Shown here: positions 1-61,632 of the stretch, piece by piece
How positions within the stretch are numbered: position 1 is the stretch's first letter
Layout of the letters: each line of letters opens with the position of its first letter
Assembly (NCBI GenBank): GCA_019240405.1
Contig: JAFAYL010000040.1
Coordinates: 1-61,632 of the forward strand
DNA length: 61,632 bases
Reading direction: 5' to 3'
DNA from: Acidobacteriaceae bacterium
Lineage (GTDB): Bacteria > Acidobacteriota > Terriglobia > Bryobacterales > Bryobacteraceae
Made by a program: the position numbers and the translations under genes
The notes under the pieces: generated by a model
The model's database searches: none
Told to the model about the DNA's origin: nothing
What the model saw: the letters and a program-made list of their open reading frames with translations, nothing else

Positions 1-388
1 GGCCGAGCGCTGCAAGCGTCACGTCCTGGGGCTGTCGCCGGAAGCAGAAGAGATGATCATGTCCTACTCGTGGCCTGGGAATGTCCGCGAACTCGAAAAC
101 GCAATCGAACGAGCTGTTGTTCTCGGAGTCTCTGAGTGGGTTCTGCCTGAAGACCTGCCGGAAAGTCTTCTTGAATCTGCGCCGCATGAGGCCGGGACGA
201 GATATCACCATTCGGTCGGCCAGGCGAAGCGCGACGCCATTATCGACGCCTACGCGCAAGGTAACGGCGATTATAAACAGGCGGCGCGAATCTTGGGCCT
301 TCACCCGAATTACTTACTTCGATTGGTTCGGAATCTCGGGCTTCGCGAGGAAATCAATCGCTTGCACTCAAACGCGGCCAGCCGCTAG
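1..388 (+). CDS. Sigma-54-dependent response regulator, C-terminal part (5' end outside window)
   Basis: The gene enters from the left edge, so only the last ~128 residues are visible. They hold the end of a sigma-54 AAA+ domain, with the WPGNVREL motif (R-finger/sensor region) and the conserved [10 protein letters not shown] helix. A linker follows, then a Fis-type helix-turn-helix at the C-terminus ([22 protein letters not shown]). Proteins of this family bind enhancer DNA and use ATP to open RNA polymerase-sigma54 promoters. The N-terminal sensory domain, and so the signal, cannot be seen. The stop codon TAG overlaps the 3' end of the convergent ubiE gene by about 20 bp. The family is secure; the target genes are unknown. 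Confidence 0.9.
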
Positions 389-1120
389 TCCGGTGTGGAG
401 CGCCGCGATTCCTCCGGTGAGCAACTCGAATCTCGTGTTCACGAATCCGGCCGCATTCATCATTCTTACTAGCTCGCGCGCACTTGGGAATTTTTGAATA
501 GAATCGGGGAGATACTTGTAAGCTCCAGGGCTCCCGGAAACGAGTGAGCCGATCGCCGGCAAAATGATACGCGAATAGAATCCGTACGCAGTCTTCATGA
601 TGAGTCCGGGAGGTTGTGAAAATTCCAAAATGGCGAGCATGCCGCCGGGCTTTAATACGCGGTGCAGCTCCTGAAGGCCTGAATTGTAATTCGCTAGATT
701 GCGAAATCCGAAAGCGATCGAAACGGCATCGAGCTTGTGATCGGCGATTGGAAGCTGGAGCGCATCGGCCTCGAATAGCGAAGCACCAGATTGCTTACGT
801 GCAGCCTTCGCCTGAGCCGCTACCAACATCGGGTGGCAGAAATCGGCGCCGAAGATTGATCCTTTTCCCTCTTTTTCCAGATCCAGCATGACGTCTCCAG
901 TGCCGCAGCACAGATCGAGCACCTTGGACTCGGGTTCGCTAAAAATGACCGATAGCCGCCGCACTAGAGCGGCTCGCCACGACCGGTCGATATTCAACGA
1001 GAGCAGGTGGTTCAGGAGATCATATTTCGACGCAATCGCGGCGAACATACGCTCGACCCATTGCGCAGCTTCGCGTTCGTCTCTCGTACCGGGTGGTGTT
1101 GTTCCCGCTGTTGTATTCAC
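368..1120 (-). CDS. ubiE: Demethylmenaquinone methyltransferase (UbiE/MenG family)
   Basis: This 250-residue class I SAM methyltransferase should carry out the C-methylation step of menaquinone synthesis (demethylmenaquinone to menaquinone), in the cytoplasm at the membrane face. The SAM-binding motif I reads [14 protein letters not shown]. The UbiE signatures [17 protein letters not shown] near the N-terminus and [24 protein letters not shown] and [11 protein letters not shown] further on are all clear. The ATG start overlaps the aroB stop as ATGA, so the two genes are almost certainly one transcript with coupled translation. No ubiquinone genes are near. A menaquinone role is inferred from the presumed acidobacterial origin. 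Confidence 0.93.
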
Positions 1121-2193
1121 GAGAGTTCCTGCAAGGATGCGGCGATTGCCTGGCGAAGGATCCCTACGTCAATTCCAGAGATGATTTTCACTTCGCCGAT
1201 GGCCGTAGGAAGCACAAAGTGAATCTTGCCCTGGAGAGTTTTTTTGTCGGCGGCTAGACGCTCGATGAGCCGGTCCGGACTGAGGTGCTTCGCCGGGGGT
1301 AGAGGGCCGTAGCGGCAAATTACACGCCGAACTTCTCCAGCGTTATCGCTGTTAAGCATTCCAAGCAATTCAGCGAGCCGTGTTGCGGTGAGCATACCCC
1401 ATGCGACAGCTTCGCCATGCAGAAATTGAGCATACTGCGTCTCTGCTTCAATGGCGTGACCAATCGTGTGCCCGAAATTCAAAATCCGGCGCAGGTCGCT
1501 TTCGCGCTCATCGGCGGAAACGATCTCGGCTTTGATTCGGACGGCCCGGGCGATTAAATCGTCGACCAGGTCAGGTTTTCTTGACAGTACCTCATCGGAA
1601 AGATTAGCCAGCAAATCAAAAAGCGGCCGGTCGCGAATGACGCCACACTTTAATACCTCGAAAAGTCCGGCCCGATACTCGCGATCGGGAAGTGTCGCGA
1701 TGACGTCCGGGTCGATCAACACAGCTAAGGGCTGATAGAAAGTTCCAATCAGGTTTTTTCCGGAAACGAGATTCACGCCCGTCTTTCCGCCGATCGCCGC
1801 ATCCACCTGCGCTAGTAAGGTCGTCGGAATCTGCAGCACGTCGATGCTGCGCATGAAAATGGATGCGAGAAATCCAGCGATGTCCGTGACAATGCCGCCC
1901 CCGAAGGCGATTAGCGCGCTCGTGCGATCCGCGCCATATTCGACCATCTGTTCAGCGAGCGCTTCGAGCGCGGCAAGCCGTTTGTTCACCTCGCCGCCCG
2001 CAAAGAACAGAACCCGCAGATCGCCCAGTTGTCCGCCGATTTCCGCTCCATGCAATGTCCAAACATCCTCTGTCGTGACGAGAAATATCTTGCCGGCAGA
2101 GGAAGGAACAAACTCAGAGACGCGCCGCAAAATGCCTCGCTCAACGACGCACGGATATGTTCGCTGAGCGGTTCGAACATCGAAGCGGTGCAT
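1117..2193 (-). CDS. aroB: 3-dehydroquinate synthase
   Basis: AroB converts DAHP to 3-dehydroquinate, the second step of the shikimate pathway, using NAD+ and a divalent metal. The 358-residue product has the family blocks: an NAD-binding region with ALIAFGGGIVTDIAGFLASIFMRSID, QIPTTLLAQVDAAIGGKTGVN, the KCGVIRDRPLF segment and the metal-ligand histidine block LNFGHTIGHAIE. The frame stays open upstream to 2286, but that extension is basic and unlike AroB. The start MHRFDVRTAQRTYP at 2193 matches the usual N-terminus; 2211 is a second option. The gene is followed directly by ubiE (ATGA overlap) and is divergent from the cation exchanger. Confidence 0.95.
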   Translation of the reverse strand: MHRFDVRTAQRTYPCVVERGILRRVSEFVPSSAGKIFLVTTEDVWTLHGAEIGGQLGDLRVLFFAGGEVNKRLAALEALAEQMVEYGADRTSALIAFGGGIVTDIAGFLASIFMRSIDVLQIPTTLLAQVDAAIGGKTGVNLVSGKNLIGTFYQPLAVLIDPDVIATLPDREYRAGLFEVLKCGVIRDRPLFDLLANLSDEVLSRKPDLVDDLIARAVRIKAEIVSADERESDLRRILNFGHTIGHAIEAETQYAQFLHGEAVAWGMLTATRLAELLGMLNSDNAGEVRRVICRYGPLPPAKHLSPDRLIERLAADKKTLQGKIHFVLPTAIGEVKIISGIDVGILRQAIAASLQELS

Positions 2194-2317
2194 GTGATCT
2201 CGTTGTATCATTGTCGTTATCTCTGCCCCGGTTGGGCGCCTTCGCGCCAATTTCTTCGTAATCGGAGCAGCCATTCTAGTTGTCACACCGCCTCTCTATC
2301 ACTCGACGCCCTGGGCA

Positions 2318-3442
2318 GTGCTTTGGACTGCACCGGTCATTGTTCTCGCTTCACTTTTGATCACATGGGGCGCGGAAGCAGCGCAGTTCTTCATCGCCCA
2401 GGGTTTCGCGCTCGCGATTCTCGCGTGGATGCAGACACTTCCGGAATTTGCGGTTGAAGCGGTACTCGCTTGGCGGCAGCAAACGAGCCTGTTGATCGCG
2501 AACCTTACCGGCGCATTGCGGCTTTTGACCGGCCTCGCATGGCCCATGATCTATGCAACCGCGGCTGCGGTTCATCGCCGGCGCACTGGGCAACCACTTC
2601 GGCATATTCAACTCGTTCCCCACCAAAGCGTGGAGGTTTTCGGGCTGCTCTTTCCGCTGCTTTATGCGCTTGTGATCTGGGGCAAGGCGAGTCTGCATGT
2701 TTATGACGCATTCATTCTTGCTGTTCTCTATAGCGCGTATCTCACGCTTCTCGTCAAACTTCCCCCGCAAGAGCACGAAGGCATTCAGGATTTGCCGTCT
2801 GTCCCGAGAAAGATGGTGCTTGCGCCGCCACAAAAGCGCGCTCTCGGAATTGCGGCGTGCTTTCTCGCCGGGGGAGTGCTAATTTACTTTACTGCTGAAC
2901 CGTTTCTCGGTAGCTTGATTGCGGTGGCAGCAACGGTTGGTATTCCGAGCTTTGCTGTGATTCAGTGGCTTGCGCCTATTATTTCCGAATTCCCAGAGCT
3001 AGCATCGACCTTCTATTTTGCGCGACAAAAGGAGAACGCCTCGATTGCGATTATGAACATTGCTTCCAGCAACATCAATCAATGGACATTGCTTGTTGCC
3101 ATGCTGCCGGTGGTTCTCTCGCTCAGCCGCGGCGAGCTTTCGTCATTTTCGCTCGACAATCAGCAAAGAATAGAGCTTCTGCTCACCATCGGCCAGAGCT
3201 TTGTTGCCATGATCTTTCTTACCAATATGAGAATCGAATGGTGGGAAGCGATGGCGATGTTCTCATTGTTTGCCGCGCAATTTGTTCTGCCACCCCTGAT
3301 CGGAAATCAAGCAAAGACATGGATCACGCTGGCATTCTTTGCGTGGACCATTATGGCTATTGCAGCGATGATCGTTCGGGCGCGTGTTCCCCGAGCGCTA
3401 ATGGAATTCCGCGATACCTGGCGACTCTATATCAGAAGCTAA
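2318..3442 (+). CDS. CaCA-superfamily cation (Na+/Ca2+-type) antiporter
   Basis: This hydrophobic protein of 374 residues has about ten membrane segments in two related halves. Each half carries an alpha-repeat with an acidic core: LPEFAVEAVLAW in the first (about residues 42-53) and ISEFPELAS in the second. These are typical of CaCA exchangers, which move Ca2+ or other cations against Na+ or H+. The first half is followed by a short loop with conserved HQSVEVFGLLFPLLY. The earliest standard start in frame is GTG at 2318. The frame is open back to a stop at 2195-2197 and would encode another hydrophobic stretch, but has no ATG, GTG or TTG. The substrate cannot be told from sequence. Confidence 0.75.
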   Translation: MLWTAPVIVLASLLITWGAEAAQFFIAQGFALAILAWMQTLPEFAVEAVLAWRQQTSLLIANLTGALRLLTGLAWPMIYATAAAVHRRRTGQPLRHIQLVPHQSVEVFGLLFPLLYALVIWGKASLHVYDAFILAVLYSAYLTLLVKLPPQEHEGIQDLPSVPRKMVLAPPQKRALGIAACFLAGGVLIYFTAEPFLGSLIAVAATVGIPSFAVIQWLAPIISEFPELASTFYFARQKENASIAIMNIASSNINQWTLLVAMLPVVLSLSRGELSSFSLDNQQRIELLLTIGQSFVAMIFLTNMRIEWWEAMAMFSLFAAQFVLPPLIGNQAKTWITLAFFAWTIMAIAAMIVRARVPRALMEFRDTWRLYIRS

Positions 3443-3792
3443 GCGTTTCCGAAATTTATTAGCGCAACGCCAAAAATGATCATCACCAGTCCGGCGATTT
3501 TGCTCATCGTGAACGGTTCCTTAAAGAACAAGCGCGCCCACAGAATGGTCCAGATGTAGCCGAGTGAAACCATCGGATACAGAATCGTCAGCTCTCCTTG
3601 CGACACCCCCATCACGAAAAACACAGATGAGAGCAGATAAAGGCACACGCCGACGGCGAGCCAGTAATTCCTGAGGAAACTTCCTAAGCTGCCCTTGATG
3701 TGCTCCGCGCCGAGCTTCAGAAACACAGCGCCGAAAGAGCCGATGAAGGACGAAGTCAGAATGAACAGAATCGAGCTGAGTGGCGTTCTCAT
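3439..3792 (-). CDS. Half-size DMT-superfamily transporter subunit (EmrE/ArnF-like)
   Basis: A 117-residue protein with four predicted membrane helices, the size of SMR or ArnE/ArnF-type subunits. Recognisable parts are a first helix ending GSFGAVFLKLGAEHIKGS, a central LTILYPMVSLGYIWTILWARLFF block and a final helix KIAGLVMIIFGVALINFG. Such small proteins work as dimers that flip or export lipophilic cations or polyprenyl-linked sugars. The start overlaps the stop of the similar upstream gene by 4 nt, so the pair is probably a heterodimer. Its end overlaps the convergent cation exchanger by 4 nt. The substrate is unknown. Confidence 0.7.
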   Translation of the reverse strand: MRTPLSSILFILTSSFIGSFGAVFLKLGAEHIKGSLGSFLRNYWLAVGVCLYLLSSVFFVMGVSQGELTILYPMVSLGYIWTILWARLFFKEPFTMSKIAGLVMIIFGVALINFGNA

Positions 3793-4244
3793 TCAGCGCC
3801 CCTGGCGACCTGCTTCAATCCAAGGATTGAAACGCCACCTACGATAAACGCAATTCCGATCGCGCGAAAGAAATTCATGTGCTCACTGAGCACGACTAGC
3901 GAAAGCAGCGTCACCCAGACGTATGTCAGCGCGATGATCGGGTAGAGCCTCGACAGCTCGCGCCCTTTGAGAGCCAGAGCCATTAGACCCGTATTCACTC
4001 CGTACAAGCAGTACCCGAAAAGCAGTTTAACGTTCGAAGCGATCCCCAGGCCAAAACGAAACACCAGAGTGGGGTCGTGGAGCACGTTGATCAACGTGAC
4101 ATGAGCGTGGAGCTGCCCGGCGCCGGCCTTGATCAGCATTTGGGCTAGCGCGCCGATCAACGTGCAAGAAAATACGAGGAGAAAAGAGCGCCTCGCACTG
4201 CCACGTGTATCGAGCGGCGCCTCGAGGACGGTCGGAGAGGTCAA
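3789..4244 (-). CDS. Half-size DMT-superfamily transporter subunit, partner of the next gene
   Basis: A 151-residue protein with a short charged N-terminus and four predicted membrane helices. It is related in layout to the 117-residue product downstream: both have a LYPI or LYPM motif followed by a Y(V/I)WT(L/I)L helix (here SRLYPIIALTYVWVTLL) and end in a glycine-rich last helix (FIVGGVSILGL). The ATGA overlap with the downstream gene implies coupled translation and a two-component, EmrE-like or ArnE/F-like transporter. Nothing nearby identifies a substrate. The lipid-A pathway genes that would point to ArnE/ArnF are not in this window. Confidence 0.65.
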   Translation of the reverse strand: MTSPTVLEAPLDTRGSARRSFLLVFSCTLIGALAQMLIKAGAGQLHAHVTLINVLHDPTLVFRFGLGIASNVKLLFGYCLYGVNTGLMALALKGRELSRLYPIIALTYVWVTLLSLVVLSEHMNFFRAIGIAFIVGGVSILGLKQVARGAE

Positions 4245-4338
4245 ACGGTCGATTCCAATTCGAAGAGGCCCTGAAATCTCAGTTTAAAGCATGCGTTCAT
4301 CGCATGCCCGCAAGGGTACACTAAGACGATTATCGGAG

Positions 4339-6417
4339 ATGCGCACCCGTCTATATCGCCTGATCTGGGCGGTGATCTCGGTGATTGCAGCAATCTGCAT
4401 CGGGGCGATTGCGACAGCTCGGCAAGAGCCGGTGAACAGTCTGTGGCTTGTCGCCGCGGCGGGCTCAATCTTTCTTATAGGATTCCGATTCTACGCCAAG
4501 TTCATAGCCGCTAAGGTGATGATGCTTGACGATGGACGAGCTACTCCCGCCGAGCGCTTTCAGGACGGTCATGACTTCGAACCAACAAACAAGTGGATAC
4601 TCCTGGGACACCATTTCGCGGCAATTGCCGGACCGGGCCCTCTGGTCGGACCGATTCTTGCGGCGCAATTTGGCTACTTGCCCGGCGTGCTTTGGATCCT
4701 CTTTGGTGCAGTGCTGGGGGGCGCCGTCCAGGATTTCGTAATTCTGTTTTGCTCGATGCGGCGCGACGGGAAAACGCTGGGGCAGATGGCGCGCGAAGAG
4801 ATCGGCAGAGTAGGCGGGGTCGTATCGCTCGTGACCGTGCTGTTGATCATGATCGTGTTGTTGGCGGTCGTGGCTCTCGTTGTTGTAAACGCTTTGAAAG
4901 GAAGTCCGTGGGGGACTTTCACAATTGCGATGACATTACCGACTGCGGTTTTTATGGGCTTATATCTCCGATATGCACGCCCGGGGAAAGTGCTCGAGTG
5001 CTCTGCGATCGGCTTTGTGCTTGTTGTGCTCAGTATTTTAGGAGGAAAAGCCGTTGCCGAATCTGCGGCCTGGGCGTCACTTTTCACGTGGAGCGGCGTG
5101 GCTCTTGCGATAGCGATCATCGTTTACGGATTTTTTGCGAGCGCGTTGCCGGTTTGGCTGCTGCTGGCTCCTCGCGATTATCTCAGCACGTTCGTGAAAC
5201 TCGGTGTTGTGTTCCTATTGGCCGCCGGCATTTTCTTCACGCATCCTCAACTGGCTTTACCCCCGCTCACACAGTTCACCAATGGCGCCGGACCCATATT
5301 CGCCGGAAAGATTTTCCCGTTCTGCTTCATTACGATCGCGTGCGGAGCAATTTCCGGATTTCATTCCCTAATTTCATCGGGTACAACGCCGAAGATGATT
5401 GCAAAGGAATGGCACGCCTGGCCGATTGGCTACGGAGCCATGCTGCTCGAAGGATTCGTCGGGATCATGGCGATGGTTGCAGCGGCCTCGCTTGCACCGG
5501 GCGTGTTTTTTTCCGTCAATTCGCCGCCGGGCATAGTAGGAGCGACGCCTCAAGCTGCGGTTACGACCATTAGTAGCTGGGGCTTTCACGTGACCGCTGC
5601 CGAAATGTCTCAACTGGCCCGCAGCGTTGGCGAGAACAGTCTCTTCGGCAGAACAGGTGGAGCGCCTTCGCTCGCACTAGGAATGGCCCATATCTTTGGC
5701 CGCGCGCTTCAGAGCGTTGGCTTAGGTGACGGGCTTCTCAGTTTTTGGTATCACTTCGCAATTATGTTCGAGGCGCTGTTCATCTTAACGATCATCGACG
5801 CAGGCACGCGTGTTGGGCGCTTCATGCTGCAGGACCTTCTCGGCCATGTGCACAAGCCGCTCGGGAGAACGGGATGGATGCCGGGGCTGCTGGCTACGAG
5901 CGCTCTAGTTGTCATTGCGTGGGGCTACTTTTTGTATCAGGGCGTCGTTGACCCGCTCGGCGGCATCAATTCATTGTGGCCGCTGTTCGGCATCTCAAAT
6001 CAGTTGCTGAGCGCGATCGCATTCTGCGTCGCCACAACCGTGCTTTTGAAAATGCATGGCCCGCGATTTGCATGGATCACGGGAGCGCCTTTGGTCTGGC
6101 TGGTCACGGTTACGTTTGCTGCAGCCTTTGAAAAGATATTCTCGGATCAGCCTCGTCTGGGATTCCTTGCTCACGCAAATGCCTTAGAGAGTCTTCTTGC
6201 GTCAGGTAAGATTTCACCCGCACAGCTCTCCACTACACGCACGCTGATCTTCAATGAGCGCCTGGATGCAGTCGTGTGCGGAGCATTCTTGATTCTGGTT
6301 TCGGTGATCGTGGTCGATTCCCTCCGCGTCTGGTACGGCTTGCTTCGTGGCACGCGAGCTCCTGTAAGCTCCGAATCGCCATTTGTCCCTTCGCGGCTGG
6401 AGGCTGAAAGCATATGA
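4339..6417 (+). CDS. cstA: Carbon starvation protein A, peptide/pyruvate transporter
   Basis: CstA-family proteins are large inner-membrane permeases that take up peptides or pyruvate when carbon is short. The 692-residue product has the family's early signature (FRFYAKFIAAKVM, DGHDFEPTNKWILLGHHFAAIAGPGPL) and many membrane helices. It also has SGFHSLISSGTTPKMI and a late KKIFS-like loop. I use the ATG at 4339, directly before MRTRLYRLIWAVISV, because the extension to 4291 is polar. The stop overlaps the start of a YbdD/YjiX-like small gene (ATGA at 6414-6417), the usual partner of this family. This is a confident call for the family; peptide versus pyruvate is open. Confidence 0.93.
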   Translation: MRTRLYRLIWAVISVIAAICIGAIATARQEPVNSLWLVAAAGSIFLIGFRFYAKFIAAKVMMLDDGRATPAERFQDGHDFEPTNKWILLGHHFAAIAGPGPLVGPILAAQFGYLPGVLWILFGAVLGGAVQDFVILFCSMRRDGKTLGQMAREEIGRVGGVVSLVTVLLIMIVLLAVVALVVVNALKGSPWGTFTIAMTLPTAVFMGLYLRYARPGKVLECSAIGFVLVVLSILGGKAVAESAAWASLFTWSGVALAIAIIVYGFFASALPVWLLLAPRDYLSTFVKLGVVFLLAAGIFFTHPQLALPPLTQFTNGAGPIFAGKIFPFCFITIACGAISGFHSLISSGTTPKMIAKEWHAWPIGYGAMLLEGFVGIMAMVAAASLAPGVFFSVNSPPGIVGATPQAAVTTISSWGFHVTAAEMSQLARSVGENSLFGRTGGAPSLALGMAHIFGRALQSVGLGDGLLSFWYHFAIMFEALFILTIIDAGTRVGRFMLQDLLGHVHKPLGRTGWMPGLLATSALVVIAWGYFLYQGVVDPLGGINSLWPLFGISNQLLSAIAFCVATTVLLKMHGPRFAWITGAPLVWLVTVTFAAAFEKIFSDQPRLGFLAHANALESLLASGKISPAQLSTTRTLIFNERLDAVVCGAFLILVSVIVVDSLRVWYGLLRGTRAPVSSESPFVPSRLEAESI

Positions 6418-6590
6418 AGGTGCTTGCTCGGTTGGGCAGCTTCGTTGCGGCGCTCGCGCGCGAGCTTTCGGACCAGGGCGCATATGCTCGCCATTTACAG
6501 CGGACCGGGCGCTCTCATTCGGCTGCCGAGTGGAGGCTTTTTATCGATCAGCGGCATCGCAGGAAGTATCAAAGCGCGAAGTGCTGCTGA
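6414..6590 (+). CDS. YbdD/YjiX-like small protein, partner of CstA
   Basis: A 58-residue gene that starts with ATG overlapping the cstA stop (ATGA). The product begins MKVLARLGSFVAALARELSD, contains a Y-x(3)-H segment (GAYARHLQRTG) and a W-R-L-F motif, and ends in a basic stretch closing with KCC. A basic tail ending in two cysteines, a YxxxH core and a position immediately after cstA are the hallmarks of the YbdD/YjiX (DUF466) family, which is needed for CstA-type transport. The gene lies in the leader of polA and is easily missed. Length is close to the ~65 residues usual for the family. Confidence 0.85.
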   Translation: MKVLARLGSFVAALARELSDQGAYARHLQRTGRSHSAAEWRLFIDQRHRRKYQSAKCC

Positions 6591-6621
6591 GGCGTTCGAG
6601 CCGGCTTCTATCCTGAAGAAA

Positions 6622-9177
6622 GTGCCAGTCCCGCGCCTCTTTCTGATCGATACTTTCGGGTTCATTTTTCGCGCCTATCATGCGCGCGCCCGCAGTGGCG
6701 CTCCACCCATGCGAACAAGCGCAGGACTCTCGACTGAGGCCGTTTTCATTTTTCACAATATGGTGCGGCGGCTCGCCACTGAGTTTAAGCCTGATTACGT
6801 CGCGGCAGTTTTTGAAAGCTCCGAGCCCACGTTTCGTTCGGAGAGCTTTGCTGAATACAAGGCCAACCGGACAGAAATGCCGCACGATCTTGGCGAGCAA
6901 ATTCCCTACGTGCGGCGCATTCTCGAAGCCATGCACATCCCGATTCTGGAGTTTCCGGGTTATGAAGCGGACGATGTGATCGGCGCGATTGCCTGCCGCG
7001 AACAGCCAAAGGCGCTGCACGTCGTCATCGTGTCGAGCGACAAGGATATGCTTCAACTCGTCAACGATCGTGTATTCATGCTGAATCCGATGAAAGACGA
7101 CGAATGGTATGACGCGGCGAAGGTCGAGCAGTTCATGGGCGTTAAGCCATCACAGGTTGCCGATCTCTTGGCTTTAAAAGGCGATTCGATCGATAATATT
7201 CCCGGCGCACCCGGGATTGGGGATAAAGGCGCGCGTGAGCTGATCGCGCGCTTTGGGTCGGTTGAAGCACTGCTTGATCGCGCCGCGGAAGTGGAACGCA
7301 AAATGTATCGCGAGAGCCTGCTGAAGAACCGGGATCAAGTACTGCTGAGTAAACAGCTTGCGTCGATTCAAACGCAGGTTCCCATTGAATGGGATCTTCA
7401 ATCATTGCGCGCGCGGCCAGCCGAAAATTCAAGCCTGAGGGCGCTTTATAAAGAGCTTGAATTTTTCAGCTTGCTGAAGGATCTCCCGCCTGAAGATGAC
7501 AGCGCGACGCGGGATTACGGTACCTTGACGGAAGTCCCGGCAGCTGAAGAATGGTTAAGCAAATGCCCATCCGGCGCACCGATCGCGATTTCTCTCGACC
7601 TGACAAACTCATTTGCCGGTTTATCGTATGCAACCGGGCAAGGCCGCGCTATCCCTTTTTCGCTGCTCGAGGTCATCAAGCCGGTTCTTGAATCAGATGG
7701 GGTTCCGAAAATCGTCCATGATGCCAAGAGTTTCTTGATTGCTTGTTCGGCAATCGGCCTTGCGCCGAAAAACATCGCTGAGGACGTGATGCTTTATTCA
7801 TTTCTCCTCAATGCTGATCCAGGTGGCTGTTCACCCGAAGCGCTAGCGGAGCGCTATCTGGATCGCAAGCTGAACGCGGCGGCGGAGCAGCAAGCCGAGG
7901 CGACGCTCGCCGTTCAGGAAATGCTGCGCCCGCAAATCGGGCGGCAGGATTTGCTCCGCGTCTATAACGAAATCGATCTGCCGCTCGCTCCTGTATTGGC
8001 GCAACTTGAAATGACGGGCATTCGCATCGACACGGAAGCGCTCGCCCATCTTTCTATCCGGCTTACGGAACGAATCGAAAAGATAGCGCAGAAGATTTAC
8101 GATTTGGCCGGTCATCCATTCAATGTCAACTCGCCTCAGCAATTGGGGAAAGTGCTGTTCGAGGAAATGGCGCTGCCGTCGCCGGTGAAGTATGGAAAAG
8201 GAAAGGTAATCTCAACTGCTGCCGATGTGTTGGAAAGTCTCGCCCCGGCGTACTCTATCGCGCAGCTCGTTCTCGATTACCGTCAACTGACAAAACTGAA
8301 AGGCACCTACATCGACGCCCTTCCGTCGCTGATTCGCCGCGAGACTGGCAGGCTGCACACCACGTTCAATCAAACCGGCGCGGCAACCGGACGGCTTTCC
8401 TCGTCAAATCCCAACTTGCAAAACATTCCTGTCCGCACCGAGGAAGGTCGCGAGATTCGCGCGGCTTTCATTCCAGAGGCTGGATGGGAGTTGGTCGTCG
8501 CCGATTATTCCCAGATCGAGCTGCGATTACTCGCGCACATGTCAGGTGACCGGGTGCTCGTCGAATCGTTCACGAAGCATGAAGACATTCACACTCGCAC
8601 TGCCGCAGAGGTCTTCAAAGTAGACCCGCTTGTCGTTACGCCAGACATGCGCCGTTCCGCGAAAGCGGTAAATTTCGGGATTGTATACGGTCAAACGCCC
8701 TTTGGTCTCGCGCAGCAGCTCTGCATCGATCGGAAGGAGGCGGAACTTTACATCCGGCGCTACTTCGAACGCTATGCAGGCGTTCGGGAATTCATCGATC
8801 GCACGATTGCGGAGGTACGCCAAACGGGCGTTTCGAAGACCCTTCTTGGCAGGCGGCGTCCCATTCCCGACATGCAGAGCCGTAATCCGTCAGCCAGATC
8901 TTTCGCCGAGCGCACCGCCGTCAACACGCCGCTGCAAGGAACAGCAGCCGATTTCATCAAACTCGCAATGGTCCGCATCGCCGAATCGCTGCAGCGCGAA
9001 AAAATGCAGTCGCGAATGCTTTTGCAGGTGCATGACGAGTTAGTCTTCGAAGCACCGGCGTCCGAGACGGTTCATTTGAAACAGCTAGTGAAAGGTGCGA
9101 TGGAATCCGTGCATGCGCTGGCAGTCCCGCTCGTGGCAGATACCGGTAATGGGCCGAATTGGAGAGACGCGAAGTAA
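6622..9177 (+). CDS. polA: DNA polymerase I
   Basis: Pol I fills gaps and removes RNA primers. Residues 1-~280 form the 5'-3' flap nuclease (LIDTFGFIFRAYHA, FPGYEADDVIGA, SSDKDMLQLV, LKGDSIDNIPGAPGIGDKGA). The C-terminal half carries polymerase motif A (ADYSQIELRLLAHMSGD, ~627), motif B (RRSAKAVNFGIVYG, ~676) and motif C (VHDELVFEAP, ~803). The central 3'-5' exonuclease domain is present but lacks its acidic metal ligands: the Exo I region reads SLDLT and the Exo II region DAKSF, so proofreading is probably lost. The frame is open to 6424, but that part overlaps the small YbdD-like gene. GTG at 6622 (MPVPRLFLID) gives the expected N-terminus and an 851-residue product. Confidence 0.93.
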   Translation: MPVPRLFLIDTFGFIFRAYHARARSGAPPMRTSAGLSTEAVFIFHNMVRRLATEFKPDYVAAVFESSEPTFRSESFAEYKANRTEMPHDLGEQIPYVRRILEAMHIPILEFPGYEADDVIGAIACREQPKALHVVIVSSDKDMLQLVNDRVFMLNPMKDDEWYDAAKVEQFMGVKPSQVADLLALKGDSIDNIPGAPGIGDKGARELIARFGSVEALLDRAAEVERKMYRESLLKNRDQVLLSKQLASIQTQVPIEWDLQSLRARPAENSSLRALYKELEFFSLLKDLPPEDDSATRDYGTLTEVPAAEEWLSKCPSGAPIAISLDLTNSFAGLSYATGQGRAIPFSLLEVIKPVLESDGVPKIVHDAKSFLIACSAIGLAPKNIAEDVMLYSFLLNADPGGCSPEALAERYLDRKLNAAAEQQAEATLAVQEMLRPQIGRQDLLRVYNEIDLPLAPVLAQLEMTGIRIDTEALAHLSIRLTERIEKIAQKIYDLAGHPFNVNSPQQLGKVLFEEMALPSPVKYGKGKVISTAADVLESLAPAYSIAQLVLDYRQLTKLKGTYIDALPSLIRRETGRLHTTFNQTGAATGRLSSSNPNLQNIPVRTEEGREIRAAFIPEAGWELVVADYSQIELRLLAHMSGDRVLVESFTKHEDIHTRTAAEVFKVDPLVVTPDMRRSAKAVNFGIVYGQTPFGLAQQLCIDRKEAELYIRRYFERYAGVREFIDRTIAEVRQTGVSKTLLGRRRPIPDMQSRNPSARSFAERTAVNTPLQGTAADFIKLAMVRIAESLQREKMQSRMLLQVHDELVFEAPASETVHLKQLVKGAMESVHALAVPLVADTGNGPNWRDAK

Positions 9178-9213
9178 TTCCAAATTGAAGCTGGATGCGA
9201 AACTGAAATTAAA

Positions 9214-11844
9214 ATGACGGGAAACGATATCCGCTCGAAGTTTTTGGATTACTTCGCCGGACAAGGTCACAGGATTGTTCGCAGCTCGTCTCTGGTGCCG
9301 GCTGACGATCCTACCCTGCTGTTCACGAACGCAGGAATGAACCAGTTCAAGGAAGTCTTTCTGGGACTGGAGAAGCGCGACTATTCTCGCGCGAGCTCGT
9401 CACAGAAGTGCGTTCGGGCAGGCGGGAAGCACAACGATCTTGATAATGTCGGCTATACGCGCCGGCATCTCACATTTTTCGAGATGCTCGGAAATTTTTC
9501 ATTCGGAGATTACTTTAAGAAGGACGCAATTGCTTTTGCTTGGGAGCTCGTGACGGGCGCAAATTGGTTCGGCCTGCCGAAGGACAAGCTTTACGTCACA
9601 GTTTTTCGCGAAGATGACGATGCGGAGCAGCTCTGGCAGCGAGTAGCGGGAGTATCGAAAGATAGGATTTTTCGACTCGACGAAAAAGACAATTTCTGGC
9701 AAATGGGCGACACTGGCCCGTGCGGCCCGTGCTCGGAGATTCATTTCGACTTAGGGCCCAATGCAGCGGCGCCGGGGCGCGAGCATGAGCAGTTTCCGTC
9801 GGATGCTGGCGATCGTTTTGTCGAGATCTGGAATCTGGTGTTCATGCAGTACGATCGGGCGAACGACGGGACGCTGACGCCGCTGCCGAAACCGTCGATC
9901 GACACCGGAATGGGTCTCGATCGCGTGACTGCCGTGCTACAGGGGAAAGTATCTGTTTACGACACGGACCTGCTTGGGCCAATTATCGAACGTGCAGCCG
10001 AGCTGCTGCGCGTCGAAATTCACGCGAGCGAAAGAACGGATATTGCTCTCCGTATAAATGCGGACCACGCTCGTGCAACAGCATTCTTGATCCACGATGG
10101 CGTGCTGCCGTCAAACGATGGCCGCGGTTATGTCTTGCGCAAGATCATGCGGCGCGCGATGCGGAACGGGCGTTTGGCGGGCGCGACGGAGCCATATCTT
10201 CACAAGCTGACCGGCTTCGTCGCCGACTTGATGAAGCCCGCGTATCCCGAGCTCGAGGAGAGCACTGAGCGAGTTGCACGAATCGTGCGCGAGGAAGAGA
10301 ACCGGTACGCAACTACCTTCCAAGTCGCGGAACGTTTCTTCCAAGATGAAGCAAAATCGGCCGCGAATGGCGTGTTGCCAGGATCCGCGGCTTTCAAGCT
10401 GTACGACACATATGGTCTCGCGCTTGATGAACAGGAGGAGATGGCGCGCGAGTTCGGGCTTGGCATTGATCGCGAGGGCTTTGAAGCCGAGATGGAAAAA
10501 CAGCGAGTCCGCGCGCGGGCGAGCTGGAAGGGTGCGGACAAAGCGCAAATTGCCGAAGCATACAAGAATCTGCCGCCAGCCCAATTTGTCGGGCGCGAGA
10601 AGCTCGAGACTCTTGTTCAAATTCACAACCTGATCGTAAATAAGAGCCCCGCCGCTCTCGTCGAGCGAGGATCAGCAGAGGCTGTTTTCCCGGAGACGCC
10701 CTTCTATGCCGAATCTGGCGGACAGATCGGAGATACCGGCTTGCTGCTCGATCCGGAAACCCGCGAGAGAGTCGCGGTTGTAGAAGCTGCGTATAAGCCC
10801 ACGCCCTCGGCTATTGTTCACAAGATTCATGTCCTGAAGCCGATCCAGACCGGACAAAAGCTAATCGGTGTAGTCGATTCTACTTCGCGCAGCGCAACAA
10901 TGCGCAATCATACGGCAACTCATCTTCTCCACGCCGCTCTGCGCCAGGTTTTGGGCACGCACGTGAAGCAAGCGGGGAGCGTTGTTGAGCCGAGCAGATT
11001 GCGCTTCGATTTCACTCACTACTCTGCTATGACCAAGGATGAGCTGCGGGAAGTTGAGCGTTTAGTAAACCAGCGGATCCTCGAAAACACCGAGGTCATG
11101 ACCGACATTATGGATCTCGACCAGGCATTAGCCACCGGGGCCATGGCGCTGTTCGGTGAAAAATATGGCCAGAGCGTGAGGGTGGTGAGTATCCCCGGGT
11201 TCAGCCGTGAGTTGTGCGGCGGTACGCACGTCCATCGAACTGGTGATATCGGTCTGTTCAAGATCATTTACGAAGGCAGCATCTCGGCGGGAATACGACG
11301 CATCGAAGCGATCACAGGTGAAGGCGCGCTCGAAAGATTTCAGCAAGCGAGCGCCCAGCTGTCCACGGTGAGCGGGCTATTCCGCACTACAGAAGATGGC
11401 GTGCTCGAACAAGTGGAAAAGCTTCTCGAGCAGCACAAGATTGTCGAGCGCCAGCGCGATCAACTCAAAAGTCAAATGGCCCAGCGCCAAGGAGAGAAGC
11501 TGCCCAGCCGCATGGTGAACGGCACGACAATCGTTGCTGAAACAGTTGAAGGAATGGATCGAGATCAGCTTCGCGCGCTTGCGGATTCACTCCGTAATAA
11601 AGCGGGGAGCGCCGTCGTCGTGATTGCGTCCGTTAGTGATTCGACCATTGCGCTCGTGTCCGCGGTCAGTAAAGATCTCACGGGTAAGGTGCATGCAGGC
11701 AAGCTGGTCAGGGAGGTTGCGGCAGCAATCGGGGGAAAAGGGGGCGGCCGTCCCGATATGGCTGAAGGCGCCGGAAAAGATATCAAATCTTTGCCGGGGG
11801 CGCTCGAAAGCGTCTACCAAAAAGTTGAAGGGCTGCTTCAATAA
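9214..11844 (+). CDS. alaS: Alanyl-tRNA synthetase
   Basis: AlaRS charges tRNA-Ala with alanine and clears mischarged Ser/Gly. The 876-residue product is full length. It has the catalytic class II core at the N-terminus (FTNAGMNQFK, KCVRAGGKHNDLDNVG, FFEMLGNFSFGDYF, GDTGPCGPCSE). The editing domain follows, with HTATHLLHAAL (~565) and CGGTHVHRTGDIG (~667) providing the zinc-binding His and Cys. The C-Ala oligomerisation domain ends in GGGRPDMAEGAG. It starts 36 nt after polA and is followed 22 nt later by the ypdA-like gene, so the three are probably co-transcribed. Confidence 0.97.
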   Translation: MTGNDIRSKFLDYFAGQGHRIVRSSSLVPADDPTLLFTNAGMNQFKEVFLGLEKRDYSRASSSQKCVRAGGKHNDLDNVGYTRRHLTFFEMLGNFSFGDYFKKDAIAFAWELVTGANWFGLPKDKLYVTVFREDDDAEQLWQRVAGVSKDRIFRLDEKDNFWQMGDTGPCGPCSEIHFDLGPNAAAPGREHEQFPSDAGDRFVEIWNLVFMQYDRANDGTLTPLPKPSIDTGMGLDRVTAVLQGKVSVYDTDLLGPIIERAAELLRVEIHASERTDIALRINADHARATAFLIHDGVLPSNDGRGYVLRKIMRRAMRNGRLAGATEPYLHKLTGFVADLMKPAYPELEESTERVARIVREEENRYATTFQVAERFFQDEAKSAANGVLPGSAAFKLYDTYGLALDEQEEMAREFGLGIDREGFEAEMEKQRVRARASWKGADKAQIAEAYKNLPPAQFVGREKLETLVQIHNLIVNKSPAALVERGSAEAVFPETPFYAESGGQIGDTGLLLDPETRERVAVVEAAYKPTPSAIVHKIHVLKPIQTGQKLIGVVDSTSRSATMRNHTATHLLHAALRQVLGTHVKQAGSVVEPSRLRFDFTHYSAMTKDELREVERLVNQRILENTEVMTDIMDLDQALATGAMALFGEKYGQSVRVVSIPGFSRELCGGTHVHRTGDIGLFKIIYEGSISAGIRRIEAITGEGALERFQQASAQLSTVSGLFRTTEDGVLEQVEKLLEQHKIVERQRDQLKSQMAQRQGEKLPSRMVNGTTIVAETVEGMDRDQLRALADSLRNKAGSAVVVIASVSDSTIALVSAVSKDLTGKVHAGKLVREVAAAIGGKGGGRPDMAEGAGKDIKSLPGALESVYQKVEGLLQ

Positions 11845-11866
11845 AACGGCTGGGAGCTCACGCTGA

Positions 11867-12859
11867 ATGGACCAGATGGATGTTGCCGTTATCGGAGCTG
11901 GTCCGACGGGCCTCGCCTGCGGCATCGAATTGCAAAAACGCGGATTATCGCCCGTCTTATTCGACAAAGGCTGCGTTGTTAATTCCCTCTATCATTACCC
12001 GACCAACCTTGTTTTCTTTACCACGCCTGAGCTCCTCGAAATCGGCGATTTACCCATGACATCGCTCAATGAGAAACCGGGGCGCACGGAAGCGTTGAAG
12101 TATTACCGGCGAGTTGCGGATCATTACGAGCTCAGTATCCACCAATACGAGCGCGTTATCGGTTTCGATGGCTCAGACGGAAACTTCAGCGTGCGTACCG
12201 AAACTTCGCGTGGCGAGCGCTTCTGTTATCGCGCCAAGAAGATTATTCTCGCGACGGGCTACTACGATATTCCGAATTACCTCGGCGTTCCCGGCGAGCA
12301 TCTGGGAAAAGTGATTCACTACTACCGCGAAGCTCATCCTTACTACAACCACGATGTGCTGATCGTCGGCGCTAAGAATTCCGCGGCACTCGCAGCGCTG
12401 GAGCTCTTCTGGACGGGCGCGCGCGTGACGCTGGTACATCGCGGGGCGGGCATGTCGTCGAACGTGAAGTATTGGATCAAACCGAACATTGAAAATCGCA
12501 TCGCAAACGGGGATGTCAAAGCATACTTTCACAGCACTGTGAAGGAGATTCGTCCGCACGATGTGCTTCTCGATACACCGGAAGGAAGCGTGAGGATCAA
12601 GAATGACTTTGTGTTCGCGATGACAGGTTACCGGCCCGATTTCGAATTCATGGCCGAGCACGGCATTCACCTAGATCCCGCCACTTCAAAGCCGATTACG
12701 AATCACGAGACTCTGGAAAGCGAGCGGCAAGGTGTGTATCTAGCGGGTGTCATTGTTGCGGGCACGCACACGAACGAGATCTTCATCGAAAACGGCCGCT
12801 TTCATGGCAAGGTGATCGCAACCGCGATCGCGACAAGCTTGAACGGGCGAAGCTCCTGA
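11867..12859 (+). CDS. ypdA: YpdA-type bacillithiol disulfide reductase (FAD/NADPH)
   Basis: A 330-residue flavoprotein. The N-terminal FAD-binding Rossmann motif is VAVIGAGPTGLACGIELQKRG. A second dinucleotide motif, LIVGAKNSAALAALEL (~residue 163), is suited to NADPH. There is no CxxC active site of the thioredoxin-reductase type, which agrees with the YpdA family that regenerates bacillithiol from its disulfide. The segment SLYHYPTNLVFFTTPELLEIGDLP is highly typical of the family. An ATG nine bases downstream is an alternative start. Bacillithiol synthesis genes are not in the window, so the thiol is inferred from the family. Its stop is followed by a hairpin shared with the convergent BtuF-like gene. 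Confidence 0.85.
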   Translation: MDQMDVAVIGAGPTGLACGIELQKRGLSPVLFDKGCVVNSLYHYPTNLVFFTTPELLEIGDLPMTSLNEKPGRTEALKYYRRVADHYELSIHQYERVIGFDGSDGNFSVRTETSRGERFCYRAKKIILATGYYDIPNYLGVPGEHLGKVIHYYREAHPYYNHDVLIVGAKNSAALAALELFWTGARVTLVHRGAGMSSNVKYWIKPNIENRIANGDVKAYFHSTVKEIRPHDVLLDTPEGSVRIKNDFVFAMTGYRPDFEFMAEHGIHLDPATSKPITNHETLESERQGVYLAGVIVAGTHTNEIFIENGRFHGKVIATAIATSLNGRSS

Positions 12860-12876
12860 AGCGGCTTAAAGCCGCT
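12860..12876. terminator. Short hairpin between convergent genes
   Basis: A 6-bp perfect stem AGCGGC/GCCGCT with a TTAAA loop starts one base after the ypdA stop, and it contains the stop codon of the convergent BtuF-like gene. Position and symmetry suit a bidirectional terminator, although no T-run follows on either side. It could equally be a copy of a short REP-like element. Confidence 0.35.
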
Positions 12877-13786
12877 CCCATCCCACATGCTCCATCTTCG
12901 GCCGGAATAAGTGCGGGTGCAAAATCTCCGCGAAAATCTGAAGCGACTCGACGAGACGCGGCCCGGGACGGTTCATGAACTGATTCCCGTCACAGACGAA
13001 AACTCTGCCCTCGCGAACCGCTCGCAAATGACTCCATCCCGGGCGATCGGAAAGCCAGTGCATCTCAGCGCGTGTGCGCTGGAGATCGAAACCGCAAGGC
13101 AGAGCAATAATCAGGTCCGGATCAGCCGCAACCAGCGCCTCCCATGTCATCCAGGGCGCATGTTCGCCCGGCACTCCAAATCGATTCTGCCCTCCCGCCA
13201 TTTCGATCAGCTCGGGAACCCAGTTCCCGCCAGCCATTAACGGCTCGAGCCATTCAATGGCCGCGACGCTCCGCTTCACCGGGGAGGATTGGGCGATCCG
13301 CTGAATCTGCTCCATTCGTTTCTTCAGAGAATCGATCAGCGCTGCGCCACGAACTTCGCAGCCACACGCCACGGCGACTCGACGGATATCCTGCCAGATG
13401 TCCGCAAGCGCGTATGGCTCCAGACACACGATTTGCGCGTCAATTCCGAGATCAGCCTGAAACGCACTCGTCACATCGTCAAGGCTTACCGCGCACACTT
13501 TGCATTGAGACTGCGTAATGATTTGCGTGGGCGCGAGACTCCGGATGAGATTAGAATTCACGCTGTAGACGCTCGCCGCTGCCCTCAATCGCTCTTTCAC
13601 CAGACGGTCGATTTCCGCGCTTGAGCCGCAGATGTCAATGGCGGGTTGCGTGCAAACGGGAAGCGCAGTCACCTCTGCCGGGTAATCGCATTCATGCGAC
13701 CTCCCCACCTGAAAATCGCCAAGCCCCAGAGCGTGTACGATCTCCGTGGCACTGGAAATTAGCGGAAGGAGTCGAAGGCCCCGCAC
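12866..13786 (-). CDS. BtuF-like cobalamin/metal-chelate binding protein without a signal peptide
   Basis: A 306-residue protein of the periplasmic-binding fold with a long helical backbone. It starts RLLPLISSATEIVHALGLGDFQVGRSHECDYP, the classic opening of BtuF-type proteins. Later blocks (EWLEPLMAGGNWVPELIEMAGG, PWMTWEALVAADPDLIIALPCGF and the closing RPGPRLVESLQIFAEILHP) also fit. There is no signal peptide: the fold starts within ten residues of the GTG start. The frame gives no hydrophobic leader upstream, and no BtuC or BtuD gene is adjacent. It may be a cytoplasmic corrinoid-binding protein rather than a transport component. No B12-box (GCCACTG) was seen upstream. Confidence 0.75.
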   Translation of the reverse strand: MRGLRLLPLISSATEIVHALGLGDFQVGRSHECDYPAEVTALPVCTQPAIDICGSSAEIDRLVKERLRAAASVYSVNSNLIRSLAPTQIITQSQCKVCAVSLDDVTSAFQADLGIDAQIVCLEPYALADIWQDIRRVAVACGCEVRGAALIDSLKKRMEQIQRIAQSSPVKRSVAAIEWLEPLMAGGNWVPELIEMAGGQNRFGVPGEHAPWMTWEALVAADPDLIIALPCGFDLQRTRAEMHWLSDRPGWSHLRAVREGRVFVCDGNQFMNRPGPRLVESLQIFAEILHPHLFRPKMEHVGWERL

Positions 13787-13964
13787 AGACTCACTTTACC
13801 GGTACCAGCGAGAGTCCTACGATAACGCACGCTGCGATTCGGCATCCTCGGTGCAAGTGCAGTTGAGCAAGAAACCCTGAGTTAAACACCTGAGATGGTT
13901 TGTCATTGCCGTATGCTCCTGCCCGGCATTGCTAATCGTTTGAATTCCCCGTGCGTTTCGCGAA

Positions 13965-13999
13965 GCTGCAGCCCCTTGAAGAGGCTGCAGCCCGTTGAA
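13965..13999. repeat. Two 16-nt direct copies, GCTGCAGCCC(C/G)TTGAA
   Basis: Copies at 13965-13980 and 13984-13999 differ at one base and repeat with a 19-nt period. They lie in the 245-bp gap between the BtuF-like and lectin genes, both of which are on the minus strand. The core CTGCAG is palindromic. Function is unknown; a REP-type remnant is possible. Nothing else was recognised in this gap. Confidence 0.5.
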
Positions 14000-14031
14000 A
14001 TTGAGAAGCGGTGGCACGACACGACACCGAG

Positions 14032-15012
14032 CTAACGCACATTCCAATTCTGGCTCGTCGCGCCAGTGCACCTGTTAATCACGAGTTGTTTGCCGCCTCC
14101 CACCGATGGCCCTGCGCTGTCCAGGCAAAGTTGGCTCTGCACGCCGTAGATCACGGTGCTGTCCGCCGCAAGCCCAATATCCCGGCCGTTTATAATTTTC
14201 CACTGCTGGTTTTCGCCGCCGTTGCAATCGTGCAGATCCACTAGGCTTCCGTGATCGGTCGCTGCTCCCTTCACCTCAAGGCATTTGCCCGCGCCTCCGT
14301 TTGCCGTGCCAATACCTTCGAGCTTGCCATCGGAATAGCTCCACTCCTGTGGAATATCTCCGGAGCAGGAGTAGGCGAGCACGGGCGTGCCGTTAGCCGT
14401 GAAGGCCCCTTCGACGGCTTCGCACACGAAGGGGGCATTCGAGTTTATTTGAAAATGGATGTTACGAACGTTCCAATTTTGGCTCGTCGCTCCGGTGCAC
14501 TTGTTCATCACGAGTTGTTTGCCGCCGCCGACCGACGGCCCTGCGCTGTCCAGACACAGGTCGGTTTGATTGCTGCGAATCAAGGTGCTGGCCGGAAGCC
14601 CGATTTCCGCGCCGTTTATAATTTTCCACTGCTGGTTTTCGCCACCGTTGCAGTTGTACAAATCCACCAGGGTTCCCGGCGCGGTCGCCGCTCCCTTGAC
14701 GTCCAGGCACTTAGCCTCCCCGTTTGCCGTGCCAAGGCCGACGAACTGGCCTTCGACATAGTTCCAATCTTGGCTAAAAGCAACTGAGCAGGAGTAGGCC
14801 AGCACGGGCGTGCCATTGTCCGTCTTGCCTCCTTCGACGGCTGCGCACACGAAGGGGGCACTCGAGTTTATTTGGAGCACTGCAGCGTTCATTGAGCTAA
14901 CGCCGGCAGCCAGCATACCGAGCAACGCTAGAGCTCCGAATACTGGCAAGGTTTGATTGATGCGGGCGGCCGCTCTGGTGAATCGACTCCGCTGAAAAAT
15001 ATGTCTTTTCAT
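14032..15012 (-). CDS. Secreted ricin-type lectin with two tandem beta-trefoil domains
   Basis: A 326-residue product. A basic N-terminus is followed by a hydrophobic segment (VFGALALLGMLAAGVSSMNAA) that looks like a Sec signal peptide. Two tandem ~143-residue beta-trefoil (R-type lectin) units follow, each with the QxW signatures (ENQQWKIING, TSQNWNVR) and conserved CLDSAGPSVGGGKQLV. The units are nearly identical in protein and DNA, repeating every 426-429 nt. No catalytic domain is attached, so it is probably a sugar-binding secreted or surface protein. I use the ATG at 15012, 7 nt after AGGAG on the minus strand; 15018 is too close to it. The gene is divergent from the sigma factor/kinase pair. 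Confidence 0.85.
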   Translation of the reverse strand: MKRHIFQRSRFTRAAARINQTLPVFGALALLGMLAAGVSSMNAAVLQINSSAPFVCAAVEGGKTDNGTPVLAYSCSVAFSQDWNYVEGQFVGLGTANGEAKCLDVKGAATAPGTLVDLYNCNGGENQQWKIINGAEIGLPASTLIRSNQTDLCLDSAGPSVGGGKQLVMNKCTGATSQNWNVRNIHFQINSNAPFVCEAVEGAFTANGTPVLAYSCSGDIPQEWSYSDGKLEGIGTANGGAGKCLEVKGAATDHGSLVDLHDCNGGENQQWKIINGRDIGLAADSTVIYGVQSQLCLDSAGPSVGGGKQLVINRCTGATSQNWNVR

Positions 15013-15131
15013 TTTCATTCTCCTATGTTCTGTGTTCGCGAAAGGCAGGTACATCGCCTCTGTATAGAAAGGCGGAAAGCGGCTATGAATTGCCTCATGG
15101 CGAGGAGCTTTACATACCAGCCAAATGGGAT

Positions 15132-15745
15132 ATGATCTATTCGGTCAGCTTGACCAGCTCCCGATTAAGAGAGGCATGCCTCTTGGCCGAGTCGCCGTCC
15201 ACCGTAACTCAGCTCTTGACCTGCGGCGACGAACGCGCTTTGCATGATTTGGCTCCGATCGTCTACGACGAACTGCGGCGTTTGGCGCGCTACTACTTGC
15301 GCTCCGAACGTCCGGAACACACGCTGGAAAGCGCCGCGTTGGTTCACGAAGCTTACCTTCGCTTAATTGGGGGCGAGTCTCGCGAACTGCGGAATCGGGA
15401 TTATTTTTTTGCGGTCGCTCGCGGCTCATGCGGCAAATCCTGGTGGACTATGCGCGCAGCTGGAAAGCGGCCAAGCGCGATGCGGGCTGCAGGGTTAGCC
15501 TGAGCAATGCAAGCGACATTCCAATCACCATGGATGAGGATCTGCTGGCGCTGGATCGAGCGCTGGAGGAACTCGCGCGCATCGATGAGCGGCAAGCCAG
15601 GATTGTCGAGCTGAAGTTCTTCGGCGGTCTTTCCTCGAGCTCGGCCGCGTCCGTACTAAATATTTCACGCGCCACCGTTGATCGCGAATGGGCGGTCGCC
15701 CGGCTGTGGCTCCATCGGCGCGTGCGCACCTCGGCACAGCCATGA
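15132..15745 (+). pseudogene. ECF sigma factor (TIGR02999 type), interrupted by a one-base frameshift
   Basis: Two overlapping frames together encode one ECF sigma factor. Part one, from ATG 15132, has the sigma-2 region (PIVYDELRRLARYYLRSERP, HTLESAALVHEAYLRLI) and runs to DYFFAVA. Part two starts around 15428 (MRQILVDYARSWKAAKR) and holds sigma-4 (DERQARIVELKFFGGLSSSSAASVLNISRATVDREWAVARLWL). Stepping back one base near 15425 restores FFAVARGLMRQILVDYAR, as in intact family members, so one base is missing. The downstream part keeps normal codon use. Its stop overlaps the kinase ATG (ATGA), the common sigma/kinase pairing in Acidobacteria. It may be a recent loss-of-function mutation, a sequencing error or, less likely, programmed frameshifting. 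Confidence 0.85.
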
Positions 15746-18300
15746 CTTCTGATCACTGGCAACGGGTGAAGGACCTGCTCGTTCGGGCTCTCGAGCTTTC
15801 GCCGGAGAAGCGTGGTGCTTTCCTCGATCAGGCCTGCGGCCCCAATCGCGCAATGCGCGACGAAATCGACACTCTCTTGTCAGAAGAGGACGCCGTTCGG
15901 TCGGAGTTTCTTCAATCTCCGCCCGGCTTGGATTTTCTCGGGAGCCGGAATGATGGCGGCGGTGAGGCTGCCGATGTACCCTCCGCCGGGCAGCTCTTTG
16001 CCGAGCGCTTCCAGCTTGTGCGCAAACTCGGAGAAGGCGGCATGGGCCAAGTCTGGCTTGCCGCGCAAACCTCCCCGGTACGCCGGACAGTTGCGGTCAA
16101 ACTCATCAGGGCAGGCATGTATGACGAGTCGGTTGTGAAGCGCTTCCAAGCCGAGCGCCAGTCCCTGGCCATGATGGATCACCCCGCCATTGCCAAAGTG
16201 TTTGACGCCGGGGCAACGCCGCAGGGCCAGCCCTTCTTCGTGATGGAGTACGTTCCCGGACTGTCCATCACTGAATATTGCGACGAGAAGAAACTCGAAA
16301 TCGCCGACCGTCTGGAACTTTTCATCCAGGCATGCGAAGGCGTGCAGCACGCGCACCAGAAAGCGATCATTCACCGCGATCTGAAACCAGCCAACATTTT
16401 GGTGGTAGAAATCGACGGCAAGCCGGTGCCCCGCATTATCGATTTCGGACTTGCCAAGGCAACCACGCCGCGGCTTGGTGGCGAGACCTTCTTTACCCAG
16501 ATGGGACATTTTGTCGGCACGCCCGGATACATGAGTCCGGAGCAGGCGGACCCCAGCGAGGATATTGACACCCGTACCGACGTGTATTCGTTGGGCGCAG
16601 TGCTCTACGTGCTGCTGGCTGGGTCACAGCCCTTCGAAACCAAAGCTTGGGAAAAGCTGCCGCTTGACGAGCTATTAAGAAGACTCCGCGAGGAAGAACC
16701 GCCAAGTCCCAGCGCCAAAGTGGGCAGTGATCGAAACACCTCGAGTGTTACAGCCGAAGCGCGCGGCACTCAGCCAAAGCAACTGCTCGCAATGTTGCGC
16801 GGTGATCTGGACTGGATCACGATGAAAGCGCTCGAAAAGGATCGCTCCCGGCGCTACGCTACTCCCTCGGAGTTAGCGTCTGACATTCGCCGCTACCTGA
16901 ACCACGAGGCCGTAAGCGCCCGCCCGGCAAGCACCGGCTACCGGTTGCGCAAGTATGTTCAACGGCACGAGGCGCTGGTGGTGGGGATAGCGACGGTTCT
17001 TTTGGTCTTGGTCATGGGGGTCGCAGTAAGCACATTCGAGGCGATCCATGCCCGGCAGGCACGACAAGTGGCGCTTCGCGAGCGCGATCTTGCGGAACGG
17101 CGTTTCGAGGATGTGCATAAGATGGCGCGGGAGGTGATCTTTAATCTTCAGAACCAACTCGCCGCGATTCCCGGTACGACACAGGTCCGGAGGGATCTGA
17201 CGGCAGTCGCGATCAATTACCTCGATGCCTTGGCAAGAGACGCAACTGCCGATATAAGCCTGCAAGGGGAGTTGGTAGGGGCGTATCTTCGAATCGGCAA
17301 CATCCAAGGCGATACCGGAACGGAAAATCTTGGCGACCTGCCGGCCGCGCTCGAGAGCTATTCGAAAGCCGAACGACTCGCGCGGGCGCTGGTTGCGAAG
17401 AATCCCTCGAGGCGGGCAAAGGGGTTGCTGGCAGAGGCCTTGATGGCGCAAGCGTACGCAGCTAAATATACCAACGAGCCTGCCCGAGCTGCCGCAAAGG
17501 CGATCGAGGCTCTTGCGCTTGCCCGCAAACTTGCTCAATCCGATCCCACGAGCAAAGACGCGCAGTTCGCGCTCGGGGCTGCGCTGCAGTGCGCTGCTCT
17601 ACAGGTCGGCATGAAGGACAGAATCTTTTATCTCGAGGAGGAAGCGTCTGTGTTCGAAGGGATGCTGGCCCATGATCCGGACAATCCGGACCGGTGGCAA
17701 AATGCCGCTCTGGCGCATAAGTACATTGCGGGACATTTGATCGGCAGCCCAGATCTGGATCGCGCCTTCGTGCATCTGAAGCGAGCCGAAGAACTGGATG
17801 AACTCGCCCTACAGGCTGCGCCGAACAATCCGGAATGCAAAATGGGCGTCGCCATTGACCTGAACCAGTGGGGCGAGTATTACGGGGAGAAAAAGGATTT
17901 TGCGAAAGCGATCCAATACACGCGAGCGTCCCTCGCGATCCGGCGTGAACTTGCCACCGCCGACCCAAAGGACAACTGGGCGCAAGAGAAGCTTTCCTAT
18001 ATTCTGAGTAGTCTGGGAGACTTACAGTTGCAGGTGTCGGCGATTGATGCTTTGGCGAGCTACAAGCAGGCGAAGTCGATCGCGGAAAAACTTCCGACAC
18101 AGTCATTGCGACAAGAACGGTTGGCGAGCTCGATTTCGGGCATCGGCAATGCTTACCGAAAGCTCGGCAATGTGCAACGCTCCTGCGCCGCCTTTGCAGA
18201 ATCGCTAAAGCTCTACCGGGCTCTAAAGTCCCCTGAACACCCCAATAGCGCCGCGGCAACTGAGAAAGCTTACTCCCGTTGCCCGGACGCGAATCGATGA
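15742..18300 (+). CDS. Membrane Ser/Thr protein kinase with TPR-like extracytoplasmic region
   Basis: An 852-residue Hanks-type kinase. After an ~90-residue N-terminal region, the kinase domain shows the glycine loop LGEGGMGQVW (~97), VAVKLI (~118), the catalytic loop HRDLKPANI (~212), DFGLAK (~233) and GTPGYMSPEQ. All catalytic residues are present. One membrane helix (ALVVGIATVLLVLVMGVAV, ~412-432) separates it from ~420 helical residues that look like degenerate TPR repeats, probably outside the membrane or acting as a sensor. The ATG at 15742 overlaps the sigma factor stop, so kinase and ECF sigma factor are translationally coupled. The kinase probably controls that sigma factor, as inferred for similar pairs. 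Confidence 0.9.
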   Translation: MTSDHWQRVKDLLVRALELSPEKRGAFLDQACGPNRAMRDEIDTLLSEEDAVRSEFLQSPPGLDFLGSRNDGGGEAADVPSAGQLFAERFQLVRKLGEGGMGQVWLAAQTSPVRRTVAVKLIRAGMYDESVVKRFQAERQSLAMMDHPAIAKVFDAGATPQGQPFFVMEYVPGLSITEYCDEKKLEIADRLELFIQACEGVQHAHQKAIIHRDLKPANILVVEIDGKPVPRIIDFGLAKATTPRLGGETFFTQMGHFVGTPGYMSPEQADPSEDIDTRTDVYSLGAVLYVLLAGSQPFETKAWEKLPLDELLRRLREEEPPSPSAKVGSDRNTSSVTAEARGTQPKQLLAMLRGDLDWITMKALEKDRSRRYATPSELASDIRRYLNHEAVSARPASTGYRLRKYVQRHEALVVGIATVLLVLVMGVAVSTFEAIHARQARQVALRERDLAERRFEDVHKMAREVIFNLQNQLAAIPGTTQVRRDLTAVAINYLDALARDATADISLQGELVGAYLRIGNIQGDTGTENLGDLPAALESYSKAERLARALVAKNPSRRAKGLLAEALMAQAYAAKYTNEPARAAAKAIEALALARKLAQSDPTSKDAQFALGAALQCAALQVGMKDRIFYLEEEASVFEGMLAHDPDNPDRWQNAALAHKYIAGHLIGSPDLDRAFVHLKRAEELDELALQAAPNNPECKMGVAIDLNQWGEYYGEKKDFAKAIQYTRASLAIRRELATADPKDNWAQEKLSYILSSLGDLQLQVSAIDALASYKQAKSIAEKLPTQSLRQERLASSISGIGNAYRKLGNVQRSCAAFAESLKLYRALKSPEHPNSAAATEKAYSRCPDANR

Positions 18301-18331
18301 CACTCGGCGGTTCGATGGCGGAGCGATAGCC

Positions 18332-18406
18332 AACGAAGATCTAAAGAACCTGCGCTCCGATCCTCCCTTTCAGGAACTCATCACTCAATTTCGGCAACAG
18401 TACTAA
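18332..18406 (+). pseudogene. Remnant of a TPR/kinase-type C-terminus
   Basis: In a different frame from the kinase, just after its stop, the sequence reads NEDLKNLRSDPPFQELITQF and then RQQY before TAA. An L-R-S-D-P-x-F-x-x-L ending is typical of TPR proteins and TPR-tailed kinases. No intact gene leads into it. It is probably what is left of a related tail after deletion or recombination. Evidence is limited to about 24 codons. Confidence 0.4.
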
Positions 18407-18423
18407 GGCGGCCCAGTCGCACT

Positions 18424-18450
18424 AAAAGAAAAAAGCCGACTTCCGCCGGC
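18424..18450 (-). terminator. Rho-independent terminator
   Basis: On the minus strand a 6-bp stem GCCGGC/GTCGGC (one G-T pair) with a GGAA loop is followed by TTTTTTCTTTT. It lies ~310 bp downstream of the second TolC-family gene and probably ends that transcript, leaving an unusually long 3' untranslated region. Confidence 0.7.
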
Positions 18451-18761
18451 GTCTCTCTTCCGTAATTTAGTGCTCAGGGAACTTGGTTGGGTGGGTTTTT
18501 GGTTGGATTTCCTAGAAGAAGTTACGGATTGGGGTGTCTTTGACGCTGTGGGTTTCGGTGCAGAGCAACCGTCGCTCCCTGAGCCTAATCTTTTTCGTTC
18601 GGCCATACTATGTGCATTTGGAATGCCAAAAGTCACTTCTTTCATTTTCAATGGCTTACAGATACATGGCGCCTCGGTCATCGCATTTTTTACCGATTTC
18701 AATTCCAGACCGGCTAAGTATTCCAAAAACGACCGATCCGGGTTCGCTCTGAACAGGAGGC

Positions 18762-20681
18762 CTAAGGTTGGCTAGGTAACGAAGCAGGAACGACGGACTG
18801 GCGAGCGAGACGTCCTGACAAGGCTTCCTGAACCGAAATGTGATTTTCATCTAACGTTGCGCCTATCACTTGATCGAGCGCGACTCGCGCGTTGCTGTAG
18901 GAAACGAGCGCCGCCACCTCGTTCGATTGCGCCGTCGCCAAGTCCCGCTGCTGCGTAACCACGTTGAAGGTAGTTGAAGCGCCGAGGGAAAATCTCTTTT
19001 GCTCTGCGTCCAACAGCTGCTCTTCTAAAACCCTGTTCTTGACCGCCGCTTCATAGCGTACCCGCGCTTGCTGCAGTTCAATGGCGCCGTTTGAGACATC
19101 GACGACAATCTGATTCAAGTCTTTTTGATTCTGCAGCTGAGACTGGCGAAGCTGGAATTGATCAATGGCGTAATCGGCTTGTGCGGTCTGATTGCGCAGC
19201 GTGGCGGAGAAGAAGGCGCCGGCATTTTCGGTCGGGAAGTCGCGGCGAAATACCTGACCCAGCGCATTTCTCATTCCCCCGATGAAGTACGTGTCAGCGG
19301 GCACGATGCCGATCGGGTTCGTTGGTCCTGCGACTCCGGCCTGCCTCAACGTCGCGAGCCCCTCCAGGAGCGGTAATACACCGCTTTTGGTGCCGAGAGT
19401 TGAAACTTCGCTATTCGCGAGGTTGACTTTCTCCAAAGCGATATCGGTCCGGCTTGCCAAGGCTCTTGCGACCAGTTCTTTTAACGGAGGAAGATTGTCT
19501 TTCTCGGGAACCACAATGCGATCAATCGGGATGATCTGCACTTCTCGCCACAGAGGATCCGCCAGTCCAGTCCGGCTCAGAACGTTCTTGAGCTGAACTT
19601 CCTGCTGCTGCAAAGTTGTCTGCGAGATGACTAAATCCTGCTGGGTGGATGCAACCTGAGCCTGGGCCGTAGTCACATCCAACGGAGCCATTGTGCCTAG
19701 CTCAACTTGCTTTTTGTTGTTTTGATAAAACTGCTGCGCAACGACTAAAGCGCTTTGCTTTGCTTTGAGATCCTCGTAATCCGCTGCTAAACCGTAATAC
19801 AGATTCAGCGCATTCACCACAATCCCAATTAGCTGACCCTTAAAAGTCACGTCTGCTGATTTCAGATTGTTTCGGGCAACACTAATTGTCCGGCTATTAA
19901 CGCCTACGCCAAACCCACTCAAGAAATTGTGTTGAATAGAAAACTGTAAATAAGGAGCTACGGAGGGGTTCAGGATGTCCGTCGGCGTGTTCTCATTCAA
20001 ATATGATTCGTGATATGTGACGGTTGCGCTCCCGCCAGTAAGAAAGCCTTGATTAACTGAGAAGTTATAAGTTCGGGAATTTGAGATCAGATTGGGGACA
20101 AGACTCTGCACGGGATCCACCTGCGGCGCGGAAACGTGAGAGAAAACGGAAGTGTCCTGAATCACCGCATCGAGTGTGGGCGTGACCGGGCCAATCTGAG
20201 AAATCGTCGCGTTTGCTCTCGCCCCGTTGCTGCCGTTCTGTCCTCCCGTATTGATACCCGCGGCGGCTTGGCTTCCCGCGACACCTTGACCACTTGAAAC
20301 GGAGCCGACCTGAGAAGATGCGCTTGGCACGCCCGGCAGCGCTCCTCCTGCTTGCGCGCGCTCCAATTGCCACTCATCAATGAGCGGATTGTACCGGGCA
20401 ATCTCAACGTCGATGTTGTTTTCTAAAGCCAAAGCGACCGCGTCTTGGGCGGTCAGGTACAACTTGCCGGCGCGAATTAGGTCGCGCATTCGGACGGAAT
20501 TCGCGAGGCGAATCGGCGGCACATCGGTGGCAAGATAGGGCCGTAGAAAATAAGGCGCATGCGCCTTTTCGGGCGCGATCGACTGCTGCTGAGCCCATCC
20601 CGCCGGAACCGCGCACGCGAAACACAGGCCGAGAGCGATGTGCCTTCGAAGCACATCGAGCAAACGCCGCCTACACCTCAT
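18762..20681 (-). CDS. TolC-family outer-membrane efflux protein (second of tandem pair)
   Basis: A 639-residue protein with an N-terminal signal (IALGLCFACAVPAGWA). Next come a segment typical of large TolC relatives (LYLTAQDAVALALENNIDVEIARYN), a Gly/Ser/Asn-rich low-complexity stretch (~150-190) and two OEP repeats with long heptad-like helices. The second repeat ends in RYEAAVKNRVLEEQLLDAEQKR and GASTTFNVVTQQRDLATAQS. It would form the trimeric outer-membrane channel of a tripartite exporter. The start overlaps the upstream paralogue by 4 nt (ATGA). No membrane-fusion or inner-membrane pump gene lies next to it, so its partners must be encoded elsewhere. Confidence 0.88.
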   Translation of the reverse strand: MRCRRRLLDVLRRHIALGLCFACAVPAGWAQQQSIAPEKAHAPYFLRPYLATDVPPIRLANSVRMRDLIRAGKLYLTAQDAVALALENNIDVEIARYNPLIDEWQLERAQAGGALPGVPSASSQVGSVSSGQGVAGSQAAAGINTGGQNGSNGARANATISQIGPVTPTLDAVIQDTSVFSHVSAPQVDPVQSLVPNLISNSRTYNFSVNQGFLTGGSATVTYHESYLNENTPTDILNPSVAPYLQFSIQHNFLSGFGVGVNSRTISVARNNLKSADVTFKGQLIGIVVNALNLYYGLAADYEDLKAKQSALVVAQQFYQNNKKQVELGTMAPLDVTTAQAQVASTQQDLVISQTTLQQQEVQLKNVLSRTGLADPLWREVQIIPIDRIVVPEKDNLPPLKELVARALASRTDIALEKVNLANSEVSTLGTKSGVLPLLEGLATLRQAGVAGPTNPIGIVPADTYFIGGMRNALGQVFRRDFPTENAGAFFSATLRNQTAQADYAIDQFQLRQSQLQNQKDLNQIVVDVSNGAIELQQARVRYEAAVKNRVLEEQLLDAEQKRFSLGASTTFNVVTQQRDLATAQSNEVAALVSYSNARVALDQVIGATLDENHISVQEALSGRLARQSVVPASLPSQP

Positions 20682-22642
20682 TGATTCACGCCTCCGGGCG
20701 CTTGGCCGGTTGGCCGCTCCGGATTCGGAAGATTCGCGGGCAAAACCGATTGCCGAGAGACATGCCCCGAGAGCGCTTCGTCAAGCGAGATGTGATTCAC
20801 ATCGAGCGTGGTTCCCATTGCTTGGTCGAACGCAATCCGCGCATGGCTGTAATTCGCGAGCGCTTGGGTCTCCGAGCTTTCCGCCGCTGCCACGGTTTGT
20901 TGATCTTGGACGACCTGAAACACGGTGGAAGCCCCGAGAGTGTACTTCTTTCTATCAGCGTCCAACGTCTGTTGCTGTAGGATGCGAGCTTTTACAGCCG
21001 AGTCATACCGCGCCCGGGCCTGCTGCAGACCGATGAGTGCGTTCTGCACATCCACCCGCACCTGGTTTACGTTCTTCTGCAGCACGAGTTCATTTTGGCG
21101 AAGCTCGAGCTGACTCGAAGCATAATCCGACTGCGCCGCGCGGTTTCGAAGAGGAATGTTCAGCGAAAAACCAGCCGAATAGTTCGGATAATTGCGGTGA
21201 AATATCTGACCCAGCAGATTGCCGTACCCGCCCACCAGAAAAGGATCGGCAAAGAGGAGGGGATCAGACGATACGAAGGGGGCAGCAAGAGCGTTTTGAC
21301 TGCCGGTCAGTCCATTGTCGGTGAGCTCCGCAAACGCATTCAAGGTCGGCCGCAACGAGTTCTTAATACCTACTAAGTTCATCTTGTTGCTTTCGATGTT
21401 GATTCTGCTTTGCGCGATCTCTACTCTTCTATCCAGGGCCTGCTGCACAAGCTGACCTAGCTGATTGAGTGTCGGCAATGTGTCGCCCGGAGGCATGACA
21501 ATCGTGTCCAGCGGAACTATATGAACATCGGCCAAAGTGGGACTGGCAACACCATTCCGGCTGAGCGCGTTTTTCAATACCGTCTCCTGTTGAAGGAGAT
21601 TAGTTTGCGAAACCAGCAAGTCCTGCTGGCTTGAGTAAACCTGTGCTTCAGCACGAGTAACTTCGATCGGAGCTAGAGTCCCGATTTGCACCTGCTTCCT
21701 GTTGTCTTCCAAAAGTTGCTGCGCTGTTGCGAGCTCGTCTTTTCTGGCGCGCAAGTCCTGATTAAAGCTGACCAGGTCCCAATATAGATTCAACACGGCT
21801 GAAACCGTCGTGATGACCTGTTGTTTGAATTGCAGGCCGCTCACTTTTTGATTGTTCTTCGCTACTCGGATGTTACGTCCGTTAACTGCTCGGCCAAGTC
21901 CCTGTAATAGCGGTTGCGTGACAGTGAGGTCGAGAAATCCCGATGTAAATGGGTTTAAATCGAAGAACGGACTATTTACTCGCGTTCTCTGGCTTGAGTA
22001 AGTGAAGGACGCGTTCAGCCCAAAATCCCAGACCTGTTGATACTGGGCCTGGTAAGTGCGAGTACTCAGAACTAACGCAGTGGTGCCCGTCAGTTGCGTG
22101 TTGCTTTGAGGACTCGTGGTGTGCGCGAATTGAGTAAAGAAATTCAACTGCGGATCGAGCAGCGGAATGGTAGGCCCGAGCTGAGTTACGATTCCGCCGC
22201 CGGAGCTTACACCCGCGCCGGCCGCAGTCGTGACGCCACCACTCGCCGTTAGACTGACACCGGTTAAGCTTACGCTCTGGGGTCCGGCCGCAACGCCCAC
22301 GCCGACGCTTCGCAGCGGGCCGCCACCTTTCGCGCGCCTGGTGACTTCTCTAGCGAGTAGCGGCCCGTAACGCTGAACTTCAATGTCCAGATTGTTTTCG
22401 AGAGCAAGAGCGATCACGTCTTGAGCCGAAAGATAGAGATTACCCGCGCGGACCAAAGCCTCAAGCCGGCCTGAGTTGGTCAAATTAATGGGCGGAACGA
22501 TCCGCTGCTGATACGGGCGTGTCAGCCAACCAAGCCCGCCGTTCGGGGCTTCTACTCTAATCGCGTCTTGAGCGGATACCGAAGCGGCACTGAGAACTGT
22601 GACGCATAACAAGGACAGAGATGCTTGAAATCTTCTCATCAA
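20678..22642 (-). CDS. TolC-family outer-membrane efflux protein (first of tandem pair)
   Basis: A 654-residue paralogue of the downstream gene with the same plan: a signal peptide (LSLLCVTVLSAASVSA) and LYLSAQDVIALALENNLDIEVQRYG. Then come a Gly/Ser/Val-rich stretch (~105-165) and two OEP repeats (ending GASTVFQVVQDQQTVAAAESS). Both proteins share LDQVIG/FDQAMGTTLD near the end and SRQSVLPANLP at the tail, showing a tandem duplication followed by divergence. It is first in a two-gene operon that ends at the terminator near 18.4 kb. The 269 bp upstream (22643-22911) hold no recognised gene. Confidence 0.88.
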   Translation of the reverse strand: MMRRFQASLSLLCVTVLSAASVSAQDAIRVEAPNGGLGWLTRPYQQRIVPPINLTNSGRLEALVRAGNLYLSAQDVIALALENNLDIEVQRYGPLLAREVTRRAKGGGPLRSVGVGVAAGPQSVSLTGVSLTASGGVTTAAGAGVSSGGGIVTQLGPTIPLLDPQLNFFTQFAHTTSPQSNTQLTGTTALVLSTRTYQAQYQQVWDFGLNASFTYSSQRTRVNSPFFDLNPFTSGFLDLTVTQPLLQGLGRAVNGRNIRVAKNNQKVSGLQFKQQVITTVSAVLNLYWDLVSFNQDLRARKDELATAQQLLEDNRKQVQIGTLAPIEVTRAEAQVYSSQQDLLVSQTNLLQQETVLKNALSRNGVASPTLADVHIVPLDTIVMPPGDTLPTLNQLGQLVQQALDRRVEIAQSRINIESNKMNLVGIKNSLRPTLNAFAELTDNGLTGSQNALAAPFVSSDPLLFADPFLVGGYGNLLGQIFHRNYPNYSAGFSLNIPLRNRAAQSDYASSQLELRQNELVLQKNVNQVRVDVQNALIGLQQARARYDSAVKARILQQQTLDADRKKYTLGASTVFQVVQDQQTVAAAESSETQALANYSHARIAFDQAMGTTLDVNHISLDEALSGHVSRQSVLPANLPNPERPTGQAPGGVNQ

Positions 22643-22911
22643 AATTGTTAGAGACCTTCACAACCGCACACGACAACTCCATGACATTTAGGAGCTGAGT
22701 ATTCAGAACTGAGAACGACAGACCAACGGGTTAGGTTCCGTGATTTCTCATAGTAGCGCAGAGGTCGAACTCAGCCCGTTACAAAGCGCACGGCAAGGCC
22801 CACTCGCAACTTCGTTCAAAAGCGTTCATTTACCAATGGGTTGCGTTCCGGTTAATGGAGATGTTTCAGCTCTTGCTGTCCGTTTTTGGGAAGTCGTGCA
22901 CCGTTTTGTCG

Positions 22912-24723
22912 CTAGACAGACTGAACGCGAATATACGTTGTATACTCCTCATCATTTATTTCCGTGAACGGCTTGAGTGTGAGCGCTTCGTGATCTGAGC
23001 GCGCGGTCCAGGTACGCGAGCTGGAGGAAGTTGGACGCGCAGACAGCAGTGCCGCCCTGGTGATTTCTTTTGCTGCCTGAAACTTCGAATTCACGCTCAT
23101 CAAGACGAGCGGGCCGCAAAGCAGCGCGACCGTATCCGGATGCTGCTCATCGACAGCTTCTAATCGCATCTTCAAAGGCAATTCGAGTTCGATGCGGTCG
23201 CCGGTTTTCCATTCCTTTCGGACTTCGGCGAATTGCCCGGGAGTGACGCTTCTGGAATCACGGATCCCCTTTGTGCTCAGCCTTGCGCCGCTCGCCCATT
23301 CCGGGATGCGGAAAAACACTGAGAAACTGCTGGGGTTCGAAGCGACCACTTCAAATCGGATATGGCTGCTGTGTGGGTAGCCGGTTGTTTGTCGAATCGA
23401 ATATTGCCGTCCAGCCTGCGTCCACGTCAGCGTCGACGGCGCGTACAGGTTTACATACACGCCGCGAGCATCCCAAAAATATGCGCTGATGCGGTAATCC
23501 ACCGCAATCTGCGGAAGTGTCCCAGAGCAGCAAGACCATTTGTCAGGGTGATAAACCTTGCGGCCCTGGAAATTGTAATCGGAATAATAAAAAGCCGATC
23601 CATCCGGTTGAATAGGCTTGGCCCCGAGCACCGTGTTGTACATCACGCGCTCCATGCTGTCCCCGTACTGTGAATCCCTAGTGATGCGCAGTAAGTAGCG
23701 TCCGACTTTAAAGTGAGCGTACGACCCGCACGGCGTCTCAAAACTTGCATGTGTACTTATAAGGCTCTCGCCGAGCTTCCCGCTTCCGGGTTCGATGAAC
23801 TGCTCGTTTGGGCCCCATCCGCCGGTTGCATAACTCTGCTTTTGCACCATTTCGAATCCGTTTCTCGCTGCCAGAAAATACTTCTGTTCTCCGAGTTCGA
23901 GATACGCCCGAGCTGCTGAGCTCAAGCAATTCATGTGGCTGTAAGCGTGCTTTCCCGGCAGGGCATTTTCACCTCGTGCGAGCGGATCAAAGTACCCGTC
24001 GTTATACAGGTACCGCTTAGCCATTTCGAGATACCGGGAATCTCCCGACCGCTCCCATGCCAGGAACAGGTTCTCTGGTAGCGTGTAGCTTTCGTCCCAC
24101 CAATGCTCGGTGAAATCTTGGTGAGCAGTCACCGGCATGTCACGATGCGCCATTGCGTGTTCGGGAAGGTGCGGTAATGCGGCGTCAGTTGCGCGGGCTA
24201 ACGTGTCGAGCGCAGACGGATCATGCGCGAACGTGTGAGCATCGATGAGGCCACAGACCAGTTTGTCGTATGTGTAAGCGGGAAATCGATTGTTGAGGTA
24301 GAACCTACCTTCCGGATCGATAGTCGCAGCATACCCGCCGACCATACGATCCACTTTGGCTCGCGTTGCTTCGTCTCCGGTTGCGGCATAGTTCCGTGCC
24401 AGAGCGGATAGCCATTGGCCGTAGTGAGCGCCCGGTGCGAAGGCATTCGTGTCATACCAGCCGCCCATGTCGCGGCCTGGCGCCGGCAATCCTTCACGTT
24501 CACGATAAGGCTTCAGCAGGCTATCTTCATTGAGGCTGAGGACGAGCAGATGATTCTCTCGAAACTGGCGATCGAGCGGTCCCGGCGCAAGCACAACCTG
24601 TGAATAATCGAACTGCGAGAGCAACGGCGCGTCAGCCGCAAAACCTTTGATCGAGCAAAAACCTGCGATTGCGCTGGCTCGCTTTAGGACCTGCCGTCTG
24701 GAGACCTGCTGGAGTTCGCCCAT
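22912..24723 (-). CDS. GH127-family glycoside hydrolase (beta-L-arabinofuranosidase-like), exported
   Basis: A 603-residue protein of the DUF1680/GH127 family, whose characterised members remove beta-L-arabinofuranose from plant glycans using Glu and Cys at a zinc site. The (alpha/alpha)6 barrel is marked by GWYDTNAFAPGAHYGQWLSALA, HMNCLSSAARAYLELG and ETPCGSYAHFKVGRYLLR. CCSGT supplies the paired cysteines expected at the zinc/nucleophile site, and the C-terminal part is beta-rich. The N-terminus (SRRQVLKRASAIAGFCS) resembles a Tat signal. The start at 24723 places it just ahead of this signal; the longer frame adds polar residues overlapping truA. Exact sugar specificity is not certain. Confidence 0.85.
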   Translation of the reverse strand: MGELQQVSRRQVLKRASAIAGFCSIKGFAADAPLLSQFDYSQVVLAPGPLDRQFRENHLLVLSLNEDSLLKPYREREGLPAPGRDMGGWYDTNAFAPGAHYGQWLSALARNYAATGDEATRAKVDRMVGGYAATIDPEGRFYLNNRFPAYTYDKLVCGLIDAHTFAHDPSALDTLARATDAALPHLPEHAMAHRDMPVTAHQDFTEHWWDESYTLPENLFLAWERSGDSRYLEMAKRYLYNDGYFDPLARGENALPGKHAYSHMNCLSSAARAYLELGEQKYFLAARNGFEMVQKQSYATGGWGPNEQFIEPGSGKLGESLISTHASFETPCGSYAHFKVGRYLLRITRDSQYGDSMERVMYNTVLGAKPIQPDGSAFYYSDYNFQGRKVYHPDKWSCCSGTLPQIAVDYRISAYFWDARGVYVNLYAPSTLTWTQAGRQYSIRQTTGYPHSSHIRFEVVASNPSSFSVFFRIPEWASGARLSTKGIRDSRSVTPGQFAEVRKEWKTGDRIELELPLKMRLEAVDEQHPDTVALLCGPLVLMSVNSKFQAAKEITRAALLSARPTSSSSRTWTARSDHEALTLKPFTEINDEEYTTYIRVQSV

Positions 24724-24774
24724 TTCTCTATGTTCCCGCTCTGCAAAACTGAGAACGCACGGGCGCATTCACAG

Positions 24775-25521
24775 ATGAGAAAGCTCCGTTTTCAGGTCGC
24801 ATACGACGGCACGGATTTCAACGGGTGGCAAGTGCAACCAGGTTTACCGACAATTCAGGGTACGCTGCAAGACGCAATTGGAACCATTGATGGAAAACCC
24901 GTAGTTGTGGTCGCATCCGGGCGAACGGACGCCGGTGTACATGCGCTTGCTCAGGTTGCGGCGGTTGTGATCGAAAACCCGATTCCGGCCGACAATTTCC
25001 GCCGCGCTGTAAATCGCCTGCTGCCCCGGTCCATACGCATCAGCAACGTTTCGGAAGCCGCGTTCGATTTTCATCCGCGCTTTCACGCGCGGAGGAAGAC
25101 ATATGAGTACCGTATTTTCCGCGACGAGGTTTGCCCGCCGTTCGAGTGGCGCTACGTATATCACCATCCGTATCCGCTGGACGAATCCGCCATGATCGCC
25201 GCGGCTCCGCTGCTTGAAGGCGAGCACGATTTTTCGGCATTCGCGGCATCGGATGAGACGGATGTACTCCGCGAGTCTCGGGTGCGAACGATTTTCCGGT
25301 CCGGTGTTGCGATGAAAGGGTGCAAGCTGATTTATCTCGTTACGGGCTCCGGCTTTCTCAAGCACATGGTCCGGAACATCGTCGGCGTGCTTTTGGAAGT
25401 GGGCAAGGGCAATCTAAACGGCGACGATGTCCTCGAGCGTCTCGCACCAGGATGCGTAATCAAGCCCGGACCCACCGCTCCGGCCAGCGGTCTTTTTTTA
25501 GTGTCGGTAGATTATGAATGA
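24775..25521 (+). CDS. truA: tRNA pseudouridine synthase A
   Basis: TruA makes pseudouridine at positions 38-40 of the tRNA anticodon arm. The 248-residue product has FQVAYDGTDFNGWQVQPGLPTIQG at the N-terminus, the catalytic aspartate in ASGRTDAGVHAL (~residue 48), ARRKTYEYRI and the closing FLKHMVRNIVGVLLEVGKG. The ATG at 24775 fits the family; the longer frame adds 15 unrelated residues. It diverges from the GH127 gene with only ~50 bp between starts. Confidence 0.95.
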   Translation: MRKLRFQVAYDGTDFNGWQVQPGLPTIQGTLQDAIGTIDGKPVVVVASGRTDAGVHALAQVAAVVIENPIPADNFRRAVNRLLPRSIRISNVSEAAFDFHPRFHARRKTYEYRIFRDEVCPPFEWRYVYHHPYPLDESAMIAAAPLLEGEHDFSAFAASDETDVLRESRVRTIFRSGVAMKGCKLIYLVTGSGFLKHMVRNIVGVLLEVGKGNLNGDDVLERLAPGCVIKPGPTAPASGLFLVSVDYE

Positions 25522-25630
25522 GTGTCTGGATCGGTTGATCCGAGTTGAAACTCCCCGATTGATAACGGTTATTTGTGGATATATTGGATCCGCCAAACTG
25601 ATACAACGTTGTTCGGAGCCAGCTTAGAAC

Positions 25631-27127
25631 GTGTTTAAAAAAGTTCTTGTCGCCAATCGGGGTGAAATAGCAATTCGCGTTATTCGCGCGCTTCGCGAGA
25701 TGGCGATTAGAAGTGTTGCCGTTTACTCCGAAGCGGATCGCCAGGCCTTACACGTGCTGATGGCCGACGAGGCGGTTCTTATTGGGCCTGCGCCCTCGAC
25801 CGAAAGCTATCTCGCAGGATCGCGCATTCTGGAAGCCACCCGCGAAACCGGGTCGGACGGGATTCATCCGGGCTATGGATTTCTGAGCGAAAACGCCAGC
25901 TTTGCCAAAGCATGCGAGGAGTCCGGGATCAAGTTCATCGGCCCCTCCTGGCGCGCCATCGAGCAAATGGGCTCGAAGACCGCGGCCCGGCGGCTGGCGA
26001 TGGAAGCGGGCGCCCCCATCGTCCCCGGAACAGAGCACGGGATTGAAGATTTCAAAAAAGCTCGTACAGCAGCCGCTGAGATCGGTTACCCGGTCTTGCT
26101 GAAAGCAGCGGCCGGCGGCGGGGGCAAGGGAATGCGGCGCGTTGAACGCGAAGAGCAATTAGAACCCGCCATGCGCGATGCTCGAAGTGAAGCCGAAAGA
26201 GCTTTTGGATCGGGCGAAGTTTATCTCGAAAAACTGATCGAACGGCCACGACACATCGAAGTCCAAGTTCTGGGTGACGAGCATGGCCATCTCATCCATC
26301 TAGGCGAGCGAGAATGCTCCATTCAGCGGCGTCATCAAAAAGTCGTAGAGGAATCTCCGTCGCCTCTTGTGCTCGTGAAACCGGAGCTCCGCGAGAACAT
26401 AGGCGAAGCGGCCCTGCGCATCGCGCGGCAGGCTGGTTATTACAACGCCGGTACGCTCGAGTTCCTTGCCGACCAGCAGGGTAACTTCTATTTCTTGGAG
26501 ATGAACGCACGGCTTCAGGTAGAGCATCCGGTAACGGAGTGGGTCACCGGAATCGACCTGGTCCATTGGCAAATCCGCATCGCTTCGGGCGAGCGGCTTC
26601 CGCTTCAGCAAGGCGACATTCAGTGGCGCGGCTCGGCCATCGAATGCCGCGTTTACGCCGAAGACCCGGACAACAATTTCTTTCCGAGCCCCGGCAAGAT
26701 CGCACAATACGTGGAACCCTCCGGCCCTGGAGTGCGGGTCGACGCCGGCGTGTACCCTGGATTCGTTGTGCCTATCGAGTACGATCCACTCCTCGCGAAG
26801 CTCTCTGTTTGGGGGGAGACACGCGAAACAGCTATTCACCGAATGCGCCGAGCCGTTGCTGAATTTCGTGTGCTCGGGATTGTTACCAATCTGCGCTTAT
26901 TCCTGGAATTGATGGATGACCCACGCTTTGTGGCCGGCGAACTGCATACCGGATTTCTGGACGATTTTATGAAACGCGTTCGGCAGCCCGAAACAGATCG
27001 CACAAGCCTCATCGCGTCGATACTTGCGGCGGCTCATTCAGAAGGAGCTCGAGCTTCTGATTTGACCAGCACAACCGCGCCTTCTCCCGTTTGGCGAACC
27101 GAAGGAAGAAGGGCGCTGCTGCGTTGA
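25631..27127 (+). CDS. accC: Biotin carboxylase subunit (AccC-type)
   Basis: This subunit uses ATP and bicarbonate to carboxylate biotin on the carrier protein. The 498-residue product begins with GTG (FKKVLVANRGEIAIRVIRALRE) and has the ATP-grasp loop AAAGGGGKGMRRV (~161), the biotin carboxylase signature YNAGTLEFLAD and the active-site EMNARLQVEHPVTEWVTGIDLV. It is ~45 residues longer than AccC of fatty-acid synthesis; the surplus lies at the C-terminus. Its stop overlaps the TTG start of the carrier gene. The separate carrier and the acyl-CoA carboxylase beta subunit at 51.4 kb suggest it could serve an acyl-CoA carboxylase (methylcrotonyl-type) rather than, or as well as, acetyl-CoA carboxylase. 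Confidence 0.9.
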   Translation: MFKKVLVANRGEIAIRVIRALREMAIRSVAVYSEADRQALHVLMADEAVLIGPAPSTESYLAGSRILEATRETGSDGIHPGYGFLSENASFAKACEESGIKFIGPSWRAIEQMGSKTAARRLAMEAGAPIVPGTEHGIEDFKKARTAAAEIGYPVLLKAAAGGGGKGMRRVEREEQLEPAMRDARSEAERAFGSGEVYLEKLIERPRHIEVQVLGDEHGHLIHLGERECSIQRRHQKVVEESPSPLVLVKPELRENIGEAALRIARQAGYYNAGTLEFLADQQGNFYFLEMNARLQVEHPVTEWVTGIDLVHWQIRIASGERLPLQQGDIQWRGSAIECRVYAEDPDNNFFPSPGKIAQYVEPSGPGVRVDAGVYPGFVVPIEYDPLLAKLSVWGETRETAIHRMRRAVAEFRVLGIVTNLRLFLELMDDPRFVAGELHTGFLDDFMKRVRQPETDRTSLIASILAAAHSEGARASDLTSTTAPSPVWRTEGRRALLR

Positions 27128-27627
27128 CATTCCGCGTAGAAATTGACGGCCAAGAGTACTCACTAGATGTTGAGCGAAACGGTTCGCATTCCGAGTATCG
27201 GCTTCTCGGATTAATAAATACATCCGGGACCGCATCTCTCGCTGAAGTCATGCCAGGCGTGTTTTCGGTTTTGTTGGAAAACCGAAATTTCACGGTGCAT
27301 CTTGTCCCGAACGGCGACAACGTTGAAGTTTGGACGAATGGGCAGCGGCACATGATCTCCATTGCGGATACTAGAGATCGATCCCGAAAAAATAAGAATC
27401 TCGGGCCTTCAGGTCCCATGGAAGTACGCGCCCAGATGCCCGGTCGAGTTATTAAGTTGCTGGTTCAACCAGGCGAGGCAGTGGAAGCCGGCCAGGGTCT
27501 GATTGTCGTCGAAGCGATGAAGATGCAGAATGAGATGAAGGCGCCGAAACGAGGTAGCATTTCGAAGATTCGTGCCGTGGAAGGCGCAACCGTTGCGGCT
27601 GGCGAGCCCCTCGTGGTCGTCGAGTAG
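27124..27627 (+). CDS. Biotin carboxyl carrier protein
   Basis: A 167-residue product. The N-terminal ~90 residues are a beta-rich domain (FRVEIDGQEYSLDVERNG), followed by a charged linker and a C-terminal biotinyl domain with VVEAMKMQNEMKAP; the biotinylated lysine is about residue 133. I place the start at TTG 27124, which overlaps the accC stop (TTGA) and begins LTFRVEIDG. A GTG or ATG is absent nearby, and the frame upstream would lie inside accC. The layout resembles the C-terminal third of alpha subunits of methylcrotonyl- or propionyl-CoA carboxylase, here encoded as a separate gene. It works with the accC product. Confidence 0.88.
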   Translation: MTFRVEIDGQEYSLDVERNGSHSEYRLLGLINTSGTASLAEVMPGVFSVLLENRNFTVHLVPNGDNVEVWTNGQRHMISIADTRDRSRKNKNLGPSGPMEVRAQMPGRVIKLLVQPGEAVEAGQGLIVVEAMKMQNEMKAPKRGSISKIRAVEGATVAAGEPLVVVE

Positions 27628-27651
27628 AGCACGCCGAACTGGGACGCTGAA

Positions 27652-28416
27652 TTGAAAACCGATTGCAAATTTTGCGGAGGCACCGGTTGGATCGTGCAAG
27701 AGAACGAAAGTGTTCCGGTTGCGGAGCGCTGCGGGTGCATCGCCGAATCGCGTGCACAAGAACTAGAAGAGCACGCTCAAATACCGGCTAATTACCGCCG
27801 CGCCTCGTTTGAAACATTTCATTTGCCGCACGACAATCCCACCGCCCAACGTGGTTTGGCCGACGTGATGCTAGCCGTGGCGGCTTACACGCGCAATTAC
27901 CCCAAAAATTCGAAGCCGGGTCTGCTCCTGATCGGTCCGCCCGGTACAGGTAAAACTCACTTGGCCGTCGCTGCGCTCCGGATTCTTATCGCCGCAGGTC
28001 ACGAAGGCATTTTTTTTGACTATCAAAACTTACTGGAACGCATTCGTGCTGGCTATAGCGAAACGCTGGGCACTAGCAGCCGCGAGGCCTACCGTGTCGC
28101 GCTCGAAACGGAAATCCTCCTGCTCGATGATTTAGGCGCGCATCGAGTTACCGACTGGGTCGAAGACACGGTCACCGCAATTGTTACTCATCGATATAAC
28201 CATCGGAAGCCGCTCATCGCCACCACGAATCTTCCTGATCCGGATGTTTGGGGCGGCTTAACTGAAAAGTTAGGTTTGCCCGGAAGCCATTCCTACCGCA
28301 TAACGCTGGAAGACCGTGTCGGCGAACGAGCCAGGTCCCGGCTGTTCGAGATGTGTTTAGTTGTCCGGATGCCCGCGGTGGTGGATTACCGGATCAAACA
28401 GTCCGCTATTCGATAG
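27652..28416 (+). CDS. DnaC/IstB-like AAA+ ATPase with N-terminal zinc-finger
   Basis: A 254-residue protein starting with TTG. The first ~40 residues have four cysteines (CKFCGGTGW, RCGC), a likely zinc site. An AAA+ domain of the DnaC/DnaI helicase-loader type follows: Walker A LLLIGPPGTGKTHLAVAAL (~95), Walker B EILLLDDLGAHR (~155), sensor 1 LIATTNLP and the arginine-finger region DRVGERARSRLFEMC. No transposase is adjacent, so an IstB role is unlikely. A chromosomal helicase loader is the better guess. It lies 24 nt after the biotin carrier gene but has no obvious functional link to it. Confidence 0.8.
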   Translation: MKTDCKFCGGTGWIVQENESVPVAERCGCIAESRAQELEEHAQIPANYRRASFETFHLPHDNPTAQRGLADVMLAVAAYTRNYPKNSKPGLLLIGPPGTGKTHLAVAALRILIAAGHEGIFFDYQNLLERIRAGYSETLGTSSREAYRVALETEILLLDDLGAHRVTDWVEDTVTAIVTHRYNHRKPLIATTNLPDPDVWGGLTEKLGLPGSHSYRITLEDRVGERARSRLFEMCLVVRMPAVVDYRIKQSAIR

Positions 28417-28419
28417 CAA

Positions 28420-28779
28420 CTACGCCGTCGCCGACGCGCCAAAGCTTTGGACTGCCTTCTGCTCGTCATCGAAAGCCGAAAAAATAGTGTGAAGCTTCGT
28501 GATCTGCATCAAATCCTTCATTTTTCCCTGAAGGTGCAGCAGCTTAACCGAGCCGCCCTGGTTCGTCGCCGTCGTGTAAGCACCTACCAGCTCGCCCAAT
28601 CCGGCGCTGTCGACGTAACTTACACCCTGCATGTTTAAAAGAATGTTTTTCGTTCCCTGGGCCATGAGCGACCGCAGTTCGTCCCGCAAAATCCCTGTGT
28701 TTTCGCCAAGTGTAATTTTCCCGTTCAGGTCGACTACTGCCACATTTCCAAGGCGTCGAACTTTTGCCGTGAGTGCCAT
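28420..28779 (-). CDS. STAS-domain anti-sigma factor antagonist (SpoIIAA/RsbV type)
   Basis: A 119-residue single-domain protein. The STAS fold is clear: VAVVDLNGKITLGE at the start, then NILLNMQGVSYVDSAGLGELVGAY, where the serine of DSAG (Ser58) is the usual phosphorylation site. Unphosphorylated antagonists of this type bind an anti-sigma kinase and free a sigma factor. It has a strong ribosome-binding site (AAGGAG, 6 nt before ATG). No anti-sigma kinase or phosphatase gene is nearby, so its partner is encoded elsewhere. It is convergent with the DnaC-like gene, with three bases between stops. Confidence 0.9.
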   Translation of the reverse strand: MALTAKVRRLGNVAVVDLNGKITLGENTGILRDELRSLMAQGTKNILLNMQGVSYVDSAGLGELVGAYTTATNQGGSVKLLHLQGKMKDLMQITKLHTIFSAFDDEQKAVQSFGASATA

Positions 28780-28898
28780 TTTCGAGCTCCTTCGACTTAT
28801 CTAAATGAGAGCGCTTTATTCTATCCCATTTCGATCCGCTCTTGTAACGGTTTTGCAGCGTTAGCAGTACTCTTACCGGGACCGCTAAACTACTAGAA

Positions 28899-30491
28899 AT
28901 GAAACTTGGTGTAGACTTCGGGACGAATCGGATTGTGGTCGCCGCGGCCGACCGCGGGAATTATCCGCTCGTCTCCTTTGACGCTCCGGACGGAACCACC
29001 GCTGACTGGTTTCCCTCGCTTATCGCACTGCGAGCCGGGGACAAAGATAATCTTCGCTATGGCTGGGACGCATGGGAAACGCAAGTTGACGATTCCTGGA
29101 TCGTTGTCCGTTCAATAAAACGCTTTTTGGAGCAAGTCGGTCCGGAAACAAGCCTCGATTTGGGCGAACAGCAGGTGAAGATCGCTGACCTGCTAAACGG
29201 GCTTTCACGAGCTTTACTTGGAGCAATTCAAGAGAATTCGAACTTGAAACTCGCTCCAGGTGAACCGCTCCAGGTTGTACTCGGTGTTCCGGCTCATGCC
29301 AATACTAACCAGCGCTTCCTCACCGTGGAAGCCTTTCGGAGTGCTGGGTTCGAAGTGCTTGGACTGTTGAACGAGCCCAGCGCCGCCAGCATCGAGTTCG
29401 GGCACCGCCAGCGCCAAAGCAAGGTAAACCAGGAAACCATTCTGGTCTACGATCTGGGTGGTGGAACTTTCGATGCATCATTGGTGACGGTCGATGAGAA
29501 GATTCATCATGTAATCGCCTCTGAAGGAATTCCAACCCTAGGCGGTGATGATTTCGACCAGATTCTCGCGGATCTCGCGTTGGACGCGCTCGGCGTATCG
29601 GAATCAGCTCGGGAGAAGATCCCTGCGGGTGCTTGGTTTCGGCTAGTGGATGAATGCCGCATCAAGAAAGAGTCGCTGCATCCCAATTCGCGCCGCGTCG
29701 GTCTGGATTTCGAACAAATCAATCCGGCTTGGGGAAGCGTCCAAGTCTCCGTTGCCGCGTTCTACGAGGCAGCCCGGCCGCTTGTCGAAGAGACCGTGAG
29801 CGTCGCCGAAGATTTGCTCTCGAAATACAAAGCCGATCAATTCGAAGCTTTATATCTCACCGGCGGAGGCAGTGAGCTTCCACTCATCGCGCGTGTGTTG
29901 CGGGAGCGATTTGGCCGCCGGGTTCGCCGCTCTGCTTATACGCGCTCGGCCACCGCAATTGGGCTTGCGATTCAAGCAGATCAGCCGGAGACGTACCGCG
30001 TGCATGAGCGATTCACACGCTTTTTCGGGGTGTGGCGCGAAGCAGATTCGGGATCGCGGATCATCTTCGATCCGCTCTTCGAAAAGGGTACTCCGCTCCC
30101 GTCGACTGGCGGCCGAGCGCTAAAGACTCGTCGCGTCTACCGCCCGGTGCACAACATCGGACACTTTCGTTTTCTGGAGTGCAGCCATCGCGCGGAAGAT
30201 GGAGCGCCGACCGGCGACATCACGCTCTGGGATGAAATACGCTTCCCCTTTGATCCCACTTTGAACGCCAAGAGCGAGCTCAGCTCGGTTCCAGTAATGC
30301 ATGCCCAGGATCTTCCTCCAGAACAGATCGCCGAAGTGTATGAATGCGATGCGGGAGGATCGATTCGCGTGACAATCGCCAACGAGTCTGCGGGGTATTC
30401 GCGCACGTACCCTCTCGGCCGCTGGTCGCTGGATACAAAATCTGTCAAACCCGGGCGGGGCCGAAAGAAAGTGTCAGCGGCCTCGAGTTAG
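28899..30491 (+). CDS. Hsp70-family protein (DnaK-like ATPase with atypical C-terminus)
   Basis: A 530-residue protein. The N-terminal ~370 residues are an actin-fold Hsp70 ATPase: LGVDFGTNRIVVAAAD (phosphate 1), LNEPSAASIEFG, VYDLGGGTFDASLV (phosphate 2) and LYLTGGGSELPLIARVL (adenosine). The last ~160 residues are beta-rich (FFGVWREADSG, GHFRFLECSHR, GSIRVTIANES). They do not show the usual DnaK substrate-binding block or alpha-helical lid. It is therefore not the main DnaK, and no grpE or dnaJ lies beside it. It stands alone between the STAS gene (divergent) and a TIM-barrel gene. Role unknown. Confidence 0.8.
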   Translation: MKLGVDFGTNRIVVAAADRGNYPLVSFDAPDGTTADWFPSLIALRAGDKDNLRYGWDAWETQVDDSWIVVRSIKRFLEQVGPETSLDLGEQQVKIADLLNGLSRALLGAIQENSNLKLAPGEPLQVVLGVPAHANTNQRFLTVEAFRSAGFEVLGLLNEPSAASIEFGHRQRQSKVNQETILVYDLGGGTFDASLVTVDEKIHHVIASEGIPTLGGDDFDQILADLALDALGVSESAREKIPAGAWFRLVDECRIKKESLHPNSRRVGLDFEQINPAWGSVQVSVAAFYEAARPLVEETVSVAEDLLSKYKADQFEALYLTGGGSELPLIARVLRERFGRRVRRSAYTRSATAIGLAIQADQPETYRVHERFTRFFGVWREADSGSRIIFDPLFEKGTPLPSTGGRALKTRRVYRPVHNIGHFRFLECSHRAEDGAPTGDITLWDEIRFPFDPTLNAKSELSSVPVMHAQDLPPEQIAEVYECDAGGSIRVTIANESAGYSRTYPLGRWSLDTKSVKPGRGRKKVSAASS

Positions 30492-30580
30492 GCTGAACCA
30501 GGTTCACCTCGTGGGAACGAACCCGCCCTTGTGTAACACAACGTAGTCCCGCGTTATGCTCCCAAATAGCGAGTCCGAAT

Positions 30581-31483
30581 ATGAATCGAAGAACGTTTTC
30601 TCGCAATCTGGCCGGTGCCGCGTTTAGCGCAGCAGGAATCGAGGCAAAACAGGGAGTAGCCGCGCCTAGTAGCGAGTCCAGCGCGCCTTACGGACTCTCA
30701 GTAATGCTTTGGACCGTCTTTAGAAATCTGCCGTTCGAGCAGCGTCTTGCCAGAGTCGCAGAGGCGGGCTACAAAAATGTCGAGCTTGTCGGCGAATACA
30801 AAAAATGGTCCGAAGCGGATTTTAAACGCGCCAATGCCAAGCGCAAGGAGCTTGGCATCAGCTTTGATACCACAGCGGGCCTGAATCACGCGGTCGGCAA
30901 CCCGGCCGATCGCCAAGCCATGCTCTCTGATATCAGAAACGAGCTGCCTATTATGGAGAAGATCGATTGTCCCGCGGTCATTGTCATGTCTGGCAATGTG
31001 ATTCCTGGCCTGTCTCGCGAACAACAGCATCAAAGCTGTATTGAAGGCTTGAAACGCGCTGCCTCGCTGATTGAAGGCAAGCAGATAAGCGGTCAACCAG
31101 TGAGGTTGCTTCTCGAAAACATCGATCCGGAGGAGAATCCCCGATACTACCTGACCTCAGTAGCCGAAGGGTTTGAAATTATCCGCGCCGTCAATCATCC
31201 CCAGGTCCGGTTTCTGTATGACTTTTTTCACGAACAGATCGCGGAAGGCAATCTGATGGAGAAGCTGGAGAAAAATATTGAGTACACGGGATTGGTGCAC
31301 ATTGCCGATGTGCCAGGCCGGCACGCGCCCGGCACCGGCGAAATCAATTACGCCAATATCTATCGCAAACTGGCAGAGCTCAATTACAATCGCATCGTTG
31401 CTATGGAATTTATTCCTCTCGGTGATCCGGTTGCCGAGTTGCGTCAAGCGCGAGAAGCGGCCTTAGGCGTACGGCGCGTTTAA
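30581..31483 (+). CDS. Exported TIM-barrel protein (hydroxypyruvate isomerase-like)
   Basis: A 300-residue protein. The first ~30 residues (MNRRTFSRNLAGAAFSAAG) look like a Tat signal. The rest is an AP-endonuclease-2/xylose-isomerase-like barrel: FEQRLARVAEAGYKNVELVGEY near the start, RLLLENIDPEEN in the middle, VRFLYDFFHEQIAEGN and TGLVHIADVPGRHAPGTGEINYANIY at the end. The metal-ligand residues (Glu in LLLENID, Asp/His in YDFFHEQ, the E of GTGEINY) agree with hydroxypyruvate isomerase. Such Tat-linked TIM-barrel genes are common in Acidobacteria and Planctomycetes. The natural substrate is not known. No sugar operon surrounds it. Confidence 0.8.
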   Translation: MNRRTFSRNLAGAAFSAAGIEAKQGVAAPSSESSAPYGLSVMLWTVFRNLPFEQRLARVAEAGYKNVELVGEYKKWSEADFKRANAKRKELGISFDTTAGLNHAVGNPADRQAMLSDIRNELPIMEKIDCPAVIVMSGNVIPGLSREQQHQSCIEGLKRAASLIEGKQISGQPVRLLLENIDPEENPRYYLTSVAEGFEIIRAVNHPQVRFLYDFFHEQIAEGNLMEKLEKNIEYTGLVHIADVPGRHAPGTGEINYANIYRKLAELNYNRIVAMEFIPLGDPVAELRQAREAALGVRRV

Positions 31484-31582
31484 TTCGCGATTTACCTTCA
31501 GTGAACGCGATGCAAAAGGATTGCCGTGCTATCGCAATCGCCTTCTAGTTTCAGGTCGAGGCGTTTAACTGCCTGAAATAAC

Positions 31583-31658
31583 TGGAGCCACCCGCCGGGA
31601 TCGAACCGGCGACCTGCTGATTACGAATCAGCCGCTCTACCATCTGAGCTAGGGTGGC
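31583..31658 (-). tRNA. tRNA-Thr (anticodon CGT)
   Basis: Read on the minus strand, a full cloverleaf forms. It has a 7-bp acceptor GCCACCC/GGGTGGC, a D-stem GCTC/GAGC, an anticodon stem GCTGA/TCAGC with loop TTCGTAA (CGT, threonine), a T-arm GCCGG/CCGGC with TTCGATC, discriminator T and an encoded CCA. A possible weak terminator stem TTTCAGG/CCTGAAA lies just downstream at 31549-31578. Confidence 0.95.
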
Positions 31659-31703
31659 TTGAAACTTTCCTCAGTTTAGCTCATCATTTGAACTTTCAGC
31701 CAA

Positions 31704-32495
31704 ATGCCCGAATTGCCGGAAGTTGAAACCGTTGTCCGTTCTCTCCGTCCGCATCTCGTCGGACAAACCGTTCGATGCGCGCAATTCTACTCGCGGCTTG
31801 TCACGCGCGGAAGTCGTGCTCATGCGGCCCGCTCACTGGCCGGAGCCGTAATTCTTGGCATTCGCCGGCGCGGCAAACAAATCTTTTTTGATCTCGATCG
31901 CGGGCTTCTTTACATTCACCTCGGCATGACGGGCAAACTGCTTTGGAATACCACGCCAGGCAAGCACGCGCGCGCCAAGCTCGAGCTCGATAACGGCACG
32001 CTCATTTATGACGACCCGCGGCAGTTCGGTCGTGTTGAATTCTTCAAGCAGCTTCCGCCAGCTCTCAACCGCCTGGGACCTGACGCGCTGGACATCCCGT
32101 TCGAGAATTTCTACGCACGCTTAAAGCAGCATCGCGGGCAGGTTAAACCGCTGCTGCTCAATCAGTGTTTCTTGAGCGGCCTCGGAAACATCTACATAGA
32201 CGAAATCCTGTTCGCGGCTCGCATTCACCCGCGTGCGCCCGTCGCTCGTTTCTCGAAGAAACGCGCCCAAATCTTACATAAGCATCTCGGTGAAATCCTT
32301 CAGCTCGCGATTCGACATCGCGGCTCATCCATTTCTGACTACGTCGACGGAGCTGGAGACCGTGGCGCATTTCAGCAACTACATCAGGTTTATGGCCGAG
32401 CGGGCGAGCGCTGCCCGAATTGCGCGACAAAGATCCACCGCATCGTGATCGGGCAGCGCGGAACGCACTATTGTCCTCGTTGCCAGCGCAGTTGA
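31704..32495 (+). CDS. mutM: Formamidopyrimidine-DNA glycosylase
   Basis: MutM/Fpg removes 8-oxoguanine and other oxidised purines and cleaves the abasic site. The 263-residue product starts with the catalytic PELPEVETVVRSL (Pro1/Glu2). It has HLGMTGKL and DDPRQFGR in the middle, the helix-two-turn-helix (QCFLSGLGNIYIDEILF) and a C-terminal zinc finger CPNC...CPRCQ, all intact. It is convergent with folP; the two genes overlap by 28 bp. Confidence 0.97.
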   Translation: MPELPEVETVVRSLRPHLVGQTVRCAQFYSRLVTRGSRAHAARSLAGAVILGIRRRGKQIFFDLDRGLLYIHLGMTGKLLWNTTPGKHARAKLELDNGTLIYDDPRQFGRVEFFKQLPPALNRLGPDALDIPFENFYARLKQHRGQVKPLLLNQCFLSGLGNIYIDEILFAARIHPRAPVARFSKKRAQILHKHLGEILQLAIRHRGSSISDYVDGAGDRGAFQQLHQVYGRAGERCPNCATKIHRIVIGQRGTHYCPRCQRS

Positions 32496-33358
32496 GGAGC
32501 AGCCGTTTCCATTTCGCTATAGTCCGACTGGCGGATCGCGTCCACCACCTCGACCACGCTCTTCATTGCTTTTACATCGTGTACTCGCACTAAATGCGCG
32601 CCGTTCAAAATGCTCGCCGCAACCGCCCCCGCAGTTGCAAACTCGGTCAATGTTTCGTCTTCCTTCTTGAGAAATAACTTTCGAGAGGGCCCGACTAGAA
32701 CCGGCAAATCGAAGGATCGCAGCACGCTCAAATTAGCGAGAATTTCCGAGTTCTGTTCGCGCCGCTTACCGAATCCCAGGCCCGGGTCGATTACGATCTG
32801 ATGCTTCTGAACGCCAATTTGCCGCGCCCTGTGCAGCGCCGCTTCCAAATCAATGGTTATCGACCGCATGAGGTCCTTAATCGGCGGGAGTTTGGCCCAT
32901 GTCTCAGGCGTCCCCCGCATATGATTGATGATCAGACCTGCATCGTACTTGGTCACCACCCGGGGCAACTGCAAGTCAAGAAGAATCCCGCTCGGATCAT
33001 TAATGATCTCCGCCCCGTGCTCCAGCGCTTTTTCGGCGACCCCCGATTTGTACGTATCCACGGAAATCGGGATCGCAAGTTTACCCCTCAAGCGCTTGAG
33101 CAAGGGAATCAACCGCCTCAGCTCTTCCGCTTCGGAAATTCGCTGCGAGCCGGGACGCGTCGACTCGGCGCCTATATCGAGTATGTCCGCCCCTTCGTCC
33201 TCCAACTCGATTGCTCGCGCAAACGCACGATCAGGGTCGGAATATTTCCCGCCATCCGAAAACGAATCCGGGGTGGCGTTCAAAACGCCAACCAGCAGTG
33301 TCCGGTCGCCTAGCGTGATTTCGCGCTGCTTGAGCTTCCATTGGTAGCGTTTCTGCAT
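32468..33358 (-). CDS. folP: Dihydropteroate synthase
   Basis: FolP joins p-aminobenzoate to the pterin diphosphate in folate synthesis and is the sulfonamide target. The 296-residue TIM-barrel shows VGVLNATPDSFSDGG, ADILDIGAESTRPGSQ, the ISVDTYKSGVAEKAL strand, NDPSG, IINHMRGTPETW, IVIDPGLGFGKR and a final VRVHDVKAMKSVV. All family motifs are present. The protein has no appended HPPK domain. It diverges from the EamA transporter with 9 bp between starts, and its 3' end overlaps mutM. Confidence 0.96.
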   Translation of the reverse strand: MQKRYQWKLKQREITLGDRTLLVGVLNATPDSFSDGGKYSDPDRAFARAIELEDEGADILDIGAESTRPGSQRISEAEELRRLIPLLKRLRGKLAIPISVDTYKSGVAEKALEHGAEIINDPSGILLDLQLPRVVTKYDAGLIINHMRGTPETWAKLPPIKDLMRSITIDLEAALHRARQIGVQKHQIVIDPGLGFGKRREQNSEILANLSVLRSFDLPVLVGPSRKLFLKKEDETLTEFATAGAVAASILNGAHLVRVHDVKAMKSVVEVVDAIRQSDYSEMETAAPQLRWQRGQ

Positions 33359-33367
33359 CTCTAGATT

Positions 33368-34282
33368 ATGAGTGTGCCAGAAACCTCCGCCGCACGAATG
33401 ACTTATCCCGTCAGAACGATTGCGGCTTTCGCTGCAATTTATCTCCTGTGGGGTTCCACTTATCTTGCGATTCGGATTGCGGTCGAAACAGTGCCGCCGC
33501 TTTTCGCCGCCGGAGTTCGCTTCATGCTAGCCGGGTTGCTGGTTTACGCTTGGCGCCGGTGGCGAGGCGATCCTGCCCCTTCCCGCGATGAATGGAGGAA
33601 TTTATGGCTGGTTGGCGCGCTCCTGTTTCTGGGTGGATATAGCGGGTTGTTCTGGGCGGAAAAAAGCGTACCCTCCGGAATCGCTTCCGTGCTGATCGCC
33701 ATGGTTCCCGTGTGGATCGTGATCTTAGAAACGGTCATCTTGCGCGTGCAACGCTTGACATTCCTCACAGCTCTCGCCGTGATTCTGGGGCTCGTTGGGG
33801 TTGCCGCGATTGCTCGGGGACGTAATCATGGTCAAAGCGCCAGCTTAATCGCCTGTGCAGCAATTCTCGGTTCCGGCATTTCGTGGTCAGTAGGTACGGT
33901 CATCTCAAAACGGATTCGGCTTCCGGAATCGAAAGCTATCAGCGCCGGCGCGCAAATGATCTGTGGTGGAGCGTTATTGCTGGTATGCGCTCTGTTGACG
34001 GGCGAATTCAATCCGCTTCCACAGATTCCGATTCGCGCAACATTCGCCATCATCTATCTGACCGTTGCTGGCTCCCTGGTTGCGTTTACAGCCTACTTCT
34101 GGCTTCTCCATCGAATGTCTTCTGTAAAGGTAACGAGCTATGCGTATGTGAATCCTGTTGTGGCTCTTGCAATCGGGTACTGGCTGGGCGGCGAAGAAAT
34201 TCATGCGAACACATTTCTCGGATCCGCTCTCGTTCTCGTAAGCGTGGTGGTGATCCTCACGAAAGTAAGCGACAAGCGTTGA
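33368..34282 (+). CDS. EamA/DMT-family permease
   Basis: A 304-residue inner-membrane protein with ten predicted helices in two EamA repeats. The first begins TIAAFAAIYLLWGSTYLAIRIAVETVPPLFAAGVRFMLAGLLVY, a typical YedA-like opening. The second contains GTVISKRIRLPES and ends YAYVNPVVALAIGYWLGGEEI and LVLVSVVVILT. These carriers export amino acids or other metabolites. The substrate is not predictable. It is followed 24 bp later by a small secreted-protein gene. Confidence 0.87.
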   Translation: MSVPETSAARMTYPVRTIAAFAAIYLLWGSTYLAIRIAVETVPPLFAAGVRFMLAGLLVYAWRRWRGDPAPSRDEWRNLWLVGALLFLGGYSGLFWAEKSVPSGIASVLIAMVPVWIVILETVILRVQRLTFLTALAVILGLVGVAAIARGRNHGQSASLIACAAILGSGISWSVGTVISKRIRLPESKAISAGAQMICGGALLLVCALLTGEFNPLPQIPIRATFAIIYLTVAGSLVAFTAYFWLLHRMSSVKVTSYAYVNPVVALAIGYWLGGEEIHANTFLGSALVLVSVVVILTKVSDKR

Positions 34283-34306
34283 GAATGTTTCTGATCGTGC
34301 GCGATC

Positions 34307-34834
34307 ATGATCATCGTGAGACTCTACGTTACCGCTCTGCTATTTGTCGTATCGCTAATCAGTCAAGCCGGCCAGGGCCATAAGACGGCTGATCCTCGCT
34401 ATGCTCCTTTGTGGTTGTATCAAGGCTCCTGGAACGTAAGCCGCCAGGGGGCCGATCCAAAAGCAAAACCGGATCGCCTGGTGAACGAATGTGCGTTGTT
34501 GGGTGAATATTTTGCTTGCGCCCAAAATGTAAACGGCAAGCCTGGCTCTCTAATCATCTTCCTTCCTGCCGAAAAATCGGGAAGCTACTACACTCAATCC
34601 ATAACCACGGAAGGCCGCGCGACGGGCCGCGCCGATTTGGAGATCTCAGGAGACCACTGGACTTATCTGAGCCGTTGGCCGCAAGGTGACGGAAAGATTA
34701 CTTATTACAGGACCACGAATATATTTACTGGCAAGGACCGCATTCATTTTGAACAAGCAGAGTCTCCAGACAACGCAAAATGGACCGTAACGGGTTCAGG
34801 CGATGAACTGCGTGTTAGTTCTCGGCAACCTTAA
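34307..34834 (+). CDS. Small secreted protein of unknown function
   Basis: A 175-residue protein with a hydrophobic N-terminal segment (YVTALLFVVSLISQA) that looks like a cleaved signal. The rest is beta-rich, with GSWNVSRQGADPKAKPDRLVNEC, YFACAQNVNGKPGSLIIF and TYYRTTNIFTG, resembling the lipocalin-like DUF1579-type proteins common in this phylum. Two cysteines (in NECALL and FACAQ) may form a disulfide. I cannot name a function. Confidence 0.7.
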   Translation: MIIVRLYVTALLFVVSLISQAGQGHKTADPRYAPLWLYQGSWNVSRQGADPKAKPDRLVNECALLGEYFACAQNVNGKPGSLIIFLPAEKSGSYYTQSITTEGRATGRADLEISGDHWTYLSRWPQGDGKITYYRTTNIFTGKDRIHFEQAESPDNAKWTVTGSGDELRVSSRQP

Positions 34835-34904
34835 AGTAAATCTATTAGAAACGTAATTATCCTTCGGAATTATCGGTAAATAGTACTTCTATTACTTGCG
34901 AGGG

Positions 34905-34933
34905 TTGCAGATCCCGTCGGTGTGGCTTATAAC
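34905..34933 (+). promoter_or_regulatory. Sigma-70-type promoter of tRNA-Cys
   Basis: TTGCAG and TATAAC are separated by 17 bp, with the expected start ~28 bp upstream of the mature tRNA. The position and near-consensus boxes make this a credible promoter. Confidence 0.6.
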
Positions 34934-34961
34934 AAAATTGAACAAACTATTTCCACTAAAA

Positions 34962-35037
34962 GGCGCGGTAGCCAAGTGGGAAGGCAGGGGTCCGCAAAAC
35001 CTTTTTCGGATGGTTCGACTCCATCCCCGCGCCTCCA
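34962..35037 (+). tRNA. tRNA-Cys (anticodon GCA)
   Basis: The acceptor stem GGCGCGG pairs with CCGCGCC. The anticodon stem GGGGT/ACCTT contains two G-T pairs, and the loop CCGCAAA gives anticodon GCA (cysteine). The T-arm GATGG/CCATC has loop TTCGACT. Discriminator T and an encoded CCA complete it. A short D-arm with AAGTGGGAAGG is usual for tRNA-Cys. Confidence 0.92.
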
Positions 35038-35083
35038 GCCTAAGCAGTATTCTTCGACGTCTTACATCAACTGAATAGGGATA

Positions 35084-35106
35084 TCCCTCCGCCAGGGAAA
35101 TCTTTT
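35084..35106 (+). terminator. Weak terminator after tRNA-Cys
   Basis: A 5-bp stem TCCCT/AGGGA with a CCGCC loop is followed by AATCTTTT. It lies 46 bp after the tRNA. The stem is short, so confidence is low. Confidence 0.35.
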
Positions 35107-35127
35107 GATAGGTCTGCCAAGCCCTAT

Positions 35128-35964
35128 TTATTTCAAGGGTTTCTCAGTAACTGCCCCCCGCCGAATCGTTAAGTTCGTGTTGTAATCGGGATGCTCGAAA
35201 TCGTGCAAGATGTAGATTTGATCATTCCACGCTTGCGGGTGAGGGCGCATTCCACGGAGCAAATGGATGGGGCTCAACTTCATCGTGTTGTGTTCCTCGT
35301 TGAACTCACTAATCGCGCGCAGCTCGCCGACGTAAGGATTATGGCAGGCCCACTCAGGATACATAATGTCATCGAAGTAGCAATACACCCGCGGTAAGCG
35401 CCGACTCGATTCAGTATCGAAAATGTTAAAGGCTGATTTGGTGGATGAGTAGTAATCAAGATCGAAGGCTATGAAGCCGACCGGCGGAATGGAAGAAGCT
35501 GTTTCAGGAATGGTGTTGCTCACCTCGCCTAGGACCAAATGTGTATTCGCGCCCAGGCGTCGTCGAAGTTTTTCGGCGTCCATTCTGTAGAAACCGCGCT
35601 GCCAGACGTGCGGTAAATCTCGAAAGTCTGAGGCCTGCGGCATACCGATGCCCGAATCAAATCCGTACACAATAATTTGAACCCCGATTTCAGCGGAAAT
35701 CTTCTCCGAGATGTTCTCTAATGCGAGAAGCCCGTTTCCCCCTGCGACCCCGAATTCAATCGCGGACATCATCTTCAGACCGAGCGCCCTTGCCTGCTGC
35801 GCAGCATTCCAGACGCCATACGCATATGGCGGGCGCGACCAGAGTTCGAACGCCGTCCTCATCTCAGCGGAACCAAATGGAATCCGCCGCAATATCGCAC
35901 GTGTTTCCGGAACAGCTGTCAGGTACCGGAGAACCGTATTGAAAACCCGTCTCATTTCTCGCAA
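35128..35964 (-). CDS. Putative SAM-dependent methyltransferase-like protein
   Basis: A 278-residue soluble protein. A possible SAM-binding motif I reads AIEFGVAGGNGLLALENI (~70), followed by IIVYGFDSGIGMP as in TylF/MacO-type methyltransferases. PPVGFIAFDLDYYSSTKSAF could be the acidic metal-binding strand, and YCYFDDI follows. These agree with a Mg2+-dependent O-methyltransferase fold, though the family match is loose. Genes of this kind occur next to polysaccharide or secondary-metabolite clusters; here it is isolated between tRNA-Cys and an unrecognised membrane-protein gene on the same strand. Confidence 0.55.
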   Translation of the reverse strand: MREMRRVFNTVLRYLTAVPETRAILRRIPFGSAEMRTAFELWSRPPYAYGVWNAAQQARALGLKMMSAIEFGVAGGNGLLALENISEKISAEIGVQIIVYGFDSGIGMPQASDFRDLPHVWQRGFYRMDAEKLRRRLGANTHLVLGEVSNTIPETASSIPPVGFIAFDLDYYSSTKSAFNIFDTESSRRLPRVYCYFDDIMYPEWACHNPYVGELRAISEFNEEHNTMKLSPIHLLRGMRPHPQAWNDQIYILHDFEHPDYNTNLTIRRGAVTEKPLK

Positions 35965-36080
35965 GATTGTAGCCTAAGGGCGGCGATTCTCTTGGTGCGC
36001 TATCCTCACAACGCATCAGCGCGGTTACCCTGGATTTTTCCGGGCAGCAGCGAATCTACCCGAAGTCTTATGCCCGGCTC

Positions 36081-36794
36081 TCACAAACTGATTTTTTCTG
36101 GCGCCCCTCCTGTGGACGGAACAGCCTTCAATCGCAGAATGCACCAGGCCGTTAGGGCGAGATCAAAAGAGAGGAAGAACAGAATCACGATATTCGAAAC
36201 AGTTGGGCTAAGCTTAAACCCAAAAAGCGCGAACCCGCACTCGGCGAGCGCTCGGATTAGCGTCAACATAAAAAAGAGAAACCAAACCGAGGTGTTGTTG
36301 GGGAGCTCGATCCTCTGAGCGCGTGTAGCCCGAAACAAACTCCAGACGAATACGAGGCTGGCCGAACAAGCCCCCGCCCAAAGGAAAACTCCCAATTCAT
36401 CGGTCACTTCTGAACCCGCATTGAGATCCTTCGACTGAACCGTTACAAGCATCAGACAGGCAAAAAATCCGGTCACGAAAAGGCCGGAAATAAGCCGGGC
36501 GGTTGGAAGCCGCCGGATTTTCGCAATCTGCGGGCTGATTTCTTCAAATATATCCCACGCCATCGCCGGGAAAAGCGCTGCGTAGAGATATCGCGAATAG
36601 AAATACAGCCTGGCGCTTCCCGCGGACTCCCAACCAAGCCACCAGGCGGCCACATCGAAAAGAAGTTCAAGTACGCAATAGAGAGTAAAAAACGCGTATA
36701 CCCGGTGCAGCTTTAGGGCGAGCACACGCCACAATAGAAGGCCGTCAGCAATCGTGCCCACGATCTGCATCACATGGACGGCCTGGCTCAACAT
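36081..36794 (-). CDS. Polytopic membrane protein, function unknown
   Basis: A 237-residue protein with about seven hydrophobic helices, starting VHVMQIVGTIADGLLLWRVLALKLHRVY. The C-terminus is cytoplasm-like and polar (LKAVPSTGGAPEKISL). No motif of a known enzyme or transporter was seen. The general layout (short loops, aromatic-rich helix ends, Arg/Lys in alternating loops) is that of a small integral membrane protein often found singly in acidobacterial genomes. It follows the lipoprotein gene on the same strand after 52 bp. Confidence 0.6.
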   Translation of the reverse strand: MLSQAVHVMQIVGTIADGLLLWRVLALKLHRVYAFFTLYCVLELLFDVAAWWLGWESAGSARLYFYSRYLYAALFPAMAWDIFEEISPQIAKIRRLPTARLISGLFVTGFFACLMLVTVQSKDLNAGSEVTDELGVFLWAGACSASLVFVWSLFRATRAQRIELPNNTSVWFLFFMLTLIRALAECGFALFGFKLSPTVSNIVILFFLSFDLALTAWCILRLKAVPSTGGAPEKISL

Positions 36795-36846
36795 GCCCTC
36801 TACTACTGTATTTGAGCCCAGGGGCAGCGAACCTTCTTCCCGCGGC

Positions 36847-37464
36847 TTACGGAATCGAAGCTATTGGCTCAATCGTGGATAGATCGATCGCTTGCCCCGA
36901 AATTGATCTCTCCGCTGCAACAGCTTGCTGAGTTGCAGCGATCACGATTTCCGCCAATCGGGAATAAGGCTGTGCTCCAGGTATACTCTCGGCAATTGCG
37001 GCGGCAATCTCTAGTTCGGTCAAAACGTCGGAAATCGAAACGTTCGGACCCGCGGCCCCGCGGAGCTTTTTTGCTTTCTTCCTTACTTCCAAAACGGTTT
37101 CGGGAGCAACGTGCATATCGGATTGAAAAGCATTCTCTAGCGATACAATGCTGACCGTCAGTTTGGAAATTGCGACCGCGACATCCGCCTCACTCGTAGA
37201 TGCGCGGCGATAAAGCGAGTAAGCATTGAACACCGTCGAATACGCCGCAGCGGCTTCGTTGAACACCGAAGCATACTGCGGATAATCGGTGGTTACCTCC
37301 GTCCGAAACGAAACTAGAGCTGCATGTGCGACCGTCAACATATCGTACGTTGTGCCGTCAAACGCATTGAGCTGATTGGGATGATTCGGCTGTGTGTTGC
37401 AACCAGTCGTGTTGATGAAGGCGATCCCCCCAAGGGCGAACGCCGCAACTTTGAGTCTGCGCAT
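36847..37464 (-). CDS. Putative lipoprotein, function unknown
   Basis: A 205-residue protein with a lipoprotein signal: MRRLKVAAFALGGIAFINTTG followed by a cysteine near residue 22. The mature part is mostly helical and alanine-rich (FNEAAAAYSTVFNAYSLYRRAS, VAVAISKLTVSIVSLENAFQ, ELEIAAAIAESIPGAQ). The helical pattern suggests a coiled-coil or four-helix bundle. No family recognised. Probably co-transcribed with the membrane protein downstream. Confidence 0.65.
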   Translation of the reverse strand: MRRLKVAAFALGGIAFINTTGCNTQPNHPNQLNAFDGTTYDMLTVAHAALVSFRTEVTTDYPQYASVFNEAAAAYSTVFNAYSLYRRASTSEADVAVAISKLTVSIVSLENAFQSDMHVAPETVLEVRKKAKKLRGAAGPNVSISDVLTELEIAAAIAESIPGAQPYSRLAEIVIAATQQAVAAERSISGQAIDLSTIEPIASIP

Positions 37465-37608
37465 AAGAATTTCGAAATGAGGTTAGGCAGCATCTGTTCG
37501 AACTCACCCCAAACTGTCCAGATAACCTGCTGATTCAAAAGCGCCAAAGTTTTTTTCTCGCGTTTGTGATCGTAAGCAAGTCGAGCGGCTACATTAAGTA
37601 GAGAAGAA

Positions 37609-38745
37609 GTGATCGAAACACCAGCGGTTCTCGCCCTTGAAGACGGAACGATTTTCGAGGGGGTAAGTTTTGGTGCGCCCGTACAGCGCGTAGGAGAGGT
37701 GGTTTTCAATACCGCCATCACGGGTTATCAGGAGATTTTCACTGATCCCTCCTATAGCGGGCAGATCGTCGTTCTCACGAATCCGCAGATCGGCAATTAC
37801 GGCGCGAATGAGGCTGATTGTGAGGCCGGAGCGCCCTATATCGAGGGGCTAGTCGTACGCGAGATCTCGCCCATTGCAAGCAACTGGCGCGCCGATGACA
37901 AGGCCGAGCACTTTCTCGCGAAGCACGGCATCCCCATTATCGGCGAGGTGGATACTCGCAAGCTGGTGCGTTTGCTTCGCGAGCGGGGAGCGATGCGAGG
38001 CGCCATTGCGATTCGCGCGGACGGCTACGAAGAAGCAATAGCAACCGCGAGAAGCGCGCCATCAATGGCGGGCCAGAATCTCATCTCCAAAGTGTCAACC
38101 TCACACCGATATGAATGGACACAAGATGTCCCGCCTGTTTGCCCTTCAGGCGACATTCATTCCCCTCCCGAGCCGCGCTTCCACGTCGTAGCTTACGATT
38201 ACGGCATCAAGCGCAACATTCTGCGCCATCTGGTGCAGATCGGGTCGCGTGTCACCGTTGTTCCTGCCGATACGAGCGGCGAAGACGTGCTCTCGCTCAA
38301 TCCGGATGGGGTCTTTCTCTCGAACGGGCCCGGCGATCCTGAGCCGTTACAGCATCAATCTGCACAAGTGAGGAAACTTATTGGAAAAGTCCCGGTCTTC
38401 GGAATTTGTCTGGGACACCAGATCCTCGGACTCGCCTTCGGCGGCAAAACATTCAAATTGAAGTTCGGTCATCACGGAGCGAATCACCCGGTGCTGCATC
38501 GTCCTGCCGGAAAAGTCGAGATCACTTCCCAAAATCATGGTTTTGCCGTGGACCCGGATTCCTTGCGCGATTCCGAAATCGAGCTGACCCACGTGAATCT
38601 AAACGATGACACCGTGGAAGGATTCAGACATCGCAGCGAGCCGGTATTCTGTGTCCAATACCATCCCGAAGCCGCACCAGGGCCGCACGACTCGCATTAC
38701 CTCTTTCATGAGTTCGCTCGACTGATGACGGAGCACCAGCCCTAA
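37609..38745 (+). CDS. carA: Carbamoyl-phosphate synthase, glutaminase (small) subunit
   Basis: CarA hydrolyses glutamine and passes ammonia to CarB for carbamoyl phosphate, the entry to pyrimidines and arginine. The 378-residue product starts with GTG ([17 protein letters not shown]). It has the N-terminal CarA signature ([21 protein letters not shown]), a class I amidotransferase domain with nucleophile [16 protein letters not shown] (Cys ~ 267), and the catalytic His-x-Glu in [14 protein letters not shown]. The next gene, carB, begins one base after the stop, so the two form an operon. Confidence 0.97.
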
Positions 38746-38746
38746 G

Positions 38747-41700
38747 ATGCCGCGCCGCACAGATCTCAAGCGCATCATGATTATCGGCTCCGGCCCGATA
38801 GTCATCGGTCAGGCTTGTGAGTTCGATTATTCTGGCGCGCAAGCCTGCAAGGCGCTTCGCCAAGAAGGTTACGAAGTCGTGCTGATCAACTCGAATCCGG
38901 CGACCATCATGACGGATCCCGGTTTGGCGGATCGGACGTACGTGGAGCCGCTGTGCCAGGCATTTGCCGCTGAGGTGATTCGGAGGGAGAGACCCGATGC
39001 CCTGCTTTCGACAGTCGGCGGCCAGACCGGCCTTAATTTGGCGGTCGAGCTGGCCGAATCAGGCGTTCTCGCGCAATATGGCGTCGAGCTGATTGGCGCG
39101 AAGCTCGAGGCCATCAAAAAAGCGGAAGATCGCCTGCTGTTCAAAGATGCCATGTGCCGGATCGGTCTCGAAATGACCGAATCCCAGCTCGTAAATAACG
39201 TCGCAAGCGGCTTGGAATTCGCCGATCGTATCGGCTACCCTGTAATTCTTCGTCCCAGCTTCACATTGGGTGGCACCGGCGGCGGCATCGCCTACAACCA
39301 CGAAGAACTTGTTGAAATTCTGGAGCGCGGAATCGATCTTTCACCCGTGCACGAAGTACTCGTTGAAGAGAGCGTTCTCGGATGGAAAGAATATGAGCTC
39401 GAAGTCATGCGCGACCTCGCGGGAAATGGAATTATCGTCTGCTCGATTGAAAATTTCGATCCCATGGGCGTCCACACAGGCGATTCGATAACGGTCGCCC
39501 CGGCCCAAACCCTCACGGATCGCGAATATCAGCTCATGCGCGATGCGGCTTTGCGATGCTTGAACGAGATCGGCGTCGATACCGGCGGATCCAACGTCCA
39601 GTTTGCAATTAACCCGGAAAATGGGCGCATGGTGATTGTCGAGATGAATCCGCGTGTCTCGCGCAGCTCGGCGTTGGCCTCGAAAGCAACAGGTTTTCCG
39701 ATCGCCAAAATTGCTGCCAAGCTTGCTGTCGGTTACCGTCTCGACGAAATTCAGAACGATATTACCCGAGCCACACCCGCCTGTTTCGAGCCCACGATTG
39801 ACTACGTGGTCGTAAAAATTCCGCGCTGGCAATTCGAGAAATTTCCGGGCGCAGAACCGGTCCTCGGGACTCAGATGAAATCTGTCGGCGAGGTAATGGC
39901 CATAGGGCGCACGTTCAAGCAGGCGCTTGGCAAGGGAATCCGCAGTCTGGAGACTGGAAAAGCAACCGGCGCAAAATCGCTCAACCCCGAGCTGATTCCG
40001 CAGCGCTTGATTACTCCAAACCCGGATCGCCTGGACTACATTTGGTTCGCGTTCGAGCAGGGCTATACAGTCGAGCAGGTCCGCGAAATGACCAGCATCG
40101 ATCGCTGGTTCCTCGAGCAAATTTCCGAACTGGTCGCGCTCGAAAAATCATTTGCTGGACGCAATCTCGAAACGCTCACCGCGAAAGAGTTTCGCAAATT
40201 GAAGCGCGATGGAATCGGCGATCTTCGGATCGAACGATTGATCGGCACTCAGCCCGGAGCCGTCCGTGAAACCCGCAAGAAGCTTGGCGTGCGAGCCGTG
40301 TTCAATCGCGTCGATACCTGCGCCGCCGAATTCGAAAGCTTCACTCCGTATCTCTATTCGAGCTACGAGTCCGAAGATGAGGCCGCGCCGACTACTCGCA
40401 GGAAGATCATGATTCTTGGCAGCGGACCAAATCGGATCGGCCAAGGCATCGAGTTTGATTACTGCTGCTGCCACGCATCGTTCGCCCTCCAGGATTTCGG
40501 ATACGAATCCATCATGGTGAACTGCAATCCGGAAACTGTGTCAACCGATTACGACACAAGTGATCGCTTGTATTTCGAGCCGCTGACGCAAGAAGAAGTG
40601 CTCAACATCTACGACACGGAGCAGCCGGACGGATTAATCGTGCAATTTGGCGGGCAAACTCCGCTCAACCTCGCAATGCCACTTAAGAGACTTGGTCTAC
40701 CGATCATCGGTACAGATCCGGTCAACATCGACCTTGCGGAAGATCGAAAATTGTTCGGCAAGTTGCTGGGTGAACTCGGTATTCCATCGCCTCCGCACGG
40801 CGCAGCGACCAGCGTTGAAGAAGCCTCGAAAATTGCGCACACTTTGGGGTTTCCCGTTCTTGTAAGACCAAGTTACGTTCTCGGCGGGCGCGCCATGGTC
40901 ATCGCCTATAACGAAGAAACTGTTCGGCGATATATGCAGGAAGCGGTAGGTTTCTCCGTCCAGCGCCCAGTTCTCATCGACCGGTTTCTTGAAGATGCTA
41001 TCGAAGTTGACGTCGATGCGCTCTGCGACAGCACGAATGTCTTAATTGCCGGCATTATGGAGCACATCGAAGAAGCTGGCGTGCACTCCGGCGACAGCTC
41101 CTGCGTTCTACCCGCGTATTCTCTAGCCAAGGACACGCTGAAGATTATCGAGAGATATACGACTGATCTCGCCCACGCGCTGAACGTGATCGGACTGATG
41201 AACGTTCAATATGCGATCAAGAACGGCGAAGTCTACGTGCTCGAAGTAAATCCACGTGCTTCTCGCACTGTGCCTTTCGTGAGCAAGGCGACGGGCGTTC
41301 CGCTTCCAAAAGTCGCAGTCGGCGTAATGCTGGGCAAGAAACTTAGCGAGCTTTCAGATTTGACCCGCGGCGTTGTAAACGGTACGCTGCCTGTGGCCGG
41401 TTCATTTGTAAAAAGCCCGGTTTTCCCGTTCGCAAAATTTCCTGGGGTGGACCCCGCGCTCGGGCCCGAGATGCGATCCACTGGCGAAGTGATGGGCATA
41501 GGTGAAAATTTTGGCGAAGCGTTCGCAAAGGCGCAGCTTGCCGCCGGCACGCCAATTCCGGATCAAGGAGCGCTGTTTATTAGCGTGAATGACCGGGATA
41601 AACGCGCAGCTCTCGCAGTCGCCGCGAAATTCAAAGAGCTTGGCTTCAATCTATTCGCAACGCGTGGCACGGCCTCTGCCTTAAGAGCCGCTGGACTCCC

Positions 41701-41986
41701 GGCAACCACCGTGTTCAAGGTAAATGAAGGGCGCCCGAACGCCGTGGATTTGCTGAAAGCTGGAAAGCTGGATATCGTTATCTACACAACAACCGGAGGT
41801 CACTCATTTCCCGATGAACAGATCATCCGCCGCAACTCCGTCATGCAACGTATTCTGTGTATCACTACGATGAGTGGCGCGAAGGCGGCCGCTGAAGCTG
41901 TTGCCTCGCGCAGGCGCAACTCAGTCCGCGTTTGGAGTTTGCAGGAGCTTCATGCGGCTGAAGCCGTAGAATCCCCCTCAGCGTGA
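38747..41986 (+). CDS. carB: Carbamoyl-phosphate synthase, large subunit
   Basis: CarB uses two ATP to make carbamoyl phosphate from bicarbonate and ammonia. The 1079-residue product is full length. It contains two homologous ATP-grasp halves, each with a pre-ATP-grasp motif ([40 protein letters not shown]) and a carboxyphosphate or carbamate site. The oligomerisation domain lies between them, and the C-terminal MGS-like allosteric domain ends at about 1075 ([23 protein letters not shown]). All catalytic segments look intact. Translation is presumably coupled to carA. Followed 26 bp later by the convergent, frameshifted TIGR03118 gene. Confidence 0.97.
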
Positions 41987-42012
41987 CCGCGCATGCGCGG
42001 GGGACCGCAACG

Positions 42013-43090
42013 CTAAGGTTTGTCGGCGACGATCTTTCCGAAAACTCCTCCGAAATACGTATCCGGCCCCGCCGCGAAGAAGAGCTCATTCGTCTTGCCG
42101 TTACTGGCGGTGCCGCCGCCAAAGGAAAGCCCCCACAGTCCAGGGATTTCGATCGGTTTGCCATCGCAGCCAGGGAGCGAGCCCAAAAATTCTCCGGTTT
42201 CGGCCGTTGAAAGCATTGATTCGCCCATCCTGCAAATTTCCGACCAATAGGGCGTCACTGAACTTTCCAAAATTCGAGGGCGCAATCGCCAAACCCCACG
42301 GCACGTTTAAAGGTCCGCCGGGAGTCGCTGAGATCAGCGTTTTCTCGAGCTTCCCGTCTTCATCAAATACGTCAACGAAGCCGGCGCCCGGTTTTCCCGG
42401 AAGTACCGTCGCGTAAGTAACATAAATGTGGCTTCGAAGTGCTGCAACTCCGTACACGGCAAAAGGCGGGGGAATGCTTGCGTCCCCAAAGGTTTTTACC
42501 AGCTTGAACTTACTGTTGTATTTCTCGATCTGATTCGTAACAGCGTTCGCGGCGTAAATGTACGCTCCCGATTTTGTATTAGCGATTGCCAGACCCGTGT
42601 ATGCTGCTGGTTTGGCGGAGTTATCAAGAGCGATTACCGCATTCGTCAGGTTAACCATCGGGTTCCAGCCGCTGATTGTCCCGTCCAAAGTAGCGAAGAT
42701 AAATAACGCCGAGCCCGAATTTTTCTTCTCAGAAATCACAAACCCGCCATGAGGGTTGGCGACAATGCCAGTGGGCGAACCGGGAGGAAGAGGGTCACTG
42801 GGAGCTTTGGGAATCGTAACCACAAGCGGTTCGATCGTGCCATCAGCCCCATAGATGGTTGAGAAGCCCGTTAGCTCGTCGGAAACCCAAAATGGGCCGG
42901 TCGGGAGAAAAGCGAGGCCCCAACCGTTAGCCAAATTATGATCTATGTGTCCGGGCACGGGAATATGATGCCCGAGATCCTGCTCGTTGCCTACCAGGCT
43001 TACTACACGATACTGCGCAGTTATCGGAGTAACCAGCAGAACGAGCAGAGGAGCCCAACCTAGATTTTTACCGGACTTGAAAACGAACAT
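42013..43090 (-). pseudogene. TIGR03118-family secreted beta-propeller-like protein with a frameshift near the C-terminus
   Basis: Most of the protein is in one frame: a signal (LGWAPLLVLLVTPITA), then YRVVSLVGNEQDLGH, NGWGLAFLPTGPFWVSDELTGFSTIY and [32 protein letters not shown]. After INAFN it runs into unrelated residues. The next frame gives the expected ending [17 protein letters not shown], then [10 protein letters not shown] and [16 protein letters not shown]. Skipping one base in ACGGCC near 42210 restores [10 protein letters not shown]. The start at 43090 has a strong AGGAGG 7 nt upstream; the frame is open to 43138. It could be a one-base insertion or a sequencing error. The family's function is unknown; it is exported. 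Confidence 0.85.
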
Positions 43091-43145
43091 GGATAACCTC
43101 CTATGGCGATTTACTAGCGGGGTGACTTTTTGTGACAATGCGATA

Positions 43146-43160
43146 AGTACCGCCGGTACT
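43146..43160. promoter_or_regulatory. Perfect inverted repeat upstream of the TIGR03118-type gene
   Basis: AGTACCG and CGGTACT flank a single C, a 15-bp operator-like palindrome ~56 bp upstream of the ATG at 43090. Its distance would suit a regulator site near the -35 to -50 region. No promoter boxes were secure. Chance palindromes of this size are rare but not excluded. Confidence 0.35.
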
Positions 43161-43226
43161 GTCCTAATTCTTCAGGTTGGGAGCGGATTTAAGAGCCGAG
43201 GTTACTTACTTTACAAATCTCTCGTC

Positions 43227-43913
43227 CTAATGCCGGTGCCTCAGCGAAATGGGCCGCGTAAATGGCAGAAACTCTTGCATGAAGTTGTAAGCAGCATCCG
43301 CGCCTAATGTGATAAATCCGCGCTTCACGCCATCACCCGCGCTGCTGGTGCTCTTTGGTTGCCAGACATTGGTAAAAAACCCTGCTCCAAAAGCGCTAAA
43401 CACGCGGGCATAGGCGAATGAATCGCCGCCGTCATCCGTTCGACAAAACACAATCTGCTTCAGAGCATTTACCGCTCTTTGCTTCTTGGTCCTTTCCTCA
43501 GAAGGAAAGTATCGCGGATCTTCCCTGAACGAGGATTCCAGGACAAAAGCAAAGGTCTGCCTGGAGAAGTTCCCGGCGAAACCGGATCCGTACCGCTCGG
43601 CAAACCCTCCGACGCCCTGTCCCCACTCGGAAGGTGCGTTTCGCGCTTGGCCAATCGCCGCCCCAATTGCCGCACCCACGAGGCCTCGCGCCCCAAAGCT
43701 CTGGACTACGCGATAGCTGAATTTGTCAGCCACGGTGAACGGCGGAGCCGACATGGTGTCTGGCAGTTGCCCAGGCTGTTGCTTCGGAGCAGGGTTATTC
43801 TGCGCGTGCAAGAAAACGGCTGCATAAGTAAACACCACAGCCATACGCAGACCGCGGCCGACATGTTGTTCTCTTTCGAGTTGTATCAAATTTTCCTTTT
43901 CAGACTGCTGCAC
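43227..43913 (-). CDS. Exported, outer-membrane-like protein of unknown function
   Basis: A 228-residue protein. After ~23 polar residues there is a short hydrophobic segment (MAVVFTYAAVFLHA), so the true start may be the internal ATG near 43844. The mature part has Gly/aromatic-rich segments (AAIGAAIGQARNAPSEWGQGVGGFAERYGSGFAGNFSRQTF, split here for reading) and SSFREDPRYFPSEE and GFITLGADAAYNFMQEF. This pattern recurs in acidobacterial secreted or outer-membrane proteins with no assigned role. It lies between the TIGR03118-type gene and thiE, all on the minus strand. Function unknown. Confidence 0.55.
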   Translation of the reverse strand: MQQSEKENLIQLEREQHVGRGLRMAVVFTYAAVFLHAQNNPAPKQQPGQLPDTMSAPPFTVADKFSYRVVQSFGARGLVGAAIGAAIGQARNAPSEWGQGVGGFAERYGSGFAGNFSRQTFAFVLESSFREDPRYFPSEERTKKQRAVNALKQIVFCRTDDGGDSFAYARVFSAFGAGFFTNVWQPKSTSSAGDGVKRGFITLGADAAYNFMQEFLPFTRPISLRHRH

Positions 43914-43959
43914 CTAGGTTGACACGGGCCGCCCAGCGTGGTTACACCATACCCCCGAT

Positions 43960-44508
43960 TCACAGCGTCGGGTCTTGAAAAAGGCGAATACCAGCGATTC
44001 CTTCAGCTCCTGCGTGCAAACACTCTGCGGCATTGTCCCAGTTCACTCCGCCCAGCGCGTACACAGGCTTGCCAAGGCGGCAGGCTGCTCGCAGTCCTTC
44101 CAAACCCACGGCATCGCCCTTTCCTGGCGTTTCGAACACTGGGCCAAACGTGATGAAATCCGCTTTGCTTCGCTTCACCTCTTCCAACGTGTGACAGGAG
44201 CGAAACACCACGAGCCCAGGCAAGGTCTGCCCCGGCGCGTTGGCCGGGAGGTGAACGCCATCTGCCCCCGTCGCAAGCGCCACGTCAGCGCGGGAGTTCA
44301 CCAGAATCTTAATGGGGAGGCGTTTTCGGAGTTCGTTGTCGCGCACTTCCAGCACCGCGAGCGTAAACTCGAACAATTCGCGCGCGGTAATATCCTTTTC
44401 CCGAATCTGAATAAAATCGACCCCGAGGTGCATCTGATCGCGAATGATTTCAAGTAGCGGACGAAAACCCCCGACCGCCTTTCGATCCGTGATGTAGTAC
44501 CGCTTCAT
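43960..44508 (-). CDS. thiE: Thiamine-phosphate synthase
   Basis: ThiE joins the thiazole and pyrimidine phosphates to thiamine phosphate. The 182-residue TIM barrel shows YYITDRKAV, VDFIQIREKDITARELFE (substrate loop), IKILVNSRADVALATGADGVHLP, FITFGPVFETPGKGDAVGLEGL and VYALGGVNWDNAAECLHAGAEGIAGI. It is slightly shorter than E. coli ThiE. TenI-like transaminase-type homologues are related, but the phosphate-binding loops fit ThiE better. No THI-box riboswitch was seen in the short gap to modC. The thiazole pathway genes are not in the window. Confidence 0.85.
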   Translation of the reverse strand: MKRYYITDRKAVGGFRPLLEIIRDQMHLGVDFIQIREKDITARELFEFTLAVLEVRDNELRKRLPIKILVNSRADVALATGADGVHLPANAPGQTLPGLVVFRSCHTLEEVKRSKADFITFGPVFETPGKGDAVGLEGLRAACRLGKPVYALGGVNWDNAAECLHAGAEGIAGIRLFQDPTL

Positions 44509-44532
44509 TTACGCGCCGCCCGCACGCGCGCC

Positions 44533-45630
44533 TCAGCCGTTCCCGATGAAGTATACAGCAGACCTCGGAACCTCGATTCGCAGAGTATCAGCGCCGCGAA
44601 GCTTGTCGTATTCTCTTTCGCTGATTATGGCAACCACGTCGTGTTCGAAAGTAAGGCGAACACCGTGTGAAGAAGGGCTGCTCCCCAAGACCCGCAGTGT
44701 GAGTTGATTCTGAACCCCACTCGCGTAGGGCGAGAGAACTTTCATTTCCGCTTGGCGCACGCAAAGAAAGCCGCGGTCACCAATCAGGTGCCCTGGCAAA
44801 TAAGGTCCGTCAATATCCTGATTCAGAACGCGAAGGTGGCTCGTATTTCGCGCCGGATCAAGAGCGGAAATCTCCGCTTCAATTACGTTATATACACCGA
44901 GCGACCGGGCGAGATCTGTTGTGGCGGGGCGCGCGAGAACTGCCTCTCTGGGACCGGACTGCAAGAAATGTCCGCGAGCCATGAGAAACACGGTATCCGC
45001 CAGCTCGAAGCATTCTTCAAGATCATGCGTGACCAGCAGAAGCGGAGCGTTCAAGCGCTCCCGCGTTTTTCGAATCACTTCGTAAAACGCCCGGCGCAGA
45101 CGTGCCTCCAACCCACGCGTCGGCTCATCCAGTAAGAGCACTCGTGGCTCACCGGCCAACACACGAGCCAAAGCCGCACGTTGTTTCTGCCCGCCCGACA
45201 ACTGCGCAGGCTTACGTGCTGCAAGATCGGAAAGCTCAAATGTCTCCAGAAGCTCATTGATGCGCCGGTGTCGGTTCAATCGTCCAGCCTTGTCCAAAGG
45301 AGCAACAGCCGCGGCGAACCGCAAATTTTCCCGGATGGTCATATGTGGAAACAACGCATGATCCTGGAAAATATATCCGCATCGCCGTCGTTGAGGAGGC
45401 AAGTAAACGTTCGTACCCGCATCGAAATATAGTTCATTGTTCACCAGAATCCGTCCGTCATCCGGGCGCGCGAACCCCGCGAGGCAATTAAGTGTTAGCG
45501 TTTTTCCGGCGCCGCTTGGGCCGAGAAGAACCGTGATTCCAGGACCGGCTTGAAAGCGAACATTCAGCTCAAACGGCTCGGATTCGCGATCGCCAGGGAA
45601 ACGCTTGATCAGCCGGGCTTCGATGCTCAT
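44533..45630 (-). CDS. modC: Molybdate ABC transporter, ATP-binding protein
   Basis: ModC energises molybdate import. The 365-residue protein has Walker A GPSGAGKT (~37), the Q-loop region FQDHALFPHMTIRENL, the ABC signature LSGGQKQR (~140), Walker B VLLLDEPTRGLE, and the H-loop LLLVTHDLEE. Residues ~255-365 form a MOP/TOBE-like regulatory tail (ALDPARNTSHLRVLNQDI, VRLTFEHDVVAIISEREYDKL). The start at 45630 (MSIEARLIKRFPG) fits; the longer frame adds 47 odd residues. It follows modB after 67 bp. Loss of modA nearby is discussed elsewhere. Confidence 0.9.
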   Translation of the reverse strand: MSIEARLIKRFPGDRESEPFELNVRFQAGPGITVLLGPSGAGKTLTLNCLAGFARPDDGRILVNNELYFDAGTNVYLPPQRRRCGYIFQDHALFPHMTIRENLRFAAAVAPLDKAGRLNRHRRINELLETFELSDLAARKPAQLSGGQKQRAALARVLAGEPRVLLLDEPTRGLEARLRRAFYEVIRKTRERLNAPLLLVTHDLEECFELADTVFLMARGHFLQSGPREAVLARPATTDLARSLGVYNVIEAEISALDPARNTSHLRVLNQDIDGPYLPGHLIGDRGFLCVRQAEMKVLSPYASGVQNQLTLRVLGSSPSSHGVRLTFEHDVVAIISEREYDKLRGADTLRIEVPRSAVYFIGNG

Positions 45631-45697
45631 TGAAGGTTTTTTATCGCTCTGGCCGCAAACTCTTCCATCACTTCCCTGCCACCGTGCTCGTGACGCA

Positions 45698-46381
45698 TCA
45701 AGTATGTGATCTTCCGGTGCGCAGGACATGAGCCGCTGGCCAAAGCAGCGCGAGCGCAACACCCGACACAATCAACACCAACACGCGCGCCAGCCGTCCG
45801 TTGCCCGACTCCACTGCATCATAAATTGCCACGGAAAGCGTTTGCGTTCGCCCCGGAATGTTACCGGCCACCATGATTGTCACGCCGAAATCGCCCAGTG
45901 ACCGTGCAAACGTGAGAGCCGCAAGCGATCCCAAGCCTTGGCGCGAGAGCGGCAGCGTTATTCGCCAAAAGGTACTCCATTCGGAAGCTCCCAGGCTGCG
46001 TGCAGCCCATTCATACCGGTAATCGACCGCTTCGAGAACCGGCCTGGCCGCCTTAATGAAGAGGGGCGCAGAGTGCAACATCGCTGCAATCACGGCAGCC
46101 TGCCATGTAAATACAAGCGGTTGGCCGAAGAGGATCTCGTACAAACGCCCCAGCGGAGACGCGCGGCCAATTAGCACGAGTAAGTAATACCCGAGAACGG
46201 TTGGCGGCAGAACCAGTGGCAGCGTGATCAGAGAGTCGATTAGATTTTTTCCGCGAAACGTCTTGTGCGAGAGCAGATACGCGGCGAATGTGCCTGCGAT
46301 CACGACCAGCAGAGTCGCAATTGATGCCACTCGCAAACTCAGCCAAAGCGGGAACCAGTCGAGTGGGTCGGAAGTGGCCAT
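45698..46381 (-). CDS. modB: Molybdate ABC transporter, permease protein
   Basis: A 227-residue permease with five to six membrane helices. It has the ModB motif with the EAA loop AARSLGASEWSTFWRITLPLSRQGL and an early block SLRVASIATLLVVIAGTFAAYLLS. LPLVLPPTVLGYYLLVLIGR is also typical. I set the start at ATG 46381 (MATSDPLDWFPLW), which gives the usual length; the frame upstream is open but adds 18 polar residues. No modA (periplasmic molybdate-binding protein) is next to it. The partner may lie elsewhere in the genome. Confidence 0.9.
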   Translation of the reverse strand: MATSDPLDWFPLWLSLRVASIATLLVVIAGTFAAYLLSHKTFRGKNLIDSLITLPLVLPPTVLGYYLLVLIGRASPLGRLYEILFGQPLVFTWQAAVIAAMLHSAPLFIKAARPVLEAVDYRYEWAARSLGASEWSTFWRITLPLSRQGLGSLAALTFARSLGDFGVTIMVAGNIPGRTQTLSVAIYDAVESGNGRLARVLVLIVSGVALALLWPAAHVLRTGRSHT

Positions 46382-46523
46382 AGTGGATTGGGAAAAACGA
46401 TTATAGCCGTGCTGTGGCTCGCCGCCACCTTCCAACGCGCCGAAGAGTTCGATAAGCTATACAGACAGTTAGCGTGGCTCGCTGTACGCGAAGCTGTCAA
46501 ACCTAAAGGAGCCGTTGTCTCGT

Positions 46524-46802
46524 ATGAATTGGACGCTTCATTTAATCCTGTGGGGAGTGATTGTGGCGATTATCGTAGCCTTCTTCCTTTATCAAAGATG
46601 GCTCGAAAATCATAGTGACCGGTACATCCACTTGCATGGCGATACGCGCGATGCCAAATTCCTCGAAGCGCAAAGTGCGCAAGCCAAACGCATGGATACG
46701 GTGGCGAAAGTAAAAAACGCGCTCATTATCGTGCTCATTGTCTATGTACTGGCCGTTGCGGGAATCGGCGTGTACATGGCTTGGAACAACACTGGCGGAT
46801 AG
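46524..46802 (+). CDS. Small two-helix membrane protein, function unknown
   Basis: A ~92-residue protein with a hydrophobic helix at each end (LHLILWGVIVAIIVAFFLY; ALIIVLIVYVLAVAGIGVYM) and a polar middle rich in H, D and Q (HSDRYIHLHGDTRDAKFLEAQSAQAKR). GGAG lies 12 nt before the ATG at 46524; a TTG at 46515 is 3 nt from it, so the start is uncertain. No motif of a known family. It stands alone between the modBC operon (divergent) and the sedolisin gene. Confidence 0.6.
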   Translation: MNWTLHLILWGVIVAIIVAFFLYQRWLENHSDRYIHLHGDTRDAKFLEAQSAQAKRMDTVAKVKNALIIVLIVYVLAVAGIGVYMAWNNTGG

Positions 46803-46970
46803 AGCACACCTTAACTCGTAGCGCCGCTCAGGCGTTATCCGATTAGTTACAGACTCAACTACTTAGTTAATTTCTGTCCTCCTGAAGGCGCGCTCAGGCC
46901 AATGTAAGTACGTATCGCGCGCTGTGGCCCGAAAGCTGCGAGTGCTGTTGTGACTACTCAGGAGGTAGTT

Positions 46971-48458
46971 ATGAAAGAAAATACTGACTATTCGTATTTC
47001 CGTTGTGTCAACGGAAACACTCTCAATTCTGTTTGGCCGTCGCCTTTGTGGCGTTTCCGATCAATCGGAGTACTCGTAACCTTACCTTTGTTCGCGCTAG
47101 GAGCGCTAGCGCAAGAGGGCAGCACCGGGGCAGTCTCATCTCTAGAGATGTCGCCGCGCTCGGCGCAAATTGGGCAGGTCTATGTCCCTCCGAGCAGCAC
47201 GGAACAAAAGCCGGGATTTGTTCACACGAATTACGTGCTGCGCAGCATGGACGGGAAGAAGCCGGCTCCGTTGTCAATTGCAACGGATGCAGGGCTGCCC
47301 GGCCCCAACTCAACGACGACGTTTGCCGAAACGCCTGCTTCGCTTGGTTGTCTTTACATAGGAAGCCCCTACTCGTCGGGATGTGTGCCGAAAGGCTTGA
47401 ACGGTCGCGGGGGTGGCCCAAGCGCTGCCGGTTATGGAGCAATCGCCATCGTAGATGCATTCGATAACCCGAACGCAGCGAACGATGTAGCCACTTTCAA
47501 CGCTCAATGGCCTCTGCTAGCCACCAACTTCACGAAAATCTACGCCAATGGCAACGGTAGCTGCAGCGTCCCTCCATTTGACTCGGGTTGGGCCCTTGAG
47601 GAATCGCTTGACATCGAGTGGGCGCACGTATTTGCTCCCAAGGCAGCCATTATTCTCGTTGAGGCGTGCTCCAATTCATGGTCGGATCTTCTCTATGCGG
47701 AGCAGGTCGCGTTCAACTACATCGTCAACAACTATCCCGCAGGAGGTCAAGTTTCGAATAGCTGGGCAGGCGGAGAGTTCTCCGGGCAAATCGCCGATGA
47801 CCCGTTCTTTGCTGATTGGAACTATGTCGGTGTTACGGGCTGGAAGACGCATATTCTAGCCTTCGCTTCTGCCGGCGACAGCGGTTTGGGAGCGGCATAC
47901 CCGAGTACTAATCCTTGGTTGATTTCCGCGGGTGGCACAACTGTGCTGCGCGACGCTTCTAGCGATAAATTTGTCTCTGAAAGTTGCTGGAGCGGATCGG
48001 GCGGCGGAACAAGCTCACAGGAAACCTACGCAACGAGTTTCACGGGCGGCAATATGGGACCTTGGGCTGATTTCCAGTACCCCATTTTTGGACAAGGCAG
48101 CCGTAGCACGCCTGACCTGTCCTCCGATGCCGACCCTGCTAGCGGAGTTTATGTTTACTCGGGCGCTAACGGCGGCTGGTTCATCGTCGGCGGCACCAGC
48201 GTATCATCTCCCTCGCTCGCCAGCATGATAAACCGTGCGGGGAATCAGCTCGGGTCGGTTTTCCTGACGCCTGTCACGAGTGGTGGCGACTGGTTCAACA
48301 CCGAGGAAAACAATCTTCTTTATGCCCAACTCGCGACAACCCACGCCTACAGGGGGAATTTCTACGACATTACAACTGGCTCGAACGGCGCGTCCGCCGT
48401 TGCGTCATATGACCAGTGCACTGGCGTAGGAAGCCCACGCGGAGTGCTCGGGAAGTAG
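46971..48458 (+). CDS. Sedolisin (S53)-type serine peptidase, secreted
   Basis: Sedolisins are acid-acting secreted peptidases with a Ser-Glu-Asp triad. In this 495-residue protein the Glu/Asp motif is EESLDIEW (~211), the oxyanion Asp is in SAGDSG (~300) and the nucleophile is in GGTSVSSPS (~410). A C-terminal FYDITTGSNG and DQCTGVGSPRG suit the calcium site. A signal-like segment (FRSIGVLVTLPLFALGALA) lies at ~30-47. The ~180-residue pro-domain typical of kumamolisin-like enzymes is not recognisable; only ~90 residues sit between the signal and the catalytic part. The start at 46971 has CAGGAGG 6 nt upstream. Confidence 0.85.
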   Translation: MKENTDYSYFRCVNGNTLNSVWPSPLWRFRSIGVLVTLPLFALGALAQEGSTGAVSSLEMSPRSAQIGQVYVPPSSTEQKPGFVHTNYVLRSMDGKKPAPLSIATDAGLPGPNSTTTFAETPASLGCLYIGSPYSSGCVPKGLNGRGGGPSAAGYGAIAIVDAFDNPNAANDVATFNAQWPLLATNFTKIYANGNGSCSVPPFDSGWALEESLDIEWAHVFAPKAAIILVEACSNSWSDLLYAEQVAFNYIVNNYPAGGQVSNSWAGGEFSGQIADDPFFADWNYVGVTGWKTHILAFASAGDSGLGAAYPSTNPWLISAGGTTVLRDASSDKFVSESCWSGSGGGTSSQETYATSFTGGNMGPWADFQYPIFGQGSRSTPDLSSDADPASGVYVYSGANGGWFIVGGTSVSSPSLASMINRAGNQLGSVFLTPVTSGGDWFNTEENNLLYAQLATTHAYRGNFYDITTGSNGASAVASYDQCTGVGSPRGVLGK

Positions 48459-48474
48459 CCCTCCTCCTTCTTCG

Positions 48475-48490
48475 ACGGACTTCGGTCCGT
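48475..48490 (+). terminator. Terminator-like hairpin after the sedolisin gene
   Basis: ACGGAC and GTCCGT flank the stable TTCG loop, followed by TTTCTCC, 16 bp after the stop. The stem is short but the tetraloop is very stable. Confidence 0.6.
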
Positions 48491-48510
48491 TTCTCCGCGT
48501 GTCTTGCACA

Positions 48511-48534
48511 GAGGCTCTGCTCAGGCAGAGCCTC
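48511..48534. terminator. Perfect 10-bp hairpin between convergent genes
   Basis: GAGGCTCTGC and its exact complement flank a TCAG loop. It lies 3 bp before the end of the convergent secreted-protein gene. With the preceding stem it gives two independent hairpins between the converging genes, consistent with bidirectional termination. Confidence 0.55.
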
Positions 48535-48536
48535 CT

Positions 48537-49178
48537 TCATTTGTTCTCTTGGTGCTCTGCCACTTGCCCCATCTTCTCCAAGGGCGTGCACTTTTCGGGG
48601 GGACTAAACAACGCCTTATCTGGAGTGCCGAGCACGATATCCCGATAGATGGCGGTCAGCTTCGTCTCAGGCAATTGCGATTCAATCTTTACGGGAGCTC
48701 CCTTCAGATCCTCTGCTTCCCAAACCTTCGATCGGATAGTTTTCCCATCGGGTCTCGTCACATCTGCAATCTCGACCTTGCACGTGTGACCCTCCACCAC
48801 TTCAGTTCCTGCCGGGGTTCGCTTCACCTTGCTTCCGTACAACAGCTCCAAAGGACTCTCTAGCATCTTGGCCTGATCGGTCCTCATCACCACACACTGA
48901 TGAGTGCCGTCCGGGTAAGTGGTCAGGCTGTAGACTTTACCGCTCGCTGGCGCATATAGCGTGGTGATTGCAGGGCTTCTCTCCACCCGTACGCTCGATC
49001 CCGATCGATACACCTTCATTGTCATGTCGTATTTCGCCATATGAAAGACCTGGGTCGCGGTAAGATCCGGAAACTCCCAAGCGTTATCAGAGGTCTGCGC
49101 GCGCAAATGGGTGGCGAGCGCAAGGACCGGCAAAAACGTTAATGCAGCTTTTCCAAACTTCCGAATCTCACCATTCAT
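48537..49178 (-). CDS. Exported DUF4412-like protein
   Basis: A 213-residue protein with a signal peptide (GKAALTFLPVLALATHLRA) and a beta-rich mature part. The opening (FHMAKYDMTMKVYRSGSSVRVERS), a central TDQAKMLE and a TEVVEGHTCKVEIADVTRPDG block resemble the DUF4412/LolA-like proteins common in Acidobacteria. The motif C-T-K-V-E with a second cysteine near the end (EKCTPLE) may be a disulfide. It may bind lipid or periplasmic ligand, but this is a guess. The start at 49178 is three codons inside the longest frame. Confidence 0.6.
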   Translation of the reverse strand: MNGEIRKFGKAALTFLPVLALATHLRAQTSDNAWEFPDLTATQVFHMAKYDMTMKVYRSGSSVRVERSPAITTLYAPASGKVYSLTTYPDGTHQCVVMRTDQAKMLESPLELLYGSKVKRTPAGTEVVEGHTCKVEIADVTRPDGKTIRSKVWEAEDLKGAPVKIESQLPETKLTAIYRDIVLGTPDKALFSPPEKCTPLEKMGQVAEHQENK

Positions 49179-49262
49179 GAGTGCCAACGTGCAAGTCCCG
49201 ATTTCCGATACTTCCCCACTCTAAAGACAATGCAACTCCTCGTCAAGATTAGACTAAAAAGA

Positions 49263-50339
49263 ATGTTCTGGAAACCGCTGCTTTCCGCTTTTTCCGGACT
49301 CGTTGTCTCAATTTGCACTGCGCAACAACCCACATGGCACTTCGCTGTCTCGGGTGATTCCAGAAATTGTGGCGATGTTGTCATGCCCGCCATCGCTAAG
49401 GGAGCAGCAGCGAATCAGGCTGCCTTTTATTGGCACCTGGGCGACTACCGCGCGATTTACATCTTCGATCAGGATTACCAAGCCGAGTACAAGCCCAATG
49501 ATCCTGCGACCCCGCCGATGATCACCAGTTATCTAGCCGGCTCATGGCAGGATTTCATTCAGAATCAGCTTGCACCGTTTGGAAACACGCCAGTTTTCTT
49601 AGCTCTCGGAAATCACGAGCTGATTCCACCCAAGACCAGAGATCAGGCGCTGCTCCAATTTGCCGACTGGTTCAACGCACTTCCGGTTCAGGAGCAGCGC
49701 ATACGCGATAATCCTCAGGACCACACGGTTAAGGCTTACTATCACTGGTTCAAAGATGGCATCGATTTCATCACGCTCGACAACGCATCTGCTGACCAAT
49801 TCGATGACCAACAGATGAAATGGATCCAGGCCGTCCTCAATCGCGATGAGGCGAGCGATTCGGTGCGCGCGCTAGTTGTCGGGATGCACGAAGCACTCCC
49901 GGAAAGCATCTCGAAAGATCACAGTATGAACCAGTCCCTGATCGGAGTCCAGAGCGGGCGCCAAGTCTATAGCTGGCTCCTCGACTTCAAACAGCACTCG
50001 CGAAAACCCGTTTACGTCCTGGCAAGCCATTCCCATTACTTCATGGACGGCATTTTCAATACCGACTACTGGCGGACGCATGGCGGTGTGCTTCCTGGCT
50101 GGATCGTTGGCACCGCTGGAGCGGAACGGTATGCGCTACCTGCGAATGCGAGTCAAGCCAAAACAGCAAAAACGCGCGTTTACGGCTATCTTTTAGCCAC
50201 CGTGAGCTCGTCGAAAGATGATCCGGTCACTTTCGATTTCGAGGAGCTGAAGGAAACCGACGTCCCGCTGGACGTCGTGGCCCGCTTTACACCTGATGCC
50301 GTACACGCATGCTGGATTGCGAATCCGCCTGTGCAGTAA
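49263..50339 (+). CDS. Exported metallophosphoesterase
   Basis: A 358-residue calcineurin-like phosphoesterase with a signal peptide (WKPLLSAFSGLVVSICTA). The metal-site motifs are SGDSRN (variant of GDxH, ~30), YWHLGDYR (GDxxD variant), LALGNHE, and SHSHY near the end of the catalytic part. Because the second and last motifs differ from the classic ones, one metal position may be altered. Substrate unknown; related proteins act as nucleotidases or phosphomonoesterases. ATG 49263 is preferred because it begins the signal; an ATG at 49230 is the alternative. Confidence 0.8.
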   Translation: MFWKPLLSAFSGLVVSICTAQQPTWHFAVSGDSRNCGDVVMPAIAKGAAANQAAFYWHLGDYRAIYIFDQDYQAEYKPNDPATPPMITSYLAGSWQDFIQNQLAPFGNTPVFLALGNHELIPPKTRDQALLQFADWFNALPVQEQRIRDNPQDHTVKAYYHWFKDGIDFITLDNASADQFDDQQMKWIQAVLNRDEASDSVRALVVGMHEALPESISKDHSMNQSLIGVQSGRQVYSWLLDFKQHSRKPVYVLASHSHYFMDGIFNTDYWRTHGGVLPGWIVGTAGAERYALPANASQAKTAKTRVYGYLLATVSSSKDDPVTFDFEELKETDVPLDVVARFTPDAVHACWIANPPVQ

Positions 50340-50352
50340 GGCGCAAGTCTTC

Positions 50353-51402
50353 TCAAGCCCGCACGAATTTTCTCCGTCCGTAGACCACCCTCAAGCGTGT
50401 ATAAATTGTCTTAAGAATCGCCATCGCAGGTATGGAAAAAAACATTCCAGGCACGCCTGCAATGCTATTGCCTGCCAGAACCGCGAAGAGCACAAGCAAT
50501 GGATGCAGCTCCACCCCAGCGCTCATTAGGTACGGATTGAGCACGTAATCCTGAAACACGCGATAGCAGCTCCAGAACACAATGATCCACAGCAGCCCGC
50601 CCGAACCGCTCACCGCGCAAACGATCAGCATAATCACGAGCGCCGCCGCGGGTCCGAAGACCGGAATGAATTCAAGCATTCCGGCCAAGCCTGCGAGCAA
50701 AAGCTCGTAGGGATAACGCATTAAGCTCAGGAAAATCAACCAAGCTATGAAAGACGCAAGCGCAAGCAGCACGAGCGCCCGCATGTAGCTCTTAAGCACG
50801 ATGTGCACATCTTCCAGAATGAGTTCCACCATCGTCCGATCGTGCCCGGCTTCGACGGCGCCAATGAGATTCACCCGAATGAGCTCGCCATCTTTCAGAA
50901 AAAAGAACGCAAGTATCGGAACCAGGATGATGGGCAGTATGTAACTAAGGCCCGATAGCAGACGCGCGCCCGTCTGCTGAATGAAGGGAACGATACTCGC
51001 TTCCAGGTTCACCGCTTCGCGATTCAGCGCTGAAACGAGCTGAGCGCGAATCGGCTCGAGCCAAGAGGGCAGCGGAATTTTCGTCATCTTTGCCGTCGCC
51101 AGTAGCGAAGGGAAGCGAGTCGCCAGGCTGCTGGCCTCCTCAGCGATCGTCGGAATCACCTGAAACCCGATTGCGACAAGAATGCCGATCAGCAGTACAT
51201 AAACCAATCCGAGCGCGAGGTTGCGGCGTTTGGGCATAACTCGCTCGACCAATCCAACAAGCGGAGACAACATGTAGGCAAAAAATATTGCCACCGCGAA
51301 GAGAAGTATGGTCTCGCGAATGAAATACACCACTGCGAGCAGCAATCCAAACAGGAAAACGGTCCAGATCACGCGAAGCGCGCGGTCGTCGATTTCCAGC
51401 AT
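50353..51402 (-). CDS. AI-2E-family (PerM/TqsA-type) membrane permease
   Basis: A 349-residue protein with the family's arrangement. Membrane helices lie at the N-terminus (FLFGLLLAVVYFIRETILLFAVAIFFAYML) and an amphipathic region follows (TMVELILEDVHIVLKSYMRAL). Re-entrant helices come later (YPYELLLAGLAGMLEFIPVFGPAAALVIML) and a conserved LHPLLVLFAVLAGNSIAGVPGMFFSIP at the C-terminus. These proteins have been linked to autoinducer-2, Na+/H+ or other exchange, and their substrate is usually unknown. It is divergent from the carboxylase gene, with ~50 bp between starts. Confidence 0.88.
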   Translation of the reverse strand: MLEIDDRALRVIWTVFLFGLLLAVVYFIRETILLFAVAIFFAYMLSPLVGLVERVMPKRRNLALGLVYVLLIGILVAIGFQVIPTIAEEASSLATRFPSLLATAKMTKIPLPSWLEPIRAQLVSALNREAVNLEASIVPFIQQTGARLLSGLSYILPIILVPILAFFFLKDGELIRVNLIGAVEAGHDRTMVELILEDVHIVLKSYMRALVLLALASFIAWLIFLSLMRYPYELLLAGLAGMLEFIPVFGPAAALVIMLIVCAVSGSGGLLWIIVFWSCYRVFQDYVLNPYLMSAGVELHPLLVLFAVLAGNSIAGVPGMFFSIPAMAILKTIYTRLRVVYGRRKFVRA

Positions 51403-51453
51403 GATTGCTAGACTAACAGGTGCTCACGTGCTTGCTGTTTTGCTGCTGGCGCA

Positions 51454-53106
51454 ATGAGCCCTATGCAGAGTTCCGCCCGTGACATGCGGCGTCTGGCCGG
51501 AGATTTACACGAGCTCGAGCGCAAGCTTCGCTCCGGCGGCGGCCCGAAAAAGATTGAAAAACAGCATAACGAAGGCAAGCTGACAGCCCGCGAGCGAATC
51601 GATCATTTGATCGATAGAGGAACAATGTTCCTCGAAATCGGTTTGCTCATTGCATACGACAAGTACGACGGGCAAGCGCCGGGCGCGGGCGTTGTTACAG
51701 GTCTCGCCAAGATTGAAGGCCGGCCCGCTGTCATCGTGGCGAACGATGCCACCGTCAAAGCAGGCGCCTGGTGGCCTGAGACCATCACGAAAATTCTCCG
51801 CGCGCAGGAGATCGCCATGCGCAATCGCGTGCCGATCGTCTATTTGGTCGATTCAGCCGGCGTGAATTTGCCGTTACAAGACGGTATCTTCCCGGGACAA
51901 TATGGAGCCGCGCGCATCTTCTATTACAACTCGCTCATGCGCCGCCGTCTGCACATCCCGCAGATCGCGGCGGTAATGGGTCCATGCATCGCGGGCGGCG
52001 CGTACCTTCCAGCGCTTAGCGACGTGATCATTATGGTCGAAAAAGCAAGCTTCATGGGTTTGGGCGGACCCAATCTGGTCAAGGGCGCCGTGGGTCAAGT
52101 GACAAATGCGGAGACACTGGGTGGAGCAGCTATGCACACCAGCATCAGCGGTGTTGCGCATTATCGTGCAGAGAACGATACGGCTTGTCTCGAGATTATA
52201 CGGCAGCAGTTTCGCCAAATGCCCAATACCATCACGCCGCCAAAAGGCAATCCGCCGCGTCTCGACCCCGCCGGACTCTACGACGCTCTCCCAGCCGATC
52301 ACCGGCTCCCTTACCAAATGGAAGATGTGCTCGGTCGCATTCTCGATACCGGCGATTTTCTCGAGTTTCAACCCGATTACGCTCCTGAGTTTTTGTGCGC
52401 CGCCGCCCAGCTCAATGGCAGAAGGATCGGCGTCATCGCGAATCGCCGCGGTTTTATGAAAACACCTGCCGGGCCGCGTGTGGGCGGAATCGTTTACACA
52501 GAATCCGCTCGCAAAGTGGCTTATTTCGTCGAAAACGCCGAACGCCATCGCTTACCGCTGCTCTATGTTCAGGATGTTTCGGGGTTTATGGTCGGCGTGG
52601 AAGCGGAAACGGCAGGCATTATTCGCGCAGGTGCGGAAATGGTCGAGGCGATGGCCTGCGCAACCGTGCCGAAAATAGTCCTCACAGTTAATCACGCGAG
52701 CGGCGCCGGTTACTATGCGATGGCGGGCCAAGGCTTCGATCCGAACTTCACCTTCTCCTGGCCCACAGCTCGAATCGGCGTGATGGAAGGCGATTCGGCT
52801 GTGCAGGCGATCTTCGGCCCCGATCTCGACAAACTGAAAAACTCCGGCCAGCCTGTGCCAAAGGAGCTGGATACAAAGATCGCGAAAACGCGCGGCGATT
52901 ACGAGCGCTGGTTAGATGCCAAGTATGCAGCGGCTCGCGGTCATTGCGACGCCGTAATCGATCCTATTGAAACGCGGCCTGTTTTGGATTTCGCGTTCGA
53001 AGTAGCTTGTGCGAATGCGAGAACAGAGCACCTGCCGCTTGAGGTGATGGGTCTGGAAAATGCTTGGGAGAAGTCCTCGGCCTCGCACGATAGCGTGACG
53101 CGCTGA
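51454..53106 (+). CDS. Acyl-CoA carboxylase beta subunit (carboxyltransferase; MccB-like)
   Basis: A 550-residue carboxyltransferase transferring CO2 from biotin to an acyl-CoA. Crotonase-like halves show KIEKQHNEGKLTARERIDHLID, the oxyanion stretch AVMGPCIAGGAYLPALSD, MGLGGPNLVKGAVGQVTNAETLGGAAMH and, in the second half, LPLLYVQDVSGFMVGVEAE. Its length and motifs fit methylcrotonyl-CoA or geranyl-CoA carboxylases better than propionyl-CoA ones. The following genes (AtuA-like and a hydratase) fit breakdown of branched or terpenoid acyl-CoA. The biotin subunit is not here but 24 kb upstream (25.6-27.6 kb). Specificity is an inference. Confidence 0.88.
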   Translation: MSPMQSSARDMRRLAGDLHELERKLRSGGGPKKIEKQHNEGKLTARERIDHLIDRGTMFLEIGLLIAYDKYDGQAPGAGVVTGLAKIEGRPAVIVANDATVKAGAWWPETITKILRAQEIAMRNRVPIVYLVDSAGVNLPLQDGIFPGQYGAARIFYYNSLMRRRLHIPQIAAVMGPCIAGGAYLPALSDVIIMVEKASFMGLGGPNLVKGAVGQVTNAETLGGAAMHTSISGVAHYRAENDTACLEIIRQQFRQMPNTITPPKGNPPRLDPAGLYDALPADHRLPYQMEDVLGRILDTGDFLEFQPDYAPEFLCAAAQLNGRRIGVIANRRGFMKTPAGPRVGGIVYTESARKVAYFVENAERHRLPLLYVQDVSGFMVGVEAETAGIIRAGAEMVEAMACATVPKIVLTVNHASGAGYYAMAGQGFDPNFTFSWPTARIGVMEGDSAVQAIFGPDLDKLKNSGQPVPKELDTKIAKTRGDYERWLDAKYAAARGHCDAVIDPIETRPVLDFAFEVACANARTEHLPLEVMGLENAWEKSSASHDSVTR

Positions 53107-53109
53107 GCG

Positions 53110-54444
53110 ATGATCAGGATCGCTAACGGGCAAGGCTTTTGGGGAGATTGGCTCGAAGCTCCCGTGCGGCTCATCGAGGGCGGCCCGCTCGATTACCTCA
53201 CACTTGACTACCTCGCGGAGGTCACTATGTCGATCTTGCAGAAGCAGCGCAAGGCCGACCCGACTCTCGGCTATGCGAGAGACTTTCCGCCTCTCATGGC
53301 TCGTATTGCCCGTCGCGTCCTGGATCAAAACATTCGCGTCCTCGCAAACGCCGGAGGTGTGAATCCGATCGCCTGCGCGCGCGAGGTCAGGCGGCTCGCT
53401 CCCCATCTTCAGGTCTCCGTGGTGCTCGGCGATGAGATACTCGCTCGCATGGATGAACTGATTGCAGGCGGCAATGAATTCCGCAACATGGATACAGGTG
53501 AGTCAATTAGCTGCATTCGCGATCGCGTCCAAAGTGCAAACGTCTACATTGGAGCCTTTCCGCTGGCTGAGGCGCTCGCAACGGGCGCCAATGTGGTGAT
53601 CACCGGCCGGTGCGCGGATGCCGCTCTCGCGCTCGCTCCCATGCTTCACGAATTTCAGTGGAAGCCCGACGATTGGAATAGGCTTGCCAGTGGTATCGTG
53701 GCTGGCCATATCATCGAGTGCGGCACGCAAGCCACTGGAGGAAACTGTACCTTCGACTGGCAGTCTACTCCGGATTTCGCTCACATCGGATATCCGATTA
53801 TTGAGGCTAACCCGAGTGGCGAAACCGTGATTACGAAACATCCCGGCACAGGGGGCCGTGTTACACAAGCAACTGTCAAGGAACAACTTCTCTATGAAAT
53901 CGGCGACCCGCGATCGTACGTGACACCCGATGTTGTCGCCGATTTCACCACCATCGAACTATCTGATAATGGGCCCGACCACGTCCGCATCTCGAATGTC
54001 GTTGGCCGCCCCCGGCCAGAGAAACTCAAGGCGTCCATCTCGTATCACTATGGTTGGAAAACCGTGGGAACATTGGTTTACTCCGCCCCCGATGCGCTCG
54101 CGAAAGCGCAGGCCGCAGACAAGATGGTTCGTCAGCGATTGCATGACTTGAATCTGAATTTCGACAAGATTCACACCGAATTCTTTGGGATCAATGCTTG
54201 TCACGCTCATCTCGCTCCGCAAGTTCCCGAACCGGCTGAGGTCCAGGTGCGCATCGGTGTCCGCAGCACAGAGAAAGCGTCGCTCGAAAGATTCACACGC
54301 GAAGTGATTCCTCTAGTCCTGAACGGGCCTCCGACGGCAACCGGCTATGGTGAAGGACGGCCGCAAGTCCGGGAGATCGTCGCCTATTGGCCCGCGCTCG
54401 TCTCGCGCGATGTAGTTTCGACTCGCGTCGAGGTTGTCCAATGA
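53110..54444 (+). CDS. AtuA-type DUF1446 protein (acyclic terpene utilisation family)
   Basis: A 444-residue protein. It begins IRIANGQGFWGDWLEAPVRLIEGGPLDYLTLDYLAEVTM, the hallmark of the AtuA/DUF1446 family. Further blocks are VLANAGGVNPIACAREVRRLA, NVVITGRCADAALALAPML, GHIIECGTQATGGN and KHPGTGGRVTQATVKEQLLYEI. AtuA of Pseudomonas belongs to the citronellol/geraniol pathway, but its biochemical role is not settled. In many bacteria the protein continues into a ~110-residue C-terminal domain, which here is a separate overlapping gene. Start is 3 bp after the carboxylase stop. Confidence 0.85.
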   Translation: MIRIANGQGFWGDWLEAPVRLIEGGPLDYLTLDYLAEVTMSILQKQRKADPTLGYARDFPPLMARIARRVLDQNIRVLANAGGVNPIACAREVRRLAPHLQVSVVLGDEILARMDELIAGGNEFRNMDTGESISCIRDRVQSANVYIGAFPLAEALATGANVVITGRCADAALALAPMLHEFQWKPDDWNRLASGIVAGHIIECGTQATGGNCTFDWQSTPDFAHIGYPIIEANPSGETVITKHPGTGGRVTQATVKEQLLYEIGDPRSYVTPDVVADFTTIELSDNGPDHVRISNVVGRPRPEKLKASISYHYGWKTVGTLVYSAPDALAKAQAADKMVRQRLHDLNLNFDKIHTEFFGINACHAHLAPQVPEPAEVQVRIGVRSTEKASLERFTREVIPLVLNGPPTATGYGEGRPQVREIVAYWPALVSRDVVSTRVEVVQ

Positions 54445-54773
54445 AAATCCCGCTCACTCGCATCGCCCACGCGCGCTCGGGCGACAAAGGAGATATTTCG
54501 AATGTCGGGCTCATCGCAAGCAAGCCGGAGTACTATCCGATTCTGCTTCGCGAGGTAACTGCCGAGCGTGTCAAGCGCCACTTCGGCCGGCTCGTTGAAG
54601 GGAGCGTCACGTGCTACGAGCTCTCCAATTTGGCTGCTCTGAACTTTGTCATGGAAAAGGCGCTCGACGGTGGCGGCACAATTTCACTCCGCACTGATGC
54701 GCAGGGGAAAACCCACGGAGCAGCTCTGCTGACCATGGAAATCGAGGTAGCCTCCGGTGAGCTTACAGATTGA
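54441..54773 (+). CDS. AtuA C-terminal-domain protein, encoded separately
   Basis: A 110-residue protein beginning KIPLTRIAHARSGDKGDISNVGLIA, a signature found at the C-terminus of longer AtuA proteins. It continues with RVKRHFGRLVEGSVTCYELSNLAALNFVMEKALDGGG. The ATG overlaps the AtuA-like stop by 4 nt (ATGA), and the 3' end overlaps the hydratase start. The split genes presumably give two subunits of one complex. Role unproven. Confidence 0.8.
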   Translation: MKIPLTRIAHARSGDKGDISNVGLIASKPEYYPILLREVTAERVKRHFGRLVEGSVTCYELSNLAALNFVMEKALDGGGTISLRTDAQGKTHGAALLTMEIEVASGELTD

Positions 54774-55542
54774 TCAGAGTCATCGTGTTCTGCACATTAC
54801 CCTGAACCGGCCCGAGAAGCGCAATGCGCTCACTTCCGAGATGTGCTCGAAGATGGTGGCTGCAATCGAGTCGGCACAAGATGATCCCCAAATCGGCTCG
54901 ATCCTAATCAGCGCTGTCGGTCAAGTCTTTTGCGCTGGCATGGATCTGGATGAAGCTGTCTCGCCCGGCAATGAGCACCTGGCTCCGGTTCACGAAAAAC
55001 TCTTCACTGCAGGCGCGCACTCGCTTAAGCCAATTGTGCTTTGCGTGAATGGTCCTGCGCTAGGCGGCGGACTCGGCCTCGTCGCGCAAGCCCACGCGGC
55101 CGTCGCTGCAGAGGGCGCTGTCTTCGGCCTAACCGAAATGCGAATCGGGCTCTGGCCCTTCCTGGTCTATCGCGCCGTCGAATCGGCTTTAGGCGCGCGC
55201 CGCACACTCGAGCTCAGTCTCACCGCGCGTCTCTTTCAGGCGCAAGAAGCTTTGAGCTGGGGATTGGTGCAGTACATCTGTCCACCAGCCGAGGCATGCC
55301 ATCGAGCCGCCGCGATAGCCCGCGACTTGGCGAAAGCGAGTCCACTCGCGATTCAGGCTGGTCTTGAATACGTTCGCGACGCACGCGATAGGTCGTGGCG
55401 CGAAGCGGGCGAGCTCGCGACAGTGCTGCGAAGGAAGATTATGGAAAGCGCTGACTTCAAGGAGGGATACGCAGCGTTCAAAGAGAAGCGCGACCCCCAT
55501 TGGCCCAGCATGCCGCAATCGAAACCGAAAACGAAGACCTGA
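54757..55542 (+). CDS. Enoyl-CoA hydratase/isomerase-family protein
   Basis: A 261-residue crotonase-fold protein starting with GTG (SLQIDQSHRVLHITLNRPEKRNALTSEM). The oxyanion-hole segments are SAVGQVFCAGMDLDE and VNGPALGGGLGLVAQAHAAVA. Of the two catalytic Glu of true hydratases, one can be placed in FGLTEMRIGLWPFLVY. The other position is not certain, so isomerase or hydrolase activity cannot be excluded. Position after AtuA and the carboxylase suggests a methylglutaconyl- or isohexenylglutaconyl-CoA hydratase. It overlaps the small AtuA-domain gene by 17 nt. Confidence 0.8.
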   Translation: MSLQIDQSHRVLHITLNRPEKRNALTSEMCSKMVAAIESAQDDPQIGSILISAVGQVFCAGMDLDEAVSPGNEHLAPVHEKLFTAGAHSLKPIVLCVNGPALGGGLGLVAQAHAAVAAEGAVFGLTEMRIGLWPFLVYRAVESALGARRTLELSLTARLFQAQEALSWGLVQYICPPAEACHRAAAIARDLAKASPLAIQAGLEYVRDARDRSWREAGELATVLRRKIMESADFKEGYAAFKEKRDPHWPSMPQSKPKTKT

Positions 55543-55550
55543 GAAGTACG

Positions 55551-56849
55551 TTGCGGCGCCTGATCCTCGGTTTTATCGCTCTTTCAGTTTTCGCCGCTGA
55601 TAATCCACTAACCTTCTACAAAGACGTTCTTCCGATCCTCCAATCCAGGTGCCAGAGCTGCCATCGCCAGGGCGAAATGGCGCCCCTGCCGCTCGAGACT
55701 TATGAACAGGTCCGGCCTCTTGCTTCCGCAATTCGCCGTGTTACTGAGAACAAAACCATGCCTCCCTGGTTTGCAGATTCGCGCTTCGGCCGCTTCTCAA
55801 ATGATCCTTCTTTGACCAGCGATCAAATCACAACCCTTTCCGCCTGGGCGAACGCCCACGCTCCCAAAGGCAACCCTCGCGATGCTCCTCCGCTTGTGAA
55901 TTGGACTCGAGGCTGGAACATCGAAAAGCCGGATGTGGTCCTCGAAATGCCGCGCCCAAAGCGGCTTCCCGCCGAAGGCGATGTGCCGTATCAATACATT
56001 ATTCTTCCTACGCATTTCAACGAAGACCGCTGGGTGCGCATGTCCGAAATTCGTCCGGGCAATCGCATGGTCGTGCATCACGCCGTGGCATACATTCGCG
56101 ATCCGAACTCTTCCTGGTTACGTGGCGCTCCCATCGGCATTCCTTTCAGCGCAGACGACCTCCCGACAGAAGCACAACGGCGTGACGCGATGTCGACAAC
56201 TAGCGATATCCTGCTCGTCTACGCCCCCGGTAGCCTGCCCGACCAATGGCCGGAAGGTTTCGCAAAACTGATTCCAGCGGGTTCGGATATCGTGCTACAG
56301 ATGCACTACACCACTCACGGACACGCAATGGAGGACCGCACCAGCATCGGGCTTGTCTTCTCGAAACAAACACCGCAAAAGCGCGTCTTAACTCTGCAAC
56401 TGACGAACGATCGCTTCCTGATCCCGCCCGGCGATCCCGACCATCGCGTCGAAATCCACGGCACTTTGCCCAACGATGCCCTCTTGCTTAGTTTTTTTCC
56501 GCACATGCATCTACGCGGAAAGACGTTCGAGTACAACATCATCAAGCCCGGCGGCAAAATCGAAACGCTTTTGCGAATCCCGCACTACGATTTCTATTGG
56601 CAGCTCAGCTATCGTCTTGCCGATCCGATTCCGCTGACCGCCGGCACGACGCTCCAAGCCGTCGCGACCTTCGATAACTCCAAAAACAACCCGCACAATC
56701 CCGATTCCGAGTCCGCCGTCACCTGGGGCGAACAAACCTGGGCCGAAATGATGGTCGGCTTCTTTGATGTCGGGGTCGATCCATCTATCGACAAGCAGAA
56801 ATTCTTTATCCGAACCGCAACGCCTCGCGCTCGCAGTGGAAGTGACTAG
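55551..56849 (+). CDS. Exported protein with c-type haem motif and copper-monooxygenase-like histidines
   Basis: A 432-residue protein. The TTG start (55551) lies at a short signal (RRLILGFIALSVFA) and is nine bases after the hydratase stop; an upstream ATG (55500) would overlap it. Near the N-terminus there is a CQSCH haem-binding motif (~34). The later part has MVVHHAVAYI (~174), QMHYTTHG (~250) and PHMHLRGK (~318). This pattern is like the copper ligands (HH, HxxxxH, HxH) of peptidylglycine/dopamine-type monooxygenases. A haem-copper oxidoreductase role in the periplasm is likely, substrate unknown. It is coupled by spacing to the genes on both sides. Confidence 0.7.
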   Translation: MRRLILGFIALSVFAADNPLTFYKDVLPILQSRCQSCHRQGEMAPLPLETYEQVRPLASAIRRVTENKTMPPWFADSRFGRFSNDPSLTSDQITTLSAWANAHAPKGNPRDAPPLVNWTRGWNIEKPDVVLEMPRPKRLPAEGDVPYQYIILPTHFNEDRWVRMSEIRPGNRMVVHHAVAYIRDPNSSWLRGAPIGIPFSADDLPTEAQRRDAMSTTSDILLVYAPGSLPDQWPEGFAKLIPAGSDIVLQMHYTTHGHAMEDRTSIGLVFSKQTPQKRVLTLQLTNDRFLIPPGDPDHRVEIHGTLPNDALLLSFFPHMHLRGKTFEYNIIKPGGKIETLLRIPHYDFYWQLSYRLADPIPLTAGTTLQAVATFDNSKNNPHNPDSESAVTWGEQTWAEMMVGFFDVGVDPSIDKQKFFIRTATPRARSGSD

Positions 56850-56851
56850 AA

Positions 56852-58216
56852 GTGGCCGGCTACGTCACGCCTCCCCCTGCTTCCCGCGAAAATACATCTG
56901 CATCTATCGAGCGGCTGGCCGGCGCCGTCTCAGCGCATTACAGACCCATTCTGTTCGCGCTGACTGTATCACTGATCGTTTTTAAGGCACCGAGATTACT
57001 CGTGCATCCACGGTTTTGGGCTGACGAGTCCTTCTATGTCGTCTACGCCCTGAAGCACAGCGTCATCCAAAGTCTCTTGTGGTCGCGTCAATCGATCGGG
57101 TACTACTTGCTCACCGCGAACCTACCAGCCGTACTCTCCGCGCTCGTCGCCAAGAAAGTCGGTCTCGAATATGCGCCCTTTGTGACCACCTACTTTTCAT
57201 TTCTGATTCAAATCATCCCCTTCGCCATTCTCATTTGGGGCAAGTCGCATCTCTTTCGCAACCGCTTTCTCGTCGCGATGGCATGCCTGCTCATGCTCGT
57301 CCCACCCACAAACTTCGGCGAGATCTGGTTTACCTCAATCCATACCAAGAATTGGACGGGCTTGGCAGCACTGATCATCCTGTTCGAAGACATGTCGGGG
57401 TGGTCAAACAGAAAAAGGTGGTCTTTCCGATGTGTCGTCCTCTTCTGCGGCATGTCCGGTCCCTATGCCGCAGTCCTCGCGCCCATTTTCGTTCTTTCTT
57501 ATTTCGTTCATCGAGAACGAGAGAGATTGATCCAAGCCGGAATCCTAGCCGTTTGCTGTCTAATCGACGTCGCATTATTCATCTTCGAACTGCACGCAGG
57601 CGGCGCAGGACCTAGAACGAAAGTATTCACCTGGGATACCGCAGTTGTGAACGTCTTCTATTATCAAGTGATCTGGGCATTCTTGGGCGAGCACTCTTTG
57701 GGGTTGTGCAAACGCCTCGGTCTACTTAGCGCGCTCCAGAAATCGCTGGATGTTCCAAGAAGCGGTTCGGTTGTAATGCCAGCGCTGTTTTGCCTCTATG
57801 TCGTGAGTGTCTTTTTTGGCACATTCTGGACGAAGAAGAAAAGACTCTCGGACCAGACACTCCTCGTAGCAACGTTTCTCCTGCTCGCAGCGTTCACCGC
57901 TCGAACAGCGTTGAACGGCATCCCGCATAACAGGTACGCGTCTTTACCAGGTTTATCGATATTACTGTTCCTGCTAAGCGCTTCTTACCAACACCCGCGC
58001 ATCTGGGTGCGCGCCTTGGCCGGTCTTCTGATTACATGTGCACTTTGCTTTGGAGTCGTCGATTACCGCAAGTTCTTTGAAAGGCTAAAGCCCTTCGAAC
58101 CGGTCTGGAGCGGTGAGGTGCAAAAGTGGCGTACTAATGCCGCCTACGCTCCCGCTATCACGCCGCCAGGATGGCCTCCGCTCGATTGGAAGCCCGACCT
58201 TGACAAGCGAAAGTGA
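56852..58216 (+). CDS. Large multi-pass membrane protein, function unknown
   Basis: A 454-residue protein starting with GTG two bases after the previous stop. About 10-11 predicted membrane helices follow a ~30-residue cytoplasmic N-terminus. There is an early PRFWADESFYVVYALKHSV, where an aspartate-glutamate pair follows the first helix, as in GT-C-type lipid-dependent glycosyltransferases. The topology supports that kind of enzyme, but no close family is recognised. It is last in the run from 51.4 kb and converges with rhaB, with 10 bp between. Confidence 0.6.
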   Translation: MAGYVTPPPASRENTSASIERLAGAVSAHYRPILFALTVSLIVFKAPRLLVHPRFWADESFYVVYALKHSVIQSLLWSRQSIGYYLLTANLPAVLSALVAKKVGLEYAPFVTTYFSFLIQIIPFAILIWGKSHLFRNRFLVAMACLLMLVPPTNFGEIWFTSIHTKNWTGLAALIILFEDMSGWSNRKRWSFRCVVLFCGMSGPYAAVLAPIFVLSYFVHRERERLIQAGILAVCCLIDVALFIFELHAGGAGPRTKVFTWDTAVVNVFYYQVIWAFLGEHSLGLCKRLGLLSALQKSLDVPRSGSVVMPALFCLYVVSVFFGTFWTKKKRLSDQTLLVATFLLLAAFTARTALNGIPHNRYASLPGLSILLFLLSASYQHPRIWVRALAGLLITCALCFGVVDYRKFFERLKPFEPVWSGEVQKWRTNAAYAPAITPPGWPPLDWKPDLDKRK

Positions 58217-58226
58217 TCAACCCCAT

Positions 58227-59636
58227 TCATGTTTTCGGCACAAATTCGTCTAAATGGAATGACCGCCTCGCAATCTCTCTCATGTCTTTCAGCGAGCCGA
58301 TCTCTCCTGCCCCAAGCGCCTGTACCAGGGCATTGCCCGCCGCCGTCGCCTCCGTGGGTCCCGCAACAACGTGGCGTCCCGTTGCATCTGCTGTGAGCTG
58401 GTTCAGCAATTTGTTCCGCGACCCGCCTCCAACGATGTGGATTACCTCAATTTTCCTGCGCGTGATGCTTTCGAGAGCATCCAAAACGTCCCTGTACCTC
58501 GCCGCCAAGCTCTCGAGGATCGCCCGGCACATCGCCCCTGTATCCGCCGGTACTTCTTGCTCCGTCTTGCGGCAATAATCGCAAATCCGTTCCGGGAGAT
58601 TTCCCGGGGTCGTAAATTGCTCCACGTCAATTCTTGTCTCAGTGGTGCTCGCAGCCGCAGCCCGCTCCATCAAGTCAGCGTACGAGTAGTCCCGGCCCTC
58701 CCTAGCCCACGCTCTCTTACATTCCTGAATCAGCCACATTCCGGGAATGTTCTTTAGGAAGCGTATCGTGCCGCCAATCCCGGCTTCATTTGTGAAATTC
58801 GCGCGAAGTGAGGCCTCATTGATGATCGGCTTATCTGCTTCTACTCCCATCAGTGACCAGGTCCCGGAGCTTATATAACACCACTCCTCAGTCATCCGCG
58901 CCGGCACCGCGGCAACTGCCGACGCTGTATCATGAGATGCCGTCGTATTAACCTTTATCCCCTGTTTCAATCCGCACCCCTCGGTGATCTTCGGCAGTAC
59001 CGGCCCGAGTTCTGTCCCCGTTTCGCGCAGCTCGGGCAAGATCCTTGCATCTACGTCCAGCCCGTGAAGTATCTCAGCCGAAAAACACCGATTCACCGGG
59101 TCATAGAACTGCGAAGTGCTCGCGATCGTGGCTTCCGATGCGAGTTTTCCGGTCAGAAAATAATTGAACAAATCCGGCATAAACAGTAGTCGAGATGCCA
59201 GACCAACCAACTGGGGAGAATCTCTGCGCAACGCACAAAGCTGATATAGCGAATTGATCTCCATAAACTGCACTCCCGTGCGCCGGAAAATTTCATCTCG
59301 CGAAATGATCCTGAATACTTCTTCCGGCACGCCGCGTGTCCGCCTGTCTCGATAGTGCCGGGGATTCCCAAGCAGCCCGCCATCCTCAGCAATCAATCCG
59401 AAATCAACTCCCCACGTATCGATTCCAATTCCATGCAAATTGCCCGCCGCGCGAATTCCTTCGCAGATCTCGTGGAATAATCGCAGGGCATCCCAATACA
59501 GGCCGTCTGGCAATTGCACAGGCGTATTGGCGAACCTATGCACTTCATTCAGCTCGATTCTGCCGCGATCGATACGCGCCAACACGGCGCGTCCACTCTC
59601 TGCGCCCAAGTCAAGTGCTAGATAATTGCGACTCAT
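58227..59636 (-). CDS. rhaB: Rhamnulokinase
   Basis: RhaB phosphorylates L-rhamnulose for rhamnose catabolism. The 469-residue FGGY-type kinase starts MSRNYLALDLGAESGRAVLARID (ATP-phosphate loop). It has GIGIDTWGVDFGLI, RHYRDRRTRG, TASHDTASAVAAVPA, the conserved YISSGTWSLMGVE and IHIVGGGSRNKLLNQLTADATGR (C-terminal ATP site). The ATG at 59636 overlaps the MFS stop (ATGA); the longer frame is spurious. Sugar isomerase and aldolase genes are not in the window. The gene comes second in a two-gene operon with the MFS permease. Confidence 0.93.
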   Translation of the reverse strand: MSRNYLALDLGAESGRAVLARIDRGRIELNEVHRFANTPVQLPDGLYWDALRLFHEICEGIRAAGNLHGIGIDTWGVDFGLIAEDGGLLGNPRHYRDRRTRGVPEEVFRIISRDEIFRRTGVQFMEINSLYQLCALRRDSPQLVGLASRLLFMPDLFNYFLTGKLASEATIASTSQFYDPVNRCFSAEILHGLDVDARILPELRETGTELGPVLPKITEGCGLKQGIKVNTTASHDTASAVAAVPARMTEEWCYISSGTWSLMGVEADKPIINEASLRANFTNEAGIGGTIRFLKNIPGMWLIQECKRAWAREGRDYSYADLMERAAAASTTETRIDVEQFTTPGNLPERICDYCRKTEQEVPADTGAMCRAILESLAARYRDVLDALESITRRKIEVIHIVGGGSRNKLLNQLTADATGRHVVAGPTEATAAGNALVQALGAGEIGSLKDMREIARRSFHLDEFVPKT

Positions 59637-60784
59637 CCCCGCATCACGCGCGCTTCCAGCATGACCAACAACGTCAAAGCGAAGACCACTACAGACCCAA
59701 GCGCCGGCACAAGCATCGCATACTGCATCCCAAACCAAGAATCCACATAACCCACCAGCCATGCCGCGCTCATCCCACCAGTGATCGCCAGTGAAATCAT
59801 TCCGTTGTAGAAGCGTGGATCATATGAGAATCGCTCGTCCAAGTTCCTCGCCAACAGCGGATAAATCGGGGAAAATCCGGCGCCGATCAAAACGATTGCC
59901 AGGCAAGCCCCACCCAAAGAATCCGCCAAGCTCAGGAGCAGATATCCAAAAATCGTGAGCGCCAGACTCGCTACTAGCAATCTTCGACGCTTTACTTTGG
60001 ATAGCAATGGACGACCGCTCACTCGGCCAGCAATTAGAACGAGAAAATATACTGCCATGGCAAGAATGGCCCGCTCCGGACTTGTGCCTAACCGGTGAAT
60101 CAAGAACAACGGCAACCATCCCACAATTGACCATTCACTCCCGAATTGAAAGAAAAGTAGCAATGCACACAAAACCCCCGCAGTACTGCGCAAATCGATC
60201 ACTTTCTCACGAATCGCGGAATAGGGCCCGACAGCCCAAGCGATCGCTATCGGATTCCGGTTGATAGCGTAGATAACAAAGTACACGAGCGGGATTGCTG
60301 AAAGCGCCATCGTTTCTAAATGCACCGGCCCAACGAAATACATGACATCGACGATGACGGTCGCTAGCAAACACCCGCAGTTGAACAGAAGAACGCATAG
60401 ATTCATTGCGGCGGGTGCTCCGTCCGCGAAAAACGGCTCCAACACGTACAACAGCACGGTTACCAGTGCTCCTGCGGCAGTAGCTACAAAACCAAGCCCG
60501 ATCAATCTCCACAAGGCTGGTACCGGAGGCGCAAGAAACGACAACGTGACCAGACTCGCAAAGCCGATCCCACACGCAAAGAACGCAACTGAACGAACTG
60601 AGGCGCGTGTGAGAACCCGCTGCGCCGTGCCGGCCGCCAACACGTAGCCCGTATTCAGCGCCAGAAAATGCAGCCCTGCAGTTTCAGGATCAGTGTGGAT
60701 GTGATACTGCCAAGCAATCAGAAGCGCGCCGAGCGGCCCAAGCAGGACGCCGGGCAGAAGAAATCCCGCCACCCAGCCGCGCAT
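59633..60784 (-). CDS. MFS permease, probable sugar transporter
   Basis: A 383-residue protein with twelve predicted membrane helices, starting MRGWVAGFLLPGVLLGPLGALLIAWQY. The loop after helix 8 (SGRPLLSKVKRRRLL) has the basic residues of the MFS loop motif. GAGFSPIYPLLARNLDERF is similar to fucose-permease-type MFS. ATG 60784 gives a normal N-terminal helix; a TTG start at 60841 would run into the promoter of the divergent small unit. Translational coupling to rhaB suggests rhamnose or a rhamnose-containing sugar as substrate. That is an inference. Confidence 0.8.
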   Translation of the reverse strand: MRGWVAGFLLPGVLLGPLGALLIAWQYHIHTDPETAGLHFLALNTGYVLAAGTAQRVLTRASVRSVAFFACGIGFASLVTLSFLAPPVPALWRLIGLGFVATAAGALVTVLLYVLEPFFADGAPAAMNLCVLLFNCGCLLATVIVDVMYFVGPVHLETMALSAIPLVYFVIYAINRNPIAIAWAVGPYSAIREKVIDLRSTAGVLCALLLFFQFGSEWSIVGWLPLFLIHRLGTSPERAILAMAVYFLVLIAGRVSGRPLLSKVKRRRLLVASLALTIFGYLLLSLADSLGGACLAIVLIGAGFSPIYPLLARNLDERFSYDPRFYNGMISLAITGGMSAAWLVGYVDSWFGMQYAMLVPALGSVVVFALTLLVMLEARVMRG

Positions 60785-60828
60785 TCGCACGCCTGCTCCC
60801 GCAAGGGGGGGTGTCTCAATGCGGTTTG

Positions 60829-60856
60829 TTGACACATCCAAAACGCAGCTTATAAG
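60829..60856 (+). promoter_or_regulatory. Strong sigma-70-type promoter
   Basis: TTGACA (perfect -35) and TATAAG (near-consensus -10) are 16 bp apart. The expected start is near 60863. This is the best-looking promoter in the window and drives a unit that is not obviously a protein gene. Confidence 0.8.
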
Positions 60857-60894
60857 ATGGAAGTATCACTGAGGAAGGAGGTGGTCCAGTCGAA

Positions 60895-60951
60895 ATGAAT
60901 TCTGGTAGTGACTGTAGCATACAATCCACGCGCGAGGTGGCCGACTCTTAA
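60895..60951 (+). CDS. Short ORF of 18 codons in the small transcript
   Basis: The ATG is 13 bp after the GGAGG core, longer than the usual 5-9. The peptide is MNSGSDCSIQSTREVADS. A hairpin GGC-C-GACT/AGTC-GCC at 60939-60958 has the TAA stop in its loop. Past the stop, the same frame reads on to TAG at 61030 with a segment containing DEPKFLWTGRPSRVT. Another frame of the same stretch gives VTSRSSCGPVARRA and ends at TAA near 61025. Whether any of these is translated cannot be told from one sequence. Confidence 0.4.
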   Translation: MNSGSDCSIQSTREVADS

Positions 60952-61057
60952 AGTCGCCGTTCGTACGTTCAGGTTTCGTTCAGTGACGAGCCGAAGTTCC
61001 TGTGGACCGGTCGCCCGTCGCGCGTAACGTAGCTAGAGTATAGCCTTAAGGCTCCAA

Positions 61058-61110
61058 CAGAAACCCCGGATGATGCGCTTCTAGGCGCTCCTCTGGGGTT
61101 TCTGCTTTTG
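61058..61110 (+). terminator. Long terminator-like hairpin upstream of rpmE
   Basis: CAGAAACCCC (61058-61067) pairs perfectly with GGGGTTTCTG (61095-61104). An inner GCGC/GCGC pair is possible in the loop, and CTTTTG follows. It ends the small unit ~65 bp before rpmE, or acts as an attenuator for rpmE. Confidence 0.7.
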
Positions 61111-61174
61111 CGCGAAAAGTGCTAAAATATGTTTTACCCACCTAATTTTTCCATTCGAAAGGAATTCATAAGCA

Positions 61175-61438
61175 ATGAAAGCAGGGATTCATCCCGCCTA
61201 TGAGGAAGTGAATGTCGTTTGCGCGTGCGGATCAACCTTTCAGACTCGCTCGACTCATAAAGGCGACCTGCGCGTCGAAATTTGCGCGAGCTGCCACCCA
61301 TTCTTCACGGGCCGTCAGAAGCTGGTCGATACCGAAGGCCGTGTGGACCGCTTCCAGAAAAAGTTCGCCAAAGCCCGTGAACTGCAGGCGCAGAAAAAGA
61401 CGGCGGCAGACGCCAAGGCCGCCAAAAAAGTTCAGTAG
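61175..61438 (+). CDS. rpmE: 50S ribosomal protein L31 (zinc-binding type)
   Basis: An 87-residue protein starting [30 protein letters not shown]. The cysteines CAC and, later, [10 protein letters not shown] give the four-cysteine zinc ribbon (C+ form). An Ala/Lys-rich tail (KAAKKVQ) extends ~15 residues beyond the short forms. AAAGGAATTCATAAGC precedes the ATG; the GGA is about 12 nt upstream. It lies after a terminator-like hairpin and may be read from the strong promoter upstream or from its own. Confidence 0.95.
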
Positions 61439-61453
61439 TTTTCAACAAGCGGA

Positions 61454-61472
61454 GCTCCGCTTATTGCGGAGC
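61454..61472. terminator. Hairpin between rpmE and the convergent LuxR-type gene
   Basis: GCTCCGC and GCGGAGC flank a TTATT loop, 16 bp after the rpmE stop. The convergent gene's stop codon lies in it. An overlapping palindrome AAGCGGAG/CTCCGCTT is at 61447-61462. No T-run follows, so the fit is moderate. Confidence 0.45.
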
Positions 61473-61632
61473 GACCAAACCTTTACGGATAGCAAACAAG
61501 ACGAGTTCAGCCGTCCGGTGAATGTTCATCTTCTCCATCAAGTTGGCGCGATGCACCGAAACGGTATTTACGCTTAGCTCCAGTAAGCTGGCAATTTCTT
61601 TATTCGATTTGCCCTGCGCAATCAGTTGCAGC
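61461..61632 (-). CDS. LuxR-type DNA-binding domain, C-terminus of a regulator (partial)
   Basis: Only the last 56 codons are inside the window. They read LQLIAQGKSNKEIASLLELS, then VNTVSVHRANLMEKMNIH, then RTAELVLFAIRKGLVAPQ. That is the full second half of a LuxR/NarL helix-turn-helix, including the recognition helix (VNTVSVHRANLMEKM). The usual full protein is a two-component response regulator with an N-terminal receiver domain, which would be to the right of the window. Signal and targets are unknown. Confidence 0.9.
   Translation of the reverse strand, partial: LQLIAQGKSNKEIASLLELSVNTVSVHRANLMEKMNIHRTAELVLFAIRKGLVAPQ

Follow-up and report, generated by a model that had tools for sequence, protein, structure and literature searches.

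Towards the end of the 61,632-nucleotide stretch of DNA analysed here (the window; Acidobacteriaceae bacterium, contig JAFAYL010000040.1), a promoter is followed by a near-complement of the 16S rRNA 3′ tail, a reading frame of 18 codons and a terminator-like hairpin, with the gene for ribosomal protein L31 beyond. For this locus the initial annotation had considered an unusual leader peptide, a regulatory RNA that binds the 30S tail, and a leader for rpmE, the L31 gene.

The unit in the window and its recurrence

All features described here lie on the forward strand. The promoter as a whole spans 60829..60858, with a -35 box TTGACA (60829-60834) read from the sequence and a -10 box, from the sequence and a promoter scan, that is either TATAAG (60851-60856) or TAAGAT (60853-60858). 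The near-complement of the 16S tail, SD1 (AAGGAGGTGGTCCAGTC, 60875..60891), includes a GGAGG core (60877-60881), and 13 nt beyond this core an ATG (60895-60897) opens a micro-ORF of 18 codons plus TAA (MNSGSDCSIQSTREVADS, 60895..60951). Within the ORF lies a second SD-like sequence, SD2 (GAGGTGGCCGA, 60934..60944), whose GAGG is separated from the stop by 11 nt. The stop codon itself sits in the loop of a small hairpin, P4 (GACT-CTTAA-AGTC, 60943..60955). The unit closes with a terminator-like hairpin and T-rich tail (61058..61109), in which a directly read 10-bp stem (CAGAAACCCC/GGGGTTTCTG, 61058-61104) is followed by CTTTT; past it comes rpmE (61175..61438), named from its sequence. The promoter, SD1, the 18-codon ORF, the stop in a hairpin loop and the 10-bp terminator stem are thus all present where the initial annotation had placed them.

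Automatic scans added little: one promoter site was returned, against 0.4 in shuffled sequence, and one weak terminator site in the window, against an average of 0.8 in shuffles. The RNA core was no more stable than its shuffles (z 0.25; z -2.57 once the terminator was included), and thermodynamic stability was dropped as evidence, which leaves conservation and covariation to carry the case. Among acidobacterial copies, 94 of 97 carry TTGAC at the -35 place, and our own scan found a terminator-like hairpin in 60/93 of them and in 10/25 Acidimicrobiia-type copies. The same scan was positive in 0/93 plain shuffles and in nine acidobacterial upstream stretches, a count given without the total scanned. 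These borders agree with the separate transcription unit that had been proposed. The ORF could also be read through its stop as part of a single longer frame, an outcome that had been feared as a refutation; this is plausible in the window and is broken by indels in relatives. Of 142 scored copies, 14 have a naive ORF of at least 130 codons that runs across the element. The window element is best explained as a stand-alone, terminated, structured RNA of ~245 nt with predicted ends.

The initial annotation had proposed a search of other acidobacterial genomes for conservation, and the element was found well past close relatives, in two phyla. Blastn located it in 30/60 relatives. R1, a covariance model built from 65 acidobacterial copies, matched 169/299 genomes of the class, 50/247 Acidobacteriota genomes at the level of the phylum, and 65/67 same-family genomes among those listed, 62 of these once. 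R2, built from 27 Acidimicrobiia-type copies, matched 55/119 Acidimicrobiia genomes and 105/296 Actinobacteriota genomes, once per genome with one exception in the class set and one in the phylum set. These model searches covered Acidobacteriota and Actinobacteriota; named genomes of all phyla were scanned with an exact pattern, which gave at least 118 stretches. Among the matches listed, 80 titled stretches came nearly all from Bryobacterales and other Acidobacteria or from Acidimicrobiia, three titled matches being named just 'bacterium'. Phages and plasmids held no match to the element, and viral contigs none to the exact pattern. On this comparison of sequences the recurrence of the unit is not chance, and its conservation extends well past close relatives; in both phyla the element is mostly single-copy per genome.

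Two copies stand apart. A Bryobacterales-type copy (L100) occurs in a record titled as a Bordetella parapertussis MAG, probably a mislabelled bin. The draft genome of the window holds a second copy (L149; G000:C32, contig end 47994) before a different rpmE; because it lies at a contig end and precedes a different rpmE, it may stem from a related strain that was binned together with this one, or it may be a duplication.

Ribosome-binding sequences, reading frame and fold

Four of 40 relatives supplied the 16S tail TGCGGCTGGATCACCTCCTT; a search for GGCTGGATCACCTCC with at most one mismatch gave no match in the window's own draft genome. Against the expected complement AAGGAGGTGATCCAGCC, SD1 differs at two positions, both compatible with G-U pairing, as the initial annotation had said; this count rests on the tail as read in the four relatives. 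Counting the two G-U pairs, all 17 nt of SD1 pair with the tail along its full length. The first 15 bases of SD1 (AAGGAGGTGGTCCAG) occur exactly once in the 4.45-Mb draft, and allowing up to two mismatches there were 7 matches in total, compared with 13 for a backward control.

Counted from the 5′ end with G-U allowed, the paired run of SD1 is 13-17 in Bryobacterales-type and Acidimicrobiia-type copies, where the first 13 positions were fixed by the search pattern. Among model-found copies, counted only where they fit a loose SD motif, the run is mostly 14 (37/56 actinobacterial and 23/43 other acidobacterial copies; range 12-17). A further 15 acidobacterial copies carry an extra base after GGAGG (L175-L179, L181, L189, L196, L197, L205 and others) with near-complete 16S pairing otherwise, and 10 of the 15 pair over all 17 positions around the insert. 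Position 10 of SD1 is usually G, a wobble, in copies lacking the extra base and usually A in those having it; as the copies are related, this pattern is no more than suggestive. A pairing of SD1 with an internal GGACC was set aside, its changes not being joint (judged by eye, uncounted). The long complement of the 16S tail in this family is, as far as these alignments go, new here.

The ORF is kept in 99 of the 100 acidobacterial rows that are unique: its ATG lies 4-11 nt past SD1, in frame with the GAG of SD2, and the stop falls at the fifth codon after that GAG (TGA 42, TAA 39, TAG 18); ORF length takes ten values across the 99, every one a multiple of three. The hundredth row (L117) is a chance match inside a gene; among the 99, L112 was subsequently reassigned to the Acidimicrobiia type. 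Among the Acidimicrobiia-type rows the stop is present in 26/26 and an in-frame ATG, GTG or TTG in 24/26. Model-found places, selected without reference to the stop, have it in 55/61 actinobacterial and 56/64 other acidobacterial rows, the latter set being 64 of 80 R1 matches with the 16 best excluded. Four of the six actinobacterial exceptions (L271, L272, L308, L314) have SD2 in another frame and keep start and stop with a gap of 10; the remaining two had been anchored on the wrong GAGG and fit once corrected. Four of the eight acidobacterial exceptions were likewise mis-anchored and fit on inspection. Four of the 64 weaker acidobacterial places (L336, L337, L221, L209) lack the architecture of the element and are false or odd matches. 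From the GAGG of SD2 to the stop there are 11 nt, rarely 10.

Start codons are less uniform in Actinobacteriota: the 61 rows have TTG in 29, ATG in 13, GTG in 6 (three of these being artefacts of frame-shifted rows) and none of the three in frame in 13. Of the last, 11 have CTG, ATT or ATC at the site, L272 has a GTG in its own frame and L312 has nothing. The 11 copies with CTG, ATT or ATC follow a very strong SD (L255, L268, L270, L282, L284, L285, L288, L299, L302, L304, L340), and such non-standard starts could render initiation sensitive to start-codon proofreading.

The peptide itself behaves otherwise. In 67 pairs of similar acidobacterial ORF bodies, which are not independent, 41/164 codon changes were synonymous against a chance expectation of 21%, and changes at codon positions 1, 2 and 3 numbered 64, 59 and 82, a slight excess at the third. 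Purifying selection on the amino acids, as a functional small protein would display, was thus not seen in these acidobacterial copies, and the peptide body shows little or no sign of selection. Since frame and stop are conserved and the peptide hardly is, translation itself would be the functional event: the act of translation, not the peptide, seems to matter. An ORF that varies by whole codons, with its stop fixed after a second SD, emerges from this comparison as new here.

The ORF also contributes to the fold. Helix P2 joins the SD2 region (5′ strand 60926..60943, within the ORF; outer part ~60926-60935, core GGTGGCCG at 60936-60943) to a strand past the stop (61008..61024; core CGGTCGCC at 61008-61015, outer part ~61017-61024). 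Between the two strands stands hairpin P3 (GGTTTCG..CGAGCC, 60972..60992), whose loop CAGTG is the proposed partner, in PK1, of a CACTG near the expected 5′ end (60867..60871). Covarying pairs had been put forward as a check, and across 65 sequences all P3 pairs (7/7) vary on both strands. The P2 core varies little, with both-side changes in only 2/8 pairs, and in PK1 97.2% of cells are paired with a both-side change in 1/5 pairs, so that its signal appears to be mostly conservation. Four of five structure measures were reached by 0/500 shuffles and the fifth by one, and all five exceeded those of slid versions; the structure was drawn from the same 65 sequences, picked partly for a good P2 core. 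Before that selection, among 95 copies, the best partner of the P2 core matched 8/8 positions in 70, 7 in 18 and 6 in 7.

Swapping strands between copies gave a further comparison. For outer P2, whose 5′ strand is coding, 70 thinned Bryobacterales-type copies had -10.1 kcal/mol with their own partner and -7.3 with swapped ones (0/200 swaps). Beyond Bryobacterales the margins were modest: P2 pairs numbered 7.38 versus 6.73 in Actinobacteriota and 7.18 versus 6.77 in other Acidobacteriota (0/200 each), and energies were -21.1 versus -19.7 and -17.2 versus -16.6 kcal/mol, respectively (0/60 each). Conservation, pairing and swap counts alike take no account of relatedness among copies. In one copy (L091) SD2 and its P2 partner change jointly (GGTGATCG with CGATCACC). 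A hairpin akin to P4 folds in many, not all, of 70 relatives. Inspection by eye ruled against a helix between GGTAG of the ORF and a CTACC close to the 3′ end. Helix P2, from the SD2 region to the strand past the stop, is on these comparisons a new feature.

Relation to Ms_IGR-5

The initial annotation knew no RNA family that fits, and for the window itself this stands: its region gave no match to RF02471 (Ms_IGR-5) at E up to 10 and so falls short of the 45-bit gathering cut-off, and no Rfam leader matched, including the rpmE/L31 type. Near-misses to BSnc120 and sX12, located at the terminator and scoring far below their cut-offs, were rejected. For the family the statement does not hold, as intermediates tie the element to RF02471. 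We took 20 loci from model hits, 18 of them actinobacterial and 2 acidobacterial; 8 exceeded the RF02471 cut-off, at the places given by our models. A permissive search of 13 loci found RF02471 in 7 at E up to 1: an Acidimicrobiia copy (L051) reached 54 bits, above the cut-off, an acidobacterial one (L274) 44.8 bits, and L255, L273, L206, L183 and L216 scored lower; the other six (L171, L173, L174, L180, L190, L199) gave none. Across 199 Acidobacteriota genomes RF02471 matched 9, all 9/9 on R1 matches, and one of these, from the same phylum as the window (G941, 50.6 bits), was the sole one above the cut-off. There was no RF02471 match in the window's genome, in the one other genome listed from its taxonomic family (G060) or in 14 control genomes.

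Two separately built models therefore find the same places, as common descent would predict, and the tie of the window to RF02471 runs through these other acidobacteria matched by both. Ribosome-binding motifs shared by both models may contribute to the overlap, and some chance of convergence is left. The best explanation of the matches is that the window element is a distant homologue of Ms_IGR-5, a wording chosen over membership of the Rfam family because the window has no RF02471 match. In the Rfam consensus, as aligned to L256, L260 and L274, portions of the SD1 and SD2 regions are base-paired and the P2 3′ strand has no partner; the present comparisons favour P2 over the consensus at that strand.

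Published evidence of expression comes from actinobacterial members alone: Ms_IGR-5 was detected by RNA-seq (PMC8079986), described as a transcript unit (PMC8780764) and recorded as a transcript again (PMC10454040), and ribosomal reads fell on its homologues in two mycobacteria (PMC4974804), whose authors note that footprints can also come from non-coding RNAs. The original description (PMC3527728) aside, the accessible literature text mentions no ORF or 16S complement in Ms_IGR-5, and no Ms_IGR-5-type RNA in Acidobacteriota. Ms_IGR-5, a little-studied actinobacterial sRNA, thereby gains relatives in a second phylum and an ORF of which the presence, the whole-codon length and the stop position are conserved while the peptide hardly is. 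Whether it is translated for the act of translation becomes directly testable in ordinary Streptomyces. A correction of RF02471, filed as an sRNA gene, is also suggested, as pairing of the P2 3′ strand could improve the model.

Possible roles and comparison with known systems

We hypothesize that the element is a stand-alone RNA, homologous to Ms_IGR-5, and that a ribosome initiating at SD1 and stopping on SD2 determines its fold; we give this reading a probability of about 0.45. A 30S subunit would bind SD1, the 16S-tail complement, and the ribosome would translate, in Acidobacteriota as well, an ORF of about 10-21 codons, termination placing it on SD2. When the stop codon occupies the A site, GAGG precedes the P-site codon by 8 nt, a gap resembling the spacing used in initiation. 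A terminating ribosome dwelling there would cover SD2 and the P2 5′ strand and keep P2 open; P2 would then form only when no ribosome occupies them, giving a two-state switch between a ribosome-occupied and a ribosome-free fold. The stability of the RNA, or its activity in trans, would report ribosomes, or hold them. The often weak actinobacterial starts, 13/61 lacking an in-frame ATG, GTG or TTG, count against this explanation. A further-reaching version, in which the RNA gauges ribosomes in both phyla, the whole 16S tail initiating, SD2 holding the terminating ribosome, the fold reporting 30S supply or termination and the peptide being meaningless, is possible and distinctly more doubtful.

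A 30S trap, in which SD1 and SD2 tie up small subunits and so buffer the free 30S pool or help hibernation, would likewise suit the near-complement of the 16S tail and a second SD just ahead of the stop, no start codon having been noticed directly after it (by eye, uncounted). However, sequestration would need high RNA abundance, and SD1 retains a weak spot, the G-U at position 10 or the inserted base in 15 other-acidobacterial copies; we regard it as unlikely. A trans-acting antisense or sRNA regulator with an incidental ORF is slightly less likely again: the unit is stand-alone and Rfam files its homologue as an sRNA; against it, almost every copy examined retains both frame and stop.

We give little credence to a functional micropeptide whose product, with its TREVA-type ending, is active. 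The E-V ahead of the stop recurs in both phyla, but its codons are the nucleotides of SD2 and P2, the body is under little amino-acid constraint, four actinobacterial copies read the motif in another frame as Gly-Gly, and one group ends in SEGAEA. Equally improbable is a cis-acting attenuator of the gene downstream, which in this order is rpmE. The general role as an rpmE leader considered in the initial annotation is not supported. With one tblastn query and a range of 900 nt downstream, rpmE follows 62/100 Bryobacterales-type copies, mostly at 155-300 nt, but none of 27 Acidimicrobiia-type, 61 other actinobacterial and 61 other acidobacterial copies (0/149 together), so the element lacks the constant position before rpmE expected of an L31 leader. 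The nearest downstream ORF of at least 130 codons is, moreover, on the opposite strand in 39/64, 14/19, 9/18 and 20/40 scored copies of the four groups.

The preferred reading, a stand-alone RNA folded by its own ribosome, can be set beside known systems. Leader-peptide attenuators of the trp and tnaC type share with the element a short ORF, pairing around its end and a terminator; the element differs from them in that no regulated gene constantly follows it on the same strand and in having no regulatory codon run. Like the element, tmRNA is structured and carries a short reading frame; it has a tRNA-like domain and a tag frame lacking its own SD. The element, in contrast, has its own SD and start codon, and ARAGORN called only tRNA-Thr and tRNA-Cys in the window, both elsewhere, with no tmRNA or tRNA in the element. 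Dual-function sRNAs such as SgrS resemble it as small RNAs with a short ORF, while in the element the peptide body is hardly conserved and frame and stop are. Ms_IGR-5 differs in that the window scores no match to its model; in its actinobacterial copies it shares with the window element SD1, the ORF, SD2, the fixed stop and P2, and it too is mostly single-copy.
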